From assembly GCA_022710975.1 (NCBI GenBank), contig JAKLGA010000003.1, positions 372,001 through 436,000 on the forward strand: a stretch of DNA of 64,000 nt, read 5' to 3'. A program made the position numbers and the translations under genes. The notes under the pieces are model-generated. The model saw only the letters and a program-made list of their open reading frames with translations. It did not search any database and had not been told where the DNA came from. Position 1 is the first letter of the stretch, and every line of letters begins with the position of its first letter. The DNA is from Myxococcota bacterium (GTDB lineage Bacteria; Myxococcota; B64-G9). Below are positions 1 to 64,000 of the stretch, one piece after another.

Positions 1-89
1 GTGATGGCCCCGCCGCTCTGGCCGTAGCGGGTCTCCGGGTCCGCGCCCAGGTTGCCGAGCAAGATCACCTTGTTCACGCTGGCCGCCAT
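1..89 (-). CDS. ssb: Single-stranded DNA-binding protein, N-terminal fragment
   Basis: The window edge cuts this gene, leaving about 29 N-terminal residues. They begin [19 protein letters not shown] and continue into [10 protein letters not shown], which is the characteristic first OB-fold strand of bacterial SSB (VNKVILiGNLG.DPE.R). SSB coats single-stranded DNA in replication, repair and recombination. The ATG at 87-89 (complement) is preceded by a near-perfect GAGGAGGTG ribosome site about five bases upstream, which fixes the start. A promoter-like TTGACT with a hexamer 17 bases downstream lies at 118-146 on the same strand. It diverges from the exported transglutaminase-like gene. Confidence 0.93.
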
Positions 90-117
90 GCGGCACCTCC
101 TCGAAAAATGCCTTCGC

Positions 118-146
118 AGGACACCACGCGCCCCGCTCGGAGTCAA
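118..146 (-). promoter_or_regulatory. Putative sigma-70-type promoter of ssb
   Basis: On the minus strand TTGACT (141-146) is followed after 17 bases by TGTCCT (118-123). The -35 is close to consensus and the -10 is weak. It sits about 30 bases ahead of the ssb start codon. Confidence 0.4.
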
Positions 147-156
147 GCGGGCCGCG

Positions 157-186
157 TTGCCCGCGCCGACGACAGGATGCTACCAT
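157..186 (+). promoter_or_regulatory. Putative sigma-70-type promoter of the transglutaminase-like gene
   Basis: TTGCCC (157-162), an 18-base spacer and TACCAT (181-186) lie about 35 bases before the ATG at 222. This follows the TTGnnn-N17/18-TAnnnT layout seen repeatedly in this window. Confidence 0.5.
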
Positions 187-221
187 CCCGGCCTGACACG
201 CCCCAACCGGAGGATGCCCGC

Positions 222-1892
222 ATGCGATTCACGCCCGCCCTGGTGCTGCTCGCGCTGTCGCTCGCCGCCGGGACCGCCGCGGCCCGGCCCGGCGAGGTGC
301 AGCGGAGCCTGCCCGCCCCGGTCCCCACCGCCACCGGCCTGGCCTGGGACGGCGCGCGGCTGTGGCTCGCGGACCACGGGCTCGACGAGCTGGTGGCCGT
401 GGATCCGGCCACGGGCCAGGCGGCCGCGCGCTGGAAGAGCCCCGGCCACCGGCCGGCGGGGCTGGCCTTCGACGGGCAGGAGCTGTGGTGCGCGGACGTG
501 CTGGCCGCCCGGCTCTTCCGCCTGCGGCCCTCCGACGGGCTGGTGACCCGCAGCATCCCCGCCCCGGTCAAGGTGCCGCGGGCGCTGGCCTTCGACGGCC
601 GGGCCCTGTGGGTCGCGGACGAGCAGACCCGCGCCATCCACCGGGTGGATCCCGAGGACGGCACCACGCTGCACGAGCTGCCCTTCCCCTCCCGCAGCGT
701 GGACGCGCTGGCCTGGGACGGGCGCTACCTGTGGGTGGCGGACCGGCTGCTCGACCGCCTGCTGGCCCTCGAGCCCGCGCGGGGCGAGGTGGTGGTCAGC
801 CTGCCCGCGCCCGGGCCGCACGTGACCGGGCTGGCCTTCGACGGCCCGCGCCTGTGGACGGTGGACTACCAGACCGACCGGCTGAGCCTGCTCGACCGGG
901 ACGCGGACGGGCTGCTGCCGGAGGGCGCGCCGCGCGAGGCCCGCGTGCGCTTCACCCACGAGGTGCGCAACCTGGGGCCCGATCCCCTGCCCGAGGTGCT
1001 CATCCACCTGGCGCTGCCCCGCGGCCGCGAGACCCAGGAGCTCCTGGAGGACGTGCGCGTGGAGCCCGCGCCCTTCGCCACGGAGACCGACGAGTGGGGC
1101 CAGGCGGTGGCCCGGCTGCGCTGGGAGGGCGTGCCGCCGGCGGGCGCCGTCCGGGCCGTGCTCACCGCCCGCCTGCGGGCCCGGGCCGTGCGCCATGTGG
1201 TGTGGCCGGAGAAGGTGCAGGGCCTGCGGCAGATCCCGGCGGACATCCGCCGGCGCTACCTGGGCGACGCCCCCAAGCTGGATCTCGGGCACCCCTACCT
1301 CGTGGCGGCCGCGCGGGAGGCGGTCGGCCAGGAGAAGAACCCCTACTGGATCGCCCGCGGCATCTACCGGCTCATCCACGCGCGCATGCGCTACGAGCTG
1401 GTGGGCGGCTGGGACGCGGCGGCCAAGGTGCTCGAGCGCGGCACGGGCTCGTGCTCGGAGTACGCCTTCGTGTTCATCGCCCTGTGCCGGGCCGCGGGCC
1501 TGCCGGCCCGCTGGGTGGGCTCGCTGGTGGTGCGCCAGGACGACGCCTCGTACGACGACGTGTACCACCGCTGGGTGGAGGTGTACCTGCCGCCCTACGG
1601 CTGGGTGCCGGTCGACCCCTCGCGCGGCGACAAGCCCACCCAGGCCGAGCGAGCGGACGGCTTCGGCTTCGTGGAGAAGGACTTCCTGATCACCACCGAG
1701 GCCGGGGGCGGCTCGCGCCTGCTGGGCTGGGACTACAACGCGCACGCCACCTGGACCTGCCGCGGCCGCTGCCGGGTCGAGGAGGAGGGCATCGCCGAGT
1801 GGACGCCCGCGGGCGACGGGCTGGAGTCCGGCCGCGGCCTGCCGGCCGCCCCGGCCAGGGACGCGGCCGCGGGCGGCGGCTGCGTCCCCTGA
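222..1892 (+). CDS. Exported beta-propeller/transglutaminase-like protein
   Basis: This 556-residue protein starts at the ATG at 222, after a GGAGG about eight bases upstream; it begins with a signal peptide (about residues 1-20, ending AAA). Residues about 25-230 are repeats of the type 'GLAWDGxxLWLADxxxDxLxxVDPATG', an NHL/YncE-like propeller. The C-terminal part is a transglutaminase core with a visible Cys-His-Asp triad at C411 (GTGSCSEYA), H449 (YHRWVEVY) and D465 (VDPSRGD). Bacterial members act as peptidases or cross-linking enzymes in the envelope; substrate is unknown here. The radical SAM gene follows after 10 bases and is probably co-transcribed. Fold assignment is firm, biological role is not. 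Confidence 0.82.
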   Translation: MRFTPALVLLALSLAAGTAAARPGEVQRSLPAPVPTATGLAWDGARLWLADHGLDELVAVDPATGQAAARWKSPGHRPAGLAFDGQELWCADVLAARLFRLRPSDGLVTRSIPAPVKVPRALAFDGRALWVADEQTRAIHRVDPEDGTTLHELPFPSRSVDALAWDGRYLWVADRLLDRLLALEPARGEVVVSLPAPGPHVTGLAFDGPRLWTVDYQTDRLSLLDRDADGLLPEGAPREARVRFTHEVRNLGPDPLPEVLIHLALPRGRETQELLEDVRVEPAPFATETDEWGQAVARLRWEGVPPAGAVRAVLTARLRARAVRHVVWPEKVQGLRQIPADIRRRYLGDAPKLDLGHPYLVAAAREAVGQEKNPYWIARGIYRLIHARMRYELVGGWDAAAKVLERGTGSCSEYAFVFIALCRAAGLPARWVGSLVVRQDDASYDDVYHRWVEVYLPPYGWVPVDPSRGDKPTQAERADGFGFVEKDFLITTEAGGGSRLLGWDYNAHATWTCRGRCRVEEEGIAEWTPAGDGLESGRGLPAAPARDAAAGGGCVP

Positions 1893-1902
1893 GAGCGCGG
1901 GC

Positions 1903-2646
1903 GTGCGCCTCGTCGCCCAGGTCACCCCGCGCTGCCAGATCGGCTGCGCCCACTGCGCCTTCGAGGCCGGGCCCGCGTCCGCCGGGCTGCTCGCCCCCGC
2001 CACCCTCGCGGCCTGGCTCGACCGGCTGCGGGCCGCGGGGTGCGCGCCCACCCACCTCGGGTTGACCGGCGGGGATGCCATGCTCGCCCCGCGCCGGGTG
2101 CAGGCGCTGGCCCGGCTGGCCCGGGCCCGGGGGCTGGTGGTGCGCCTGGTGACCAGCGCCCGCTTCGCCCGGGACGGGGCGACGACCGCGCGGGCGACGG
2201 CGGCGCTCGTCCGCGCGGGGATCACGGGCCTGTGGGTGGGCCACGACGCCTTCCACCTGCGGGCCGTGCCCGAGGCGCGGGTGGTGCGGCTGCTGCGCGC
2301 GGGGCGCGCGGCCGGGCTGGCCGTGCACCTGGCCTTCACCTACGTGCACCCGCGGGCGGTGGGCCTGCGCGGCAAGGGGCTGCCCGGGCTGGACGCGCGC
2401 CTGGAGGCGGACCGGTCGACCCACGCGCGCCAGCGCGAGCTCTCTGGGCTGTGCGCGGAGCTGGGCGCCAGCCACGGCTGGTCGCGGCTCGTGGACGCGG
2501 GCCGGGCGCGGGCGCTGCTGGCCGCGCTCCCGCCCGCGCTGGCCGGGGAGATCCGCGCGGACCTGGCCGCGGCCCGGGGCCAGGGCGGCGAGGGGGCCAT
2601 GCTGGGGCTCCGCTGGGACGGGCGTCCCCTCGACGAGCCGGTCTGA
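1903..2646 (+). CDS. Small radical SAM domain protein
   Basis: The 247-residue product has the radical SAM cysteine signature CxxxCxxC at C11, C15 and C18 (CQIGCAHC), followed by a 'GLTGGDAML' segment in the position of the usual GGEP motif. This predicts a [4Fe-4S] cluster and SAM cleavage. It is shorter than most radical SAM enzymes and has no Cys-rich auxiliary-cluster domain at the C terminus. The GTG start at 1903 lies 10 bases after the preceding stop codon and has no good ribosome site, so translational coupling to the transglutaminase-like gene is likely. Substrate unknown; a peptide-modifying or cofactor role is possible but not shown. Confidence 0.75.
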   Translation: MRLVAQVTPRCQIGCAHCAFEAGPASAGLLAPATLAAWLDRLRAAGCAPTHLGLTGGDAMLAPRRVQALARLARARGLVVRLVTSARFARDGATTARATAALVRAGITGLWVGHDAFHLRAVPEARVVRLLRAGRAAGLAVHLAFTYVHPRAVGLRGKGLPGLDARLEADRSTHARQRELSGLCAELGASHGWSRLVDAGRARALLAALPPALAGEIRADLAAARGQGGEGAMLGLRWDGRPLDEPV

Positions 2647-2653
2647 GGCCGGG

Positions 2654-4399
2654 TCAGGGCTGGAAGAGCCTGCGGCCGAGGGCCGTGGTCACTCCCTGCA
2701 ACGCGTTCCAGTCCGGGATGGCCACGAGCTCGAGGCCCGTCCCGGCCAGACCCGCGGGCAGGCCGGCGGGCAGCGCGGGCAGGTTCAGGATGGCGGTGAA
2801 GCTGGAGGGCGGGGTGGCCGCGCGGGCGAGCGGCCCGAGCGCCGCGGCGGCCGGCCTGGCCGCGAGCACGTTGTGCAGGAAGTCGCTGTCCGAGAGCAGC
2901 ACGCGCTGGACGCGCCCGAGCGGGCGGAAGCGATCGAGGCTCCGCCCGAGCTCGTCGAAGGGGAACTGCGTCCCGCCGCCCAGGTGCTCGAGCAGCGCCC
3001 GCTCCACCGCCCGCCGATCGGCGCTGAAGTCCGGCATGGCCCGCACGTTCCCCGGCCCGGAGAACTGCACCAGCCGCACCCGGCTGCCGGCCTCCAGGGC
3101 GGCCCGGGAGAGCAGGAAGCCGGCGAAGGCGAGCTCGCTCCAGTCCCGCGAGGGGTCGGGCATGCTGCCCGAGGAGTCGATGTACACCTCGAGCCAGGGC
3201 GGCGCCTCGGCCGGACCCTGGGCCTGCCCGGCCTCGTATTCGCGCTCGAGCAGCGTGAGCCCCGGGATGGCCACCCCGGCCCGCCCCAGGGAGGCGAGCC
3301 AGTCGACCCGCGCGGGCTCCTCGCCCAGCTCCCAGGGCGCGAGCGTGGTGGGCGTCAGCGCGTCCGCGCCCGGCGCGAGGGGTGGCCGCAGGCGGTACCG
3401 CTCGGCCTCGCGGGCGTAGGCCTCGAGCACCAGGGCGGAGAGCGCCCTGGGGTCCTGGCCGAAGGCCCGCCCGGCCGCCAGCGCCGCGCCCAGCTCCCGC
3501 CGCAGCCCGCGCGCGGGCGGCTCCGCGGGCGGATCGGGTGGCAGCTCGACCAGGGTCGGGTGTCGCCGCTCGGCGCGCTGCCGATCCGCCTCCTGCTCCT
3601 CCGGGCTGCGCCGCGCCAGGCCCACCAGATCGTCCAGATCGAGGTCCCCGGGCCCGATCACCAGCACGCGCTCGAGCCAGCCGGCGGCGGGCAGGCGCCC
3701 GGCGCTCCAGTCGGCCACGGCGTACGGCCAGACCGCCTCCAGGTAGAGGTCGAGCGCCAGGTACATGTTGCCGCCCGCCGCGCCGAGCGCCGCGGCCAGC
3801 GCCCCGGCCTCCTCCCGCCAGCCGGGCGCGACCTCCGCCAGCCGGGCCCGCTCGGCCGGGCCGAGGATGTCCGCGGACCACAGGGCCTCGTACAGCGCCA
3901 GGGTGAAGCCGAACATGGCAGAGGGCGGCGGGCGCGGCCCGGGCCCGGCCGGCGCCTCGGCCAGGATGGCCCGGTAGAGGGCCTGGTAGCTCGGGCCGTG
4001 CTCGACGCGCAGCGCGTCGTTGATGAGCACGTCGAGCAGCAGGTTGAGCAGGCAGTCGAGCCGCTCGGCCTGGAAGCCCGGTCCCACCCGGGGCAGGCCC
4101 GGCCGGCCGCACTCGAGCTCGGCGAGCAGGGCCCGCTGGCGGGCCAGCAGCTTGGCGGCGGCCCCCAGGGTCTGCGGGTAGCGGCAGTGGTGGCCGGCCT
4201 CGTGGGCCAGCAGCGCCTCCAGGTGGCCGCGGGCGCCGAGCGCCTCGAGGCGGCGCAGGTTCACCCGGGTCTGCCGCGTCCGCAGATCGATGCAGGCCAG
4301 CTCCTCGCCCTGGGCGAGCGCGACCGGCGCCGACAGGTCCACCCCCAGGCCCCAGGCCCGCAGCGCCCGCCGCCAGGCCGAGGCCAGCTCGGGGCTCAC
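2654..4399 (-). CDS. VWA-domain protein with N-terminal HExxH metallopeptidase-like domain (DUF2201-like)
   Basis: The 581-residue protein carries a zinc-metallopeptidase signature HEAGH at residues 66-70 near the N terminus and a von Willebrand factor A domain in the C-terminal third with the MIDAS motif DSSGS (about 408-412) plus later GGGT and SDSD elements. This arrangement matches the metallopeptidase/VWA-like proteins that pair with MoxR ATPases. The GTG start at 4397-4399 overlaps the MoxR stop codon (GTGA), so the two are translationally coupled. The VWA domain probably binds metal and a partner protein under MoxR remodelling; whether the HExxH domain cleaves protein is untested. It is the last gene of the WD40-MoxR-VWA operon. 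Confidence 0.85.
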   Translation of the reverse strand: MSPELASAWRRALRAWGLGVDLSAPVALAQGEELACIDLRTRQTRVNLRRLEALGARGHLEALLAHEAGHHCRYPQTLGAAAKLLARQRALLAELECGRPGLPRVGPGFQAERLDCLLNLLLDVLINDALRVEHGPSYQALYRAILAEAPAGPGPRPPPSAMFGFTLALYEALWSADILGPAERARLAEVAPGWREEAGALAAALGAAGGNMYLALDLYLEAVWPYAVADWSAGRLPAAGWLERVLVIGPGDLDLDDLVGLARRSPEEQEADRQRAERRHPTLVELPPDPPAEPPARGLRRELGAALAAGRAFGQDPRALSALVLEAYAREAERYRLRPPLAPGADALTPTTLAPWELGEEPARVDWLASLGRAGVAIPGLTLLEREYEAGQAQGPAEAPPWLEVYIDSSGSMPDPSRDWSELAFAGFLLSRAALEAGSRVRLVQFSGPGNVRAMPDFSADRRAVERALLEHLGGGTQFPFDELGRSLDRFRPLGRVQRVLLSDSDFLHNVLAARPAAAALGPLARAATPPSSFTAILNLPALPAGLPAGLAGTGLELVAIPDWNALQGVTTALGRRLFQP

Positions 4400-5946
4400 G
4401 CGCCGTCCTTCCCCCCGGCCGCCAGCCAGCGCAGGTAGGCGTGGTAGCGCAGCGCCAGGGCCTTGAGCATGAGCAGGTCGTTGTACACCGGCGCGCTCAG
4501 CTCGCCGCCCCGGTGGTACTGGCGGATGACCCCGGTGAGCGTCTTCAGCCGGCGCAGGATCTCGTCCCGCCCGAGCCCGGTGAGCCCCGGGGCCACCTCG
4601 TCGAGCAGCGGCTCGACGGCCGAGGCGTCGCCGGGCCGGAGCGCCTCGTACTGGTCCATGGCGAGATCGAACATGGCGCGGATCCAGGCCGCCTTGTCCC
4701 CCAGCAGGCGCTCGCGGCCCTTGCTGAAGTACGCGCTCTGGCGGTTGGGGCTGAGCTTCTCGTGCAGCACGAAGGGGGCGAGCTGGCGTACATCCTCGAG
4801 CTCCACCCGCGGCCGGCCGCGGAAGTAGGCCATGGCCTTGGCGAAGGCGAGCGTGGTCAGGTAGGTGCGCACGCTGACGCCGGTCTCCACCTGGCTGCAG
4901 ACGTGGCGGGCCTTGTCCAGCGGGCAGTCCTCGTTGCACACCTGGCCGAGTCGCAGGCCGGCCAGCTTGAGCGCGTCCTTGCTCTTGTGCTCGAACAGCG
5001 GACTGGCCCGCTGGCAGAAGTCGAGCGCGCCCAGGAAGAACTCGATGCGCCGGAGCACCGGGCGCGGCACGGCCATGCTGCGGATCTCGGCCTCCATCTG
5101 ATCGAGCTCGGCGGGCTGGAAGCGCACCTCCGCGGGCATGGCGTCGGCCGGGTCCCGGCCCTTCTCCAGGCGCTCCAGCAGCCGGTCCAGGTGCCAGGGG
5201 TTGAAGGTCAGCGCGCGCACGGTCACGTCGATGCGATCGCGCAGCGCCTCGATCACCGCGAAGGTGCCGCCGCCGGCGTCGTCGTTGGCGGTCAGGAACC
5301 AGGCCGAGGGGCCGGCCTCGACCACCTGGCCGAACTGCTCGGCGTAGCCCTCGGCCATCAGCGACAGCAGCGCCGACTGGGTCTTGGTGGGGATGCGGTT
5401 GTACTCGTCGACGATCTTGACCGGGAGCTCGAGCCAGCGCCGCCAGGCCACCTTGATCTGCGACAGCTCCTCGGCCCGCAGCAGGTCCGCGGGCAGCGGC
5501 GTGCCCAGCAGATCGGTCACGGTCAGCTGCGGGTGGCCGTGCTGCACCGCCCGCCGGAGCGCCTCGCGCTCGATGCCGGCCGCCTGGGCGAGCAGGCTGG
5601 CGATGGCCGTCTTGCCCCGCCCCGGGCCGCCCACCAGCAGGCACTTGCGGCGGGCCGCCAGGCTGAGCAGCGGCAGCAGGATGTAGGACGAGTAGGCCTC
5701 CCCCTCCGGCAACGCCAGCGTGTCGCCGTTGGGGAAGGTGAGCTGCTCGCCGCCGCGCTCGCCGTAGGCCAGATCGTAGGCCGGGGTGAGCACCGCGTTG
5801 TTGAGGATCCAGGCGTACAGCCGGCGCAGCTTGTCCGCCAGCGTGCGGCCGTCGAGCTCGGACAGGTGGGTGGTGAGCTCCCCGGCGGTCTCGGCGGGGC
5901 CCTTGAACACCAGCCAGTCGAGGAACGAACGTTTCTCCTCCGCCAT
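4396..5946 (-). CDS. MoxR-family AAA+ ATPase
   Basis: This 516-residue protein has Walker A GGPGRGKT (residues 106-113), Walker B VKIVDE (176-181) and a sensor-like 'FLTANDDAGGGT', as in MoxR AAA+ ATPases. Such ATPases act as chaperones that load metals or remodel VWA-containing partners. It is sandwiched between a WD40 protein (3-base gap upstream) and the VWA/metallopeptidase protein (4-base overlap downstream), so all three are probably made together in fixed ratio. The ATG at 5946 gives a complete family-like N terminus. The C-terminal ~200 residues are specific to this subgroup. Confidence 0.9.
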   Translation of the reverse strand: MAEEKRSFLDWLVFKGPAETAGELTTHLSELDGRTLADKLRRLYAWILNNAVLTPAYDLAYGERGGEQLTFPNGDTLALPEGEAYSSYILLPLLSLAARRKCLLVGGPGRGKTAIASLLAQAAGIEREALRRAVQHGHPQLTVTDLLGTPLPADLLRAEELSQIKVAWRRWLELPVKIVDEYNRIPTKTQSALLSLMAEGYAEQFGQVVEAGPSAWFLTANDDAGGGTFAVIEALRDRIDVTVRALTFNPWHLDRLLERLEKGRDPADAMPAEVRFQPAELDQMEAEIRSMAVPRPVLRRIEFFLGALDFCQRASPLFEHKSKDALKLAGLRLGQVCNEDCPLDKARHVCSQVETGVSVRTYLTTLAFAKAMAYFRGRPRVELEDVRQLAPFVLHEKLSPNRQSAYFSKGRERLLGDKAAWIRAMFDLAMDQYEALRPGDASAVEPLLDEVAPGLTGLGRDEILRRLKTLTGVIRQYHRGGELSAPVYNDLLMLKALALRYHAYLRWLAAGGKDGA

Positions 5947-5949
5947 GGG

Positions 5950-7809
5950 CTAGCCCTCCTCCAGGCCCCAGATCACCACCAGCCCGTCGCTGCCGGCCGA
6001 GGCCAGGCGCTCCCCGCGCGGCTCGAAGGCCAGGCCCTCGACCGCCGAGAAGTGGGGCGCGCGCGCCTCCCCCAGCGGCTCGAGGTCGGGCAGCCGCCAC
6101 AGGCGGATGCTCTCGTCCCAGGAGCCGGTGGCCGCGAGCGGCAGGCGCGGGTGCACCGCCAGGGCCTGGATGGGCTCGGCGTGCTCCGTCAGCCGCGCCG
6201 CGCGCGGTCGCCAGCTCGCCGTGTCCCAGACGACCACGCGCCGATCGTAGCCGGCGCTGACCAGGCTCGCGCCGTCCGGGCTCCAGGCCACCTCGCTGAC
6301 CGCGTCCTCGTGCAGCTCGAGCGTCGGCCCCTTGGTCACCTGGCCCCCGGGCGAGACGGGCAGGACGACCACGCTGTGGTTGGACAGACCGACCGCCAGC
6401 AGCTTCCCGTCCGGAGACCAGGCCACGCAGTTCAGCACCCGGTTCCGCACGGCGAAGTGGTAGAACTCCTCCTGGCCGAAGCGCTCCTGGGCCTTCTTCT
6501 TGACCTCCGCCAGGTCGTACACCACCAGGTAGGTGTCGGCGCTGCCGGTGGCCACCCGGCGGCCGTCAGGCGAGAAGGCCACCCCGTAGATCGGCTTCTG
6601 GTGGAGCTCTCGGAGATCGTGGACCAGCAGCCGCTCGCCCACGTCGCACACCTTGAGCGCCTGGTCCACCGCGCCCGAGGCCAGCGAGCGACCGTCGGGC
6701 GAGGCGGCCAGGCCGTAGACCGGGCCGGTGTGGGTGGTGGGCAGCGGGAGCGGGCGCTCCGCCGGCGCGGCCGGGTTCCAGGTGCGCACCGCCCCGTCCG
6801 AGTAGCCGGCCGCCACCAGGCCGCCCGCCACCCAGGCCACGCTCAGCGCGTAGCCCTCCGCCCCGGGCGCGCAGCGCAGGGCGCGCGGGGGCTCCGAGCC
6901 CGGGAGCACGCAGTGCACCCGCCCATCCCGGCCGGCCGTCCAGGCCGTGCCCGCCGCGTCCAGGGCGACCGCCTCCACCGGGTGGAAGTGCGCCAGCGGC
7001 AGCGGCTCGAGCCTGTCCGCCGGCACGTCGTAGCGCAGGGCGCGGCCCACCTCGCTGCCGACCAGCAGCGCGGGCCGCCCGGGCTGCCAGGCCGCGCAGC
7101 GCAGCCGCTCCCCGGGCTGGCCGAAGGAGCTCGCGCTGCGGGTGCCGAGGTCGAACAGCCCGGCCCGCTCGTCCTCGCTGAGGTACACCACGTAGCGCCC
7201 GCAGCGGGAGACCCGCACCTGGCGCAGGCCGGAGTGGTGCCTGAGCAGGCCGCCCTCGGCCTGGGCGCCGTCGGGCAGGCGCAGGATGCGCAGCACCCCG
7301 TCCTCGCCGGCCGCGGCCAGGTGCTCGCCGTCCGGGAACCAGTCCACGCTGAGGCACGCGCCCTGGCCCGCGCGCAGGCGCACCAGGCTGCCGCGCTCCG
7401 CGCTCCACAGCGCCACCTCGCCCGACTCCAGGGCCGCCGCCAGCTCCGGCCCGCGCCCGGCGGCGGCGGGGCGCCAGGCCAGGTCGTGGACGGCGCCGCC
7501 GGCCATCGCCTCGGCCACCTGCAGCAGGGCGGCCGAGCCCGTCAGGCTCCACAGGCCGAGCCGGCCGTCGCGGTGCCCCGCCGCGGCCAGCGGGTTGGCG
7601 GGGTCGGGCTCGGGCGGGGACGCCAGGCAGGTGACGGCCGCCGGGCCCGCCGGCACGGGCGCGCGGGCGCCGAGCGACTTCCCGTCGAGGACGTGGAACA
7701 GTTTCAGGGTGTTGTTCATGGCCGCGAGCAGCCGCGGCGTGCGCCCGGGCAAGGGGGTGCAGGCCAGCAGCGGTCCGTCGCCGAAGAGCGTCTGGGGGCG
7801 GAGCTTCAT
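5950..7809 (-). CDS. WD40-repeat beta-propeller protein
   Basis: The 619-residue protein consists almost wholly of WD40-like repeats, for example 'GPVYGLAASPDGRSLASGAVDQALKV' style units, 'VAWSPDGASLVSAGYDRRVVVW' and a closing 'LASAGSDGLVVIWG'. About 12-14 repeats suggest two seven-bladed propellers. There is no signal peptide or membrane segment, so it should be cytoplasmic. It is the first gene of the operon with MoxR and VWA proteins and could serve as a sensor or scaffold for them. A GAGGTG ribosome site lies before the ATG at 7809. Confidence 0.88.
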   Translation of the reverse strand: MKLRPQTLFGDGPLLACTPLPGRTPRLLAAMNNTLKLFHVLDGKSLGARAPVPAGPAAVTCLASPPEPDPANPLAAAGHRDGRLGLWSLTGSAALLQVAEAMAGGAVHDLAWRPAAAGRGPELAAALESGEVALWSAERGSLVRLRAGQGACLSVDWFPDGEHLAAAGEDGVLRILRLPDGAQAEGGLLRHHSGLRQVRVSRCGRYVVYLSEDERAGLFDLGTRSASSFGQPGERLRCAAWQPGRPALLVGSEVGRALRYDVPADRLEPLPLAHFHPVEAVALDAAGTAWTAGRDGRVHCVLPGSEPPRALRCAPGAEGYALSVAWVAGGLVAAGYSDGAVRTWNPAAPAERPLPLPTTHTGPVYGLAASPDGRSLASGAVDQALKVCDVGERLLVHDLRELHQKPIYGVAFSPDGRRVATGSADTYLVVYDLAEVKKKAQERFGQEEFYHFAVRNRVLNCVAWSPDGKLLAVGLSNHSVVVLPVSPGGQVTKGPTLELHEDAVSEVAWSPDGASLVSAGYDRRVVVWDTASWRPRAARLTEHAEPIQALAVHPRLPLAATGSWDESIRLWRLPDLEPLGEARAPHFSAVEGLAFEPRGERLASAGSDGLVVIWGLEEG

Positions 7810-7844
7810 GCGGGGGGCACCTCGCGGGAGGAGGGGTCCGGCCC

Positions 7845-7873
7845 ACGCTAGCGCGCGCGCCCGCGCGCGTCCA
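7845..7873 (-). promoter_or_regulatory. Putative promoter of the WD40-MoxR-VWA operon
   Basis: On the minus strand TGGACG (7868-7873) and TAGCGT (7845-7850) are spaced by 17 bases, about 35 bases ahead of the WD40 start codon. The spacer is a long alternating GC run. Confidence 0.4.
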
Positions 7874-7893
7874 GCGCCGCGCGACCGGGGGTG

Positions 7894-7922
7894 TTGTGCC
7901 GGCGCCCGCTTCGGGGTGGAAT
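7894..7922 (+). promoter_or_regulatory. Putative promoter immediately before the DUF3795 gene
   Basis: TTGTGC (7894-7899), 17 bases, then TGGAAT (7917-7922). The expected start of transcription falls on or next to the GTG at 7929, so the mRNA may be leaderless. The -10 lacks the usual TA start, which lowers confidence. Confidence 0.3.
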
Positions 7923-7928
7923 GGGCGG

Positions 7929-8549
7929 GTGAGCCCCCCCGCCGATCCGCCCGAGCTCCGCGACCCGGCCCTGGCAGGGGCCTGCGGCGCCTACTGCGGC
8001 GCCTGCCTGGCGCTGCGGGGGGAGCTCGCGGCCGAGGCCGGGGCGCTGCTCGGGCGCCTGCGGCGCCAGGGAGTGCTGGCGCTCGCCCGGCGGCTCGATC
8101 CGGGGGACGCCCCGCGCATCGACGCGGCCCTCGAGGTGCTCGAGCGCCTGGCGCGCACGCCGGCCTGCCCGGGCTGCGGCCGGGGCGGCGGGGTGCCGGG
8201 CTGCCCGGTCAGGGACTGCGCCCGGGGGCGGGAGCTGGAGACCTGCGCCGGCTGCGGGCGGCTCGCGGCCTGCGCCGCGGGCCAGGAGGAGCCCCGCGCC
8301 GGGCGGGCCCGCGCGGCCGCGGGCCGGCGGGAGCGAGAGGCGCTCCGCGCGGGCGACGGGGCGGCCTTCCCGTTCGGACCGGCGGCCTTCCTGCGGCGCC
8401 TGACGCGCAAGTACGGCGGCTGGAACCTGGCGAACCTCGAGGCCATCCGCGCCCTCGGGCTGCGGGCCTGGCTGGAGGAGCGCGCGGCCAGCCCCGGCTT
8501 CCGCTCGCTGGAGGTGAAGGGCGAGGAGGACGTGTGGAGTGACGGCTGA
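7929..8549 (+). CDS. DUF3795 domain-containing protein
   Basis: The product (206 residues from the GTG at 7929) has the Cys-rich pattern of DUF3795: CGAYCGAC near the N terminus, then CPGCG, CPVRDCA and CAGCG. These probably bind zinc or an iron-sulfur cluster. The family is widespread in anaerobes and deltaproteobacteria, and its function is unknown. An ATG at 7896 in the same frame would lie inside the putative promoter, so the GTG is preferred. The methyltransferase start overlaps its end by 11 bases. Confidence 0.75.
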   Translation: MSPPADPPELRDPALAGACGAYCGACLALRGELAAEAGALLGRLRRQGVLALARRLDPGDAPRIDAALEVLERLARTPACPGCGRGGGVPGCPVRDCARGRELETCAGCGRLAACAAGQEEPRAGRARAAAGRREREALRAGDGAAFPFGPAAFLRRLTRKYGGWNLANLEAIRALGLRAWLEERAASPGFRSLEVKGEEDVWSDG

Positions 8550-9198
8550 GGGCGAGCTCTACCGCGCGCTGGTCGCGGCGGCCGCCCGGGCCGACGCCCC
8601 GGACCACCCCTGGCGGGCGCCCTGGAGCGCGGCCGAGGCGGCCTTCGTGGCGCGGCACCTGGCGCTCCCGCGCGTGCTCCTGGCGGGCGCGGGGCTGGGC
8701 CGGGGGCTCGACGAGCTCCGGGCGCTGGGCGCCGAGGTGGTCGCGCTCGATCGCGCCCCGGACATGACCCGCACCCTCGCGGCCCGCTGCCCCTGGCTGC
8801 GGGTGGAGACGGCCGGGCTGGCGGCGGCCGGCGAGGTGTTCGGCCCGGCCCGCTTCGACAGCGCCCTGGCCCTGGGCCTGGTCAGCGCCGGGCTGTTCCT
8901 GCCCGGGGAGGATCCGGCGGCGGCGTTCGCCGGCCTGGCCGCGGCGCTGCGCCCGGGCGGCGTGCTGCTGGTGGATGCGCTGCTGGGTCCCGAGCCGCGC
9001 GCGGTGCTGCTCCGGCGCGGCCCGGTGGGGCTCGGGCCCGGCCGCCGGGCAGAGGGGTGCGCTGCCTGGCCCGGCCGGGAGCTGCTGGTGGACGCCCTGG
9101 TCGCGGCCGGGTTCAGCGTCCGCCTCGAGCCCCTGAGGCACGATCCGGACACGCCGCTGTGGGGGCTCGCCTGCCGGCTCGACCGTCAGGAGGCTTGA
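8539..9198 (+). CDS. Class I SAM-dependent methyltransferase-like protein
   Basis: This 219-residue protein has a Rossmann methyltransferase layout: a glycine-rich SAM-binding motif I 'VLLAGAGLGRGLDEL' (about residues 45-59), an acidic residue after the second strand (VVALDRAP), and the late 'LRPGGVLLVDAL' strand typical of motif III. The substrate is unknown. The GTG start overlaps the upstream DUF3795 gene by 11 bases, implying coupled translation and perhaps shared function. Its stop codon overlaps the -35 of the next promoter. Confidence 0.75.
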   Translation: MTAEGELYRALVAAAARADAPDHPWRAPWSAAEAAFVARHLALPRVLLAGAGLGRGLDELRALGAEVVALDRAPDMTRTLAARCPWLRVETAGLAAAGEVFGPARFDSALALGLVSAGLFLPGEDPAAAFAGLAAALRPGGVLLVDALLGPEPRAVLLRRGPVGLGPGRRAEGCAAWPGRELLVDALVAAGFSVRLEPLRHDPDTPLWGLACRLDRQEA

Positions 9199-9224
9199 AC
9201 CCGGGGCGCCGGCGCTGGTAGCTT
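9195..9224 (+). promoter_or_regulatory. Putative sigma-70-type promoter of the AP-rich exported protein gene
   Basis: TTGAAC (9195-9200), 18-base spacer, TAGCTT (9219-9224). The -35 overlaps the stop codon of the methyltransferase gene. About 42 bases separate the -10 from the ATG at 9267. Confidence 0.55.
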
Positions 9225-9266
9225 GGCGGGGAGTCTTCGAACCAGGTCGTTCATCGGGAGGAGCGC

Positions 9267-10094
9267 ATGCGCACGGTCATCGTCCTCGTCGTGGGGCTCG
9301 GCGCGGTGGCCGGGCTCGCCGGGCAGGCCGCGGCCCAGTGCACCCAGGACCCGGATTGCGCGGCGGGGCTGGTCTGCCGTGAAGGCAAGTGCGTGGAGGC
9401 CGCGCCCGCAGCGGCGCCCGCGCCCGTGGTCGAGCCCGCGCCCGTGGCGGCCCCCGCGCCCGCGGCGGCCCCCGCGCCCGCGGCGGCCCCCGCGCCCGCC
9501 CCGGTCCAGCCGGCGCCCCCGCCGGCCGTGGGGCCGCGCCCCTCCATGGGCTGGCCGATCGCCTCCGCGGTCATGGCCTTCGCCTTCACCGGCGTGGTGG
9601 TGGGGCTGGGGGTCACCTCGGGCCTGGCCACCCAGGACCACGACAAGTGGGGCGGCATCGGGCTGGGCGCCGGCGCCCTGGGCACCCTGGCCATCTTCGG
9701 CCCAATCTGCTCCACCGGGCAGAGCTCGGCGCGCAGCGGCACCCCGGTCTGGGGCGCGCTGGGGGCGCGCATCCCGGCCTGGATCCTGTACGGCGTCTCC
9801 ATGATCGAGGGCGTGGCCATGCTGGGCCTGGGCCTGGCGGACGTGGACGTGCCCGAGGAGCTGATCTGGGCCGCCACGGCCTCGGCCGGCGCCAGCCTGA
9901 TCCTGTTCGCGGTGGACGACCTGGTCTCCCTGGGCCAGGCCCAGTCCTGGTACGACGAGCAGCAGAAGGGCCGCGTGGCGCTCGAGCTGGAGGACGGCCC
10001 GGCCCTCGGCTGGGCGCCCGTGGTGGCCCCGATCTACGATCTGCGGGGCGGCGGCGCGACCGGAGCCACGCTCGGCCTGGCGGGCAGCTTCTAG
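9267..10094 (+). CDS. Exported membrane protein with Cys-rich module and Ala-Pro linker
   Basis: The 275-residue product has a signal peptide (residues 1-23, AAAQ), then a short four-Cys module (CTQDPDCAAGLVCREGKC) of the kind common in myxobacterial surface proteins, an Ala/Pro-rich linker of about 45 residues, and a C-terminal half with three or four hydrophobic segments. A strong GGGAGGAG ribosome site precedes the ATG. I do not recognise a catalytic domain. The Ala-Pro linker probably spans the periplasm or cell wall between the Cys module and the membrane part. Its stop overlaps the stop of the convergent radical SAM gene. Confidence 0.7.
   Translation: MRTVIVLVVGLGAVAGLAGQAAAQCTQDPDCAAGLVCREGKCVEAAPAAAPAPVVEPAPVAAPAPAAAPAPAAAPAPAPVQPAPPPAVGPRPSMGWPIASAVMAFAFTGVVVGLGVTSGLATQDHDKWGGIGLGAGALGTLAIFGPICSTGQSSARSGTPVWGALGARIPAWILYGVSMIEGVAMLGLGLADVDVPEELIWAATASAGASLILFAVDDLVSLGQAQSWYDEQQKGRVALELEDGPALGWAPVVAPIYDLRGGGATGATLGLAGSF
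9447..9500 (+). repeat. Tandem 18-bp repeat encoding Ala-Pro linker
   Basis: Three consecutive copies of an 18-base unit (GCGGCCCCCGCGCCCGCG), the last differing at one base, encode AAPAPA units in the exported protein. Such units are prone to copy-number slippage. Confidence 0.85.
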
Positions 10095-10867
10095 GTGAGC
10101 GCGGCCATGCGGCGGGACGTGTCCGGGTAGGGGGTGAGCGTCTCCTCGCGCAGCCGCCCGGGCAACGCGCCGTCGATGGCGCGGAGCCTGGCGTGGAGCG
10201 CCTCGCGCTCCCCGGGCGGGAACAGGCGCGGCTCCAGGCTGAGCGCCTCGAGGTCGAAGGGCACCCCGGCCTGGAGCAACGCCGCGGCCGCGCGGAAGGG
10301 CAGCTCCACGGCCGCGCCATCGCGGCCCGTGATCCGGGCGAAGGCGGCGGGGGTGGCCGCCTTGAGGGACAGCTTCAGGAACAGGCGCGGGCCGTGGGCC
10401 GTGAGCGCCCGCGCCCAGGCCGGGTGCGCGCCGAGCGCGATCCCGTTGGTCTCCACGAACAGCCGGCCCGGCAGGCGCGCGAGCAGATCCGCGACGAGCG
10501 CCAGGGAGAGCTCCGACAGCAGCGGCTCGCCGCCCGAGAGCCGCAGGGCGTCGGGGCTCGCTCCCAGGCGGTTCTCCGCCCGGAGCAGGCGCAGCTTGCG
10601 GGCCAGCTCCAGGTGGGTGAGGAAGCCGGCCCGGGCGGGCTCCTCGCGCTCGGGCCCGGCCCAGCAGTGCGCGCAGGCCAGGTTGCAGCCCGCCAGGTGG
10701 ACGGTGAGCGCGTCACCGCACGCGCCGGCCGCGGCGACCCGGGTCACCCGCCGCGCGCCCGGGCGCTCGACCCGCAGGGAGACCTCGGCCGCGGCGGCCA
10801 GGGCGTCGGGGGATCCGGCGGTCGCGCACACCCGCCCAGCGTGCCAGAGGAGCGGGGCGGGTTGCAA
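10091..10867 (-). CDS. Radical SAM protein (activase/QueE-like size)
   Basis: The 258-residue product has CxxxCxxC at C61, C65 and C68 (CNLACAHCWAG) and the SAM-binding motif 'LSGGEPLL', so it should be a radical SAM enzyme with a single visible cluster site. Its size and the 'FVETNGIAL' segment resemble short radical SAM proteins such as activating enzymes or QueE-like proteins, but no partner is adjacent. The start chosen is a TTG at 10865-10867 with GGAG five bases upstream; a GTG at 10829-10831 is an alternative. It ends in a 4-base convergent overlap with the AP-rich protein gene. Confidence 0.78.
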   Translation of the reverse strand: MQPAPLLWHAGRVCATAGSPDALAAAAEVSLRVERPGARRVTRVAAAGACGDALTVHLAGCNLACAHCWAGPEREEPARAGFLTHLELARKLRLLRAENRLGASPDALRLSGGEPLLSELSLALVADLLARLPGRLFVETNGIALGAHPAWARALTAHGPRLFLKLSLKAATPAAFARITGRDGAAVELPFRAAAALLQAGVPFDLEALSLEPRLFPPGEREALHARLRAIDGALPGRLREETLTPYPDTSRRMAALT

Positions 10868-10891
10868 TCGGGCTCCGGGCCATGGTAGCGG
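10862..10891 (+). promoter_or_regulatory. Putative promoter of the Hsp33-like gene
   Basis: TTGCAA (10862-10867), 18 bases, TAGCGG (10886-10891), followed 20 bases later by the ATG at 10912, with a GAGGT ribosome site between. Confidence 0.45.
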
Positions 10892-10911
10892 TCCGCTGAA
10901 CGAGGTACCGC

Positions 10912-11706
10912 ATGGCCGAGCCGTCCGCGCCCGCCGAGAGCTTCACCTGCCTGATCGATCGGGCGCGCGACGCGGTGCTGGCCGTGGGGCGGGTCGAGCT
11001 CCTGTTCCAGGCCTACCGGGAGCACGCCCAGCGCTGGGAGGGCAAGCTGCCGGACGACCTGGCGCTCGCCATGATGCGGCAGGCGCTGGCCGCGACCGCG
11101 CTGCACCTGGCCGCCAAGGCCCCGGACGAGTTCTCGGCCTGGACGCTGAACGTGAAGCAGCCGCCGCTGAACGTGTTCGTGACCGGGGACAACACCGCCC
11201 GGCGCATCACCGGGCGCGTCTACACCCGGGACGTCAAGACGGTCGAGGAGAGCCGCCTGTACTTCGAGTCCCAGCGGCCGAAGCGCAAGCCCTACCGCAG
11301 CGTCATCAAGGTGGAGGGCTGGGACGTGCTGGACATCTTCGAGCAGTTCTACGGACGCTCGGAGCAGCTCCTCTCCCGCCTGTTCGAGCTGGAGGACGGG
11401 CGCTTCCTGCTGGTGCAGGGGCTGCCGCGGGTGAAGCGCGCGTGGCTGGCCGGGCTCGCGCGCGAGGAGCTGCCGGGCTACCTGGCGCTGGCCCACGAGC
11501 CGGTCGAGACGCGCACCTACACCTTCGAGTGCGGCTGCGACGCGCAGAAGATCCTGCAGGTGGTGCGCGGCCTGTTCGCCGCCAAGCCCGAGGAGCTGTT
11601 CCGCGGCGACCCGCGGGTGGAGGTCCAGTGCCCGCGCTGCGGGCGCAAGTGGACCATCGATCGTGACGAGTTCGGGGCTGGCGACGCCCGGCTCGGCTTC
11701 AGCTGA
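10912..11706 (+). CDS. Hsp33-family redox-regulated chaperone-like protein
   Basis: This 264-residue protein ends in the zinc-binding redox switch of Hsp33: C207-x-C209, a 30-residue spacer, then C240-P-R-C243, matching the family pattern CxC-X27-32-CxxC. The N-terminal part has the family feel ('LNVFVTGDNTARRITGRVY' and a long helical linker). Hsp33 is an oxidation-activated holdase in the cytoplasm: zinc loss and disulfide formation unfold the linker and expose the client site. The sequence is clearly divergent from HslO of enterobacteria, so I do not give a symbol. It is followed after 12 bases by the UbiA gene. Confidence 0.75.
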   Translation: MAEPSAPAESFTCLIDRARDAVLAVGRVELLFQAYREHAQRWEGKLPDDLALAMMRQALAATALHLAAKAPDEFSAWTLNVKQPPLNVFVTGDNTARRITGRVYTRDVKTVEESRLYFESQRPKRKPYRSVIKVEGWDVLDIFEQFYGRSEQLLSRLFELEDGRFLLVQGLPRVKRAWLAGLAREELPGYLALAHEPVETRTYTFECGCDAQKILQVVRGLFAAKPEELFRGDPRVEVQCPRCGRKWTIDRDEFGAGDARLGFS

Positions 11707-11718
11707 GGTGCGACCCGG

Positions 11719-12660
11719 ATGGAGATGGCCGTGACCCTGCCCCGCTCTGCGGCCAGACGCTGGCTCGTGGCCATGCGCCTGCCCTTCACCACGGTGGCCC
11801 TGGCGCCCTACCTGGCCGGAGCGTGGCTGGCCCGGGCCCACGGGGCGCTGGTGTCGCCGCTGGCCGCCGCGCTGGGCCTCGCCGCGGTGCTGCTCATCTG
11901 CGTGGGCTGCTACCTGAGCGGGGAGATCTTCGATCAGCGCGAGGATCTGCTCACCCTGCGCCACGGCCGCTCGCGGTTCGCCGGCGGCACCCTGCTGGTG
12001 GCCCAGGGGCTCCTGCCCGCGCGCGCGGTGGCGGCCGCGGCGGTGGCCTGCTTCGCCAGCGCGCTCGGCCTGGGGCTGGCGGTGGTGCTCGTGCTCGGGG
12101 CCTGGTGGCTGCTCCTGCTCGGCGCCTTCGGCGGGCTCACGGCCGCGCTCTACTCCACCCCGCCCGTGCGGCTGGTCGCCCGCGGCGTGGGCGAGCCGTT
12201 CATCGGCGTGTGCTACGGCTGGCTGACCCTGGCCACCGGGTACGGCTGCGCCTCGGGCGCCCTGCTGCCCCACAGCCTGTGGCTCTCGCTGGCGCCGGCC
12301 TTCACCGTCGTGGCCATCATCCTGATCAACGAGTTCCCGGACTTCGAGGCGGACCGCGGGGCCGGCAAGCGCAACCTGCTGCAGCGGGTGGGTCGCCCGG
12401 CCGGGGCCTGGATCTACGCCGGCCTCCAGCTCGGGGCCGCGGCGGCGCTGGCCGGGCTGTGGGCCTGGGCCCGGCCCGGACGCTGGGGGTACGCCGCCCT
12501 GGTGGTCCCGGCCGTGCTGCTCAGCCTCGGGCTGGCGGTGCAGGTCGGGCTGCGCGGGCGCTGGCGCGCGCCGGCCGCCCTGGAGCGGGTGTGCGCGCTG
12601 ACGGTCGTGTCCAACCTGGTGGCCTCGCTCGAGGTCGCGGTGCTGGCCCGGTGGTCCTAG
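11719..12660 (+). CDS. UbiA-family prenyltransferase (MenA-like)
   Basis: This 313-residue membrane protein has about eight hydrophobic segments and both Asp-rich motifs of the UbiA superfamily: D72-QRE-D76 and D208-FEA-D212, the latter inside 'NEFPDFEADRGAGKRNL', which resembles MenA. These enzymes transfer a prenyl group from a diphosphate donor, bound through Mg2+ at the DxxxD sites, to an aromatic acceptor. The first motif lacks the usual preceding Asn. The next gene starts inside its last codons, so production is coupled to a radical SAM/SPASM enzyme. The pair may modify a quinone, tetrapyrrole or other lipid-linked cofactor; the acceptor is not predictable. Confidence 0.82.
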   Translation: MEMAVTLPRSAARRWLVAMRLPFTTVALAPYLAGAWLARAHGALVSPLAAALGLAAVLLICVGCYLSGEIFDQREDLLTLRHGRSRFAGGTLLVAQGLLPARAVAAAAVACFASALGLGLAVVLVLGAWWLLLLGAFGGLTAALYSTPPVRLVARGVGEPFIGVCYGWLTLATGYGCASGALLPHSLWLSLAPAFTVVAIILINEFPDFEADRGAGKRNLLQRVGRPAGAWIYAGLQLGAAAALAGLWAWARPGRWGYAALVVPAVLLSLGLAVQVGLRGRWRAPAALERVCALTVVSNLVASLEVAVLARWS

Positions 12661-13853
12661 CTCCCTACCTCGCCGTGGGCGCCCTGTGGCGCCAGCTCCG
12701 GGCCGCGCTGCTGCTGCGGCGCGCCACCGGCTGGCGGCACTTCGGCCGCTGGCTGGTGACGAACGGCCCGCGCACCATCCCGGTGTCCGCCGGGGCGGTG
12801 GGCATGGGCTGCATCGGCTACGGCTACCACGCGGTGTGGGAGGTGACCGAGGCGTGCAACCTGCGCTGCCGCCACTGCCACGCCACCTCGGGGCGCGCCG
12901 GGCCCGACGAGCTCACCACCGACGAGGGCCGGCGCTTCCTGGACGAGCTGCGGGCCACCCGGCGCTTCCGCATGCTGGCCTTCTCCGGCGGCGAGCCGCT
13001 GTGCCGGCCCGACCTGGACGCGCTGCTCGACCACGCCAAGCGCCTGGGGCTGGTGAGCGTCATCGCCACCAACGGCACGCTGATCGACCGGGCCCGGGCG
13101 CGGGAGCTCGGGCGCCGCGGGGTGTACGGCATCGCAGTGGGCTTCGACTCGACCGAGCCCGCCATCCACAACGAGATCCGCCAGAGCCCGACCGCCTTCG
13201 ACCGCGCGCTGGCTGGCATCGAGGCGGCCCGGGCCGCGGGGCTGGTGGTGCAGATCAACTACACCGCCATGCGCGAGAACCTCGGCACGCTGCCGGAGGT
13301 GATCCGCTTCTGCCACCGCATCGGCGCCGAGATCATGCTGTGCTACCAGCTCGTGCCCATGGGGCGGGGCTCGCAGATCGCGGCCTCGGCGCTCACCCCC
13401 GAGGAGAACCTGGAGCTGATCGAGACGGTCAAGGCGCTGCAGCGCGACGCCATCACCATCGTCGAGCCGGTGGCCGCGCCGCAGTACTTCCCGCACCTGC
13501 TGGGGCTCGATCGGCCGGGCCCGAAGCCCACCACCCCGGGCACCCGCTTCCACGGCTGCGCCGCCGGCTGGGGGCTGCTGTACGTGAAGCCCGACGGGGA
13601 CGTGTGGCCCTGCCCGTTCGTGCCCGTCTCGGGCGGGAACCTCAGGACCACCCCGCTGCGGACGATCTGGCGGGACAGCGCCGTCTTCCGCGAGCTGTCC
13701 GACCGCGGCAAGCTCAAGGGCGCCTGCGGCGCGTGCGAGAACCGCTTCATCTGCGGAGGCTGCCGCGGCAAGGCCTTCGGCCTGACCGGCGACTACCTGG
13801 CCGAGGACCCCGCCTGCCACCTGATCGACGCGGAGCGCGCCCGCCAGCCATGA
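12651..13853 (+). CDS. Radical SAM/SPASM enzyme (AhbD/NirJ-like)
   Basis: The product (400 residues from the GTG at 12651, overlapping the UbiA stop by 10 bases) has CxxxCxxC at C69, C73 and C76 (CNLRCRHCHA), the 'FSGGEPL' motif, and a C-terminal Cys-rich SPASM region: 'GCAAGWG', 'VWPCPF', then CGACENRFICGGCR and a final C. SPASM enzymes carry auxiliary [4Fe-4S] clusters and act on peptides or on haem precursors; the length and C-terminal pattern resemble the AhbD/NirJ group. An in-frame GTG at 12675 is a possible alternative start. The ATG of the downstream barrel protein overlaps its stop (ATGA). Confidence 0.82.
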   Translation: MVLAPYLAVGALWRQLRAALLLRRATGWRHFGRWLVTNGPRTIPVSAGAVGMGCIGYGYHAVWEVTEACNLRCRHCHATSGRAGPDELTTDEGRRFLDELRATRRFRMLAFSGGEPLCRPDLDALLDHAKRLGLVSVIATNGTLIDRARARELGRRGVYGIAVGFDSTEPAIHNEIRQSPTAFDRALAGIEAARAAGLVVQINYTAMRENLGTLPEVIRFCHRIGAEIMLCYQLVPMGRGSQIAASALTPEENLELIETVKALQRDAITIVEPVAAPQYFPHLLGLDRPGPKPTTPGTRFHGCAAGWGLLYVKPDGDVWPCPFVPVSGGNLRTTPLRTIWRDSAVFRELSDRGKLKGACGACENRFICGGCRGKAFGLTGDYLAEDPACHLIDAERARQP

Positions 13854-15424
13854 CCCCCCGGCGCCTGCTATCCGCCCTCCTGCTGCTCCCCCTGCTCGCG
13901 GGGCCGGCCCGGGCCGAGCCGCCGCCGCTCGTCTTCCACGGCAACCTGGTGCTGAACGACGAGGTCTACACGACCGTGCTCGATCTGCCCGCGGACGCCG
14001 CGGCCGACCGGGAGACGGCCCGCCTGGTCGAGCGCCGGCTGCTCCGCTTCCTGTTGAAGGCCGGCTACGTGCTGGCCGGCGTGGAGGTCGAGGCCCGGGA
14101 CGGGGCGCTGCACGTGGAGATCGATGAGGGCAAGCTGGAGAAGGTGGTCTTCCTGGGCGCGGGCTCGCTGCGCACGCTCCTGCTGAAGCTCGACCTGTCG
14201 CTGCCGCACCACGTCTTCAACCGCACCTCCCTGGAGCGCCAGCTCGCCGCGCTGGGCCAGCGCCACGGCCTGCCCCCGGTCACCTACAAGCTGGTGCGGA
14301 CCCGCGAGGTGGCGCACCAGGGGCCGCAGCTCGCCGATCTCGGCGATCTGCAAGGCTACCCGGTGATCCCGGAGCCCGGCCGCTACGAGCTGCACATCGT
14401 GCTGGGCAAGAGCGACTGGGGCACGGGCCTGGACGCCGACCTCAACTACGACTTCCCCGACGGCCTGGAGCTGGATCTCGCCTACCGCGGGACGGGCCTG
14501 CTGGCCGAGCGCGACCGCTGGCTGCTGGGCGGGGCGCTGGGCGGCGATCTGCGCGAAAAGCTCGAGGACGGCGATCCCTACGTGGGGCTGTCCCACGCAG
14601 CCCTGGAGCTGCGCTGGTTCACCCCGCCGCTCATCGGCCGGGGCTTCCGGCCCTTCCTGTGGCTCGAGGGCGACCTCATCAGCCGGCAGCGGGCGGATCT
14701 GCAGCTCGAGATCTTCTACGCCGCCCGCCTGGACGCCACGCTGAACGTGGGCTACGAGCTCGCGCGCGGCCTGATGCTCTCGCTCGGCGGCGGGGTGGAG
14801 GAGAAGTTCGTCTTCGGGCTCATGCGGGTCGGGGCGGACCCGCCGCCGCTCGAGGACGGCGCGCGGCTCCAGCCGTTCCTGGTGGGGCGGGTCGACCTGG
14901 TCTTCAACCCGCGCGAGCCGCGGCGGGATCGGCGGCACCACCTGCTGCTGGAGGGGCGCCACTACTGGGTCGAGGAGCAGGCGGACTTCGGCAAGGTCGC
15001 CTACCTGTACCAGCTCGTGCAGGGCCTGGGCTGGCACGACCTCGTCGTGCGCAGCCGCGGCACCTGGCTGTACTGGCGCGGGGCCGTGCCGTTCGACGAG
15101 GAGGAGCCGGTCGGCGGGCGCTACGTGCGGGGCGTGTTCGGCGGCCGGGACTACGTGCGCGAGGTGGGCAACCTGACCCTCGAGTTCCGCCTGTCGCTGG
15201 TGCGGGACCTCTTCAAGCTCTCCGTGTTCAACGACCTCGCCCTGTACGGCGAGCTCGATCGGGTCAGCGCGGACGAGCGCTTCATGCTGGCGGACAGCTT
15301 CGGGCTGGGCTTCCACGCCCTCATCCTCGACACCCTGCAGCTCGATCTCTACTACGCCTTCGGCCTGGATCTCGAGCGCGAGTTCGACCACGGCCTGTCC
15401 GCCAGCCTGACCAAGGCCTTCTGA
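13850..15424 (+). CDS. Omp85/BamA-TamA-like outer-membrane protein with POTRA domain
   Basis: The 524-residue protein starts with a signal peptide (cleavage near 'ARAEPP'), followed by a POTRA-like region: 'LVLNDEVYTTVLDLP', 'LLRFLLKAGYVLAGVEVEARDGALHVEIDEGKLEKVVFLGAG'. The rest is rich in alternating amphipathic strands and ends in a hydrophobic/aromatic C terminus (LTKAF), as in outer-membrane barrels of the Omp85/surface-antigen type. It is shorter than BamA, with one or two POTRA domains. Proteins of this kind insert or export proteins or lipids at the outer membrane. Its ATG overlaps the upstream radical SAM/SPASM stop, which suggests the three genes form one unit. Confidence 0.75.
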   Translation: MTPRRLLSALLLLPLLAGPARAEPPPLVFHGNLVLNDEVYTTVLDLPADAAADRETARLVERRLLRFLLKAGYVLAGVEVEARDGALHVEIDEGKLEKVVFLGAGSLRTLLLKLDLSLPHHVFNRTSLERQLAALGQRHGLPPVTYKLVRTREVAHQGPQLADLGDLQGYPVIPEPGRYELHIVLGKSDWGTGLDADLNYDFPDGLELDLAYRGTGLLAERDRWLLGGALGGDLREKLEDGDPYVGLSHAALELRWFTPPLIGRGFRPFLWLEGDLISRQRADLQLEIFYAARLDATLNVGYELARGLMLSLGGGVEEKFVFGLMRVGADPPPLEDGARLQPFLVGRVDLVFNPREPRRDRRHHLLLEGRHYWVEEQADFGKVAYLYQLVQGLGWHDLVVRSRGTWLYWRGAVPFDEEEPVGGRYVRGVFGGRDYVREVGNLTLEFRLSLVRDLFKLSVFNDLALYGELDRVSADERFMLADSFGLGFHALILDTLQLDLYYAFGLDLEREFDHGLSASLTKAF

Positions 15425-15452
15425 CAGGCACAGGGACCTCGGGCTCGCGCGC

Positions 15453-15884
15453 TCAGCGGGGGACCTTGGGCAGGGTCACGGTCTGGGAGCTGGTCTGCTC
15501 GTCCCACGTGCCGTACTCGGTCTCGAACGCGTCGCGCTCGATCACCAGCGCCGTGCCGGTGTGCGGGCCGTCCGGGCAGAAGCCCGCGTGCGGCGCGGTG
15601 ACGAGCACCGGCCGCCCGGGCTCGAGCGGCAGCTCGGTCACCTGGCGGTTGTGGCCGACGAGCAGGGTGAGCTTGCCCGACAGCAGCAGGAAGAGCTCGG
15701 GGCAGTCGTGCCGCTCGAGCTCCGGGCAGTCCGCGCGCCGCACCGCGGCCGGGCTGTAGACCCCCGCTCGCCAGTGGCCGGAGTCGCCGCACAGGACCTG
15801 CCAGGTCTGGCCGGCGGGCAGGGCGAAGGGCTCGTTGGGCTGCACGCGGGGGAAGCTGGGCGGCTCGGTCCTGACGCTGCGCAT
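15453..15884 (-). CDS. Cupin-fold protein
   Basis: The 143-residue protein has cupin-like features: 'ERHDCPELFLLLSGKLTLLVG' (motif 1 region), a 'LEPGRPVLVTAPHAGF' stretch, and a second conserved part with histidine (PDGPHTGTALVIERD). Cupins bind metals and act as sugar epimerases, dioxygenases or ligand-binding regulators. It is the last gene of the GH5-barrel-symporter operon, 12 bases after the small membrane protein gene, so a role in sugar handling is plausible. A GGGAGG ribosome site precedes the ATG. Confidence 0.65.
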   Translation of the reverse strand: MRSVRTEPPSFPRVQPNEPFALPAGQTWQVLCGDSGHWRAGVYSPAAVRRADCPELERHDCPELFLLLSGKLTLLVGHNRQVTELPLEPGRPVLVTAPHAGFCPDGPHTGTALVIERDAFETEYGTWDEQTSSQTVTLPKVPR

Positions 15885-15896
15885 GCCAGCCTCCCT

Positions 15897-16127
15897 TCAG
15901 GCCGCGCGCGCGCGGCGGTGGGCGACGAGCCCGATCAGGGTGAAGACCGCGCCGGAGAAGATCATGATCCCGCCCCACCACAGGTTGGGGCGGAGCTCCT
16001 GGAGCACGGTCGGCCGCGGGTCGCCCAGCAGGCCGGCCACCAGCACGATCAGCCCGTAGGTGGCCAGGATCACACCCACGAAGAACCAGATGGGCAGCGG
16101 CTCTGGGGTCCGGGTCGGCTCGCTCAT
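15897..16127 (-). CDS. Small two-helix membrane protein of the symporter operon
   Basis: This 76-residue protein has two hydrophobic helices (residues about 13-34 and 50-68) linked by a short loop, and a basic C-terminal tail (HRRARAA). It lies 10 bases downstream of the sodium:solute symporter gene, with a GAGGAGG ribosome site. Small membrane proteins next to SSS transporters may be accessory subunits; no family is recognised. Confidence 0.7.
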   Translation of the reverse strand: MSEPTRTPEPLPIWFFVGVILATYGLIVLVAGLLGDPRPTVLQELRPNLWWGGIMIFSGAVFTLIGLVAHRRARAA

Positions 16128-16137
16128 GGCGGCCTCC

Positions 16138-17814
16138 TCACCAGAAGACGATGTTGAGCGCGACCAGCGCGCCGAGCGCCACGGTCGCCCACAGCCCCGG
16201 CCGGCGCCACAGGGCGACCGGCGCGTCCACGTTCTCGGCCGTCAGGCCCTTGACCAGCCCGACCAGCTCGCCGGCGGGCCTGGGCCTCGTCCCCAGGCTG
16301 ATGAGGATGGTGAGCACGAAGCACACCACCCAGGCCCAGGTCGCCTGCCACAGGTTGCAGGTCATGGCCGAGGGCGCGTCCGAGAAGGTCAACCCGCGCA
16401 CCAGCCAGGCCGGCAGGAAGTCGAGCTTGAAGCCCAGGAAGATGGTGAAGCTCACCAGCATGCCGGCGATCAGTCCCCAGAAGGCCCCGGTGGCGCTGGT
16501 GCGCCGCCAGAACATGCCCAGCAGCATGGTGGCGAACAGCGGCGCGTTCACCCAGGAGAAGATGGCCTGGATGTAGTCCATGATGGTGTTGAACTGCATG
16601 GCCAGGTAGGCCGTGCCCACCGACAGCAGGATGCCGACGACCGTGGTCACCCGGCCCACCCAGACCAGGTGCGCGTCGCTGGCGTCCTTCTTGATGAGCA
16701 CGCGGTAGATGTCGTAGGTCCAGACCGTGTTGAAGGCCGACACGTTGCCGGCCTGGCCGGCCATGAAGCCGGCCAGCAGCGCGGTGATGCCCAGGCCCAC
16801 CAGCCCGGCCGGGTAGTAGCGCGCGATGAGCAGCGGCAGCGCGGTGTCGTTCCACGGCTCGCCCGTCTCGGGGTGCGGCAGGAGCTGGAAACCGGTCGCG
16901 GCCTGGCTGAGCTTGTAGGCCACCAGCCCGGCCACCACGATGATGAAGGGCAGCGCCATCTTGAAGAAGGAGGCGGTGATGGGGGTCAGGCGCGCCGAGC
17001 GCAGGTCCCGGGAGGAGAAGGCGCGCTGCACCACCAGGAAGTCGGTGGTCCAGTAGCCGAAGCTCAGCACGAAGCCCAGGCCCATGACGATGCCGGCCCA
17101 GGTCACCCCCATGGCGTTCTGCGAGGCGTCCGCGCTGGTCGACCACAGCCGGCTCATGGCGTCCGGCAGGCCGCTGAAGACCTGGTCCAGGCCGCCCAGC
17201 TCGACCACGCCCAGGATGGCCACCAGGAACAGGCCGAACCAGATCAGGAAGAACTGCACGATCTCGGTGAAGATGGCCGACATCAGCCCGCCCAGGGTGA
17301 TGTAGGCGCCCACCGCGAGCGCGCTGGCCCACATGCTCACGTGCCAGTCCCAGCCCAGGATGGTCCGCAGCACCAGCGCCATCAGGTACAGGTTGATGCC
17401 CGACATCAGCAGCGTCATCACCGCGAAGGAGATGGCGTTCAGGATACGGGTGCGCTCGTCGAAGCGCAGCTTCAGGTAGCCGGGCACCGAGTGGATCTTC
17501 GACGAGTAGTAGAAGGGCATCATGAACAGGCCCAGGAACAGCATGGCCGGGATGGCGCCGATCCAGTAGAAGTGCGACACGAACATGCCGTACTTCATGG
17601 TCCCGCCGGTCCAGCCCAGGATCTCCAGCGCGCCCAGGTTGGCCGACAGGAAGGCCAGCCCGGCCACCCAGGAGGAGTTGCGCCGGCCGGCCAGGAAGAA
17701 GTCCGCGCCCGTCCTGGTGTAGCGCCTGAGGTACAGGCCGATGCCGATGATCAGCGCGAAGTACAGCGCGATGATCAGCCAGTCGACCAGCTTGAGCTGG
17801 ATCACGGCTTGCAT
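16138..17814 (-). CDS. Sodium:solute symporter (SSS/SGLT family)
   Basis: This 558-residue protein has about 14 transmembrane helices and the SSS signature regions, including the N-terminal 'DWLIIALYFALIIGIGLYL', 'DFFLAGRRNSSWVAGLAFLSAN' and 'HSVPGYLKLRFDERTR'. Its sequence is closest in style to the SGLT branch, which couples sodium influx to uptake of sugars or similar solutes. It lies 21 bases downstream of the outer-membrane barrel gene and downstream of a GH5 glycosidase, so it probably imports the released sugar. The ribosome site is GGAGGG. Confidence 0.9.
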   Translation of the reverse strand: MQAVIQLKLVDWLIIALYFALIIGIGLYLRRYTRTGADFFLAGRRNSSWVAGLAFLSANLGALEILGWTGGTMKYGMFVSHFYWIGAIPAMLFLGLFMMPFYYSSKIHSVPGYLKLRFDERTRILNAISFAVMTLLMSGINLYLMALVLRTILGWDWHVSMWASALAVGAYITLGGLMSAIFTEIVQFFLIWFGLFLVAILGVVELGGLDQVFSGLPDAMSRLWSTSADASQNAMGVTWAGIVMGLGFVLSFGYWTTDFLVVQRAFSSRDLRSARLTPITASFFKMALPFIIVVAGLVAYKLSQAATGFQLLPHPETGEPWNDTALPLLIARYYPAGLVGLGITALLAGFMAGQAGNVSAFNTVWTYDIYRVLIKKDASDAHLVWVGRVTTVVGILLSVGTAYLAMQFNTIMDYIQAIFSWVNAPLFATMLLGMFWRRTSATGAFWGLIAGMLVSFTIFLGFKLDFLPAWLVRGLTFSDAPSAMTCNLWQATWAWVVCFVLTILISLGTRPRPAGELVGLVKGLTAENVDAPVALWRRPGLWATVALGALVALNIVFW

Positions 17815-17835
17815 GGGGTCAGCCCTCCGCGGACG

Positions 17836-19224
17836 TCAGTAGTGCACGGTGGCAGAGATCTCGGCCATCCACAGCAGATCGGTCGCGTCCGGGTCGATGC
17901 CGTTGAGCAGCACCCCGCCCGCGCCGCCGGGCACCAGCAGGCCGAAGGCCACGTGGAACACCAGGTAGGGCTCCACCTCGAAGACGCTGATCAGATCGGC
18001 CTCGAAGCCGACGAACTCGCGGTCGAGGGCGTTCTCGGGCTTGAGCACGGTGGCCGCGCCCAGGACGAGGTGGAGCTGCCAGATCTCCTCGGCGAGGCGC
18101 CACATGGCGTCCACGTCGCCCACGAACAACCCGGCCCGCGACTGGTAGAAGCCGCCCTCGAAGCCGCTCATGCGCTCGTCCAGGTTGTCGTACCAGTCGC
18201 GGATCTCGTCCTCGGTCAGCATGAGGGTGGCCGAGCGGTTCTTGGCCGAGTGCAGCGCGGCGTGCTGCCAGCCGTTGCCCGCGTGGGCGTCGTCCGGGCT
18301 CAGGAAGAGCGCGTTCGCCTCCAGCCTGGAGGGCCAGATCTTGAGGTGCTCGCTGATGTCCCAGGTCAGGTGGAGCTGGCCCGACCAGGCCAGGATGTCC
18401 TGGATGGAGCCGTCCAGCGTGCGGCCCTCGGCCTGGCCCACCTGCAGCAGGGCGTCCAGGCTGAACTCGAGCTCCTCCTCGCCAGCCTCCAGGTGGACGC
18501 TCGGCACGATCAGCCAGCGCTCGCGGCCCGGCTGGTGGCCGTCGTACAGCGCCTGCAGCGCGCTCGCCAGCCGCCAGCCGCGCTCGATCTCCATGTCGAA
18601 GCGCGCCCCGTAGACGAAGATGTCACGGGCGAAGTTGTTGTCGCGGATGTCGATGCCCTCGTGGGTCAGCTCGGGCAGCTGGCCGACGAACAGGCCCAGC
18701 CGGGTCGCGTCCTCGCCGATCCAGGCCTGGGCGGCGCCGATCCAGTGGTTCAGCCACAGGCCGGTCGGATCGCGGAAACGGCCGTAGCCCAGCTTCAGCC
18801 CCAGGCTTTCGTCCAGGAACTCGCCGCTCATCCACAGCTCGCGCTGCTTCATGGTGAAGACGTCGGGGGCCAGCGCGTCCTGCTGGTCGGGGTTGTTCTT
18901 GGACCAGTAGTTCAGGCCGATCTCGCTCTCGTAGTAGATGCGCACGTGGTCGGTGACGTTCCACATGAAGACCGGCTTCAGGATGGTGGCGAAGGCGCCC
19001 GAGCTCTGGCCGTCCTGGTCGTACAGCGGCCGCGAGCGGTCGAAGTCGGTGTCGTTGCGCCAGATGAACAGGTTCTGCAGCTCGGCCCGCAGGTACAGGG
19101 GACCCAGGTCGTGCCCCACCTCGCTGGCCGGGGGTTCGGTCTGGGTCTGGGCGGGCGCCGCGGCCGGGGCGGCCAGGGCGAGCGCGGCCAGCAGCAGGGC
19201 GAGGGGACGGGTGCGTGCTAGCAT
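17836..19224 (-). CDS. Outer-membrane beta-barrel protein (porin-like)
   Basis: This 462-residue protein has a signal peptide (residues 1-25, ending APAQ) followed by a long run of alternating strands with aromatic girdles ('LYLRAELQNLFIWRN', 'VRIYYESEIGLNYW', 'RELWMSGEF') and a C-terminal aromatic residue (TVHY). This is typical of an outer-membrane barrel. It sits between a GH5 lipoprotein and a sodium-coupled sugar transporter, so it may be the entry channel for an oligosaccharide or glycolipid fragment. The ATG at 19224 follows an AGGAGA site. Family not recognised. Confidence 0.72.
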   Translation of the reverse strand: MLARTRPLALLLAALALAAPAAAPAQTQTEPPASEVGHDLGPLYLRAELQNLFIWRNDTDFDRSRPLYDQDGQSSGAFATILKPVFMWNVTDHVRIYYESEIGLNYWSKNNPDQQDALAPDVFTMKQRELWMSGEFLDESLGLKLGYGRFRDPTGLWLNHWIGAAQAWIGEDATRLGLFVGQLPELTHEGIDIRDNNFARDIFVYGARFDMEIERGWRLASALQALYDGHQPGRERWLIVPSVHLEAGEEELEFSLDALLQVGQAEGRTLDGSIQDILAWSGQLHLTWDISEHLKIWPSRLEANALFLSPDDAHAGNGWQHAALHSAKNRSATLMLTEDEIRDWYDNLDERMSGFEGGFYQSRAGLFVGDVDAMWRLAEEIWQLHLVLGAATVLKPENALDREFVGFEADLISVFEVEPYLVFHVAFGLLVPGGAGGVLLNGIDPDATDLLWMAEISATVHY

Positions 19225-19238
19225 GGCGGTCTCCTGGC

Positions 19239-21470
19239 TCAACGGGTCACGACCCGCGCGCCGCGGATGAAGTACTGCCAGCCCAGGTTCTCGTTGCCCG
19301 GCAGGGGCGGCAGCAGGCGCACCCAGTGCTCCGCGCCCGGCTCGTCGCGGGCCGGCAGGTGATACAGCACGCCCGCCGCGGCGTCGAAGTGGCAGACGCC
19401 GTCGGACACCCACACGTAGAAGCCGTCCGGGTAGGCGAGCGGCGGCACCACGATCTCGGTGGGCGCCCAGGTCTCGCGGCTGCCGTAGCGCACCTCGAAC
19501 TCGCCCACCCGGTTCACCTCGCCCTTGTCCGGGTCGAAGTAGTGCAGGGGCGACCAGAAGCGGCTGGCGTGCGGCTTGCCCGCCAAGAAGCGCGCGTGGG
19601 GCCGGGCCCAGGCGGCCTGGCCGCGCGGCAGGAGGTTGGGCGGAGGCCCCACCACCGAGAAGTCCTCGTGGTTCCAGCGGTCGCCGAGCTCGTGGTCGTT
19701 CTCGGGCGAGTAGCACCACTGCATGTGGCCGAGGCCCAGGCGCTCGAAGGCCTCGTAGTAGTTGTCCAGGATGTGGGCCGAGACCAGGTAGCCCGACTCC
19801 CTGGAGGCCTCGATGCCGTTCAAGTTGAAGTAGGTGCCGAACTCGCCGAACACGACCGGCACGTTGCCCAGGCTGTACTGGGCCAGCGCCTGCGCGCCGA
19901 GCAGCGACTCGTCGTAGCTCCTGTGGCGCACCTCCTCCGCGCCGAACTCGCGCGGCGGCTGGTTGAACCCGAGGAAGGGGTAGATGTCCGGGTACCAGTG
20001 CGGGGCGAAGACGAGCTGGCGCACGCCCGCCGGGGCGGTCATGGGCTGCTCCCACTGGCCGCCCAGCCCGCCGCCCGGGCCGCCGCCCAGGAAGTTCTCG
20101 GCCGACAGCGAGGACTCGATCCAGATGATCGCGTCCGGGTCTACCGCCAGGATGGCCGCGGACACCCGCTCGTAGAAGGGCCGCAGGTGGGCCTCGGCGA
20201 AGCCGGTGTTCAGCCCCAGCGCGGCCAGCACGTCCAGCCCCTCCAGGCCCCAGGCCCGCAGCGTCTCCGGCGTGGTGTCGGGCGGCAGGAGCTTCAGCGC
20301 CACCAGCGCCTGGTAGAGCTGCTGCCCGCTCTCGGCCCCCAGCAGGTCGATCAGCGCCTGCTGGGCGCTGTCGGGCAGGCCGCTCCGCAGGAGCGCGGCC
20401 ACCGCGGTGAGCACCAGGAAGTTGCCGCTGGGCTCGTTCATCAGGTCGTAGCCGATCACGTTGGGCAGGTGCCCGACCTCCTTGGCCACCTCGGCCCAGG
20501 CCTCGGCGTAGGCCCGCTGCAGGTAGTCCTGGATGTGCTCCTCGCCGACCATGAGCCCGGGGTAGAGCACGTTGCCCGCCAGGAGGCAGCCGTAGCAGCG
20601 GGCCACGTCCAGGCTCAGCGCGTGCGCCGTGCCCCAGTGGGTGAAGGGCAGCACGTCGGTGGTCTCGTTGACCGGGAACGGCCCAGGCAGCCCGAGCAGG
20701 AAGTAGACCACCCACTCGGGGTAGGGATCGTCCGGCCCGCCATCCGCCTGGCCGGTGAGCCGCTTGTACAGCTCCCAGATGTTCCTGAGCTCCACGTCGT
20801 TGAGCCCCGACAGGATGCGCGGGGTGCCCCAGCGCGGGGAGTCCATGACCTTCTCCTGCAGGCAGGCCTGGACCGCCCAGCGCGGCGCGCCGTCGCCCTG
20901 GACCGTGTCGTTGTACTGCCCGGTCTCCTCGTCCGGCACCAGCGCCAGCAGGGTGTTCTCGATCGAGCCCGGGGTCCCGTAGCTCGGGCTGTGGTTGTAC
21001 TTCACCATGAGGTGGCGGCTGAACATGTCCTGGTGCATGTCGAGCAGCACGTGCAGGCCGTGCTCTCCGGCCTTCTCCACGACGCTCCGCAGGTAGGCCA
21101 GGTAGGCCCGATCGTAGAGCCCGCGCCCGCCCGGCTCGAGGCCCTCCCAGATGATGAGCAGGCGCACGGAGTCGAAGCCGAGCTCCCGCAGCAGGGCGAA
21201 CTGCCGGTCGGCGTCGTCCAGGGGGAAGGGCTTCCCCACGTAGGTGGGCACGCCGCCCGCGTCGATCTGCGCGGGGATCTTGGTCGAGCCCGACAGGTTC
21301 ACCCCGTGGAAGGTGACGTACCGGCCGTACCCGTCCCGGAGGTAGGTGCGGTCGGTCGTCAGCCGGGTGAGCGGCAGGGGCTGGAGGGGCGGGGCATCGC
21401 CGTCGAGGCAGCCCTGCCAGAGCGTGGCGAGCAGCAGGGCCGCGAGCACGGGCAGTCCTGGGCGCTTCAT
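19239..21470 (-). CDS. GH5-family glycoside hydrolase lipoprotein (endoglycoceramidase-like)
   Basis: This 743-residue protein starts with a lipoprotein signal (lipobox-like LWQGC, Cys 21). The catalytic (beta/alpha)8 region begins with 'VTFHGVNLSGSTKIP' and contains the acid/base Glu E346 in 'GYDLMNEPSG' and the nucleophile E543 in 'VVFGEFGTYF'. A conserved early 'LHVLLDMHQDMFSR' strand supports clan GH-A. The 'GR.V.fHGVN' opening and length resemble endoglycoceramidase-type GH5 proteins, which cut glycolipids. A C-terminal beta-rich domain follows. It heads an operon with a barrel, a symporter and a cupin. GGAGG ribosome site; substrate uncertain. Confidence 0.85.
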   Translation of the reverse strand: MKRPGLPVLAALLLATLWQGCLDGDAPPLQPLPLTRLTTDRTYLRDGYGRYVTFHGVNLSGSTKIPAQIDAGGVPTYVGKPFPLDDADRQFALLRELGFDSVRLLIIWEGLEPGGRGLYDRAYLAYLRSVVEKAGEHGLHVLLDMHQDMFSRHLMVKYNHSPSYGTPGSIENTLLALVPDEETGQYNDTVQGDGAPRWAVQACLQEKVMDSPRWGTPRILSGLNDVELRNIWELYKRLTGQADGGPDDPYPEWVVYFLLGLPGPFPVNETTDVLPFTHWGTAHALSLDVARCYGCLLAGNVLYPGLMVGEEHIQDYLQRAYAEAWAEVAKEVGHLPNVIGYDLMNEPSGNFLVLTAVAALLRSGLPDSAQQALIDLLGAESGQQLYQALVALKLLPPDTTPETLRAWGLEGLDVLAALGLNTGFAEAHLRPFYERVSAAILAVDPDAIIWIESSLSAENFLGGGPGGGLGGQWEQPMTAPAGVRQLVFAPHWYPDIYPFLGFNQPPREFGAEEVRHRSYDESLLGAQALAQYSLGNVPVVFGEFGTYFNLNGIEASRESGYLVSAHILDNYYEAFERLGLGHMQWCYSPENDHELGDRWNHEDFSVVGPPPNLLPRGQAAWARPHARFLAGKPHASRFWSPLHYFDPDKGEVNRVGEFEVRYGSRETWAPTEIVVPPLAYPDGFYVWVSDGVCHFDAAAGVLYHLPARDEPGAEHWVRLLPPLPGNENLGWQYFIRGARVVTR

Positions 21471-21498
21471 GACGTCCGCCTCCGGGAAGGTTGGCCCG

Positions 21499-21526
21499 AT
21501 GATACCGCATCCTCCCCCGAGGTCCA
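21499..21526 (-). promoter_or_regulatory. Putative promoter of the GH5 operon
   Basis: On the minus strand TGGACC (21521-21526) and TATCAT (21499-21504) are spaced by 16 bases. The -10 matches the consensus at four of six positions and lies about 28 bases before the start codon. Confidence 0.5.
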
Positions 21527-21541
21527 GCCCGGACCGGCCGC

Positions 21542-21571
21542 TTGCGCCGAGCGGGGCGACGGCGGTACGGT
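21542..21571 (+). promoter_or_regulatory. Putative promoter of the hybrid histidine kinase gene
   Basis: TTGCGC (21542-21547), 18 bases, TACGGT (21566-21571). The ATG at 21580 is only eight bases after the -10 and has no Shine-Dalgarno, so the transcript may be leaderless. Confidence 0.45.
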
Positions 21572-21579
21572 AAGGGCCC

Positions 21580-23325
21580 ATGACCGCCGCGCTCCCGGGA
21601 GAGCCCCAGCCGTCGCTGGGCGAACACGAGTACCGCCGCAAGCGCACCATCTCCGCGGTGTTCGCCGCGGCCGGGGTGATCACCTGCGCGGCCGCGGGCG
21701 CGGTGGCCTTCCTGCGCGGACAGCACACGCGCGGGTGGATCATCTCGAGCGTGGGCCTGATCAGCCTCGGCTCCGTGTTCCTGTTCCGCCGGGTGCGCAA
21801 CCTGGATCTGGTGAACGGGTTCGCCCTGTCCTGCGTGGCCGTCTTCACCCTGTACCTGCTGGTGATCGGCGGGACCGACCGGAGCGGGGCCATCTGGGTG
21901 GTGATCGCGCCGCCGCTGCTGCTCTTCGCCCTGGGGGTGCGCCTGGGCGGGCTGCTGACCGCCGCGTTCCTGCTGGCCGTGTCGGCCGTGCTGTTCCTGC
22001 CCATCCCCTTCCTGCAGCAGGCCGGGTACTCCCTCGACTACAAGCTGCGCATCCTGCCCGCGCTGCTGTTCGTGACCGCCGTGGCCTTCGTGTTCGAGCT
22101 GGCCCGCATGCGGGTCCAGTCCCGCCTGGAGGCGGAGGTCCAGGAGCGCCGCCGGGCCGAGGCCCGGGCCGAGCGGGCCAGCCGGGCCAAGAGCGACTTC
22201 CTGGCCCGGGTGAGCCACGAGCTGCGCACGCCGCTGGCGGGCCTGCTCGGCACCACCCACCTGCTGGCGGATCGGCCGCCCGAGCCCCGGGCGCGGGAGC
22301 TGCTCGAGGCCCAGCGCCGGGCGGGCGAGGACCTGCGCGCGCTGGTGGATCAGCTCCTCGACCTGGCCCGCATCGAGAGCGGCCACGTGTCGCTGGAGCT
22401 GGGCCCCACGGACCTCGGCGCGCTCTGCCGGGAGGCCCTCGAGCTCGTGCGCGCCCGGGCGGTCGAGAAGGGGCTCGCGCTCGAGCTCGAGCTCGAGCCC
22501 GGGCTCCCGCGCTGCGTGCGGGCGGACGGCCACCGGCTCAAGCAGGTGCTGTGGAACCTGCTGTCGAACGCGGTCCGGCTCACCCCGCGTGGCCGGGTGC
22601 GGCTCACGGGCGGGCCGGTGGCCGGGCCATCCGGCGCGCCGGGGGCTCCGGCCTGGGTGCGCCTGGCCGTCAAGGACACGGGCCCGGGGGTGCGGCCCGA
22701 GGACCGCGAGCGCATCTTCGAGGAGTTCGTGCAGGCCGCGCCCCCGGGCGTCCCCCCGGGCGGGGCCGGGCTCGGGCTGGCCATCTGCCGGGAGCTCGTC
22801 TCCGCCATGGGCGGGCGGATGACGCTCGACAGCCCGCCGGGCGCGGGCGCGACCTTCGGGCTGGAGCTGCCCCTGCCGGAGTGCGACCCGACCTGCGACG
22901 AGGTGCGGCCCGCGCCCGCCGTCGGGGAGGCCCTGGGGCTGCGCGTGCTCCTGGCCGAGGACGAGCCGATCTGCCGCCTGGTCATGCAGGGCATGCTGGC
23001 GCGGCTCGGCTGCGGGGTCGAGCTGGCCCACGACGGCCGCCAGGCGGTCGAGCGGGCGGCGGCGCAGCCCTTCGACTGCGTCCTGATGGACTGCGAGATG
23101 CCGGTGCTGGACGGCTACCAGGCCACGCGCGAGATCCGCGCGGCCGAGGCCGGCAGCCCGGGCGCCCGGCGCGTCCCCATCCTGGCGGTCACCGCCAGCG
23201 CGCTGGCCGTGGACCGGGAGCGCTGCCTGTCGGCCGGCATGGACGGGGTGCTGCCCAAGCCGGTCTCGCCCGCGGAGCTCCACGCGGCGCTCGCCGCCCT
23301 CCACCCGCCCGTGACAGGCCGGTGA
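21580..23325 (+). CDS. Hybrid sensor histidine kinase with receiver domain
   Basis: This 581-residue protein has about six N-terminal membrane helices (residues 22-170), then a dimerisation/H-box 'VSHELRTPL' with H213, an N-box 'LWNLLSNAVRLT', G-boxes 'DTGPGV' and 'GAGLGLAI', and a C-terminal receiver domain with phospho-acceptor D504 ('CVLMDCEMPVLDGYQ') and the conserved 'PKPVSP' Lys. It autophosphorylates on His and passes phosphate to its own receiver; the phosphotransfer partner is elsewhere. No extracellular sensor loop is obvious, so the membrane bundle may sense. Upstream, a minus-strand operon diverges from it. Confidence 0.92.
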   Translation: MTAALPGEPQPSLGEHEYRRKRTISAVFAAAGVITCAAAGAVAFLRGQHTRGWIISSVGLISLGSVFLFRRVRNLDLVNGFALSCVAVFTLYLLVIGGTDRSGAIWVVIAPPLLLFALGVRLGGLLTAAFLLAVSAVLFLPIPFLQQAGYSLDYKLRILPALLFVTAVAFVFELARMRVQSRLEAEVQERRRAEARAERASRAKSDFLARVSHELRTPLAGLLGTTHLLADRPPEPRARELLEAQRRAGEDLRALVDQLLDLARIESGHVSLELGPTDLGALCREALELVRARAVEKGLALELELEPGLPRCVRADGHRLKQVLWNLLSNAVRLTPRGRVRLTGGPVAGPSGAPGAPAWVRLAVKDTGPGVRPEDRERIFEEFVQAAPPGVPPGGAGLGLAICRELVSAMGGRMTLDSPPGAGATFGLELPLPECDPTCDEVRPAPAVGEALGLRVLLAEDEPICRLVMQGMLARLGCGVELAHDGRQAVERAAAQPFDCVLMDCEMPVLDGYQATREIRAAEAGSPGARRVPILAVTASALAVDRERCLSAGMDGVLPKPVSPAELHAALAALHPPVTGR

Positions 23326-23381
23326 CCGTCCAGGGGGTATGGCTGGAGGACTCGCGGGCCGGGCCCGCGGAGGAGGAGCGC

Positions 23382-25475
23382 ATGGCGCCTTCGACGAAGC
23401 GCGGACCGATCCTGGGCGGGCTCGGCCTGCTGCTCGGCCTGTGCGGCGCGGCCGCGGCCGAGGAGGGCATGTGGACCTTCGACAACCCGCCGCGGGCGCT
23501 GCTGCAGGAGCGGTACGGCTTCAGCCCGGACGCGGCCTGGCTGGAGCGCGTGCGGCTCGCCTCGGTGCGCTTCAACGACGGCGGCTCGGGCGCCTTCGTC
23601 AGCCCGCACGGGCTGCTGCTCACCAACCACCACGTGGCGGTCGGGCAGCTGCAGAAGATGTCGTCGGCCGAGCAGGACTACGTGCAGGGCGGCTTCTACG
23701 CCCGTGAGCTCGCGGACGAGATCAAGGCGGTGGATCTCGAGCTGAACGTGCTCCAGTCCATGGATGACGTGACCGCCAGGGTGCAGGCGGTGGTGAAGCC
23801 GGGCATGTCCGCGCAGGCCGCGCTCGAGGCCCGCAAGGCCGAGCGCGCCCGCCTGGAGAAGGAGAGCCAGGCCGCGACCGGCCTGCGCTCCGAGATCGTC
23901 GACCTGTACCACGGGGGCGAGTACTGGCTGTACCGGTTCAAGAGGTACACCGACGTGCGCCTGGTGTGGGCCCCGGAGAAGCAGGCCGCCTACTTCGGCG
24001 GGGATCCGGACAACTTCACCTACCCCCGGCACGACCTCGACGTGGCCCTGTTCCGCGTGTACGCAGGGGACGCGCCCCTGGCGACGCCGCACTTCCTGAA
24101 GGTGAACCCGGAGGGCGCCGGGGCCGGCGAGCTGGTGTTCATCTCCGGCCACCCGGGCGGCACCGATCGGCTGCTGACCCTCTCCCAGCTCGAGCTGCTG
24201 CGGCAGGGGAAGTACCCCTTCATGCTGGGGTACCTGACGCGCGCGCTCGGCGTGCTCAGGGAGTTCGCCGCGCGCGGGCCCGAGCAGGCCCGCCAGGCGG
24301 CGGTCCTGACCTACTCCTACGAGAACGCGCTCAAGGCCTACGCGGGCCAGTTCCAGGGCCTCCAGGATCCGCAGGTGATGGCGGTCAAGCGGGCGCAGGA
24401 GCAGTCGCTGCGGGCCGGGGTCGCCGCGAACCCGGAGTGGAGCAGGCTCTACGGCGACGCCTGGGAGCGCATCGAGCGGGTGGCGCAGCGGCACGCCGCG
24501 GAGATCACGCGCCGCGACGCGCTGGAGCTCTGGCGCGCCAGGCTGCTGCCGAAGCTGGTCTCGAGGGTCCTGTCCCTGGTGCTGTACACGGCCGAGATCC
24601 AGAAGCCCGACGCCGAGCGGCTGGACGGGTACCACGACGCGGAGCTCGAGGAGCTCGAGTTCATCAGCCTGTCCCCGGCCCCGGTGTACAAGGACCTCGA
24701 GGCCGCCCTGCTCGCGCTCGGCTTCCACGTCCTCCTCGAGAAGCTCGACGCGCAGGCTCCCCTGCGCCGGCTGGTGTCCGGGGCGGGCGGGCCCGAGGCC
24801 GCCGCCAGGGCGTGGCTCGAGGGCACCCGGCTCGACGACCCGGCCGCGCGCAGGGCGCTGTGGGTCGGCGGGCGCGCGGCGGTGGAGGCCTCGACCGATC
24901 CGCTGGTGGTGTTCGCCCGCCAGCTCGAGCCGATCCTCCGGGAGAACGACGCCTGGATGAAGAAGAACGTGGAGAGCGAGCTCACCCCGGCCTCGGAGCG
25001 GGTGGCGCGCGCGCGCTTCGCGGTGCTGGGCAAGTCGAGCTACCCGGACGCCACCTTCACCCTGCGGCTGACGTTCGGTCCGGTCCAGGGCTACCCGATG
25101 AACGGCAGCCAGGCCGCGCCCTTCACCACGCTGCACGGGCTGTACGACCGCAGCCTGGGCTTCGACCGGCGGCCCCCCTGGGATCTGCCGGCGCGCTTCT
25201 GGGACCGGCGGGCCCGCCTGGCGCTCGACACCCGGGTGAACTTCGTGTGCCAGTGCGACATCATCGGCGGCAACTCGGGCTCGCCGGTGCTCAACCGGGC
25301 CGCGGAGCTGGTGGGGGTGGTGTTCGACGGCAACATCGAGAGCCTGCCCGGCCGCTTCCTGTTCGACCCGCGCGCCAACCGCGCCGTGGCCGTCCACGCC
25401 GGCTACCTGCTCCACGCCCTCGAGGAGCTCTACGACGCGGGCGAGCTGGCGGACGAGCTGATGGGCCGCAAGTAA
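23382..25475 (+). CDS. S46-family dipeptidyl peptidase (DPP7/DPP11-like)
   Basis: This 697-residue exported serine peptidase has a signal peptide (to about residue 26) and S46 motifs: 'WTFDNPP' near the mature N terminus, 'TNHHV' with catalytic H84, 'YPRHDLDVALFRVY' with D220, and 'GGNSGSPVL' with S632. S46 enzymes cut dipeptides from peptide N termini in the periplasm of non-fermenting bacteria. At the S1-pocket position the protein has Gly (G650, 'FDGNIES') rather than the Arg of DPP11, which suggests preference for hydrophobic P1 residues as in DPP7. The ATG at 23382 follows a strong GGAGGAG. Confidence 0.93.
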   Translation: MAPSTKRGPILGGLGLLLGLCGAAAAEEGMWTFDNPPRALLQERYGFSPDAAWLERVRLASVRFNDGGSGAFVSPHGLLLTNHHVAVGQLQKMSSAEQDYVQGGFYARELADEIKAVDLELNVLQSMDDVTARVQAVVKPGMSAQAALEARKAERARLEKESQAATGLRSEIVDLYHGGEYWLYRFKRYTDVRLVWAPEKQAAYFGGDPDNFTYPRHDLDVALFRVYAGDAPLATPHFLKVNPEGAGAGELVFISGHPGGTDRLLTLSQLELLRQGKYPFMLGYLTRALGVLREFAARGPEQARQAAVLTYSYENALKAYAGQFQGLQDPQVMAVKRAQEQSLRAGVAANPEWSRLYGDAWERIERVAQRHAAEITRRDALELWRARLLPKLVSRVLSLVLYTAEIQKPDAERLDGYHDAELEELEFISLSPAPVYKDLEAALLALGFHVLLEKLDAQAPLRRLVSGAGGPEAAARAWLEGTRLDDPAARRALWVGGRAAVEASTDPLVVFARQLEPILRENDAWMKKNVESELTPASERVARARFAVLGKSSYPDATFTLRLTFGPVQGYPMNGSQAAPFTTLHGLYDRSLGFDRRPPWDLPARFWDRRARLALDTRVNFVCQCDIIGGNSGSPVLNRAAELVGVVFDGNIESLPGRFLFDPRANRAVAVHAGYLLHALEELYDAGELADELMGRK

Positions 25476-25501
25476 GCTTGACGTGCGCCCGCGGGCGGGG
25501 C

Positions 25502-26389
25502 ATGGGTGCGGCCCAGATGGGCAAGGTGTACCTCATCCTCGCGTTCGGGCTGCTGGCCGCCAGCCAGTCGGGCAACATCATCCGCCTGGGCGACGCGCAC
25601 CCCGCGGTCATCGCCTTCTACCGCCTGGCGCTGGCCGGCCTGGTCATGGCCGCCCTGGCCGGGGCGCGGCTCCGCCAGCTCGCCTCCCTCACCCGCGCCG
25701 AGCGGCTCATGCTGCTCCTCGCGGGCGCGGCGCTGGCCGGCCACCTGGTGCTGTGGATCGCCGCCGTGCAGCGCACCACGGTGGCCAACGCGGCCCTGTT
25801 CTTCTCGGTGAACCCGCTGCTGACCGCGGTGGGCGCGCACCTCCTGTTCGGCGAGCGGGTGGGGCGCTGGCTCGGGCTCGCCATCGCGCTCGGCCTGGGC
25901 GGGATCGCCATCCTGGGCTATGCCGACCTGCGCCTGGAGGGCGACGACTGGCTGGGGGATCTGCTGTCGCTCGCCTGCGCGGTCTTCTTCGCCGCCTACT
26001 TCCTGCTGGGCAAGCGCCTGCGCGGCCGGCTCGACAACCGCGCCTACGTGGCCGGGGTGTACCTCGTGGCCGCGCTCTCCAGCCTGGCGGCGCTGCTCGC
26101 CCTGGGGCAGCCGCTGACCGGCTACAGCCCGCGCACCTGGCTGTGCTTCGGGCTGATGGCGCTCGTGCCCACGCTGCTCGGGCACACGCTGCTGAACCAC
26201 GCGCTGCGCTACCTGGACGCCTCGTTCGTCTCGGCCGCCACGCTGTCCGAGCCGGCCCTGGCGGGCCTGGTGGCCTACTTCGCCTGGGGCGAGGGCGTCT
26301 CGGCCGCGGCCGGGCTGGGCTACGCGCTGATCGCCGGCGCGGTGCTGCTGCTCATCCTCGACCAGCGCGAGGTTGCCCGCCGGGCCTGA
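25502..26389 (+). CDS. EamA/DMT-superfamily transporter
   Basis: This 295-residue protein has ten predicted transmembrane helices in two repeated halves (EamA domains): 'AVIAFYRLALAGLVM', 'NAALFFSVNPLLTAVGAHLLFGERV', and in the second half 'SFVSAATLSEPALAGLVAYFAWGE'. Such proteins export amino acids, nucleobases or other metabolites. The ATG at 25502 is used; an ATG at 25517 is also possible. It lies 26 bases after the S46 peptidase gene and 20 bases before the next gene, so it may export products of peptide breakdown or simply share transcription. Confidence 0.85.
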   Translation: MGAAQMGKVYLILAFGLLAASQSGNIIRLGDAHPAVIAFYRLALAGLVMAALAGARLRQLASLTRAERLMLLLAGAALAGHLVLWIAAVQRTTVANAALFFSVNPLLTAVGAHLLFGERVGRWLGLAIALGLGGIAILGYADLRLEGDDWLGDLLSLACAVFFAAYFLLGKRLRGRLDNRAYVAGVYLVAALSSLAALLALGQPLTGYSPRTWLCFGLMALVPTLLGHTLLNHALRYLDASFVSAATLSEPALAGLVAYFAWGEGVSAAAGLGYALIAGAVLLLILDQREVARRA

Positions 26390-26409
26390 AGCGTGCTGGA
26401 CTGGCCCGC

Positions 26410-27807
26410 ATGAGGAGCCCACCCCCGCTGGCCGTGTCCTTCGCCCTGGCGGCCCTCGCCGGCCTCGCCCTGGCACAGGAGCCGCCCGCCGCCGCGCCCG
26501 CGCCGGCCGAGCCGCCGCCGCCCGAGCGCCTGGGCAAGCCGCTCACCAGCCTGGCCGCGGCCCCGGCCTGGTGGCAGGGTCCGCAGGCGCTGGACCTCGG
26601 CCAGGCGCGGGCCTACGCCCCCGAGTCGCCCGACGCCGGCGCGCTGTACCAGGCCGCCTCGGCCGGGTCGGCCGAGCCCGGTCCGCTGGACGGCGGCGCG
26701 CTGGCCTGCGACCTCGACCTGGGCGAGCGCCGCTTCGACGAGCTGGTCCCCTTCGCCAGCGAGGAGTCCACCCTGGGCGACATCGCCGCGCTGGCCGGGG
26801 TGAGCCCGGACAGGCGCAAGGCGCCGGCGCTGGTCGTGGGCACCTACGGGCCCGAGGATCGCAACCAGGTGGTCCTGCTGCTGCCGCTCGCGCGGCTGCA
26901 GGTCGGGGACACGCTGTGGATCCGCCTGGTGGACATGGACGTGAGCCTGCACGACGACGTGGAGACGCTGCGGGTGCGCTACGACGGCAAGCTGCCGCTC
27001 GCGCTGGCGGGCCGGCTGGCCAAGGGGACGTGCCGCCTGGTCACCCGCCCGGCCCTGGAGGTGGCCCTGGCGCGGCGGCTCGGGTACCTCGACCAGGCCC
27101 TGGAGAAGCTCGCCGCCGGGGCCAGGCCGGACTTCCTCGACGGCGTGGTGACGGGCGTGGAGGGCTTCCTGTCCGACGCGCGCGAGTCCGCCCTGGGCGC
27201 GGCGGCGCTGGTGGGCTGGGACGACCCGCGCGTGCTCCGGCGGGTGCTCCGGCTGGGCGAGCTCGAGGCGGGCGCGGCGCGGGCCTACGCCCAGGCCTTC
27301 GAGGCGCTGCGCGCGTCCGCCGCGGGCCCGGCCTGGGCCGCGGCGCCGGCCGGTCGCCTGGAGGTGCGCGTGGACGGGCTGCGGTGCGGGCGCAGGCAGC
27401 TCGGCCTGGCCCGGGCGCTGGTGGCCTTCCCCGAGATGCTGCCCGCGGACGCCTGCGCGCTGTACCTCAGCCTGCGCAACACCGGCGCGGAGCCCCTGGA
27501 GTTCGGGATCCACGCCGTGGGACCGCTCCGGGACCTCACCCTGGTGAGCGCGCGCGGGCGCTCGCGGCCGGTGAGCGTCGAGGGGCAGCTGCTCGGGGGC
27601 CGGGCGCGGAAGTTCCGGAACGACCCGCGGCTCGAGCCGGGCCAGGCGATGGAGGTGGTCGTGGTGCCCGAGCCCGAGGAGGAGGTGCTGCGGCGCTCCA
27701 GCCTGCCGCTGCTGCTGCGCGGGGCGCCCGCGCCCGGCGCGCCGCTGCTGTTCTGGCGCGTCCCCGAGCCGTCCCCCGCCGCGCCGGTCAAGCGGCAGGG
27801 TCGCTGA
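26410..27807 (+). CDS. Exported protein of unknown function
   Basis: This 465-residue product has a signal peptide (residues 1-22, ALAQ) and a Pro/Ala-rich segment, then a region I cannot assign to a family. The middle part is beta-rich ('[26 protein letters not shown]'), followed by helical segments and a C-terminal beta-rich domain with '[28 protein letters not shown]', which looks Ig-like. It follows the DMT gene by 20 bases. The last 20 bases overlap the convergent GGDEF-EAL gene. Confidence 0.6.
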
Positions 27808-29491
27808 CGCCCGGGACCCGCGGCGGGGAGGCGAGCAGGCGCTGGAAGGCCTCCAGCGGCAGCGGGCGGCTGAGCAGGAAACCCTGCACGAAGTCGCAGC
27901 CGTTCTTGCGCAGGAAGTCGAGCTGCGCCTCGGTCTCCACGCCCTCGGCCACCACCTCGCAGCCCAGCGCGTGGGCCAGCAGGATGATGGTGGTGGTGAT
28001 GGCCTCGGCGCCCGGGTCGGTGGTGAGGTCCTTGACGAAGGCGCGGTCGATCTTGAGCACGTCCAGCGGGAAGTGCTTCAGGTAGGCCAGCGACGAGTAG
28101 CCGGTGCCGAAGTCGTCGATCATCACCTGGATGCCGTGCGCGCGGAGCGCCACCAGCGTGGCGATGGTGGCCTCGGCGTCCCGGGCCGCCATGCTCTCGG
28201 TGATCTCGACCTTGAGCGCCGCGGGCGGCAGCCCGGCGGAACGCGCCAGGCCCGCGATCTGCTCGGCCAGGTCGGGCCGGTGGAGCTGGTCGGCCGACAG
28301 GTTGACCGACACGTACAGGCCGGACCTGGGATCCGCCCAGGAGCTGCGCGCGTCCTGGCAGGCCAGCGCCATGACCTGGGCGCCCAGCGCGCCGATCAGC
28401 CCGGCCGCCTCGGCCAGCCCGATGAACGCCGCCGGCGGCAGGAGCCCGCGCTGGGGGTGCTGCCAGCGCACCAGCGCCTCGCACCCGGCCACCCGCCCGG
28501 TGCGCAGCGAGAAGATGGGCTGGTAGTGGTTGACGAGCTCCTCGCGCTCGAGGGCCCGGCGCAGCTCGCCCTCGAGCTGGAGCTGCTCGACCGCCTGCGC
28601 GTGCATGGTCTGGTCGAACACCTTGTAGCGGCCCTTGCTCTCGCTCTTGGCCCGGTACATGGCCGTCTCTGCGTCCCGCAGCAGATCGGCCGGCTCGTGC
28701 CGCTCCTTGCAGGCCAGGGTGATGCCCAGGCTGGCGCCCACGAACACCTCCCGCCCGCCCAGGCTGAAGGGTCCGGCCAGCGAGCTCTGGATGCGATCGG
28801 CGATGCGGGTCACGTTGCCCGGGGTGCCGATGTCCTCCAGCAGGATGACGAACTCGTCCCCGCCCACGCGGGCCACGGTGTCCGACTGCTTGACGCACGA
28901 GCCCAGGCGGCGGGTGACCTCCACCAGCATGCGGTCGCCCCCGGCGTGGCCCAGGCTCTCGTTGATCATCTGGAAGCGGTCGAGGTCGAGCAGCAGCACG
29001 GCGAAGCAGTAGTCCGGGTGGCGCTCGAGCAGGTCCGCGTTGCGCTGCAGCCGATCGGTCAGCAGCGCCCGGTTGGGCAGCCCGGTCAGCGCGTCCATGA
29101 GCGCGCTCCTGACCAGCCGCTCCTCGGCCCGCCGCCGGGCGGTCACGTCCTGGCCGTAGATGTGCACCACGCCCAGGGCGGGCACCGGCTGGTAGGTCCA
29201 GGAGAAGTGGTACTCGCCCACCGCGCTCTCCACGTCGGAGGTGCGCTCCCCCTCGTGCATGCAGGCCCTGACGATGTCCACGTGGCTGAGCGGCAGCAGG
29301 TCGGTGAGGTCCACCCCCAGGGCGCGCAGGCGCTCCTCGGCCGCCGGGTTCAGGTAGATGGGGAAGCCCTCCCGGTCGCACTCCACGATGGGGTAGGGGC
29401 TCTCGCGGGGGAAGGCCGCCAGGCGCTCGTTCTGGACTTCGTCGCACGCGGGCAGCGCGGGCCTGGCCGCGCCGGGTTCCTTCTCCACCAT
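27788..29491 (-). CDS. PAS-GGDEF-EAL cyclic-di-GMP signalling protein
   Basis: The 567-residue protein has an N-terminal PAS-like region (about residues 25-118), a GGDEF domain with intact GGDEF (210-214) and an EAL domain with EAL (338-340), 'VEITES', 'DDFGTGYSS' and 'KIDRAFV', all retained. Both c-di-GMP synthesis and degradation are therefore possible. The position of the inhibitory RxxD site before GGDEF reads KQSD, so product inhibition may be absent. There is no membrane segment. The ATG at 29491 follows GGGGGAGG, and the start is preferred over upstream in-frame codons. It diverges from EF-G. Confidence 0.92.
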
Positions 29492-29516
29492 GGATCCTCC
29501 CCCAGGGGCTCTCCAT

Positions 29517-29546
29517 CGCGTAGCACGCGGCGCCGGCCGGGCGCAA
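29517..29546 (-). promoter_or_regulatory. Putative promoter of the GGDEF-EAL gene
   Basis: On the minus strand TTGCGC (29541-29546), 18 bases, TACGCG (29517-29522), about 25 bases before the start codon. Confidence 0.4.
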
Positions 29547-29626
29547 CGGCCGCCCGGACCGAAGGGCGAGGGGTCTGGAATCGCAGGGCAATCCGGAGGC
29601 GTCGGGCGGTCGGCGAGATTTGCCCC

Positions 29627-29655
29627 TTGATTACCGGACGGCGATCGGGTAGCAC
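29627..29655 (+). promoter_or_regulatory. Putative promoter of the EF-G gene
   Basis: TTGATT (29627-29632), 17 bases, TAGCAC (29650-29655), with a leader of about 50 bases ending in a GGAGG ribosome site before the GTG at 29713. Confidence 0.5.
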
Positions 29656-29712
29656 GCTGCGTCCCCTGGCCCGCCCTGCGGGCGGCTGCGGGGGACGCTG
29701 GAGGCCCGCGCC

Positions 29713-31794
<2,082 letters not shown>

Positions 31795-31852
31795 TCCGGC
31801 GAAACTGGCTTTTCGTCGGGCGCCTGGGCCATCATGGGACCGGAGGACGATC

Positions 31853-33163
31853 ATGAGCTCGCAGAAAACGGAGGATCGCAGCCTGCTCGCGCGCCTCCAG
31901 GCCCGCCTGCCCGCGCCGCTCGAGCCGGGCGCCCTGATGGTCGTCATGGCGGGCCCCGGGGTGGGCAAGACCTCCTTCCTGGTGCAGGCCGGCCTGGACG
32001 AGACCCAGGCCGGGCGCCAGGTGCTGCACGTGGCCATGGGCGCGGCCCTCGAGCAGGTGCAGGCCTACTACGACGCGCTGCTCGCCGATCGGCACGATCT
32101 GGCCGGCGGCTCGGCCGCGGAGCACACCGCGCTCCGGGTGGAGCTGGCGCGGCGCCGGGCGGTGCAGGTGCTGCCGCGCGGCGGCCTGAAGCCGGCGCAG
32201 CTCGAGGAGGCCCTGGAGACCTACGCGCAGCACCTGGGGCTGCAGCCCTCGGTGGCCCTGGTGGACGGCGACGACTGGGCCGGGGAGCCCGGCTCGCTGG
32301 GGGCGCGCCTGCTGGCGCTCAAGGAGACGGCCCGCGCGCGCGCGGCGCTGGTGGTGGCCTGCGTCAACCTGCCGGCCGAGTCCGAGCCCGCCGGCGTGCC
32401 CGCGCCGATCGCGGACGTGTTGCCGCAGGTGGATCTCGGCGTGCTGCTGCAGCCCGAGGGCGACCGCGTGTCAGCCCGGGTGGTGGTCGCCGCCGGCCGG
32501 CTGTGTCCGGCCTGGGACGCGGTCGCGCTGGAGCCCGACACGCTGCTGCCGCGTGACGGGCAGCGGCCCGGAGGCGGGGCCGGCCTGCAGCCGGCGGCCT
32601 GCGTGCTGCTGTCCGGCGCGGCCGAGGGCAGCGAGGCCGAGTTCGGCGCCCTGGCCGAGCGCTGGGGCGTGGTCGAGCGTCACGTCAGCTTCACCGGCCG
32701 CAAGACCGCCCGCAGCCGCGGGCTGGTGCTGCTGAGCCCGCAGGAGCTCAAGCAGGGCGACGTGAGCTGGACCTACCTCAAGGCCCACATGCACCGCGAC
32801 TACAAGCGCACGGCCGAGTTCCGCAAGGTGATGCAGAGCATCTGGCACCAGGTGAACCCGACCGGCGAGGTGTTCGGCGTGGGCGTCATCCAGGCCGACG
32901 ACACGGTGCGCGGCGGCACCGGCTGGGCGGTGCAGCTGGCCAAGCACCTGCACAAGCCGGTCAGCGTCTACGATCAGGAGCGGCGCGGCTGGTTCCGCTG
33001 GAACTCGGGCCAGTGGCGGCCCATCGATCCGCCCGTCATCCGGCGGCGCATCTTCACCGGCACCGGCACCCGCCGGCCCGACGAGCTCGCCCGACAGGCC
33101 CTGCGGGAGCTCTACACGCGCACGTTCGGTCCCCCGCCCGCCGGCGCGGCGGGCGCCCCTTAG
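31853..33163 (+). CDS. P-loop ATPase fused to a SLOG-like nucleotide-binding domain
   Basis: The 436-residue protein begins with a RecA/KaiC-like P-loop NTPase: Walker A GPGVGKT (residues 34-40) and a Walker B-like 'VALVDGDD'. The second half (about 240-400) has the Rossmann-like pattern of SLOG proteins: 'VLLSGAAEGSEAEFGALAERWGV', then 'GVGVIQADDTVRGGTGWAVQ' and 'KPVSVYDQERRGWFRW'. SLOG domains bind nucleotides or their derivatives and appear in conflict and signalling systems. I know no named family with this combination. A GGAGG ribosome site precedes the ATG. It stands alone between EF-G and an FGE-like gene. Confidence 0.65.
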   Translation: MSSQKTEDRSLLARLQARLPAPLEPGALMVVMAGPGVGKTSFLVQAGLDETQAGRQVLHVAMGAALEQVQAYYDALLADRHDLAGGSAAEHTALRVELARRRAVQVLPRGGLKPAQLEEALETYAQHLGLQPSVALVDGDDWAGEPGSLGARLLALKETARARAALVVACVNLPAESEPAGVPAPIADVLPQVDLGVLLQPEGDRVSARVVVAAGRLCPAWDAVALEPDTLLPRDGQRPGGGAGLQPAACVLLSGAAEGSEAEFGALAERWGVVERHVSFTGRKTARSRGLVLLSPQELKQGDVSWTYLKAHMHRDYKRTAEFRKVMQSIWHQVNPTGEVFGVGVIQADDTVRGGTGWAVQLAKHLHKPVSVYDQERRGWFRWNSGQWRPIDPPVIRRRIFTGTGTRRPDELARQALRELYTRTFGPPPAGAAGAP

Positions 33164-33227
33164 CACGACCGGCACCCTCGACGCCAGAGGGTAGCGCCCG
33201 CGGCGGCCCGACCCGGTCCGCCGGGGC

Positions 33228-33256
33228 TTGTCCCGCGATGTGCGCGGCGCTAGTTT
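33228..33256 (+). promoter_or_regulatory. Putative promoter of the FGE-like gene
   Basis: TTGTCC (33228-33233), 17 bases, TAGTTT (33251-33256), 32 bases before the ATG at 33289. The same TTGTCC-N17-TAnnnT layout occurs at 43818-43846. Confidence 0.55.
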
Positions 33257-33288
33257 CGTGGACCGAGGCACAGGGAGGCGGAGAGAGC

Positions 33289-34290
33289 ATGTCACCCGTG
33301 GAAGCAGCGCTGCGAGACAAGCTCATGTGGGAGCGGTGGGTGAGGCTGAGCCCGAACGCGCGCAAGGGCGTGGTGGCCGAGCTGGCGCGCCAGCTGGCCG
33401 ACACCTTCGAGCTGCGCGGGGTGACCGACGCCGAGCACGGCGTCAGCGTGCCCGTGTTTCGCGAGCGGCACACCGGGATCCTGCTCCACCTGGTGCCTGG
33501 CGGGACCTTCAGCATGGGGCTCACCGACGGGGAGCTGGAGGCGCTGCGCTGCCAGCTCGACGGCCTGGAGGCCGAGCGCAAGTACGCCTCCCAGTACGAC
33601 AGCTTCGAGGAGTGGTCGCGGGGCCTGCGCGAGGGGCTGACCGCGCTCGGCGACGCGGCCGCGCTGCGCCCGGCGCACGTGGTGCGCCTGCCGCCCTTCC
33701 TGCTGGCCCGGCGGCCCCTGTCCGAGCACGAGGTGGGCGCCATCCTGGCCGGCGAGCCCATCGGCGCGCCCACGGTCGAGCCGGGCGAGTCGGCCGATCC
33801 CGAGGAGCTGCTGGCGGGCATGGACGGCGAGGACGAGGACGATCTGGGCGACGAGGAGGAGGAGGATCTGCCCGGCTGGCTGGAGCCCGAGCGCGTGGCG
33901 CCGCTGCTCTCCGCCCTCGGCGCGCACGGCCTGCGCCTGCCGAGCGAGGCCGAGTGGGAGCACGCCTGCCGGGCGGGCACCACCACGCCGTTCCCCTGGG
34001 GTGAATCCGTGCCCGAGCGCCCGCCCGGTGCGCCCAACGCGCTCGGCTTCCTGGACTTCGGCTACAGCCCCGAGCTGTGCGCGGACGCCTGGAGCCCGGA
34101 TCACCGGGGCGCTCCGGCCGACGGCACGCCGCGCCCGGGCGGGCAGGGCATGCGCACGGCGCGCGGCGGCGCGGGCGTGCTGACGCCCTGGCAGGGCTGC
34201 GGGGAGTGGCTGGCGCTGCTCTCGGCGCACCGCGAACCCGAGGAGCAGAACGAGGGCTACCACGTGATCCGGCCCGCGGCCCCGCTGTGA
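33289..34290 (+). CDS. Divergent formylglycine-generating-enzyme (FGE/sulfatase-modifying factor) family protein
   Basis: The 333-residue product contains FGE-type signatures: 'VPGGTFSMG' at about residue 70 and 'LRLPSEAEWEHACRAGTTTPFPWG' later, which in the family form the C-type-lectin-like core. A very acidic insertion (about residues 165-195, DGEDEDDLGDEEEED) separates them. The C-terminal part that normally carries 'RvlRGGSw' and the active Cys pair is degenerate ('GGAGVLTPWQGCGEWL'), so sulfatase activation is doubtful; many such proteins are binding modules. No signal peptide is evident. It is followed 14 bases later by an exported thioredoxin-like protein. Confidence 0.7.
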   Translation: MSPVEAALRDKLMWERWVRLSPNARKGVVAELARQLADTFELRGVTDAEHGVSVPVFRERHTGILLHLVPGGTFSMGLTDGELEALRCQLDGLEAERKYASQYDSFEEWSRGLREGLTALGDAAALRPAHVVRLPPFLLARRPLSEHEVGAILAGEPIGAPTVEPGESADPEELLAGMDGEDEDDLGDEEEEDLPGWLEPERVAPLLSALGAHGLRLPSEAEWEHACRAGTTTPFPWGESVPERPPGAPNALGFLDFGYSPELCADAWSPDHRGAPADGTPRPGGQGMRTARGGAGVLTPWQGCGEWLALLSAHREPEEQNEGYHVIRPAAPL

Positions 34291-34304
34291 CGCGGGAGGG
34301 GAGC

Positions 34305-35288
34305 ATGGTTTCGTTCCACGCCTGGAAGCGAAGCGCCGTCCCGCTGGGGCTGACCTGCCTGCTCGCGGGCCCGCTGGCCGCGGGTCCGGCCCGGGCCCAG
34401 GAGAAGACGGTCGAGATCGAGGAGGCCGAGGAGGCCCAGGAGGCGGAGCCCGCCGAGGTGCCCGCGGCCCCGCCCGACTTCGGGTTGCGCACCCCGAAGG
34501 GCGGCGAGGTCCTGCTGTCGAAGCTGCGCAAGCAGGTCACCGTGCTGTTCGCCTGGACGCCGGACTGCGCCGAGTGCCTGGGCCAGCTGCCGCACCTGTC
34601 GGCGCTCCAGCTGAAGCTCAAGGGCGACCCCAAGGTGAGCGTGCTGGCGCTGGCGGCGGTCCCTGGCGAGGACCCGAAGGACAGGCAGCCGGTGATCGAG
34701 GCGGCCCGCGCGCACAAGCTGGCCGTACCCGTGGTGCTGGACGAGGCGAGCGGGCTCACCTCCTGGCTGCTCGACGCGGCCCGGGGCGAGGACGATCGCC
34801 AGGTGCACTGGGTGCTGCCGCTCCTGGTGGTGGCCGACAAGGACATGCACGTGTACCACATCTGGGGCCTCGCGGCCGACACGCCCAAGGAGCGCTGGGT
34901 CGCGGAGGTGCTGCGCATCGTCGCCCTGGCCAAGCAGGGGCAGCTCCCGGAGAGCCCACCCATCCCGGCCGGTCTGGCGGCGGAGGATCAGCCCGCGGAG
35001 GGCCCGCCGGGCGAGGCGGTGCCGGCCGAGGGCGCGGGCGGCGAGTCGGCCGGGGTCGAGGAGGGGCCCGAGCGCGCTGCCTTCCCCTTCCCGAAGAAGC
35101 TCTCCAGGGGCGAGATCGACGAGCGCCTGCCGATCTACCGCGGCTTCCTGCAGGAGCGCTACTCGCGGCTCACCAAGGAGCAGCTCGACGCGCTGATGGC
35201 CGAGTTCAGCAAGCAGCTCGAGGAGGGCCGCACCGAGGTGGTGCTGGAGATCCCCGCCGGGGTCACCGAGGCGAAAGGCGCACCTTGA
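34305..35288 (+). CDS. Exported thioredoxin-fold (TlpA-like) protein
   Basis: The 327-residue protein has a signal peptide (to about residue 32, ARAQ), a Glu-rich spacer, then a thioredoxin-like domain with 'TVLFAWTPDCAECLGQLPHL', i.e. CAEC at residues 88-91 in the active-site position, and 'VHWVLPLLVVADKDMHVY' for the cis-Pro strand. TlpA/ResA-like proteins reduce or shuffle disulfides in the periplasm. The linker and C-terminal helical segment (residues about 230-327) are unassigned. The ATG at 34305 follows GGGAGGGG. Its end overlaps the convergent secreted-protein gene by 26 bases. Confidence 0.72.
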   Translation: MVSFHAWKRSAVPLGLTCLLAGPLAAGPARAQEKTVEIEEAEEAQEAEPAEVPAAPPDFGLRTPKGGEVLLSKLRKQVTVLFAWTPDCAECLGQLPHLSALQLKLKGDPKVSVLALAAVPGEDPKDRQPVIEAARAHKLAVPVVLDEASGLTSWLLDAARGEDDRQVHWVLPLLVVADKDMHVYHIWGLAADTPKERWVAEVLRIVALAKQGQLPESPPIPAGLAAEDQPAEGPPGEAVPAEGAGGESAGVEEGPERAAFPFPKKLSRGEIDERLPIYRGFLQERYSRLTKEQLDALMAEFSKQLEEGRTEVVLEIPAGVTEAKGAP

Positions 35289-35985
35289 GGGGTTGGCCGG
35301 CCTTGACCTCGGCCTCGACCAGGTAGTGGGCCTGCAGGAAGGTCTCCAGCAGGCTGGCGAAGCTCTCCGGCGTGTCCTCGAGGTCGATCTGGAAGCGGCA
35401 CTCCTGCGGCCCGCTGCCCAGGAGCTTGTACGGGGTGCCGGTCTTCTGCAGGAAGCTGGTCAGCTTGAGGAGCGGCATGGGCGTGATCTCGCCCTGCCAG
35501 GACACCACCAGGCTGAGCTTGATCTTGGCGGTGGCGGCCCCCGGCCCGGCTGCGCCTGGCTGGCCCTTCACCGGGCCACCCACCTTCGCGCGCACCTGCT
35601 TGACCAGCTCGCTGCAGGCCTCGGAGCGGGCGAAGTCCAGGGAGTGCTCGTGCGTGCTGGAGGCGTCGAGGCTGTAGCTGCCGCGCCCGCGCACCACCAG
35701 GGTGCCGCTGGCGTAGCAGCTGCCGCCGTTGAACGCGGGGTGGCACTGCCCCGAGACCGTGACCTGCACCCTGGCCCGCGCGGCCTGGGTCTCGCCGCTC
35801 GACTCGTAGCCCAGCTCGCGCAACGCCCCGGCGACGGCCTCGGCGCATCGCAGGGAGCGCAGCGTGTTGGAGGAGCCGGTGTCGGTGACCCACATGGTCG
35901 GCCCCTCCGCCCAGGCCGGGGCGGCTGTCCACAGGGCGAGGCAGAGGAAGACGGGGCCGAGGTGTGTGGAGCGCTCCGCAGGCAT
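35263..35985 (-). CDS. Secreted protein of unknown function
   Basis: This 240-residue product has a signal peptide (ending AWAE) and two Cys-containing segments (CAEAVAGAL, CHPAFNGGSCYASG), an Ala/Gly-rich linker (about residues 130-150), and a C-terminal beta-rich part. I do not recognise a family; the layout suggests two similar alpha/beta domains. The start at 35985 is preferred over the ATG at 35991, because the GGGAGG ribosome site lies seven bases before the former and abuts the latter. An extended -10 (TGCTACAAT) is present upstream. Confidence 0.62.
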   Translation of the reverse strand: MPAERSTHLGPVFLCLALWTAAPAWAEGPTMWVTDTGSSNTLRSLRCAEAVAGALRELGYESSGETQAARARVQVTVSGQCHPAFNGGSCYASGTLVVRGRGSYSLDASSTHEHSLDFARSEACSELVKQVRAKVGGPVKGQPGAAGPGAATAKIKLSLVVSWQGEITPMPLLKLTSFLQKTGTPYKLLGSGPQECRFQIDLEDTPESFASLLETFLQAHYLVEAEVKAGQPLKVRLSPR

Positions 35986-36025
35986 GCTCATCCTCCCTGG
36001 TCGTGGCGCGGTCGAGTCGATCGGG

Positions 36026-36034
36026 ATTGTAGCA
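36026..36034 (-). promoter_or_regulatory. Extended -10 promoter element of the secreted-protein gene
   Basis: The minus strand reads TGCTACAAT, a TGn-extended -10 with five of six consensus bases in TACAAT, 40 bases before the start. No convincing -35 is seen. Confidence 0.5.
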
Positions 36035-36072
36035 CGTCGGTGGCCGCGGGTCCGCCGCGCGCGGTCCGGGGC

Positions 36073-36098
36073 TTGACCTCGGCGTGATTCCGTAGTTT
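36073..36098 (+). promoter_or_regulatory. Possible promoter of the zinc-ribbon gene
   Basis: TTGACC (36073-36078) is present with TAGTTT at 36093-36098, but the 14-base spacer is short. It may be a shifted promoter or use another -10. Confidence 0.25.
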
Positions 36099-36143
36099 CA
36101 TCCGGGCGATCCATGGCCCCCGGACGGGGGTGGAGGGATGCCC

Positions 36144-36836
36144 ATGCCTTTCTGCTCGACCTGTGGGACCCCGAATCCAGACGGCGCCCGCTTCTGCGCC
36201 AAGTGCGGTACCCCCATGACGGCCAGCGCGCCCCCCGCGCCGGTGGTCCAGCCCCCGCCCGCGCCGCGGCCCGCGCCGGTGGTCCAGCCCGCGCCCGCGC
36301 CGCGGCCCGCGCCGGTGCCCCAGCCCGCGCCGCAGCCGAAGGCCCAGACCGCCAAGCAGGCGCTCGCCCCGGGCCGGGTGCCCGTGCCCACCACCGTGGG
36401 CGAGGGTCCGGATCCCAACGCGCCCAACGCGACGCAGTTCTTCGTGGCCGCCGCGGGCGTGTCCACCAAGTCCATGGTCAAGCGGGTGTTGTTCTTCGTG
36501 CTGGGCGCCATCCTGGTGGGCACGGCCATCTACTGCCTGGTCTACTTCCAGCTCATCAAGAAGGAGGCGCCCCTGCCCGGCGCGGGCGAGAGCGCCGAGC
36601 CGGGCGTCGAGCAGCCGGCCGAACCCGTCCCGCCCCCGGGCGGTGAGCCGGCCCCGGGCGCCGCGCCCGCCCCTGCGCCGGAGGCTGCCCCGGCCCCCGG
36701 ACAGCCGGGTGCGGCCAACCCCGGGGCCGCAGCGCCGGCTCCGGGTGCTGCGGTGCCTGCACCTGGCCCCGCGGCTGCGGTGCCCGCCCCCGCCGCCCCC
36801 GGGGCAGGCAAGCCCGGGACTCCCAAGCCCAAGTGA
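36144..36836 (+). CDS. Zinc-ribbon membrane protein with Pro-rich repeats
   Basis: The 230-residue protein starts with a zinc ribbon (C4-x2-C7 and C18-x2-C21), followed by a Pro/Ala-rich repeat region, a single transmembrane helix (about residues 118-140, 'VLFFVLGAILVGTAIYCLVYF') and a long Pro/Ala/Gly-rich tail. The second ATG (36144) is chosen because the GGAGGG site leaves six bases to it but none to the ATG at 36138. Zinc ribbon plus a single helix suggests an adaptor that links cytoplasmic partners to the membrane. It may head the ABC-F/YhbY operon (55-base gap). Confidence 0.75.
   Translation: MPFCSTCGTPNPDGARFCAKCGTPMTASAPPAPVVQPPPAPRPAPVVQPAPAPRPAPVPQPAPQPKAQTAKQALAPGRVPVPTTVGEGPDPNAPNATQFFVAAAGVSTKSMVKRVLFFVLGAILVGTAIYCLVYFQLIKKEAPLPGAGESAEPGVEQPAEPVPPPGGEPAPGAAPAPAPEAAPAPGQPGAANPGAAAPAPGAAVPAPGPAAAVPAPAAPGAGKPGTPKPK
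36234..36335 (+). repeat. Tandem 36-bp repeat encoding Pro-rich linker
   Basis: Two complete and one partial copy of a 36-base unit (36234-36269, 36270-36305, then a degenerate copy to about 36335) encode a 12-residue Ala/Pro/Val-Gln unit (APVVQPxPAPRP) in the zinc-ribbon protein. Confidence 0.8.
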
Positions 36837-36891
36837 CCCGTCACCGCCTCACGTCCGTCCCGGGTTGAGCCCCGACACACGAGTGACACCC

Positions 36892-38676
36892 ATGGCCCTC
36901 GTCTCCCTGCAGCATGTGAGCCTGTCCCGCGCCGGCGAGCCCCTGCTGACCGACCTGGAGCTCACGGTGGCCCCGGGCGACCGGTGGGTGCTCCTGGGCT
37001 CCGAGCCCCAGGTCGGCGGACTGCTCGACCTGCTCGAGGGCAAGCAGGTGGGCGACGCCGGCGAGGTGAGCCGCGCGACCGGCCTGCGGGTCGGGCGCCT
37101 GCCGCGGGTGCCCGAGGTCGGCGAGCAGGTCACCCTGCGCGAGGCCGCGGCCACCGCGCGCGTGGAGCTGGCCGATCTCCACCGGCGCATCGAGCGCCTG
37201 CGCGAGGAGCTGGAGGCCGGCAACTCGCGGGTCGGGCCCGCGCTGCAGGACCTGCAGGCGCGCTTCGAGCGGGAGGGCGGCGAGGATCTCGAGCGCCGCA
37301 CGGCGAGCGCGCTGGAGGCCGTGGGCTTCGATCCGGCCCGGTTCGAGCTGTCCACGGCGCTGCTGTCGCTCGGCGAGCGCAGCCGCCTGGCGCTCGCCCG
37401 GCTGCTGGTGCAGGCGCCCGACCTGCTGCTGCTGGAGGACCCCACCCGCCACCTGGACATCCCCGGCCGGGAGCGGCTCGAGCGCTACCTGGAGGCCTAC
37501 GAGGGCGGGGTGGTGGTGGCCACCTGCGACCGCGCCTTCTTCGATCGCTTCGCCACCGGCCTGCTCGAGCTCGAGCCCGGGGGCGCGGCCGTCGTCTGCC
37601 AGGGCTCGTCTGCCGCCCACCTCGCGCTACGGGCCGAGCGCGGCGATCCCACCGCCCGGCCGGCGCAGGGCTTCCGCTTCCCGGAGATGGAGCACGCCGC
37701 CAAGGTGCTGCTGACCGCCCGGGGGCTGGCGCTGCGGCCCGGGGGCCAGACGCTGCTCGAGCCGAGCAACTTCCAGATCGCCCGCGGGGACAAGATCGGC
37801 CTGGTGGGCCTGAGCGACAGCGGAGCCAGCGAGCTCCTGGCCGTGCTGGCCGGCAAGAGCACCGCCGACGCGGGCAAGGTCCACCCCGGGTTCCACCTGC
37901 AGGTGGGCTACCTGGGGCCGGAGGGCGCCGGGCAGGCCACGGGACGCACGGTCCTGGCCCAGCTCGGGGCGCTGCGACCGGACCTGGAGCCCGACGAGCT
38001 CCGCGAGCAGGCCGCGCTGTTCCTGTTCCCCGGCGCCGCGGCGGAGCGGCTGGTCGAGGAGCTCAGCGAGACCGAGGCCATGCGCCTGAGCCTGATGCTG
38101 CTGTGCCTCGGGCCGTACAACACGCTCCTGCTGCACGAGCCCACGGCCCGGCTCGATCTGCGCTCGCGCGAGGTGGTCGGCGAGGCCCTGGCCGCCTACC
38201 CGGGCACGCTGGTGGCCTTCAGCCACGACCGCGCCTTCCTCGATCGCGTGGCGACCCGCATCCTGTCCTTCGAGGGGCGCAGCCTGGGCGACGCGCGGGG
38301 GGTGTTCTCGGAGCTGCGCCGGGCCGGCCGCGTGCTGGCGGATCACCCGCCCGCTCCGGACGTGTCCCGGTTGCCGCGCGGGCGGAGGCATCCGGCCGCC
38401 GGTCCGGGCGCGGCGCAGGGCAGCGGCGGACAGGCCGCGGCCCCCGGCCCACGCGGGGCCGACCCGCGCGACCGCCGGGCGGAGCTGGAGCGTCAGGCCG
38501 GCGAGGCGCAGACCCGCATCCAGCAGCTCCTGGAGCGCATGGCCGATCCGGGCATGGCGCTCGACTGGGAGGGGCTGGAGAGGTTGTCCCAGGAGAAGAA
38601 GGCCGTCGAGCGCGAGCGCGAGGCGTGCCTCCTGGAGCTGGCCGGCCTGCCCCCCGCGGCCGGCGGCGAGGAGTGA
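36892..38676 (+). CDS. Degenerate ABC-F-family protein (both Walker A motifs lack Lys)
   Basis: The 594-residue protein has the twin-nucleotide-domain architecture of ABC-F translation factors, but key motifs are altered. The first Walker A reads GSEPQVGG (residues 36-43), with no GKS/T; the second reads GLSDSGAS (306-313), with Ala in place of Lys. Signature motifs are LSLGER and LSETEA instead of LSGGEK. Walker B reads LLLLEDPT (D/E swapped) and LLLHEPT. The first H-loop His is Cys (ATCDRAF) while the second is intact. ATP hydrolysis is thus unlikely; it may be a binding or regulatory pseudoenzyme. A C-terminal coiled coil (about 520-585) is retained. The next gene, YhbY-like, starts 4 bases after its stop. 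Confidence 0.85.
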   Translation: MALVSLQHVSLSRAGEPLLTDLELTVAPGDRWVLLGSEPQVGGLLDLLEGKQVGDAGEVSRATGLRVGRLPRVPEVGEQVTLREAAATARVELADLHRRIERLREELEAGNSRVGPALQDLQARFEREGGEDLERRTASALEAVGFDPARFELSTALLSLGERSRLALARLLVQAPDLLLLEDPTRHLDIPGRERLERYLEAYEGGVVVATCDRAFFDRFATGLLELEPGGAAVVCQGSSAAHLALRAERGDPTARPAQGFRFPEMEHAAKVLLTARGLALRPGGQTLLEPSNFQIARGDKIGLVGLSDSGASELLAVLAGKSTADAGKVHPGFHLQVGYLGPEGAGQATGRTVLAQLGALRPDLEPDELREQAALFLFPGAAAERLVEELSETEAMRLSLMLLCLGPYNTLLLHEPTARLDLRSREVVGEALAAYPGTLVAFSHDRAFLDRVATRILSFEGRSLGDARGVFSELRRAGRVLADHPPAPDVSRLPRGRRHPAAGPGAAQGSGGQAAAPGPRGADPRDRRAELERQAGEAQTRIQQLLERMADPGMALDWEGLERLSQEKKAVEREREACLLELAGLPPAAGGEE

Positions 38677-38680
38677 GGCG

Positions 38681-39034
38681 ATGGGCCAGGCCGAGCAGGA
38701 GCTCCAGGGCTTCCAGCGCCGCCACCTGCGGGCGCTGGCGCACCCCCTGCAGCCCGTGGTGCAGGTCGGTCAGTCCGGGGTGACCGACGCGGTGGTGGAG
38801 GCCGCGGACCAGGCGCTCTCCGACCACGAGCTCGTCAAGGTCCGCATGCGCGAGCCCGAGGACAAGCACGCCATGGCCGCGGAGCTGGCCCGGCGGCTCG
38901 GCGCGCACCTGGTGGGCCTGGTGGGCCACACGGTCATCCTGTACAGGCCGAACCCGGACAAGCCGGTGATCCAGCTACCCACCCGCCGGGCCGGCGGGAA
39001 GTCCGCCCGCGGTCGCGGCGCGAGAGAGAGGTGA
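38681..39034 (+). CDS. yhbY: YhbY/CRS1-YhbY-domain RNA-binding protein
   Basis: The 117-residue protein matches the CRM/YhbY fold: 'LRALAHPLQPVVQVGQSGVTDAVVEAADQAL' followed by 'DHELVKVRM', 'LGAHLVGLVGHTVILYRPN'. YhbY binds pre-50S ribosomes and assists large-subunit maturation. The C terminus is a basic RG-rich tail. It follows the pseudo-ABC-F after 4 bases and precedes a small helical gene by 4 bases, so it is part of a compact operon with a ribosome-linked theme. Confidence 0.93.
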   Translation: MGQAEQELQGFQRRHLRALAHPLQPVVQVGQSGVTDAVVEAADQALSDHELVKVRMREPEDKHAMAAELARRLGAHLVGLVGHTVILYRPNPDKPVIQLPTRRAGGKSARGRGARER

Positions 39035-39038
39035 GAAC

Positions 39039-39350
39039 ATGCTGCACGATCTGAAGAAGGCGGCCCTGAACCAGGCCATGAAGCTCATGTCCAGCCCGAC
39101 CTTCACCAAGGTCATGTCCGATCCGCGGGTGATGGGCGCCATCACCAAGGCCTTCGAGCTGCAGGGCAAGGTGCGCGGCGGGGTCGAGGAGTCGCTGCGC
39201 GGGCTCGCCGAGCGGCTCAACCTGGCCACCAAGGACGACGTGTCCGCGCTGAGCGAGAAGCTGGGCGAGGTGGAGACCAGCGTGGATCAGATCGAGGCCC
39301 GCCTGGAGACCGAGCCCGCCGCGAAGAGCCGCAAGAAGAAGGCCGACTGA
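39039..39350 (+). CDS. Small helical, phasin-like protein
   Basis: This 103-residue protein is helical, with a central 'LRGLAERLNLATKDDVSALSEKLGEVE' stretch and a short Lys-rich tail (AKSRKKKAD). The 'LNLATKDDV' segment occurs in phasin-like proteins, which have coiled coils. Its function in this operon is unknown. It lies 4 bases after yhbY. Confidence 0.65.
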   Translation: MLHDLKKAALNQAMKLMSSPTFTKVMSDPRVMGAITKAFELQGKVRGGVEESLRGLAERLNLATKDDVSALSEKLGEVETSVDQIEARLETEPAAKSRKKKAD

Positions 39351-39360
39351 GCGCAGAGCC

Positions 39361-39412
39361 TGGTGGCTGGTGTCTGGTGGCTAGTGTCTGGTTTGAACCA
39401 GATACCAGACAC
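39361..39412. repeat. Short tandem and inverted repeats in a convergent intergenic gap
   Basis: Two near-identical 14-base units (39361-39374 and 39375-39388, one mismatch) are followed by a 9-base perfect inverted repeat GTGTCTGGT (39384-39392) and ACCAGACAC (39404-39412), with an 11-base loop. Its AT content is above the surrounding sequence. It separates the ends of the phasin-like gene and dinB. It could act as a bidirectional terminator, though there is no T-run, or be a REP-like element. Confidence 0.6.
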
Positions 39413-39436
39413 AGGTCCCCTGGCGACCGATCAGGC

Positions 39437-40594
39437 TCAGTCTTCCCCATCCCCTGCCCGGCGGATCTTGTCCCCGAACTTCTCGCGGATGGCGTCGAGG
39501 GTGGACTCCAGCCGGTGGTGCTTCTGGCGCACCGGCTGCAGGAACAGATCGCCCTGCACCGGCTGCCCCCTGGGCAGCAGGTCGAAGGCCGCCGCGCCCA
39601 CCAGGCGGATGGGCGCCTCGAGGTCCAGCCGCTCGAGCAGCCCGCGGGCGCCCTCGTACAGCGCGGCCGAGTCGTCCGCCGGGGCCGGGAGCGGCCCGTC
39701 CCGGGTGGCGAGCTGGAAGGTGGCGTACTTGAGCTTCACCCGCACCGCGCGGGCCAGGAGCTCCGCGGCGCGCAGATCACGCGCCACCCGCTCGCAGGCC
39801 GCGCGCAGGTGCTTCTCCACCGGCCCGCGCCCGCGGATGTCGCGCTCCAGGGTGCGCTCCGAGCCCACGCTCTTGCGGTCGTGCGCGGACACCACCGGCC
39901 GGTCGTCCAGCCCCTGGCTGAGCGCGTGGATGTGCTCGCCGAACGCCCCCAGCTCCCGCCGGAGCCGGCCGGGTTCGCAGGCGGCCACGTCCCCGATGGT
40001 CGCCAGCCCCAGGCCCGCGAGCAGCTCCGCCGCCCGCGGCCCCACCCCCCACAGGCGCCGGACCGGCAGCGGGGCGATGAACTCGCGCTCCCGGCCGAAG
40101 GGGACCCAGGTGCAGCCGTTCGGCTTCTCGAGATCCGAGGCCAGCTTGGCCAGGAACTTGTTGCTGGCGATGCCCACCGAGGCGCCGAGCCGGGTCCGCT
40201 CGCGGATGCGGGCCTGGATGGCCCGCGCCATCTGCTCCGGCGGGCCGAACAGCCCCTCGGCCCCGGTCATGTCCAGGAAGGCCTCGTCGAGGCTGAGCGG
40301 CTCGACCCGGGGGCTGAACGCGTCGAGCACCTCCATGAGCTGGGCGCTCGCCTCGCAGTAGGCCTCCATCCGCACGGGCAGCACCACGGCCCGGGGGCAA
40401 TGCCGCACCGCCCGCGACATGGGCATGGCCGAGTGCACCCCGAACGCGCGCGCCTCGTAGGAGCAGGTCGAGACCACGCCGCGGGTGCGCGAGCCGCCCA
40501 CGATGACCGGCTGCCCGCGGAGCTCGGGCCGGTCCCGCTGCTCGATGGCCGCGAAGAACGCGTCCATGTCCACGTGGAGGATGACCCGCTGCAT
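39437..40594 (-). CDS. dinB: DNA polymerase IV (Y-family)
   Basis: This 385-residue protein shows the Pol IV hallmarks: 'HVDMDAFFA' with catalytic D9, steric-gate region, 'SYEARAFGV', and 'SLDEAFLD' with D103 and E104. The C-terminal little-finger domain follows ('LWGVGPRAAELLAGLGLATIGD'), and a likely beta-clamp motif QGDLF occurs near residue 356. Pol IV bypasses lesions and contributes to mutagenesis. No SOS (LexA) box is recognised in the short upstream region. The ATG is four bases or so after an inferred transcript start, with no Shine-Dalgarno. Confidence 0.95.
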   Translation of the reverse strand: MQRVILHVDMDAFFAAIEQRDRPELRGQPVIVGGSRTRGVVSTCSYEARAFGVHSAMPMSRAVRHCPRAVVLPVRMEAYCEASAQLMEVLDAFSPRVEPLSLDEAFLDMTGAEGLFGPPEQMARAIQARIRERTRLGASVGIASNKFLAKLASDLEKPNGCTWVPFGREREFIAPLPVRRLWGVGPRAAELLAGLGLATIGDVAACEPGRLRRELGAFGEHIHALSQGLDDRPVVSAHDRKSVGSERTLERDIRGRGPVEKHLRAACERVARDLRAAELLARAVRVKLKYATFQLATRDGPLPAPADDSAALYEGARGLLERLDLEAPIRLVGAAAFDLLPRGQPVQGDLFLQPVRQKHHRLESTLDAIREKFGDKIRRAGDGED

Positions 40595-40604
40595 GACTGG
40601 CCGG

Positions 40605-40613
40605 AAGGTACCA
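40605..40613 (-). promoter_or_regulatory. Extended -10-like element before dinB
   Basis: The minus strand reads TGGTACCTT, i.e. TGn followed by TACCTT, ending about 10 bases before the dinB ATG. No clear -35 is present, and the leader would be only a few bases long. Confidence 0.3.
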
Positions 40614-40664
40614 CGCGGGCCCGACGCTGTCTCTCGTGAACGGGTCCTCCGCGACGAGGTCGGG

Positions 40665-40693
40665 TTGACGGGGACGACCTTCGGCCGTAGGCT
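40665..40693 (+). promoter_or_regulatory. Putative promoter of the thiGHS operon
   Basis: TTGACG (40665-40670), 17 bases, TAGGCT (40688-40693), about 32 bases before the thiG start. The leader is too short for a TPP riboswitch. Confidence 0.55.
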
Positions 40694-40725
40694 GCCCGAG
40701 GCCCAGGTGGGCCTGGAGCGCGGGC

Positions 40726-41505
40726 ATGCAGGCGGCAGACGACACGCTGATCATCGCCGGGCGGAGCTTCGCCTCGCGGCTGCTGATGGGCACGGGCAAG
40801 TTCGCCTCCTCCCAGGTGCTGCGCGCGGCGCTCGCGGCCTCCGGGGCCGAGCTGGTCACCGCCGCGCTCAGGCGGGTGGACCTGGCGAACCCCCAGGACG
40901 ACATCCTGTCGGCCATCGACCCGGCGCGCCACCTGCTGCTGCCCAACACCTCCGGGGCGCGGGACGCCGAGGAGGCCGTGCGCCTGGCGCGCCTGGCCCG
41001 CGCGGCCGGGTGCCAGGCCTGGGTGAAGCTGGAGGTCACCCCGGACCCCCACCACCTGATGCCCGATCCGGTCGAGACCCTCAAGGCGGCCGAGCTCCTG
41101 GTGCGAGAGGGCTTCACCGTGCTGCCCTACATCCACGCCGATCCCGTGCTGGCCAAGCGCCTGGAGGAGGTCGGCACGGCCACGGTCATGCCCCTGGCCG
41201 CGCCCATCGGGACCAACCGCGGGCTGCGCACCCGCGATCTGCTCGAGCTCATCATCGCGCAGGCCCGGGTGCCGGTGGTGGTGGACGCGGGCCTGGGCGC
41301 GCCCTCCCACGCCGCCGAGGCGCTGGAGCTGGGCGCGGACGCCGTGCTGGTCAACACCGCCATCGCCGTGGCCGGCGATCCGCCCGCCATGGCGGCCGCG
41401 TTCAGGCTGGCCGTGCAGGCCGGCCGGCAGGCCCACCTGGCCGGCCTGGGGCGCAGCCGCCCGGAGGCCTCGGCCTCCAGCCCCCTGACCGGCTTCCTGA
41501 GGTGA
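40726..41505 (+). CDS. thiG: Thiazole synthase
   Basis: This 259-residue protein matches ThiG throughout: '[32 protein letters not shown]', '[22 protein letters not shown]', 'WVKLEVTPD' with K101 as the expected Schiff-base lysine, '[13 protein letters not shown]' and '[33 protein letters not shown]'. ThiG condenses deoxyxylulose 5-phosphate, dehydroglycine and ThiS thiocarboxylate to thiazole phosphate in thiamine synthesis. It lies 3 bases upstream of thiH. Confidence 0.97.
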
Positions 41506-41508
41506 CCC

Positions 41509-42636
41509 GTGGACGGCTTCGCCGCGCTCCACGCCGCCCAGCCCTTCGACCGGGTGGCCGCGCGCATCCAGGCCTGCACGGACGCGGACGTGGAGCGCGC
41601 GCTCGGCTGCCCGCAGCCCGGGGCCGACGAGCTGGCCGCGCTGCTGTCGCCGGCCGCCGTCCCGCGCCTGGAGGAGCTCGCCCAGCGCGCCCACGCGCTC
41701 AGCCTGGCCCGCTTCGGCCGGACCGTGTCGCTGTACGCGCCGCTGTACCTCTCCAACGTGTGCCGCAACGCCTGCGTCTACTGCGGCTTCCGGGCCGATC
41801 GCCCGGCCGACACCCGCACCCTGACCCCCGCCGAGGCCCGGGCGGAGGGCGAGCACCTGGCCGCCCAGGGGATGCGGCACCTGCTGCTGGTGGCGGGGGA
41901 GGCGCCCGAGCTGGTCAGCCAGGCCTACCTGGGCGAGGTGGCCGCGCGCCTGCGCCCGCTGTTCGCCTCGCTGAGCGTGGAGATCCAGCCCCTGGAGACC
42001 GAGGGCTACGCGGCCCTGGCCGCGGCGGGCGTGGACGGGCTGGTGGTCTACCAGGAGACCTATGATCCGGTCCAGTACGCCGCGCTGCACCCGCGCGGGC
42101 CCAAGAGCGACATGACCTACAGGCTGCTGACGCCGGAGCGGGCCGGGCGGGCGGGGCTGCGGCGGGTGGGCCTGGGGGCGCTGCTGGGGCTCGCGGACGT
42201 GCGGGCCGAGGCCTGGTTCCTGGGGCTGCACGCGCGGCACCTGATGCGGCACCACTGGCGCTCGCACCTCAGCCTGTCCTTCCCCCGCCTGCGGCCGTCG
42301 GCCGGTCGCTTCGAGCCACCCCGGCCGGCCACGGATCGCGAGCTGGTGCAGCTCATCTGCGCCCTCCGGCTGTTCCTGCCCGACGCGGGCCTGGTGCTGT
42401 CCACCCGCGAGCCGCCCGAGCTGCGCGATCGGCTGGTGCCGCTGGGGATCACCTCGATGAGCGCCGGCTCGTGCACCGAGCCGGGCGGCTACGGGCGCAG
42501 GCTGCGCGCCGGGCGGGCGGCCACCCCCCAGTTCGAGGTGGCCGATCTGCGCTCGCCGGCCGAGGTGGCCGCGGCGCTGAAGCGGCAGGGCTACGAGGCC
42601 GTCTGGAAGGACTGGGATCCGGGCTTCATGGGCTGA
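41509..42636 (+). CDS. thiH: 2-iminoacetate synthase (radical SAM)
   Basis: The 375-residue product contains CxxxCxxC at C85, C89 and C92 (CRNACVYCGF), typical of ThiH, with further matches in 'LLVAGEAPELVS', 'EIQPLETEGYAAL', 'VYQETYDPVQYAALHPRGPK' and 'SMSAGSCTEPGGYG'. ThiH cleaves tyrosine to dehydroglycine and p-cresol, giving the glycine fragment for ThiG. It starts at GTG 41509, three bases past thiG. Confidence 0.96.
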   Translation: MDGFAALHAAQPFDRVAARIQACTDADVERALGCPQPGADELAALLSPAAVPRLEELAQRAHALSLARFGRTVSLYAPLYLSNVCRNACVYCGFRADRPADTRTLTPAEARAEGEHLAAQGMRHLLLVAGEAPELVSQAYLGEVAARLRPLFASLSVEIQPLETEGYAALAAAGVDGLVVYQETYDPVQYAALHPRGPKSDMTYRLLTPERAGRAGLRRVGLGALLGLADVRAEAWFLGLHARHLMRHHWRSHLSLSFPRLRPSAGRFEPPRPATDRELVQLICALRLFLPDAGLVLSTREPPELRDRLVPLGITSMSAGSCTEPGGYGRRLRAGRAATPQFEVADLRSPAEVAAALKRQGYEAVWKDWDPGFMG

Positions 42637-42665
42637 CCCCGTGGGCCGCGGGCAGGAGGGTCGGG

Positions 42666-42875
42666 ATGGCGGACGTGCACATCGAGCTGAACGGCGAGGC
42701 GCGCAGCTACCCGGCCCCGGTCCGGCTGCTCGGGCTGCTCGCGGCGCTCGGGCTCTCGCCCCAGGCCGTGGCCGTGGAGCGCAACGGGCAGCTCGTGCCG
42801 CGGGACGGGTTCGGCGCGCTGGAGCTGCAGGACGGGGACCGGCTGGAGATCGTCCGCCTGGTGGGCGGGGGCTGA
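42666..42875 (+). CDS. thiS: Sulfur carrier protein ThiS
   Basis: This 69-residue ubiquitin-like protein ends in GGG (VGGG), the tail that is thiocarboxylated, and keeps 'AVAVERNGQLVPRDGF' and 'LQDGDRLEIVRLVGGG'. It delivers sulfur to ThiG. An AGGAGG ribosome site precedes the ATG. thiS last after thiG-thiH is an uncommon order. No thiF, thiE or thiC lies in the window. Confidence 0.94.
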   Translation: MADVHIELNGEARSYPAPVRLLGLLAALGLSPQAVAVERNGQLVPRDGFGALELQDGDRLEIVRLVGGG

Positions 42876-42904
42876 GCCCGCCGCCGCGCGCGAGGGAGGG
42901 ATCC

Positions 42905-43795
42905 ATGGAAAAGCTCGTGGCTGCAGGCTGCCTGTGCCTGGCCCTGGCCGGAGTGGCGTCCGTGCCCGCGGCCACTCGGGCCGCGCCCAAGGAGCCGCCC
43001 GTGATGGCCGTGTTCCTGACCGAGAGCAAGGGCTCTCCCCTCAGCGGCGACGAGGTGAGCAGCCTGTCCGACTACCTGAGCTCGCGGCTGGGCGAGGAGG
43101 GCGCCTTCCAGGTGCTGCCTCGCTCGGAGATTCGTTCCCGGCTGGGGCCCGCGGCCGCCCGCGAGCTCGACGGCTGCCACGAGCCGGTCTGCCAGCACCA
43201 CCTGTCCGCCAGGGTGGGAGCCCGGTACGCGCTCTCCTCCTGGGTGGGCAAGGTGGGCAGCCAGTGCCTGCTGGTGGCGGACGTCTTGGACACCACCTCC
43301 AACCTCCTGGTGCGGTCGGTCCAGACCCGGGATCTGTGCCAGCCCGAGATGATCATCGGGGGCTTCGAGCGGCTGGCCGCCGAGCTGAACCGGAGCTTCG
43401 CCCGTCCTCTCCCCGGGGTCCCCGAGGGGAAACGCCGCCTGGCGGTGCTGCTCCCCGAGAACCGTGGAAGCCCGCTTCGCGCGGACGAGCTCGAGCTCCT
43501 CGGCCAGTACCTGCGCGCGCGCCTGCTCTCGGCGGTCCAGGTCGAGTGCCTGCCGAGCTCGGCCCTGCGGCTCCAGGCGGGGGACGGCGGCCCGGGAGAG
43601 CCTGCCCAGCTCTCGGTCCACACGAGCGTCTCCAAGATCGGCAGCCAGTGCCTGCTGAGCGCCGCGCTGTGGGATCTCTCCACGGACAGGCAGATCGCGG
43701 CCGTCACCGTGCGCGAGAAGTGCGATCCCGATCGGCTGGTCCCGGGCCTGGAGGACCTCGCTGACCGGCTCGCGGCCCTGCTGCAGAAACCCTGA
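42905..43795 (+). CDS. Exported protein with two tandem copies of a TolB-N/FlgO-like domain
   Basis: This 296-residue protein has a signal peptide (to about residue 28) and two matching halves. Each contains an opening 'xAVxLxExxGSPLxxDE' segment, a hydrophobic/helix segment, and 'VxKIGSQCLLxAxxxD' with a Cys, followed by a charged Cys-containing strand. The duplication suggests a domain like those in TolB-N or FlgO-type outer-membrane lipoprotein families. Function unknown; the next gene has two related copies. A GGGAGGG ribosome site precedes the ATG. Confidence 0.68.
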   Translation: MEKLVAAGCLCLALAGVASVPAATRAAPKEPPVMAVFLTESKGSPLSGDEVSSLSDYLSSRLGEEGAFQVLPRSEIRSRLGPAAARELDGCHEPVCQHHLSARVGARYALSSWVGKVGSQCLLVADVLDTTSNLLVRSVQTRDLCQPEMIIGGFERLAAELNRSFARPLPGVPEGKRRLAVLLPENRGSPLRADELELLGQYLRARLLSAVQVECLPSSALRLQAGDGGPGEPAQLSVHTSVSKIGSQCLLSAALWDLSTDRQIAAVTVREKCDPDRLVPGLEDLADRLAALLQKP

Positions 43796-43817
43796 GGTCC
43801 CTGCTCCGCCCCGGGCC

Positions 43818-43846
43818 TTGTCCCCTGCCCTCGGACGGGCTACCCT
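43818..43846 (+). promoter_or_regulatory. Putative promoter of the four-gene exported-protein operon
   Basis: TTGTCC (43818-43823), 17 bases, TACCCT (43841-43846). It is followed 42 bases later by the ATG at 43889. Its layout matches the one at 33228-33256. Confidence 0.55.
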
Positions 43847-43888
43847 CCTGTCGTCACGTACAGACACTCCGCCGCGCAGGGGTCTGGC

Positions 43889-45178
43889 ATGAGAAACTCC
43901 GCCCTGTCCGCTGGCCTGGTGATCCTGCTCGCCGCCCTGGGCGCAGCGGCCGGGGAGCCGGCGCCGGCCCTGAAGGTGTTCGTGCTCGACCTCGCGGCCC
44001 AGGGGGTGCCCGAGGCGCTCGCCCGGACCGTCGCGGACGCGGCCCTGGAGGGCCTGCAGGCGCGCCCGGAGCTCCGGGTCATGGGGCGCAGCGAGATGGG
44101 CGTCCTGCTCGAGCACCAGCAGGGGCGCCAGCTCCTCGGCTGCCAGGAGGCCGACTGCCTGGCCGATCTCGGCCAGGCGCTGCAGGCCGACCGGCTCGTG
44201 TCGGGCACGGTGGGCATGCTGGGCGCGACCTACCTGCTCAGCCTGCAGCTGCTCGACCCCCGGGCGGCCGTCGTCCTGGCGCGCTCGAGCGCCACGGCCT
44301 TCTCGCCCGAGGAGCTGGCCGCGGCGGCCCGGCGGGCGGCCGTCGAGCTGTTCGGCCCGGCCGCCGCCGAGGTCCCGGCCACGGCCTTCGCGCTGCAGCT
44401 CGCCCCGGGCGGGACGTTGAAGGCCGCGGTGCTGGAGCTCAAGGCCGTGGGCGTGCCCGAGGATCAGGCCCGCAACCTGACCCAGGTGGTGGTGCAGGAG
44501 CTCAAGCGCAGCCAGGGGCTGGCGCTCATCTCGCGCGACGAGATCGCCGCCATGCTGAGCTTCAAGGAGGACAAGGCCCGGCTGGGCTGCGACGACGACG
44601 CCTGCCTGAGCGAGATCGGCGGCGCGCTGGGCGTCGACTACCTGGTGTCCGGATCGGTGGGGCAGCTCGGCGAGACGCGCCTGGTCCATCTGAAGTTGAT
44701 CGACATGCGCGAGACGCGGGTGGTGAACCGCGTGGCGGAGTCCTTCCAGGGCGACGCGGCCCAGCTCCTGGGCGCGACCCGCGCCGCGGCCCGGCGGCTG
44801 ATCGGGCGCGGGGCGGACGACCCGGGCCTGCTGGAGGTGCGGCCCTCGGTCGAGGACGCCCGGCTGCTCGTCGGCGGGGAGGAGCTCGAGCGCGACGGGC
44901 CGCGCTCGGTGCCGGCCGGGAAGCTCCGCCTGCGGGTGGAGGCCGACGACCACCTGCCCTGGGTGGGCGACCTGTACGTCGAGCCGGGGGAGCTGACGCG
45001 CTTCGACGTGACCCTCGAGGAGGTCGCCGCGCCCTGGTACGAGAGCTGGTGGCTGTGGACGGCGGTGGGCGCGCTGGTGCTGACCGGGGCCGGGCTGGGG
45101 GTGTACTACGGCCTGTTCGCCGAGGATCCGACCGGCACGCTGATGGTGACCTCGGCGGTCCCGGGAGGTGGGCGATGA
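43889..45178 (+). CDS. Exported protein with two TolB-N/FlgO-like domains, PEGA-like domain and one TM helix
   Basis: The 429-residue product has a signal peptide (to about residue 22) and two related copies of the domain in the preceding gene: 'LGCQEADCLADLGQALQADRLVSGTVGMLGATYLLSLQLLD' and 'LGCDDDACLSEIGGALGVDYLVSGSVGQLGETRLVHLKLID', each with a Cys pair. A PEGA-like beta segment (about 310-375) and a transmembrane helix near the C terminus (about 388-410) follow. Proteins like this are frequent in Myxococcota. Its stop overlaps the ATG of the next gene. Confidence 0.7.
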   Translation: MRNSALSAGLVILLAALGAAAGEPAPALKVFVLDLAAQGVPEALARTVADAALEGLQARPELRVMGRSEMGVLLEHQQGRQLLGCQEADCLADLGQALQADRLVSGTVGMLGATYLLSLQLLDPRAAVVLARSSATAFSPEELAAAARRAAVELFGPAAAEVPATAFALQLAPGGTLKAAVLELKAVGVPEDQARNLTQVVVQELKRSQGLALISRDEIAAMLSFKEDKARLGCDDDACLSEIGGALGVDYLVSGSVGQLGETRLVHLKLIDMRETRVVNRVAESFQGDAAQLLGATRAAARRLIGRGADDPGLLEVRPSVEDARLLVGGEELERDGPRSVPAGKLRLRVEADDHLPWVGDLYVEPGELTRFDVTLEEVAAPWYESWWLWTAVGALVLTGAGLGVYYGLFAEDPTGTLMVTSAVPGGGR

Positions 45179-47559
45179 ACCGGCGCCTCCTGGCGATGGC
45201 CCTGCTGCTCGCGGCCGCCGGCTGCGGGCAGGGCGAGCTTACCCTCGATTTGGCCCCGCGCTTCGCCGCGCTGCTCGAGGTGCCCGGGCTGCTGGGCGTG
45301 GTGATCGTCACCCGGGCGGACGGCGGCGAGGAGGTGGCGCGCGCCGGGCTGGTGGCCTTCGAGGGCTCTGCCGCGACCCGGCTGGGCGGGATCCCGGCGG
45401 GCGTGGATCTCCTGGTGCGGGTGGAGTGGTACGCCGGGGCAGGCATGGTGCTCGTGGCCGAGTCCGCCGCGCAGCCGGTGCGCCTGGCGGAGGGCAAGAC
45501 CAGCTCGGTGGCCTTCGACGCCGACGCCCTGGACTACCCGGACACCGACGGGGACGGGGCCGCCAACCTGGCGGAGGTGGTCTGGGAGGACCGAGAGCCG
45601 GGCGCGGCCGCAAGCGCCTGGAACGACCCCACCAGGGTCCCGCCGGGTTTCCTGACCGGGTTCGTGGCCGCCATCCCCACGCCCGGTATGTGCTACTCCG
45701 TGGCGCCGTTCGGGACCATGAGCGTGGTCGCGGTCACCCAGAGCGACCTGACTCGCCAAGGGGGCAACCTGGTGCCGACCAACCAGCGCATCGAGGTGCT
45801 CGAGCCCACGACCCGCAACCACCTGGAACACCCCCTGACCTGCAGCGCCTCGGGGTACCCGCTCACGGCGCGGGTCAGCCCGGTGGCCAACCCGCCCGAA
45901 GTCGCGGTCCTGTGCGGAGCCACCCTGAGCTTCGTGCAGCCCGAGCCGAACCTCGGTCTGTCATCCTCGGGCGTCGCCACCCTCCAGTTCGAGTCTCCCC
46001 GGATCGCCTACTCGCGAGACGGCAGCCTGGTCTACGTGCCCCACAAGGAGGCCGGGAGCATCTCCGTGGTGGGCGCCACCCCCTTCCAGCCGGACCACGC
46101 CCAGCTGTTGCGGGTGCTCGCGGCGCCGGCGCTGCCGGCGGACGGCGTCTTCATGGACGCCGCCGACACGGGCGCCCATCTGCTGGTCTCGGACGCGGGC
46201 GGCGGTGGGCTGCTCGTCCTGTCGAGGCCGGCTGGCCAGGTGGAGAGCCTGGTGGGGCGGATCCTGGCGGACAGCCTGGACACCCCGGGCCTGCTGCTCG
46301 TGCACCCCGCCGGGGGGATCGCCTACGTGGCGACCTCCGACGTCCAGGCTGGGCGGTACGCGCTGGTGGCCATCGACATCCGTGGCGCCGACCCCACGAG
46401 CTGGAGCATCGCGGGCGAGGTCCCGCTCGATGGGCCTGCGGTCGGTCTGGCCACGGACGCGCGCCTGGGTGCCTACCTGTACGTCGCCACGATGCAGACC
46501 GTCTACGGCGTCGACGCCTTCAGCTTCGGGACGCTCTGGACACGCACCAGCGGCCAGCTCGACCTGGGGTTGTTCCTCGATCTGTCCATCGCCGGAGATG
46601 GCAGCGCGGGGTTCGTCCCCCAGAGCGACACCCGCGGGGTGTTCGTCCTCGGCGTCCCCTCGTCCGCGGACCTCGCCGAGACCGAGCCCAACGGCCGCCT
46701 GCCGGCCGAGCCGCAGCCCGCCAATGTCCTGCGCGTCGACGGCGGACCGAGCGTGGGCTTCGTCACCCTGTCGGATCCCGAGGTCGGGCCCCTGACCGAG
46801 ATCGCCTGCCGCGTCCACGAGCCCGCGCCAGCCACGCCCATCGACTTCGCCGAGGATCTCGAGGATGTGTGGCGGCTGGAGCTCGATGGGGTGGACGGAC
46901 CACTGGCGGTGGCGGTCGTGCAGACCGAGTGCCACGCGGAGCTGAGCCTGGCCGCGCTGGACTCCTCCGGGGCGCCCCTGCTGAACGCCTACGCCCTCGC
47001 GGGTGGCACCTGCCAACCTCTGGGCAGCGGCGTGTTCCTAGTGGCGCCCTCCGCGCAGGCGGTGGCGGCGGTCGGCGTGGGCGCCATGGACGCGCGGCGC
47101 AACGCCAACTTCAGCGCCTACGAGCTCCAGGCGGTCTCCATCGGGGCCATCGCGGACATCCAGGAGGACGAGCAACACGATCCCGGCTTCGTCCAGGCCA
47201 TCCAGCAGGTGCCTGCCCGGGTGCACGGCCGCGTGGAGGTCGGTGACCTGGGAGGCATCGAGATCTATCCCGGCGATCGGGTCGAGGACTGCTACTCCTT
47301 GAACCTGGCGGATGGGCACAAGGCTGTGCGGCTCGACTTCGCCGAAGACGCCGACCTGGATCTGTTCCCGCTGGACGCCGAGACCGGCCTGGCCGTCGAG
47401 GAGGCCTTCGCCATCGTCAGCTTCGGAACCACGGAGTACTTCATCGCCGAGCCCAACTCCATCCGTCCGCGCATCGCCAAGCTGTGCGTGGGCATCGATG
47501 ACAACACCCTGCCGGCCGAGGCCGACTACACCCTGACCGTGGTGGACCTGGCCCTCTAG
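45175..47559 (+). CDS. YncE/beta-propeller-like lipoprotein
   Basis: The 794-residue protein has a lipobox (AAGC, Cys at about residue 17) and repeats of beta-propeller type ('IAYSRDGSLVYVPHKEAGSISVV', 'GLLLVHPAGGIAYVATSDVQAG'). A short Ca2+-binding element of the thrombospondin type-3 kind ('DTDGDGAANLAEV') occurs near residue 125. The C-terminal part contains paired Cys and is unassigned. The ATG overlaps the preceding stop, with a GGGAGGTG site upstream. Likely a surface-exposed outer-membrane lipoprotein; binding partner unknown. Confidence 0.7.
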   Translation: MNRRLLAMALLLAAAGCGQGELTLDLAPRFAALLEVPGLLGVVIVTRADGGEEVARAGLVAFEGSAATRLGGIPAGVDLLVRVEWYAGAGMVLVAESAAQPVRLAEGKTSSVAFDADALDYPDTDGDGAANLAEVVWEDREPGAAASAWNDPTRVPPGFLTGFVAAIPTPGMCYSVAPFGTMSVVAVTQSDLTRQGGNLVPTNQRIEVLEPTTRNHLEHPLTCSASGYPLTARVSPVANPPEVAVLCGATLSFVQPEPNLGLSSSGVATLQFESPRIAYSRDGSLVYVPHKEAGSISVVGATPFQPDHAQLLRVLAAPALPADGVFMDAADTGAHLLVSDAGGGGLLVLSRPAGQVESLVGRILADSLDTPGLLLVHPAGGIAYVATSDVQAGRYALVAIDIRGADPTSWSIAGEVPLDGPAVGLATDARLGAYLYVATMQTVYGVDAFSFGTLWTRTSGQLDLGLFLDLSIAGDGSAGFVPQSDTRGVFVLGVPSSADLAETEPNGRLPAEPQPANVLRVDGGPSVGFVTLSDPEVGPLTEIACRVHEPAPATPIDFAEDLEDVWRLELDGVDGPLAVAVVQTECHAELSLAALDSSGAPLLNAYALAGGTCQPLGSGVFLVAPSAQAVAAVGVGAMDARRNANFSAYELQAVSIGAIADIQEDEQHDPGFVQAIQQVPARVHGRVEVGDLGGIEIYPGDRVEDCYSLNLADGHKAVRLDFAEDADLDLFPLDAETGLAVEEAFAIVSFGTTEYFIAEPNSIRPRIAKLCVGIDDNTLPAEADYTLTVVDLAL

Positions 47560-47577
47560 GCCAGGGGGAGATCCAGC

Positions 47578-49314
47578 ATGCGCGCCGCGTCTCTCCTGGC
47601 CCTGCTCGCGCTCACCGGCCTGGCCGCCGCCTGCGGCGGGGGCGGGGGCGGGGAGTGCCGGGACGGCGAGTGGAGCTGCTCGGCGGACGCCCGCACCCTG
47701 ACCCGCTGCGAGGCCGGCCGCTGGGCGGACACGGACTGCCTGGCCGAGCGCGGCCGGCTGTGCGAGCAGGGCGCCTGCGTGGAGCCCTGGCGCTACGGCG
47801 CGCCCTCCTGGGACGCCTGTGCGGACGAACCGCGCGCCACGGCCGAGACGCTGGCGGACAAGGCCGCCGGCTACGAGGACCTCGCCTGGCGCCTGCACGT
47901 GCACCCGTCCCTCAAGTGGCTGTCCCCGGTCACCCTGGCGCCCGACCCCGCGGACCCCGGCCAGCCGGCCGTGCCCGAGGCCCAGGCCACCTGGCAGGAC
48001 GTGGAGCGCTGGCACTCGGGCGAGAACGACGGCCTGTGGAGCGCGCTCTACCTGGCCGCCGAGGCCTACCGCCACGCGGTCACCGGCGAGGAGGAGGCCC
48101 TGGCGCGCCTGCGGGTGCTCATGGACGGCGAGGAGACCCGCATGCGCGTCACCGGCGTGCCGGGGGTGTTCACCCGCCAGTTCATCCCGCCCGGGATCGC
48201 GGGCCTCGAGTGCCCCGCGGATCCGCTCCAGTACGCGCCCGACGCGGAGAAGGACGACAACCAGTGGGTGCGCGTCGGCGCCCAGGGCTGCGTGGAGACC
48301 TACGACCCGGCCGCGGCCGCGTTCGTCGCCTCTGGCCATTGCGGGCTCGGGGAGTTCGCCGGCTTCTGCTGGCTCGACAACGTGTCCCAGGACGAGTACG
48401 CCGGGCACATGCTGGGGCTCACCGCCGTGGCCCTGCTGGTGGACGACGCGGACCTGCGCGCCCGGGCGGTCGAGCTCCTGCGCCAGGTGGGCCAGCACCT
48501 GGTGGACAACCTGCTCGAGTTCCACGACTGGGATGGCCGGGTGACCGAGCACGGCCGCATCTGGGCCCTGGCGCTGGACAACTTCCCCGGCTTCAACGCC
48601 GGCATGGCGCTGGCCTACGTGGGCGCGGCGGCCGAGCTGTCCGGCGACGAGGGGCTGCGCGCCTGGCTGCGCCGCTGCCTGCTGCAGGAGGAGGGGGTCC
48701 AGGACTGCCTCGGGCAGCCCCTGGAGGCCCCGCGGCCCTACCCCGAGCACCTGGAATCCGCCGGGCTGTACGTGGGCGCGGGCAGCTGCCTGTCGAACTG
48801 GAACAACATGTCCATGCACCTGATCTCGATCCAGATCCTGCTGCTGCTCGAGCGCGAGCCGGGCCTGCGGGCGGTGTACCAGGCCCACCTGGAGGACGAG
48901 GTGTTCGCGCCGCCGGACACGCCGCGGGCGATGTCAGGGCAGCGCAACGCCTGGTTCGACTTCGTGTTCGCCGCGCACAAGCGGCTCGGCCCGGGCTCGA
49001 GCGGGCCGGCGCTGGACGCGGTGAAGGACGGGCTGTGCATGCTGCGGCAGTTCCCGGCCTCCAAGCACCAGCGCGCCGTGGCCTGCCCGCCCGAGCGCTG
49101 CGTGCTCTCGGACTGCGTGGACCGCCAGGGCGGACCCATCCTGGAGGAGCCGCGCGAGATCGCCGATCGCTGCCTGGGCCGCTTCGAGTGGTGGCGCAGC
49201 CCCTACAGCCCCGGCGAGTGCAGCCAGGACCCGCGGGTGATCGCCTCCCCGGAGGACTACCTGCTGGCCTACTGGATGGGTCGTTTCTACGGGTTCATCG
49301 CCCCGGGCTGGTGA
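47578..49314 (+). CDS. Large lipoprotein of unknown function
   Basis: The 578-residue product begins with a lipoprotein signal (LAAAC), then a Gly-rich stretch and a module of seven Cys in about 60 residues of the kind seen on myxobacterial surface proteins. The rest looks largely helical, with Trp/Tyr-rich helices ('LWSALYLAAEAYRHAVTGEEEALARL', 'AGHMLGLTAVALLVDD'), which resembles an (alpha/alpha) barrel of glycan-processing enzymes, but no catalytic motif is identified. It lies 18 bases after the YncE-like lipoprotein gene. Confidence 0.6.
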   Translation: MRAASLLALLALTGLAAACGGGGGGECRDGEWSCSADARTLTRCEAGRWADTDCLAERGRLCEQGACVEPWRYGAPSWDACADEPRATAETLADKAAGYEDLAWRLHVHPSLKWLSPVTLAPDPADPGQPAVPEAQATWQDVERWHSGENDGLWSALYLAAEAYRHAVTGEEEALARLRVLMDGEETRMRVTGVPGVFTRQFIPPGIAGLECPADPLQYAPDAEKDDNQWVRVGAQGCVETYDPAAAAFVASGHCGLGEFAGFCWLDNVSQDEYAGHMLGLTAVALLVDDADLRARAVELLRQVGQHLVDNLLEFHDWDGRVTEHGRIWALALDNFPGFNAGMALAYVGAAAELSGDEGLRAWLRRCLLQEEGVQDCLGQPLEAPRPYPEHLESAGLYVGAGSCLSNWNNMSMHLISIQILLLLEREPGLRAVYQAHLEDEVFAPPDTPRAMSGQRNAWFDFVFAAHKRLGPGSSGPALDAVKDGLCMLRQFPASKHQRAVACPPERCVLSDCVDRQGGPILEEPREIADRCLGRFEWWRSPYSPGECSQDPRVIASPEDYLLAYWMGRFYGFIAPGW

Positions 49315-49331
49315 CGGGGCTGGAGGCAGAC

Positions 49332-49703
49332 ATGCTCGAGAGTCCGCTCGTGGTCCTGCTGGGCAAGTGGTTCGTGGTCACGGCCGTGTTCCTGGTGTCC
49401 GCGGCGGTGACCCCCAAGGTGCGGGTCGGGTCCTGGGTGAAGGCCGTGCTGGCCGCGGTGGTCTTCGGCCTGGTGGCCCTGCTGCTCGGCTGGCTACTGA
49501 AGCTCGTGTTCGGCGCGCTCCTGTTCCTGCCGGCCATCCTGACCTTCGGCTTGGGCTTCCTGCTGGTGCCCGTCCTGGTCAACATGGTGCTGCTGTGGCT
49601 GACCGACGCGCTGATGGGGGACGGCCTGCGCATCCAGGGGCTGTGGACCAAGCTGGTCATGGCCGTCGCGCTCAGCGTGGCCTTCGCCCTGCTCTTCCAC
49701 TGA
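49332..49703 (+). CDS. Small integral membrane protein (YvlD/phage-holin-IV-like)
   Basis: This 123-residue protein consists of four hydrophobic helices, in the pattern of the YvlD/holin superfamily IV ('SWVKAVLAAVVFGLVALLLGWLLKL', 'LLFLPAILTFGLGFLLVPVLVNMVLLWLTD'). Despite the family name such proteins are chromosomal and of unknown function. The ATG follows a GGAGG site. It is the last gene of this exported-protein unit, 17 bases after the lipoprotein gene. Confidence 0.7.
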   Translation: MLESPLVVLLGKWFVVTAVFLVSAAVTPKVRVGSWVKAVLAAVVFGLVALLLGWLLKLVFGALLFLPAILTFGLGFLLVPVLVNMVLLWLTDALMGDGLRIQGLWTKLVMAVALSVAFALLFH

Positions 49704-49706
49704 GGG

Positions 49707-50459
49707 CTAGAGGCCCTTCTTCCACTCGGTCACGAAGGCGCGGTGCGCCTGGCGCTCCTCGGCCGGGATCGCCACCAGGCCGGCGAGCAGGACGTAGCCG
49801 AACATCCACAGCGTCAGCCCGTCGAGGAACCAGGTCAGGCCGTAGCCCGCCACCCAGGCCACCAGGCCGGCCACGAAGGTCAGGAACGTCGAGAGCATGA
49901 AGAAGATCTGGTGGGGCTTGAGGCCCTTGTGGTGGCGGCCCTGCCAGGGGATGGTGGTCAGCCCGAGCGCGGGCACGAGCACCACCACGGCCAGCCCGGC
50001 CCAGCGCCCGGCCTCGAAGGCGAACAGGTGCGAGCCGAGGTAGCCGGCGATGGCCATGCCCGAGTAGGTGCGCGGGAGCCCGATCCAGTAGTTGGTGGCC
50101 TCGGCCGGGCTGGCGTAGCCGCGGGCGTGCCGGAGCACCCCGAAGATGGCCGGCAGGCTGGCCAGCGCGAGGGCGCCGTAGAGCCCCAGCATGGGCCGGT
50201 AGGCCGCGTACACCAGCACGGCGGGCGCGATGGCCGAGCTGACCAGATCCACGGTGTTGTCCAGGTGCGGACCGATCTTGTTCTTCTGCTTGGTGAGCCG
50301 GGCCACCACGCCGTCCAGCCCGTCGAACACCCAGGCCAGCCAGACGAAGAAGCAGGCCAGCGGGAGCTGGCCCTCGAGGGCCAGCGCCATGCTGGCCATG
50401 GCGCTGACGAGCGAGAGCAGCGTGACGAGATCCTTGAGGTAGACGTGCATCATTCCCAT
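49707..50459 (-). CDS. CDP-alcohol phosphatidyltransferase
   Basis: This 250-residue membrane protein contains the complete CDP-alcohol phosphotransferase signature DG-x2-AR-x8-G-x3-D-x3-D, spanning residues 46-71 (D46 G47, D49 G50, A53 R54, G63, D67, D71), with six or more transmembrane helices. It makes a phospholipid by transferring a phosphatidyl group from CDP-diacylglycerol; phosphatidylserine synthase is likely, but the acceptor is not certain. The ATG at 50459 has no Shine-Dalgarno and lies close to the inferred transcript start. Confidence 0.88.
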   Translation of the reverse strand: MGMMHVYLKDLVTLLSLVSAMASMALALEGQLPLACFFVWLAWVFDGLDGVVARLTKQKNKIGPHLDNTVDLVSSAIAPAVLVYAAYRPMLGLYGALALASLPAIFGVLRHARGYASPAEATNYWIGLPRTYSGMAIAGYLGSHLFAFEAGRWAGLAVVVLVPALGLTTIPWQGRHHKGLKPHQIFFMLSTFLTFVAGLVAWVAGYGLTWFLDGLTLWMFGYVLLAGLVAIPAEERQAHRAFVTEWKKGL

Positions 50460-50467
50460 GGCGGGCG

Positions 50468-50496
50468 AGCCTACCCCGGAGGGAAACGGATTTCCA
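50468..50496 (-). promoter_or_regulatory. Putative promoter of the phosphatidyltransferase gene
   Basis: On the minus strand TGGAAA (50491-50496), 17 bases, TAGGCT (50468-50473). The predicted transcript start is within a few bases of the ATG at 50459. Confidence 0.45.
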
Positions 50497-50514
50497 GCCC
50501 GGCGGATGAGGGGC

Positions 50515-52176
50515 TCAGCCCCGGCGGCGGCGGGCGAGCAGCAGGCCGAGGACCAGGGCCAGGCCGGCCCCGCCGGGCGCGGCCGTGGCGCAGCCGCCCT
50601 TCATGTCCGCCTCGTCCGGATCCGGGTTGTACGGATCGACGTCCGGGTCCACGGCCAGGCCCACGTGGCACTCGACGCCCTCTCCGGCCAGGGCCAGGCA
50701 CTCGGCGCGGCCCTCCAGGTGGCCGCTGGCCGAGGCGCTGAGGCTGCGCTCGCCGGCGGGCACCGCGACCTCGTAGTAGCCGGCGTCGTCCGCGCTCAGG
50801 GTCAGCCCGGTGTCCACCCACAGCGCGGCACCGCCCAGGCGGGCCTGCGTGGCCGGATCGAGCGGCTCGCCCTCGGCCGCCTCGAGCGCGTAGCCGTAGA
50901 GCTTGCCCTCGCCCGGCTGGAGCCCCAGGCACAGGCCGTCGGCGCCGCACAGCTGCTCGGCCGGGCAGCGCCCGCAGCTCAGGCCGCAGACCGGATCGAG
51001 GCCGCAGTCGCGGCCGGCGCAGGCCAGCTCGCAGCCGCCCGCCTCGCACTGGCCGTTCGCGTTGCAGGTCTGACCGTCGGCGCACACCCCGCAGGCGCCG
51101 CCGCAGCCGTCATCCCCGCAGGTCCGGCCGGCGCACTGCGGCTGGCACACGCAGGCCCCGGCCTGGCAGTCCGCGCCGGCCGGGCAGGCGCCGCAGTCCG
51201 CACCGCAGAACGGGTCCGCCCCGCAGGTGAGGCCGGTGCAGTCCGGCTGGCAGGCGCACTGGCCGCTCCCGTCGCAGGCGTGGTGGTCGGGGCAGGTGCC
51301 GCACGAGCCGCCGCAGCCGTCGTCCCCGCAGGCGCGCCCACCGCAGCTCGGGCTGCAGGCCCGGGTCACGCCGATCGAGCACCAGGTCTCGCCGCCGGCG
51401 GTCACCTCGCACGAGCGCGAGGCGGAGTTGAAGCCCGCGGCCGAGGCGGTGAGGGTGTAGGACCCGGCCGCCAGCTCGAAGACCCACAGCCCGTCTCCGG
51501 CCCCGGCCGTGGTGGACGGGCCGCCCTGCACGCTGACGGTGGCGCCGGGCAGGCGCTCGCTCATGTCGGCCGTGCCCGAGCCGTGATCGACGAACACGGC
51601 GCCCCGCACCGTGCCGGTGGTCGGGGTGGAGCCCAGGTTGTGCCGGCGGATGGCGACGTACGAGGCGCCGGCGCTCTTGAGGTTGTGCACGCAGCCGTAG
51701 GAGCAGCCCTTGCACTCGTACACCCAGGCCGAGCCCCAGGGGTCGCCGCTCTCCCACACGATGATGTGGCCGGACCCGTCGGAGTTGTACACCAGGCAGT
51801 CCCCGCGGGCGGTGTTGTCCCGGTTGATGCGATCCCAGTGGGTCTGCTCGTTGCGGAAGTTCCAGGTCGAGTAGGGGTGGGTGTTGGTGGTCAGCTCGCT
51901 GGGGCTCGGCACCTGCCAGACCTTGCCGGCGAAGCCCGAGCAGTCCGCGCCGTAGGAGCCCGAGTGGGTGCAGTTCGGGCAGCTACCCGAGCACGAGCCG
52001 TGCGAGGCGCCGTCGGTGCGCCAGCAGCCGTGGCCCCACCAGTAGGAGTAGCCCACGCCGTAGCGGGCCAGGTCGATGATCTCGTCCCGGGTCATCTGCG
52101 CCGGAGCTGCCGCCGCCGGAGCCGCCAGGGCCATCGCCAGGACCGCCGCCAGGGCGAACAGGATCTGCTTGGACAT
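50515..52176 (-). CDS. NlpC/P60-like exported protein with Cys-rich repeats and MYXO-CTERM tail
   Basis: The 553-residue product has a signal peptide (to about residue 25), an NlpC/P60-like peptidase domain with C79 ('ADCSGF') and H137 ('GHIIVWE'), a carboxypeptidase-regulatory-like beta domain, then repeated Cys-rich modules of the form CGxDGCGGxCGxC, another beta domain and a C-terminal tail GGCATAAP + hydrophobic helix + RRRRG. This tail is the MYXO-CTERM-type sorting signal, so the protein is probably anchored at the cell surface after processing. A sigma-54 promoter lies upstream. The start at 52176 has an AGGAGG site, unlike an upstream in-frame start at 52260. Confidence 0.85.
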   Translation of the reverse strand: MSKQILFALAAVLAMALAAPAAAAPAQMTRDEIIDLARYGVGYSYWWGHGCWRTDGASHGSCSGSCPNCTHSGSYGADCSGFAGKVWQVPSPSELTTNTHPYSTWNFRNEQTHWDRINRDNTARGDCLVYNSDGSGHIIVWESGDPWGSAWVYECKGCSYGCVHNLKSAGASYVAIRRHNLGSTPTTGTVRGAVFVDHGSGTADMSERLPGATVSVQGGPSTTAGAGDGLWVFELAAGSYTLTASAAGFNSASRSCEVTAGGETWCSIGVTRACSPSCGGRACGDDGCGGSCGTCPDHHACDGSGQCACQPDCTGLTCGADPFCGADCGACPAGADCQAGACVCQPQCAGRTCGDDGCGGACGVCADGQTCNANGQCEAGGCELACAGRDCGLDPVCGLSCGRCPAEQLCGADGLCLGLQPGEGKLYGYALEAAEGEPLDPATQARLGGAALWVDTGLTLSADDAGYYEVAVPAGERSLSASASGHLEGRAECLALAGEGVECHVGLAVDPDVDPYNPDPDEADMKGGCATAAPGGAGLALVLGLLLARRRRG

Positions 52177-52216
52177 CGCGCGCCTCCTGCAGGAAAGCGA
52201 ACAGGTCGCTGTGTGC

Positions 52217-52232
52217 AGCAAGCCACGTGCCA
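52217..52232 (-). promoter_or_regulatory. Sigma-54 promoter of the NlpC/MYXO-CTERM gene
   Basis: The minus strand reads TGGCAC, five bases, TTGCT: an exact match to the sigma-54 -24/-12 consensus (TGGCAC-N5-TTGCA/T). The -12 GC lies about 42 bases before the ATG at 52176, leaving a leader of about 30 bases that contains the AGGAGG site. Expression should need RpoN and an enhancer-binding protein. Confidence 0.8.
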
Positions 52233-52364
52233 GCCGGCGAAGCGGCTCGCCGGGCCGCATCTTTTGGAAACCTCATGTTTTTTCGTGTCGTCGGCTGGCC
52301 GTGGAGGTCGGGACGCGACAGGATGGCGCAGGGCCTGGCAACTCCATTGACCCCTCGGAGGGTG

Positions 52365-55184
52365 TCAGGGGGAGGGGGCTCCGGCGTCGGCGCCAGGCGC
52401 CGCGGGGTCCGCGGGCAGCGGGGTCATGGGCGGGACCACGGCGGTGACGGCCTGCTCGGGGGGCGAGGGCGTGACCGTGACCGGCTGGCAGTAGACCCGG
52501 AGCAGGGCCGTGCTCTTCTGCAGCCGCTGCATGAAGGCCGGATCGGCCATGTTGCCGTTGATGGGGATCACGCACAGGCTGTACTCGCCCGGCAGCACCC
52601 GCTCGAGGCGCATGACCTGGCCCGGCATCCAGAAGCCCGCCTTGATGCCCGCGCCGAGCTGCTGCACCGAGGCGTTGATCTCGGCCGCGTTCGCGAAGCT
52701 CCACTTGCCCGGCAGCAGCAGCGCCTGGGCGAGATCGAGCTTGGCCCCGCCCTGGCCCTGGATGCTGACCAGCAGGGTCGCGTTGCCCGCGGGCACGTCG
52801 AGCTGCAGGCGCGCCTGCTCGCCCGCCCGCACGGTCACGTCCCCGCCCGCGGTGGAGTTGCCCAGCCCGCCGCTCGAGACGATCGCGGCGAGCACGTGGT
52901 GCTCGCCGGCGGGCAGGCGCTCGACCGCGAAGGCCCCGTCCTCGCCGGTGCGCACGACCACCGCCTGGCCGGTGCTGCCCTTGGGGCTGATGTTCAGCAC
53001 GGCCCCGGGCGCCGGCTGGCCGCCCTGGGTGACCTGCCCGGCCAGCGAGCCGAACGCCTTGAGCCGCAGCTCGAGCTGCACGTCCGCCGGCCCCGCCGCC
53101 AGGCTGGCCGGATCGGAGCGGCCGAGCTCGCCGGCCTCGGCCACCACCACGCGCTCCTCGGCGCTCACCCCCTGGAGCACGAAGGCGCCGTCCGGGCCGC
53201 TGCGCGTGCGACGCACGTCGAGCTGCTCTTCGACCGCAGAGCCCAGCTCGAGGATCAGCCTGGAGCCGTCGCCCACGAGCTGGGTGGCCGAGACCACCTC
53301 GGCCCCGGCCACCGGCGCGCCGGCGCCGTCCAGCACCCGGCCGCTCACCCGGCGCCCGCGCTGCAGCGTGAGCAGGCCGAGGTCGGTCTCCTGGCCGGCC
53401 TGGATCTGGACCCCGGGCCGCTCGAGGTCGGCGAAGCCGTCGGCGCGCACGCTCACGCTGTGGGCCCCGGCCGGCACGTCCGGGAGCAGGAACTCGCCCT
53501 GGGCGTCCTCGACCGGCTGGCCCGGCGGGAAGTCCAGCAGCACCAGGAAGCGGGTGACGGGCGCGCCGTCGCCGGCCTGCACCCGGCCGCGGAGCGAGCC
53601 AGGCTCCTCCACCACCAGGCGTACGTCCTCGTCGCCGGTGCGCGCCGGCGTGCCGGCCCGCAGCCGCTCGCGCCGCTGGACCCCCTCGCGCGCGGCCCAC
53701 AGCCGGAAGGCCGCGCCCTCGGGCAGGCCCTGCAGCACGAAGGCCCCGGCCCCGTCGCTCTGGGCCGTGGCCGGCCCGCGCAGCTCGGCCTCGGCCACCG
53801 GCGCCCCGGCCCACACGTCCGGCACGGCCAGCACCTCGGCCTCGGCCACCGGCTCGCCGCCGGCGGTCACCACCGAGCCCGCGATGCGCCCGCGCCGCGC
53901 CAGGCGCAGCTCCAGGCCGGCGGCCTCGGGGGCGGCCTCCAGGTCCACCGGCAGCACGTCGCTCGAGGCGCCCTCGGCCTGGGCCACGAGCTGCAGGCGG
54001 GTGCGCGGCAGCCCCTGGAAACGGAAGGCCCCGTCGGCGTCGCCGAGCGCCTGGCGCACGCGGGTGCCGCCGAAGGTGTTGCGGTAGGGGCTCGACTCGG
54101 CCGCGGCCACGCGCACCTGGGCGAAGGGCACCCCGCGGCCGCCCTCGTCCACCACCCGGCCGGCGATGCGGCCTCCGCCCGCGAGCTCGATGCGCACCTC
54201 GGGCGTGGGCCGGCCGGCCTCCACCTGCACCGCGCCCGAGCCGGCCGGCGGGTAGTCCGGGTGGCTGGCGAGGAAACGGTAGCTGCCGGGCGCGAGGGCC
54301 TCGAAGGAGAAACGGCCGTCCGCGTCCGTGCTGGCGCCGTCCTGCTCGGGGTCGGCCAGCCCGAAGACGTCCGCGCTGGGCTCGGCCAGCACGCGGGCGC
54401 CGGCCACCGGACCGCCGCCGGCCTCCACCACCCGGCCCTGCACCGGCGCGCCGCGGGCCAGCGCCACCTCGACCCGCACCGGCGCGGTGGTGGACTCGGG
54501 CACGCTCACCGGGCGCTGGACCGGCGAGCGGCCCGCGGCCTGCACGGCCACCACGGCGAACCCGGGCGTCACCCCGGAGAAGCGCGCCAGCCCCTCGGCG
54601 TCCGTGAGCTCGGCCCGCTCGTCCTCGGCGCGCAGCCCGACCTTCGCCCCCTGGACGGCCCGGCCGTCCTCGAGCGCGCTCACCCGCACCTCGAGGGCCG
54701 CGCCCGGCCGCAGGCGCAGGATGACCGGATCGCTCTGGGCCGAGAGCCGCTGGGACACCGGTCCGGCCACGCGCTCGCCGGCCCGGGCCGTCAGGCGGTA
54801 GCGCTTGGGCAGCAGGCCATCGAAGGCGAAGGTGCCGTCGCGCTCGGTGCGCGCGGTGCGCTCGGGGCGGCTGCTCACGCGCACCAGCGCGCCCTCCACG
54901 GGCAGATCGCCCGCCTCCAGCACCTGGCCCTCGAGGCGCAGGCTGCCCGCGGGATCGTCCTCCTCCTGGACCGGCGCGGCCGGCGGGGCCGGCCGGGCCG
55001 CGGCCGGCTCGTGGCCGGGCTCCTGCCCGGCGGCCGGCGCCTGCCCGGGCTCGGCCGCGGGGGCCCCCTCCGTGGCCTCCGCCGTGTCCTGCTCCCCGGC
55101 GGGCGGGCGTTCCACCAGCAGCCAGACGATGGCGGCCAGCACGGTCAGGACCAAGGCCAGGGCCAGGGCGGTCGAGCGTCGCAT
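52365..55184 (-). CDS. Large protein of repeated carboxypeptidase-regulatory-like (Ig-like) domains
   Basis: This 939-residue protein has a single N-terminal hydrophobic anchor (residues 5-24), an acidic/Pro-Ala linker, then about eight repeated beta-sandwich domains recognisable by 'GRVxxxxGxPVxGAxVxxxxxxxxxxxTDxDGxFxFxGLxPGxYxLxAxxxG'. These are carboxypeptidase-regulatory-like folds, used as surface or periplasmic scaffolds. The C-terminal ~120 residues are different and end acidic. It is preceded by GAGGAGG. No enzymatic domain is present. Confidence 0.82.
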   Translation of the reverse strand: MRRSTALALALVLTVLAAIVWLLVERPPAGEQDTAEATEGAPAAEPGQAPAAGQEPGHEPAAARPAPPAAPVQEEDDPAGSLRLEGQVLEAGDLPVEGALVRVSSRPERTARTERDGTFAFDGLLPKRYRLTARAGERVAGPVSQRLSAQSDPVILRLRPGAALEVRVSALEDGRAVQGAKVGLRAEDERAELTDAEGLARFSGVTPGFAVVAVQAAGRSPVQRPVSVPESTTAPVRVEVALARGAPVQGRVVEAGGGPVAGARVLAEPSADVFGLADPEQDGASTDADGRFSFEALAPGSYRFLASHPDYPPAGSGAVQVEAGRPTPEVRIELAGGGRIAGRVVDEGGRGVPFAQVRVAAAESSPYRNTFGGTRVRQALGDADGAFRFQGLPRTRLQLVAQAEGASSDVLPVDLEAAPEAAGLELRLARRGRIAGSVVTAGGEPVAEAEVLAVPDVWAGAPVAEAELRGPATAQSDGAGAFVLQGLPEGAAFRLWAAREGVQRRERLRAGTPARTGDEDVRLVVEEPGSLRGRVQAGDGAPVTRFLVLLDFPPGQPVEDAQGEFLLPDVPAGAHSVSVRADGFADLERPGVQIQAGQETDLGLLTLQRGRRVSGRVLDGAGAPVAGAEVVSATQLVGDGSRLILELGSAVEEQLDVRRTRSGPDGAFVLQGVSAEERVVVAEAGELGRSDPASLAAGPADVQLELRLKAFGSLAGQVTQGGQPAPGAVLNISPKGSTGQAVVVRTGEDGAFAVERLPAGEHHVLAAIVSSGGLGNSTAGGDVTVRAGEQARLQLDVPAGNATLLVSIQGQGGAKLDLAQALLLPGKWSFANAAEINASVQQLGAGIKAGFWMPGQVMRLERVLPGEYSLCVIPINGNMADPAFMQRLQKSTALLRVYCQPVTVTPSPPEQAVTAVVPPMTPLPADPAAPGADAGAPSP

Positions 55185-55269
55185 GGGTCCTCCTCGCGCA
55201 ACCCGCTGGGGCGGCGCCGAGTGTACTACGCGCTCCGGGTCGGAGGGGAGGGCGGCCTTCGCCGGGGCA

Positions 55270-56508
55270 CTAGCCGAGCGCGCCGGAGTCCGGGGCGGGA
55301 TCGTCGAGCCCGAGGGCCTCCCGGCCCGGCAGCGCCCGGCGCGCCTCGGCCAGGAACTCGGCCTGGTGCGCGTCCCGGCGCTTGAGCTCCTGGCGCACGA
55401 TCTTGGCAGCCAGCGCGACCACCTTCGCCGCCACCGGGGGCTTCTGGAAGTGCGCCCGGTTGAACCACAGGTTGCGGATGACGATGCGCACCACGTCGTC
55501 CAGCACCGACAGGCCCGAGCCCGGCCGGCCGACGATGGCGAAGGTGTCCTGGGCCAGGAGCTCCAGGGCGGATTGCTCGAGCATGGTCCGCAGCAGGTCC
55601 GCGGCCGTCGGGCGCGGGCGCGGCGCCAGGTAGCGCCACACGACCCGGTCGAAGTCGTGGGAGTGGGCGTCCGAGCCGCCCATGGCCACGATGGGCGCGG
55701 GGCGGGTGCGGGCCAGGTACTCGGCCAGCCGGGCCGCGCGAGGGTAGCGCCACAGCACCTCGGGCGGCTTCCCGCCCAGCGCCATGCGGTTGTGCAGCGC
55801 CAGGTAGGCCTCCAGCACCTGGGTGCTGGCGTCGGGGAAGCCGCCGTTGACCGTCTCCATGAACTTGGCCCGGCCGAGCAGCTCCAGGGTGGCGTCCAGC
55901 GACAGCTCGTGCCCGTCCAGGGGGTGCGCCAGCGCGCACACCAGACCGTGCTCGGCGCAGTAGTCCATCACCCGCCGGCACTGCAGCGCCAGGTGGCCGG
56001 GGGCCCGGCAGCGGGCGAAGATGTCGTCGAGGCGGGCCTGGGTGAGGCCGGTGTAGGCGCCGAAGGGGCCGTCCACGGGCGCGGGCCCGCCGTAGACCAG
56101 CACCTCGGGGGACTGGCGGTAGCGCCCGTCGATGTCCTGCTCGATGCAGGCGAGCTCTCCCCCCACGCACAGGCGCGGCTCGGCGGCCGCGGCCCGCAGC
56201 AGCGGCTCCGGGAGCTTGTGGGCCCGGCGGTTCATGTGGTCGGTGACGCACACGATGCCCACCTGGGTGGCGGGCGGCGGGGCGTCGAGCACGGCCCGCA
56301 GCCGGTCCACCCGGGTGAAGCACTCGCTCCAGCGCACGGGGGTGTCCTGGCCGAGCGTGCTGCGCAGCGCCCCCCCGATGAGCGGATCCATCTCGGAGGC
56401 CAGCCCGTTGGAGCCCTCGGTGTGGATGTGGGTGATGACCAGGACCGGGTAGCGCGGGGCGGGCTCGGACGGGCCGCCGATCGTCGCGTGTTCGCCTTCG
56501 GAACCCAT
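55270..56508 (-). CDS. PHP-family phosphoesterase-like protein
   Basis: The 412-residue product carries metal-binding motifs of the PHP superfamily: 'THIHTEG' (HxH) near residue 27, 'VTDHMNR', 'VGGELACIEQD', 'ALAHPLDG' and 'GGSDAHSHDFD'. PHP domains form a trinuclear metal site and hydrolyse phosphoesters. Residues beyond about 300 form a helical C-terminal region without a recognised fold. The ATG at 56508 follows GGGAGGAGGTG. It diverges from the SGNH-like lipoprotein gene. Substrate unknown. Confidence 0.8.
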   Translation of the reverse strand: MGSEGEHATIGGPSEPAPRYPVLVITHIHTEGSNGLASEMDPLIGGALRSTLGQDTPVRWSECFTRVDRLRAVLDAPPPATQVGIVCVTDHMNRRAHKLPEPLLRAAAAEPRLCVGGELACIEQDIDGRYRQSPEVLVYGGPAPVDGPFGAYTGLTQARLDDIFARCRAPGHLALQCRRVMDYCAEHGLVCALAHPLDGHELSLDATLELLGRAKFMETVNGGFPDASTQVLEAYLALHNRMALGGKPPEVLWRYPRAARLAEYLARTRPAPIVAMGGSDAHSHDFDRVVWRYLAPRPRPTAADLLRTMLEQSALELLAQDTFAIVGRPGSGLSVLDDVVRIVIRNLWFNRAHFQKPPVAAKVVALAAKIVRQELKRRDAHQAEFLAEARRALPGREALGLDDPAPDSGALG

Positions 56509-56601
56509 GGAGCACCTCCTCCCGGGCGTGGCCAACCTGTCAGAGATGCCGGGGAGAATCAAGCTCCGGCGGCCTGCGGTTGCGTCCTGGACCCGGTTCG
56601 C

Positions 56602-56610
56602 TGCTAGAAT
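56602..56610 (+). promoter_or_regulatory. Extended -10 promoter element of the SGNH-like lipoprotein gene
   Basis: TGCTAGAAT combines a TGn extension with TAGAAT, five of six consensus bases. TTGCGT lies 19 bases upstream of the hexamer (56580-56585). The ATG is at 56648. Confidence 0.5.
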
Positions 56611-56647
56611 CGTGCCGTCGCGGGGGCCCCCGCGCGAGGAGGCGGAC

Positions 56648-57481
56648 ATGCACGGCGGTTCGAAGCGGCGGGTGTTCCCGGGCTGGGTCCTGGCCATCCT
56701 GGCGGCGGGCTCGCTGGCCGCCTGCGATGACGGCGGTGGGGGCGGGCCGGGCACGGACACGGGCACGGCGCTCTTCCTGCACCACTCGACCGGGGAGGCG
56801 ATCTGGAACGGCGGGGTGGAGGGCTGGTTCGGGGCCTACAACAGCGCGAACGCGACCAGCTACGTCGTGAACCAGGTCAACTACCCCGACGAGCCCTACC
56901 CCTGGGAGAATTACCCTTACGATTACTGGAACTTGTGGGTGGAGCACGCGGGCTCGAGCCGTTTCGAGGGGCAGGAGACGCTCGACATGCTGGCCCCGCG
57001 CTACGACCTCATCGTCTTCAAGCACTGCTTCCCGGTCAGCATGGTGGAGGAGGACACGGGCAGCCCCGACGTCGCCTCGAGCACCCGGAGCCTGGAGAAC
57101 TACCGCCTGCAGTACCAGGCCCTGAAGACCAAGCTGCGCTCGTTCACCGGCAAGCGCTTCCTGGTGTGGACCGGCGCGGCGCTGACCGAGACGGCGTTGC
57201 TGGGCGACTACGGTGGCACCCTGGCGCACGCCGCCCGGGCCCGGGAGTTCTTCACCTGGGTCAAGGACGAGTGGGACGAGTCCGGGGACAACATCTTCCT
57301 GTTCGACTTCTTCGAGCTGGAGACCGAGGGCGGCGACACCTTCGTCGAGGCCTACGCCCAGGACCCGACCGATCCGCACCCGAACGAGGGCTTCGCCCAG
57401 GCGGTGGCGCCGCGGTTCGGCCAGCGGGTGGTGGACGTGCTCGAGGGCCGGGGCGACACCGGCAGCCTGACCGGGGAGTGA
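56648..57481 (+). CDS. SGNH-hydrolase-like lipoprotein
   Basis: The 277-residue protein has a lipobox (LAAC, Cys 26), a Gly-rich linker, and a domain starting 'TALFLHHSTGEAIWNGG', where S47 in HHSTG takes the position of the GDS nucleophile, and ending 'DPTDPHPNEGFAQAVAPRF', a DxxHPN motif expected for the Asp-His pair of the SGNH fold. Intermediate 'LIVFKHCFPVSMV' and 'FLVWTGAALTETA' strands fit. It may be a carbohydrate or lipid esterase at the cell surface. A GAGGAGG site precedes the ATG, and the gene is followed 7 bases later by an alpha/beta hydrolase. Confidence 0.65.
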   Translation: MHGGSKRRVFPGWVLAILAAGSLAACDDGGGGGPGTDTGTALFLHHSTGEAIWNGGVEGWFGAYNSANATSYVVNQVNYPDEPYPWENYPYDYWNLWVEHAGSSRFEGQETLDMLAPRYDLIVFKHCFPVSMVEEDTGSPDVASSTRSLENYRLQYQALKTKLRSFTGKRFLVWTGAALTETALLGDYGGTLAHAARAREFFTWVKDEWDESGDNIFLFDFFELETEGGDTFVEAYAQDPTDPHPNEGFAQAVAPRFGQRVVDVLEGRGDTGSLTGE

Positions 57482-57488
57482 GGCGCCG

Positions 57489-58631
57489 ATGGGCCGCGTG
57501 TTCGTCGGCGCCGGCGTGCTCGCCCTGGCCGCGCTCGGCGCGGGCGGCTGCGGCGGACAGGAGGAGGGGCCGCCGCCCTGCCTGGTCCAGGGCTGCGACG
57601 GCGCCAGGCTGTGCGAGCGGGCCGCGGACCCGGAGGCGCGCGGGCCCTGGCCGGTGGGCGCGCGCACCCTGCAGGTGGCCGGGCTCACCACCGAGGTCTG
57701 GTACCCGGCCGAGTTCGGCTCCCAGCGTGGCCTGGACCCGGTGGTGTACGACGTGCGCGCGGAGCTGCCCCTGTCCGAGCAGGGCAAGATCCCCGACCGC
57801 GACACCCCCTGGCAGACCTGCGACTGCCATCGCGATCTCCCGCTCGACGCCGAGCGCGGGCCCTACCCGGTCCTCCTGTACATGCACGGCACGGCCGCCT
57901 TCCGCTCCCAGTCGCTCACCCAGATGACCCACTGGGCCAGCCGCGGCTTCGTGGTGGTGGCGGCCGACCACCCCGGGCTGTACCTGGCCGACATGCTCGA
58001 CTTCCAGGGCGAGGCGCACCTGGAGGCGGACGGCCAGGCGCTGCTCGCGGCCCTGCGCGCCCCCGGAGGCGAGCTGGCGTTCCTGGCCGGGCACGTGGAC
58101 GCGGGGCGCGTCGGGCTCTCGGGCCACAGCGCCGGCGGCAAGGGGGTCTCCACCTTCGGCTCCGAGCCCGGGGTGCGGGTGATCGCCCCCATGGCCTATG
58201 CCGGGGTCGAGCCGGGCACGGAGGTGGAGTCGGTGCTGGTGCTGGGCGCGCTCGATGATCGGGTCGCGGCCTGGACGCGCCAGCAGGAGGGCTACGCCAG
58301 CTCGCCCGCGCCCAGGCGGCTCGTCGGCATCGCCGACGCCGGCCACCTGGTGTTCACCGATCTGTGCGCGCTGAAGAACGCGGCCGGGCAGGATCTGATC
58401 GAGATCGCCCTCGAGCACGAGGTGCAGAACGCGAGCCTGGCCGAGCTCCTGTGGGACGGCTGCGCGCCGGAACAGATCGCGCCGGCCGAGGGTTGGGCCA
58501 TCGTGAACCACGTCACCACCGCCGTGTTCGAGAGCGTGCTGCAGTGCCAGCCCGCCCCGGACTTCTCCGATCTGCAGGCCCGCCACCCGCGGGTGGCGGT
58601 GCTCGAGGAAGATCTGTCCGCGGGGGACTGA
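57489..58631 (+). CDS. Alpha/beta-hydrolase lipoprotein (PAF-acetylhydrolase-like)
   Basis: This 380-residue protein has a lipobox (AGGC, Cys at about residue 21) and an alpha/beta-hydrolase domain: oxyanion 'LLYMHGTAAF', nucleophile elbow GHSAGG with S214, a 'VLGALDDRVA' acidic strand and 'DAGHLVF' with the likely catalytic His. Features recall PAF-acetylhydrolase-type esterases. It follows the SGNH-like gene by 7 bases, so both may act on the same surface polymer or lipid. Confidence 0.8.
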   Translation: MGRVFVGAGVLALAALGAGGCGGQEEGPPPCLVQGCDGARLCERAADPEARGPWPVGARTLQVAGLTTEVWYPAEFGSQRGLDPVVYDVRAELPLSEQGKIPDRDTPWQTCDCHRDLPLDAERGPYPVLLYMHGTAAFRSQSLTQMTHWASRGFVVVAADHPGLYLADMLDFQGEAHLEADGQALLAALRAPGGELAFLAGHVDAGRVGLSGHSAGGKGVSTFGSEPGVRVIAPMAYAGVEPGTEVESVLVLGALDDRVAAWTRQQEGYASSPAPRRLVGIADAGHLVFTDLCALKNAAGQDLIEIALEHEVQNASLAELLWDGCAPEQIAPAEGWAIVNHVTTAVFESVLQCQPAPDFSDLQARHPRVAVLEEDLSAGD

Positions 58632-58642
58632 AGGAGGAGGCC

Positions 58643-58939
58643 ATGGGCGAGGGACCGTTGGGCCTGGAGCTGCGCGCCTGCCCGGCCTGCGGCAAGCGGC
58701 GGTTGGTGCCCCAGGGCAAGCTGTTCAGCGGGGAGAAGGAGGCCCGCCTGGTGCTGAGCGTGGCCTTCCAGCGCAACCGGGCCCACCCGCCCGCCAAGCA
58801 GGACTACGACGTGTTCGTCTCCAGCCCGCTCCTGGCCGCGGTGTGCGGCGCCTGCGGGCACGTGGAGCTGTCCGCGGCCGAGCCGCAGAAGATCTGGGAC
58901 GCGCTGCTGGAGGCGGAGGGGCAGCGCCAGGCTCCGTGA
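58643..58939 (+). CDS. Small zinc-ribbon protein
   Basis: The 98-residue protein has two CxxC pairs, CPACG (residues 13-16 region) and CGACG (about 68-71), separated by a beta-rich middle, which indicates a single zinc ribbon. No function is assigned. An AAGGAGGAGG ribosome site precedes the ATG, 11 bases after the hydrolase stop. Confidence 0.7.
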   Translation: MGEGPLGLELRACPACGKRRLVPQGKLFSGEKEARLVLSVAFQRNRAHPPAKQDYDVFVSSPLLAAVCGACGHVELSAAEPQKIWDALLEAEGQRQAP

Positions 58940-58976
58940 GGGGCCCGGCGCCGCGCGGGGATGCGCCGGGGCTCGG

Positions 58977-59234
58977 TCAGCAGTTCTGGCCGCTCGGGCA
59001 CTTGCAGGCGCCGGCCTTGACCTTCTCCACCCGCAGCTTCTCGGCGTCGGTGCGGTTCGAGAAGTGGCCCAGGCAGTTGTCCGTGCTGCGCTGGCTCTTC
59101 ATGGCCTCGTGGGTGCGGGTGTCGATCTCGCACTCGCCGTTCCCGAGCTTGTACACGTGGTACTCGTCCGCGGCGGCGAGCGTGGGGACGGCGGCCAGGG
59201 CCACGGCGACGAGGACGAAGAGGATCTTCTTCAT
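58977..59234 (-). CDS. Small secreted Cys-containing protein
   Basis: The 85-residue product has a signal peptide (to about residue 22, AAAD) and a mature part with five Cys, including a closing 'GACKCPSGQNC'. A disulfide-bonded secreted peptide is likely; function unknown. It has a GGAGGG ribosome site and a good promoter upstream. Confidence 0.65.
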   Translation of the reverse strand: MKKILFVLVAVALAAVPTLAAADEYHVYKLGNGECEIDTRTHEAMKSQRSTDNCLGHFSNRTDAEKLRVEKVKAGACKCPSGQNC

Positions 59235-59275
59235 GGGGACTCCCTCCTTCGGGGTTCGGTTGGGGAACACGAACC

Positions 59276-59304
59276 GGCATAGCACCCTGGTGGGTGGGAT
59301 GCAA
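59276..59304 (-). promoter_or_regulatory. Putative promoter of the small secreted protein gene
   Basis: On the minus strand TTGCAT (59299-59304), 17 bases, TATGCC (59276-59281), with TGC before the -10. The -35 lies within a 12-base sequence that recurs at 59466-59477. Confidence 0.55.
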
Positions 59305-59477
59305 ACCGGACACGCCCGGCGGCCACGATCTCGGGGATGGGTGCTGGCAGGCTCGGATTGCTGCGCTGCGCATTCTCGTGATTCCGGCCGCTTGCGTCGA
59401 GAGCCCGACCGCGGAGGGGTTGGCATCCGACTTGCTGAGGGACAGGTGCACCTGGAGTCCTGCGCGGGATGCAAACC
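59296..59477. repeat. 12-bp direct repeat bracketing the region before the tandem paralogues
   Basis: GGGATGCAAACC occurs at 59296-59307 and again at 59466-59477, separated by about 158 bases of noncoding sequence. The second copy is just before the ribosome site of the first paralogue. I see no other feature in the 255-base gap 59235-59489 except the promoter of the minus-strand gene. Confidence 0.6.
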
Positions 59478-59489
59478 AGGGGGTGCGCG

Positions 59490-60827
59490 ATGCTGGCGAT
59501 GAGCGCGATGGCCTGGATCCTCGCCCTGGAGGCGGTGGCCCCGGCGGCCGCGGAGCCCCCTGCCTGGACCCACGGCTACATCGTGGCTGCCCGGGTGCAC
59601 CTGCGAGCGGCTCCCGCCAGGGACGCGGCCGAGGTGGTGAGGTTGCGGATCGGGGCGGAGGTGGAGTACCGACCGGCCGGGGAGGGGGGCCTCTGCGAGG
59701 TGAGGGTGACGGGCACCGGGCGGGTGGGCTTCACCCGCTGCGGCGCGCTGGGGACCGAGCGGCCGACGGTGGAGGGGCTGTGGCGGCGCATCTTGCACAT
59801 GACCGAACGGCGCGGGCGTTCTTCGGGCGCTCCAGTGGAGAAGTGGACCGACTCGAAGTTCGAGGCGCTTGTCGAGAGGCTCTTCTTCCTGTCACCCTCC
59901 TACGATCTCCTCTGGTGGGCATGCCACAAGCGTTTCTACGAATACGATGGGTATGGCGTCAACAAGTGCGCACCCGACATCCTGAAGCTGTTCTCCGACC
60001 TCGACGGCCTTCGGAAGGGAGCCGATCTACGGCCGGTCAATAGCTGCTGGAATCCACCGCTGGTACCTCGCGGCACTCCCCGTGAACAAGGTGATTCATT
60101 CAGTACATATAGGGGATTGGGCCGTGTCGAAGGCAACATCCTGCAAGTAGTCCGCGACGACAAACCAGGTCCCAGTCTCGTCGCGAAGCCATCCGTGTTC
60201 AAATCGCGGGATGACGTGTACCTGGTTCCAGGTGGCAGGGACCTCTCAAGTCTGCGCCGCCGTGGCAATCCCTTCGTGGATCCCGACGGCCTGGCCGAGG
60301 TGCGCTACCGGACCGATGGCTTCGCCGGAACCGCATCGCTCACCGAGTTCACCAAGCTGCTTCCGGATGCTCGCGCGGTGCTTTCTCTTTTTCCGGCGGA
60401 TCCGTATTGCCAGAGTTTCTGCGATATACCTGGGCTGCTCGCGCGCTTCATCGATCGGCCGCGGGTCTATCTGCTGAGCAAGCGGGGAGCGCTCGTCAGC
60501 GGATCGCTCGTCGAGATTCGGGATCCGCATTCCGGCCCTTGTGGTCGCAGGGCTGCTGCGGTCTTCGCCTCGCGAGAGCCCGTGGATGTCGCCGCGGTGA
60601 TCGTCACGCACATGAGCCTTGATCCCGTGAAGACCAAGTTCCACCGGCTCGGTGGGGGAAGCTTCGAAGTGGATCTCGACGGCGATGGAAACCAGGATTT
60701 CGCGTACCTGGCGACTGGCAATGAGTGCGTGGAAGATAACACCCACTGCTGCACGGGGTTCCTCGTGGTCAACATCGGCGGCGCCTGGCACCTGGCGGCG
60801 GAGATGTGCACGCAAGTCTGCACCTGA
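59490..60827 (+). CDS. Secreted SH3-like protein, paralogue 1
   Basis: This 445-residue protein has a signal peptide (to about residue 20, AAAE), an N-terminal SH3b-like domain ('VHLRAAPARDAAEVVRLRIGAEVEYRP'), a divergent middle and a C-terminal region with 'VDLDGDGNQDFAYLATG' (FG-GAP/Ca2+-binding-like) and several Cys. It is a tandem paralogue of the next gene. Its first ~95 and last ~130 residues are nearly identical to it, whereas the middle differs. The central coding sequence is lower in GC than its surroundings. No immunity or toxin domain is recognised. Start ATG 59490 follows AGGGGG. Confidence 0.7.
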   Translation: MLAMSAMAWILALEAVAPAAAEPPAWTHGYIVAARVHLRAAPARDAAEVVRLRIGAEVEYRPAGEGGLCEVRVTGTGRVGFTRCGALGTERPTVEGLWRRILHMTERRGRSSGAPVEKWTDSKFEALVERLFFLSPSYDLLWWACHKRFYEYDGYGVNKCAPDILKLFSDLDGLRKGADLRPVNSCWNPPLVPRGTPREQGDSFSTYRGLGRVEGNILQVVRDDKPGPSLVAKPSVFKSRDDVYLVPGGRDLSSLRRRGNPFVDPDGLAEVRYRTDGFAGTASLTEFTKLLPDARAVLSLFPADPYCQSFCDIPGLLARFIDRPRVYLLSKRGALVSGSLVEIRDPHSGPCGRRAAAVFASREPVDVAAVIVTHMSLDPVKTKFHRLGGGSFEVDLDGDGNQDFAYLATGNECVEDNTHCCTGFLVVNIGGAWHLAAEMCTQVCT

Positions 60828-60864
60828 GGAGCGAGCTGACGGTTGGAGCTTCAGGGGGTACCGG

Positions 60865-62217
60865 ATGCTGGCGATGAGCGCGATGGCCTGGATCCTCGCC
60901 CTGGAGGCGGTGGCCCCGGCGGCCGCGGAGCCACCTGCCTGGACCCCCGGCTACATCGCGGCTGCCCGGGTGCACCTGCGAGCGGCTCCCGCCAGGGATT
61001 CGGCCGAGGTGGTGAGGCTGCGGATCGGGGCGGAGGTGGAGTACCGACCGGCCGGGGAGGGGGGCCTCTGCGAGGTGAAGGTGACGGGCACCGGGCGGGT
61101 GGGCTTCACCCGCTGCAGCGCGCTGGGGACCGAGCGGCCGACGGTGGAGGGACTGCTGCGACGTCTGGCGGCCGTGATGGAGACAAGGCAAGCAGCCGGG
61201 GCGGCAGGCAGGTATCCGAGCAAGGACTCTGACATCAGGCTCGTCTCTCTGGTCAAGCGGATCTTCTTCCTTTCCCCCTCCCTCACGGTCCTATGGTGGG
61301 CGTGTGGCGAACTCGATTACGAAAGGAGTGGAGTTACTCCCTGCTCGCCGGACATCTCCGGTCTGTTCGCCGAGCTCGATGGCATTCGCCGGGGTTCGGA
61401 CCTGGTCCCCCTCCGGGGATGTTGGAACTCTCCGGCGGTTGCACGGGGTGCATATCCCGTTTCTGGTCCCATGGACTGCCATCACGATCCTGGGTGGGAC
61501 GAGCGCGTGGGCCGGCTCGAGGGCAACGTGTTGCGGATGGTCCGCGACGAGAAGCTCGGCCCCAGGCTCGTCGCGAAGCCATCCTTGTTCAAATCGCGGA
61601 ATGACGTGTACCTCGTACCTGGAGGACAGAACCTCGCCAGGCTACTTCGCCGCGGAGAGTCGTTCCTGGGACCTGATGGCAGGGCCGAGGTGCGCTATCA
61701 GACTGGTGGCCTCTTCGGAGCCGCATCATTCATCGAGTTCACCAAGCTGCTTCCAGATGCACGAGCGATGCTCTCTGTCTTTCCGGCGGATCCGGGCTGC
61801 CGTTACCTCTGTGATATCCCCGGCCTGCTCGCGCGCTTCATCGATCGGCCGCGGGTCTATCTGCTGACCAAGCGGGGAGCGCTCGTCAGCGGATCGCTCG
61901 TCGAGATTCGGGATCCGCATCCCAGCCCTTGTGGGCGCAGGGCTGCTGCGGTCTTCGCCTCGCGAGAGCCCGTGGATGTTGCCGCGGTGATCGTCACGCC
62001 CATGAGCCTTGATCCCGTGAAGACCAAGGTCCACCAGTTCGGCGGGGGAAGCTTCGAAGTGGATCTCGACGGCGATGGAAACCAGGATTTCGCGTACCTG
62101 GCGACTGGCAATGAGTGCGTGGAAGATAACACCTACTGCTGCACGGGGTTCCTCGTGGTCAACATCGGTGGCGCCTGGCACCTGGCGGCGGAGATGTGCA
62201 CGGAAGTCTGCACCTGA
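60865..62217 (+). CDS. Secreted SH3-like protein, paralogue 2
   Basis: This 450-residue paralogue of the preceding gene shares the signal peptide, SH3b-like domain and C-terminal FG-GAP-like segment almost residue for residue. It differs in the middle third ('RYPSKDSDIRLVSLVKRIF' and following) and at scattered sites. The two start codons are 1375 bases apart, with a 37-base gap between genes. The mosaic pattern suggests recent tandem duplication or gene conversion at the ends. Function unknown. A short AGGGGG ribosome site precedes the ATG. Confidence 0.7.
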   Translation: MLAMSAMAWILALEAVAPAAAEPPAWTPGYIAAARVHLRAAPARDSAEVVRLRIGAEVEYRPAGEGGLCEVKVTGTGRVGFTRCSALGTERPTVEGLLRRLAAVMETRQAAGAAGRYPSKDSDIRLVSLVKRIFFLSPSLTVLWWACGELDYERSGVTPCSPDISGLFAELDGIRRGSDLVPLRGCWNSPAVARGAYPVSGPMDCHHDPGWDERVGRLEGNVLRMVRDEKLGPRLVAKPSLFKSRNDVYLVPGGQNLARLLRRGESFLGPDGRAEVRYQTGGLFGAASFIEFTKLLPDARAMLSVFPADPGCRYLCDIPGLLARFIDRPRVYLLTKRGALVSGSLVEIRDPHPSPCGRRAAAVFASREPVDVAAVIVTPMSLDPVKTKVHQFGGGSFEVDLDGDGNQDFAYLATGNECVEDNTYCCTGFLVVNIGGAWHLAAEMCTEVCT

Positions 62218-62235
62218 AGTCTGGTGCGTGGCTCG

Positions 62236-62844
62236 TCAGGCAGCGTCGAGGAGGCTCCCGGCCAGCAGGGCCGCCGCGGCGCAGGGCTCCAGGATGTCCT
62301 CGACCGCGTGCCAGGTCTCCACCGGCAGGAAGAGGTCGAAGGCGAGCGCCAGGCCGCCCAGGCCGAGGCCGACCAGCCAGCAGACGCGCGGCGCGAGCCG
62401 CGGCGTCCTCCAGGTGAGCCACAGGAAGAGCCCGCCGCCCAGCGCCGCGAAGGCCGCGAGCGGCAGGTCGCCCACGATCCCCATGCCCCTGAGGTCGCCG
62501 CCGTAGGCGCCGAACAGGATGCGCTCCTTGAGCGCCTCGTGGAGCATGAACCACTCGTCGAGCGCCGCGGCCGCGCACCACGCCCCGACCAGACCGTGGA
62601 GCCAGGGCCGCGCGCCGCGCGCGGCGGGGATCAGCGCCAGCGCCGCGGTCATGCAGAACAGGGCGCTCGTCAGCCAGGCCACCGGGGAATCCTCGCGCTG
62701 CAGCACGGCCTCGAGCTCCGCGCCGGCGTCGACGAGCACCCAGGCCAGGAACGCGGCGACGGCCAGGCCCAGCCCGCCGAGGACGAGCCACGGGGCCGCG
62801 CGCCCTGTCCTGGCCGCCGGGCTCTGGGGGGCCTTGTCTTCCAT
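62236..62844 (-). CDS. Integral membrane protein of unknown function
   Basis: The 202-residue protein has about six hydrophobic helices and several acidic residues at helix ends ('DEWFMLHEALKERILF', 'DLFLPVETWHAVEDILEP'), a pattern seen in putative membrane hydrolases and unknown families. It lies 25 bases downstream of the Sel1-repeat gene and converges with the SH3-like paralogue. Confidence 0.6.
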   Translation of the reverse strand: MEDKAPQSPAARTGRAAPWLVLGGLGLAVAAFLAWVLVDAGAELEAVLQREDSPVAWLTSALFCMTAALALIPAARGARPWLHGLVGAWCAAAALDEWFMLHEALKERILFGAYGGDLRGMGIVGDLPLAAFAALGGGLFLWLTWRTPRLAPRVCWLVGLGLGGLALAFDLFLPVETWHAVEDILEPCAAAALLAGSLLDAA

Positions 62845-62869
62845 GGGACCTCGACTCCGGCCCGGCCGC

Positions 62870-64000
62870 CTAGCGGCCGATCTTGTCGCAGGCCTTCTGC
62901 AGCTTGTCGTTGCAGGCGCGGCCGAAGTAGCCGCGGGCCCGGTCCGGGTCGGCCGGGCCCAGCGCCCCGGACTCCATGAACAGCCCGAGCTGGTGGCAGG
63001 CCAGCGCGAAGCCGCCGTCGCAGGCCCTGTCCAGCGCCGCGCGCGCGGACACCGCGTCCCGCGCTCCGCCCGAGCCCTCGGCCGCGGCCAGCCCGAAGCG
63101 GTAGCAGGCCGGGGCGTTGCCCATGCCGCAGGCCTGCTCGTCGCTCGCGCGGGCCGCCGCCGCCGCGTCCGCCGGGGGCGGGGCGCGGCCGTCGGCCGGG
63201 CGCAGCTCGGGCGAGGCGCGCTCGACCCCCTCCTCCTCGAGCTTCAGCCGGGAGCGCTTGGGCGGTCGCGGCTTGCCGCCCGGCCTGGCGCCTGGCCGGG
63301 CCGGCGGCTCGTCGACGGGCTGCACCAGCACAAGCGCGAGCCCGTCCCGGGTCGGATCCCCGTCGGGCGTCGAGGTGAGCAGGACGACCTCGCGCGGCTC
63401 GGTCCGCCTGGGCAGGGGCTCCGCGGGGTGGAGCAGCACCCGGGCGGGCCGGCCGCCCAGGACGCGCTGCTCGGCCCGGACCTTGGCCAGGGCCTGCTGG
63501 CGCGCGAGGCGGTCCGCGGCGAGCTCTGCCAGCCCGTCGAGCGCAGCGAGCAGGCGTGCCTCCGCCTCGCCGCGGCGCGCGGCCAGGGCCGCGTCCAGGG
63601 GCGCCTGCTCGGGCGCGGGACGCCGCTCGCGGGCCAGCTTCCGGCGGAGCTCCTCCAGCCGGGAGAGCTCCTCGAGCGCGCCCGAGAGCTCCCCGGCGGC
63701 CCGCGCGAGCCCCAGGGCGTGCCCCAGGAGCTCGAGCTCGAGGGCCTTGGCGTCCGCGGCCAGCTCGGCCTGGCGCTGCGCCCGCTGCCGGGCGTGCCCG
63801 TCGGCGAAGGCGCGGGCCGCGCGGCCGGCCTGCTCGCGTAGGCCCTCGTCAGCCGTTGCCGTCAGGCAGGGTAGCCACAGCACCTCAGCGTCCGGGCCCG
63901 CGGGCTTGGCGCGCCTGGCGAGGGCGCGCAGGCCTGCCGCCAGACCCTGCGGATCGCCCGGCTCCACGCTCCGCCACTGCGCCCCCTGGCCGAGCAGCAG
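62870..64000 (-). CDS. Partial Sel1-like repeat protein
   Basis: The coding frame stays open to the window edge beyond a possible GTG at 63965-63967, so the start is missing. The visible 376 or so residues have a coiled-coil, Ala/Arg/Glu-rich N-terminal half (about 60-200), a basic linker and a C-terminal Cys-containing Sel1-like repeat block ('AACYRFGLAAAEG', 'DGGFALACHQLGLFMESGA', 'RACNDKLQKACDKIGR'). Sel1 repeats form alpha/alpha scaffolds; the paired Cys pattern resembles HcpA-like proteins. Function unknown. Confidence 0.68.
   Translation of the reverse strand: MLLGQGAQWRSVEPGDPQGLAAGLRALARRAKPAGPDAEVLWLPCLTATADEGLREQAGRAARAFADGHARQRAQRQAELAADAKALELELLGHALGLARAAGELSGALEELSRLEELRRKLARERRPAPEQAPLDAALAARRGEAEARLLAALDGLAELAADRLARQQALAKVRAEQRVLGGRPARVLLHPAEPLPRRTEPREVVLLTSTPDGDPTRDGLALVLVQPVDEPPARPGARPGGKPRPPKRSRLKLEEEGVERASPELRPADGRAPPPADAAAAARASDEQACGMGNAPACYRFGLAAAEGSGGARDAVSARAALDRACDGGFALACHQLGLFMESGALGPADPDRARGYFGRACNDKLQKACDKIGR

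What the first reader, a model, noticed from the sequence alone, without database searches (positions are those of the whole stretch)
36892..38676. ABC-F protein with both ATP sites destroyed, in an operon with YhbY
Both Walker A motifs lack the essential Lys (GSEPQVGG and GLSDSGAS). The signatures are LSLGER and LSETEA, and one Walker B has swapped acidic residues (LLLLEDPT). The reading frame is full length with a retained C-terminal coiled coil, and the gene sits 4 bases before a YhbY RNA-binding gene. Established knowledge: ABC-F proteins use ATP binding at these sites on the ribosome. Inference: this is a maintained non-hydrolysing pseudo-ABC-F, perhaps a ribosome-assembly factor rather than a resistance protein.
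Basis: partly seen in the sequence, partly recalled or inferred. Interest (0 to 1): 0.7.

Follow-up and report, generated by a model that had tools for sequence, protein, structure and literature searches.

The report
Linker-less, ATP-dead ABC-F relic protein
A bacterial ribosome-helper protein of the ABC-F type has lost the arm that reaches into the ribosome and then, step by step, both of its ATP sites, yet the gene still looks selected, so sister genomes preserve a rare series of stages from working ATPase to ATP-free protein.

Summary
In detail: window 36892-38676 encodes a 594-aa tandem-NBD protein with both Walker A motifs, both Q-loops, signatures and Walker Bs broken. First, the interdomain linker (PtIM, Pfam PF12848), the signature element of ABC-F proteins, is deleted (about 48 residues). 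Second, syntenic orthologues in the same class form a graded series: four have intact ATP sites and linker (G002, G004, G005, G008); one has lost the linker only (G003); two have lost the linker and NBD1's site (G006, G007); the window (G000) has lost the linker and both sites. The linker was lost at least twice, and every ATP-site-degenerate member also lacks it. ATP-motif evolution is about 11-fold faster in G000 than in linker-bearing orthologues; the rest is about 2.3-fold faster. Codon evolution still rejects neutrality, so this is not yet a pseudogene. The degenerate motifs are not conserved across sisters, and yhbY is an inconstant neighbour. The constant neighbour (8 of 8) is an upstream membrane zinc-ribbon gene. 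Most likely a nucleotide-independent scaffold descended from an ABC-F translation factor; slow decay is the main rival. New variant of a known kind.

The parts
36892..38676 (+). Linker-less pseudo-ABC-F gene, 594 aa plus TGA
   Evidence: ORF and translation; Pfam ABC_tran x2 at 67.6 bits; AF2 mean pLDDT 89.5, two NBDs plus C-terminal coil; Foldseek best hits EttA, Uup and other ABC-Fs
36997..37020 (+). NBD1 Walker A remnant GSEPQVGG (residues 36-43), one residue deleted, Lys lost
37105..37107 (+). NBD1 Q-loop Gln replaced by Arg72
37363..37380 (+). NBD1 signature LSLGER
37423..37458 (+). NBD1 Walker B / D-loop LLLLEDPTRHLD (Asp to Glu, Glu to Asp)
37522..37533 (+). NBD1 switch region TCDR (His to Cys212)
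37639..37692 (+). Site of the deleted interdomain linker (PtIM, PF12848); a short loop remains (residues 250-267)
   Evidence: Switch-to-NBD2 distance 53 residues versus 101-103 in orthologues with the linker; no PF12848 match even at E<=1; loop only in the AF2 model versus helices 241-278 and 283-296 in G005
37807..37830 (+). NBD2 Walker A remnant GLSDSGAS (residues 306-313), Lys to Ala
37918..37920 (+). NBD2 Q-loop Gln replaced by Pro343
38062..38079 (+). NBD2 signature remnant LSETEA
38125..38157 (+). NBD2 Walker B LLLHEPTARLD (Asp to His415, Glu416 kept)
38221..38232 (+). NBD2 switch SHDR, kept in the window protein (Arg in G006 and G007)
38464..38646 (+). C-terminal coiled coil with conserved MADPxMALDWEGLE turn (residues 525-585)
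   Evidence: AF2 helices 525-550, 553-557 and 559-585; 16/21 invariant CTD residues kept
36138..36839 (+). Constant upstream partner: zinc ribbon, Pro/Ala-rich stretch, one apparent TM helix
   Evidence: Immediately upstream of the ABC-F in all 7 relatives and here, gaps of 34-62 bp; Zn_Ribbon_1 37.9 bits
38681..39034 (+). yhbY (CRM-domain RNA-binding protein), inconstant neighbour
   Evidence: TIGR00253 90.1 bits, cut-off 78.5; detected in 4 of 9 class genomes, adjacent in 3
39039..39350 (+). Small phasin-like protein, same strand, also downstream in G004, G006 and G007
   Evidence: Pfam Phasin 19.8 bits, below the 28.8 cut-off; synteny

Best explanation
The gene is the syntenic orthologue of an ordinary linker-bearing ABC-F of its bacterial class with intact ATP sites. 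In the lineage leading to it the interdomain linker that reaches toward the P-site tRNA and peptidyl transferase centre was deleted, and the ATP sites then decayed, NBD1's before NBD2's (the order is inferred from the graded states of relatives). What remains is a folded two-NBD body with a C-terminal coiled coil that should neither bind nor hydrolyse ATP in the canonical way (inferred from motifs) and should not act on the tRNA or peptidyl transferase centre as EttA-type proteins do (inferred from the missing linker). It is probably kept as a nucleotide-independent binding or scaffold protein, most likely working with the co-conserved membrane zinc-ribbon protein encoded just upstream. Descent, linker loss, ATP-site loss and long-term purifying selection are shown here; the scaffold role and the partnership are inference.
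For: Orthology by synteny in 7 relatives and by phylogeny. Graded series: PF12848 linker and 30/30 ATP-core residues in G002, G004, G005, G008; linker absent with 28/30 in G003; absent with 18/30 in G006 and G007; absent with 13/30 in G000. rpoB+rpoC place G003 with G005 and G002 (support 100), and trees uniting all linker-less forms are rejected by those data, so linker loss occurred at least twice. Rates relative to rpoBC at ATP motifs: 0.25-0.81 with linker, 1.45 in G003, 2.9-3.4 in G006/G007, 5.85 in G000; elsewhere 2.1-2.5, 4.1, 5.3-6.1, 5.25. Inverted constraint in G000: ATP core 13/30 kept versus 106/151 other NBD invariants (p = 0.006), whereas the outgroup keeps 30/30 versus 72/151. 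Codon model excludes neutrality, omega at most about 0.05. AF2 confident fold. Zinc-ribbon gene adjacent in 8/8 genomes.
Against: Synonymous sites are saturated and omega averages over time before the ATP sites were lost, so recent selection on the G000 branch is not isolated. The rate outside the motifs is also raised about 2.3-fold, as expected of partial decay. The linker-first order rests on G003 (one genome) and on the absence, in 8 genomes, of any ATP-degenerate member that keeps a linker. There is no direct evidence of an interaction with the zinc-ribbon protein, and its Lys-rich tail appears lost in G000.
Confidence: 0.5

Rival explanations
1. Slow gene decay: once the linker was lost the protein became nearly dispensable, redundant with the four other ABC-Fs of the genome, and the gene is drifting toward loss with only weak residual selection for a non-toxic, foldable product.
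For: Rates outside the motifs raised about 2.3-fold; four other ABC-Fs with canonical Walker A in the genome, including EttA; each degenerate genome has its own pattern of motif changes; the arm is also largely lost in G007.
Against: No frameshift or stop in any of the four linker-less genes from four genera at 40-50% identity; omega = 1 strongly rejected; 106/151 non-ATP NBD invariants and 16/21 CTD invariants kept in G000; coding-type GC1/2/3.
Confidence: 0.27
2. Ribosome-assembly pseudo-ABC-F working with YhbY: the protein binds pre-50S particles without ATP and is co-expressed with YhbY for that purpose.
For: yhbY starts 4 bp downstream and is adjacent in G004 and G006 too; YhbY is a ribosome-assembly family by NCBIfam name.
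Against: yhbY not detected in G002, G003, G007 or G008, which have the ABC-F, and unlinked in G005; G004 has yhbY beside an intact ABC-F; the tRNA/PTC-reaching linker is gone.
Confidence: 0.15
3. The protein still binds a nucleotide at a non-canonical site and uses it structurally, as degenerate sites of some ABC exporters do.
For: NBD2 keeps the Walker B Glu416 and the switch His445; G006 and G007 keep NBD2 Walker A Lys.
Against: Both Walker A Lys, both Q-loop Gln and glycines of both signatures are altered in G000.
Confidence: 0.08

Closest known systems
Bacterial ABC-F translation factors of the 'ribosomal protection-like ABC-F family' model (NCBIfam NF000355), which the intact orthologues G004 and G005 match above cut-off
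   Same: Same gene by synteny and phylogeny; tandem NBDs without transmembrane domain; C-terminal coiled coil
   Different: Window protein scores 198.8 against a cut-off of 380 while the orthologues score 439-442; no PF12848 linker; both ATP sites broken
Uup (E. coli ABC-F with C-terminal coiled coil)
   Same: Best NCBIfam score and best solved-structure sequence hit; NBD-NBD-coil layout
   Different: 202.6 bits against a cut-off of 900; not sister to Uup in the tree; linker and ATP sites missing
EttA (energy-dependent translational throttle)
   Same: Closest solved fold by Foldseek
   Different: EttA has the linker/PtIM and needs ATP; this genome has a separate true EttA at G000:C29 (909.7 bits, cut-off 599)
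ABC exporters with one degenerate nucleotide site (reviewed in PMC7756269)
   Same: Natural loss of consensus ATP-site residues in an ABC protein
   Different: Those keep one working site and are membrane transporters (own knowledge); here both sites are lost in a soluble protein

Membership tests
ABC-F | Two ABC nucleotide-binding domains in tandem, no transmembrane domain | tested here: met
   ABC_tran in two stretches; AF2 model
[quoted passage not shown]
   No match at E<=1 in the window protein, G003, G006 or G007; 60-85 bits in four orthologues and two outgroups; AF2 contrast
ABC-F | Consensus Walker A and B in both domains | tested here: not met
   13 of 30 core ATP residues kept
ABC-F | Common descent with ABC-F proteins | tested here: met
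   Synteny and trees
ABC-F | ATP-dependent binding in the ribosomal E site | not testable with these tools
   Needs biochemistry or cryo-EM
Ribosomal protection-like ABC-F (NF000355) | Score above the curated cut-off of 380 bits | tested here: not met
   198.8 bits; intact orthologues 439.3 and 442.5
Uup | Score above the curated cut-off of 900 bits | tested here: not met
   202.6 bits
YhbY-linked ribosome-assembly operon | yhbY consistently linked to the gene | tested here: not met
   Adjacent in 3 of 8 genomes carrying the ABC-F; yhbY detected in 4 of 9

The most novel reading that the evidence does not exclude
In one bacterial class an ABC-F translation factor has been converted, at least twice, into a linker-less protein and in one branch onward into an ATP-independent ABC scaffold serving a membrane-anchored zinc-ribbon partner: a two-NBD ABC protein whose selected function needs neither nucleotide nor the ribosomal linker.
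Probability: 0.33. Interest if true: 0.68.

Novelty: new variant of a known kind. Interest (0 to 1): 0.5.

Why it matters
ABC-F proteins are understood as ATP-gated ribosome factors whose linker does the work. Searches of the open literature available here found no account of a natural ABC-F lacking both ATP sites, though linker and arm deletions are mentioned as variations (PMC6723617). The class holds living intermediates (intact; linker gone; linker plus one site gone; linker plus both sites gone) at one syntenic locus, so the order of loss and what the leftover fold is good for can be tested directly. It also points to a previously unremarked constant partner, the zinc-ribbon/TM protein.

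Tried and rejected
Chance or pseudogene artefact: rejected by synteny, codon-position composition and omega tests. Frame alone as evidence: rejected, since overlapping frames are also open at this G+C. A conserved pseudo-ABC-F: rejected, since sister genera are intact. A single origin of all linker-less forms: rejected by rpoBC data (alternative trees, AU p about 1e-4 to 2e-4); the ABC-F alignment alone does not exclude it (AU p 0.13-0.16), and with distant outgroups the gene tree put G003 with the degenerate trio at only 56%, probably long-branch attraction. Mobile resistance gene: best plasmid matches are 34-36% identical Streptomyces ABC-Fs, and the locus is syntenic, so no support. The genome-contig scan returned only general ABC-Fs, because the conserved-motif patterns favour intact members; it served as outgroups and did not name the organism. 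No sigma-70-like promoter found, uninformative at this G+C. A first Walker B comparison for NBD2 was mis-indexed and was redone. A first rpoB/rpoC extraction picked antisense frames and was redone.

Full report
WHAT IS THERE. The ORF 36892-38676 (+) encodes 594 aa. Pfam sees two ABC domains (67.6 bits); the best solved-structure and NCBIfam relatives are ABC-F proteins, but every curated ABC-F cut-off is missed (Uup 202.6 of 900, EttA 199.6 of 599, ribosomal protection-like ABC-F 198.8 of 380). AlphaFold2 gives a confident model (mean pLDDT 89.5, pTM 0.77) of two NBDs and a C-terminal helical hairpin; Foldseek's best PDB matches are EttA, Uup and other ABC-Fs. 13 of 30 core ATP residues survive.

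[quoted passage not shown] PMC11282234). It is absent here: 53 residues separate the NBD1 switch from NBD2, against 101-103 in linker-bearing orthologues; PF12848 gives no match even at E<=1; the model has essentially a loop at 250-271, whereas the G005 orthologue has helices at 241-278 and 283-296.

ORTHOLOGUES. The class to which the genome belongs holds nine genomes, each from a different genus; eight carry the gene, and the ninth is 70% complete and also lacks detectable rpoB and rpoC. Orthology is supported by the same zinc-ribbon gene directly upstream in all (gaps 34-62 bp). Four (G002, G004, G005, G008) have PF12848 and all 30 ATP residues; G003 lacks the linker but keeps 28; G006 and G007 lack the linker, NBD1's site and the NBD2 switch His (18 kept); the window's G000 keeps 13. 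ABC_tran scores fall in step: 177-181, 160, 125-132, 67.6 bits.

ORDER AND NUMBER OF LOSSES. An rpoB+rpoC tree groups G003 with G005 (100) and then G002 (100), and G006 with G007 (98-99); the position of G000 is unresolved. With the near outgroup the ABC-F tree agrees: G003 with G005 at 83, G006+G007 at 99, G000 beside them at 59; with distant outgroups G000+(G006,G007) gets 98. Trees that unite all linker-less proteins are rejected by the rpoBC data (AU p about 1e-4 to 2e-4), so under vertical descent the linker was lost at least twice. No ATP-degenerate member keeps the linker and one linker-less member keeps its sites, so linker first, ATP second is the simplest order. It rests on eight genomes.

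SELECTION. Branch lengths scaled by rpoBC: at ATP motifs 0.25-0.81 (linker-bearing), 1.45 (G003), 2.9-3.4 (G006, G007), 5.85 (G000); outside motifs 2.1-2.5, 4.1, 5.3-6.1 and 5.25. So ATP constraint vanished (about 11-fold), while the rest relaxed about 2.3-fold. In G000 the usual pattern is inverted: other NBD invariants are kept better (106/151) than ATP residues (13/30; p = 0.006), the opposite of the outgroup (72/151 versus 30/30). Codon likelihoods for the degenerate trio peak near omega 0.02 and exclude 1 by about 211 log units. Synonymous sites are saturated (fourfold-site differences 0.53-0.75), so only the upper bound is informative and the recent past is not isolated. Codon-position G+C is that of a living gene. 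I read this as a maintained but relaxed protein.

NEIGHBOURS. yhbY is 4 bp downstream, but it is found in 4 of 9 genomes and adjacent in 3, once next to an intact ABC-F (G004). The constant neighbour is the upstream gene: zinc ribbon, Pro/Ala-rich stretch, a conserved TQFF[MV]AAA[GQ]V segment followed by an apparent TM helix (from sequence), and usually a Lys-rich tail that appears absent in G000. The genome has four other ABC-Fs with canonical Walker A, one a clear EttA.

MECHANISM. Shown: descent, linker loss, ATP-site loss, purifying selection over the long term. Inferred: no ATP cycle and no EttA-like action at the P site; retention as a nucleotide-independent scaffold, most likely with the zinc-ribbon protein (0.5). 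Rivals: slow decay (0.27), YhbY-linked assembly factor (0.15), residual non-canonical nucleotide use (0.08).

LITERATURE. Arm and linker deletions are mentioned as ABC-F variations (PMC6723617). Searches for ABC-F with degenerate Walker motifs or pseudoenzymes found nothing relevant in the open library; subscription journals are mostly not covered. Verdict: new variant of a known kind, interest 0.5.

Noticed in passing
window 36138-36836 (+); L031-L037: A zinc-ribbon, Pro/Ala-rich, single-TM protein is next to the ABC-F in every genome of the class that carries it; its Lys-rich C-tail, present in most relatives, appears lost in the window genome.
   Followed up: partly
L033 (G007) 8970-10616: This orthologue has also lost most of the NBD1 arm helices, a further step not seen in the window protein.
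   Followed up: partly
window 39039-39350 (+): Small phasin-like protein conserved downstream of the ABC-F in G004, G006 and G007 even where yhbY is missing (G007).
   Followed up: no
window 39437-40594 (-): Y-family DNA polymerase (DinB-like; IMS, IMS_C) convergent with the operon; synteny kept in G004 and G006.
   Followed up: partly
G000:C12:369500-373800 (L144); C24:242500-246500 (L145): Other ABC-F paralogues of the genome, with canonical Walker A, that fall below the NCBIfam cut-offs for Uup/EttA and for the ribosomal-protection-like model respectively, so of unassigned subfamily.
   Followed up: no
G002, G003, G007, G008 genomes: No YhbY detected with TIGR00253 in four largely complete genomes of the class; possible loss of this widespread factor, or divergence or assembly gaps.
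   Followed up: no
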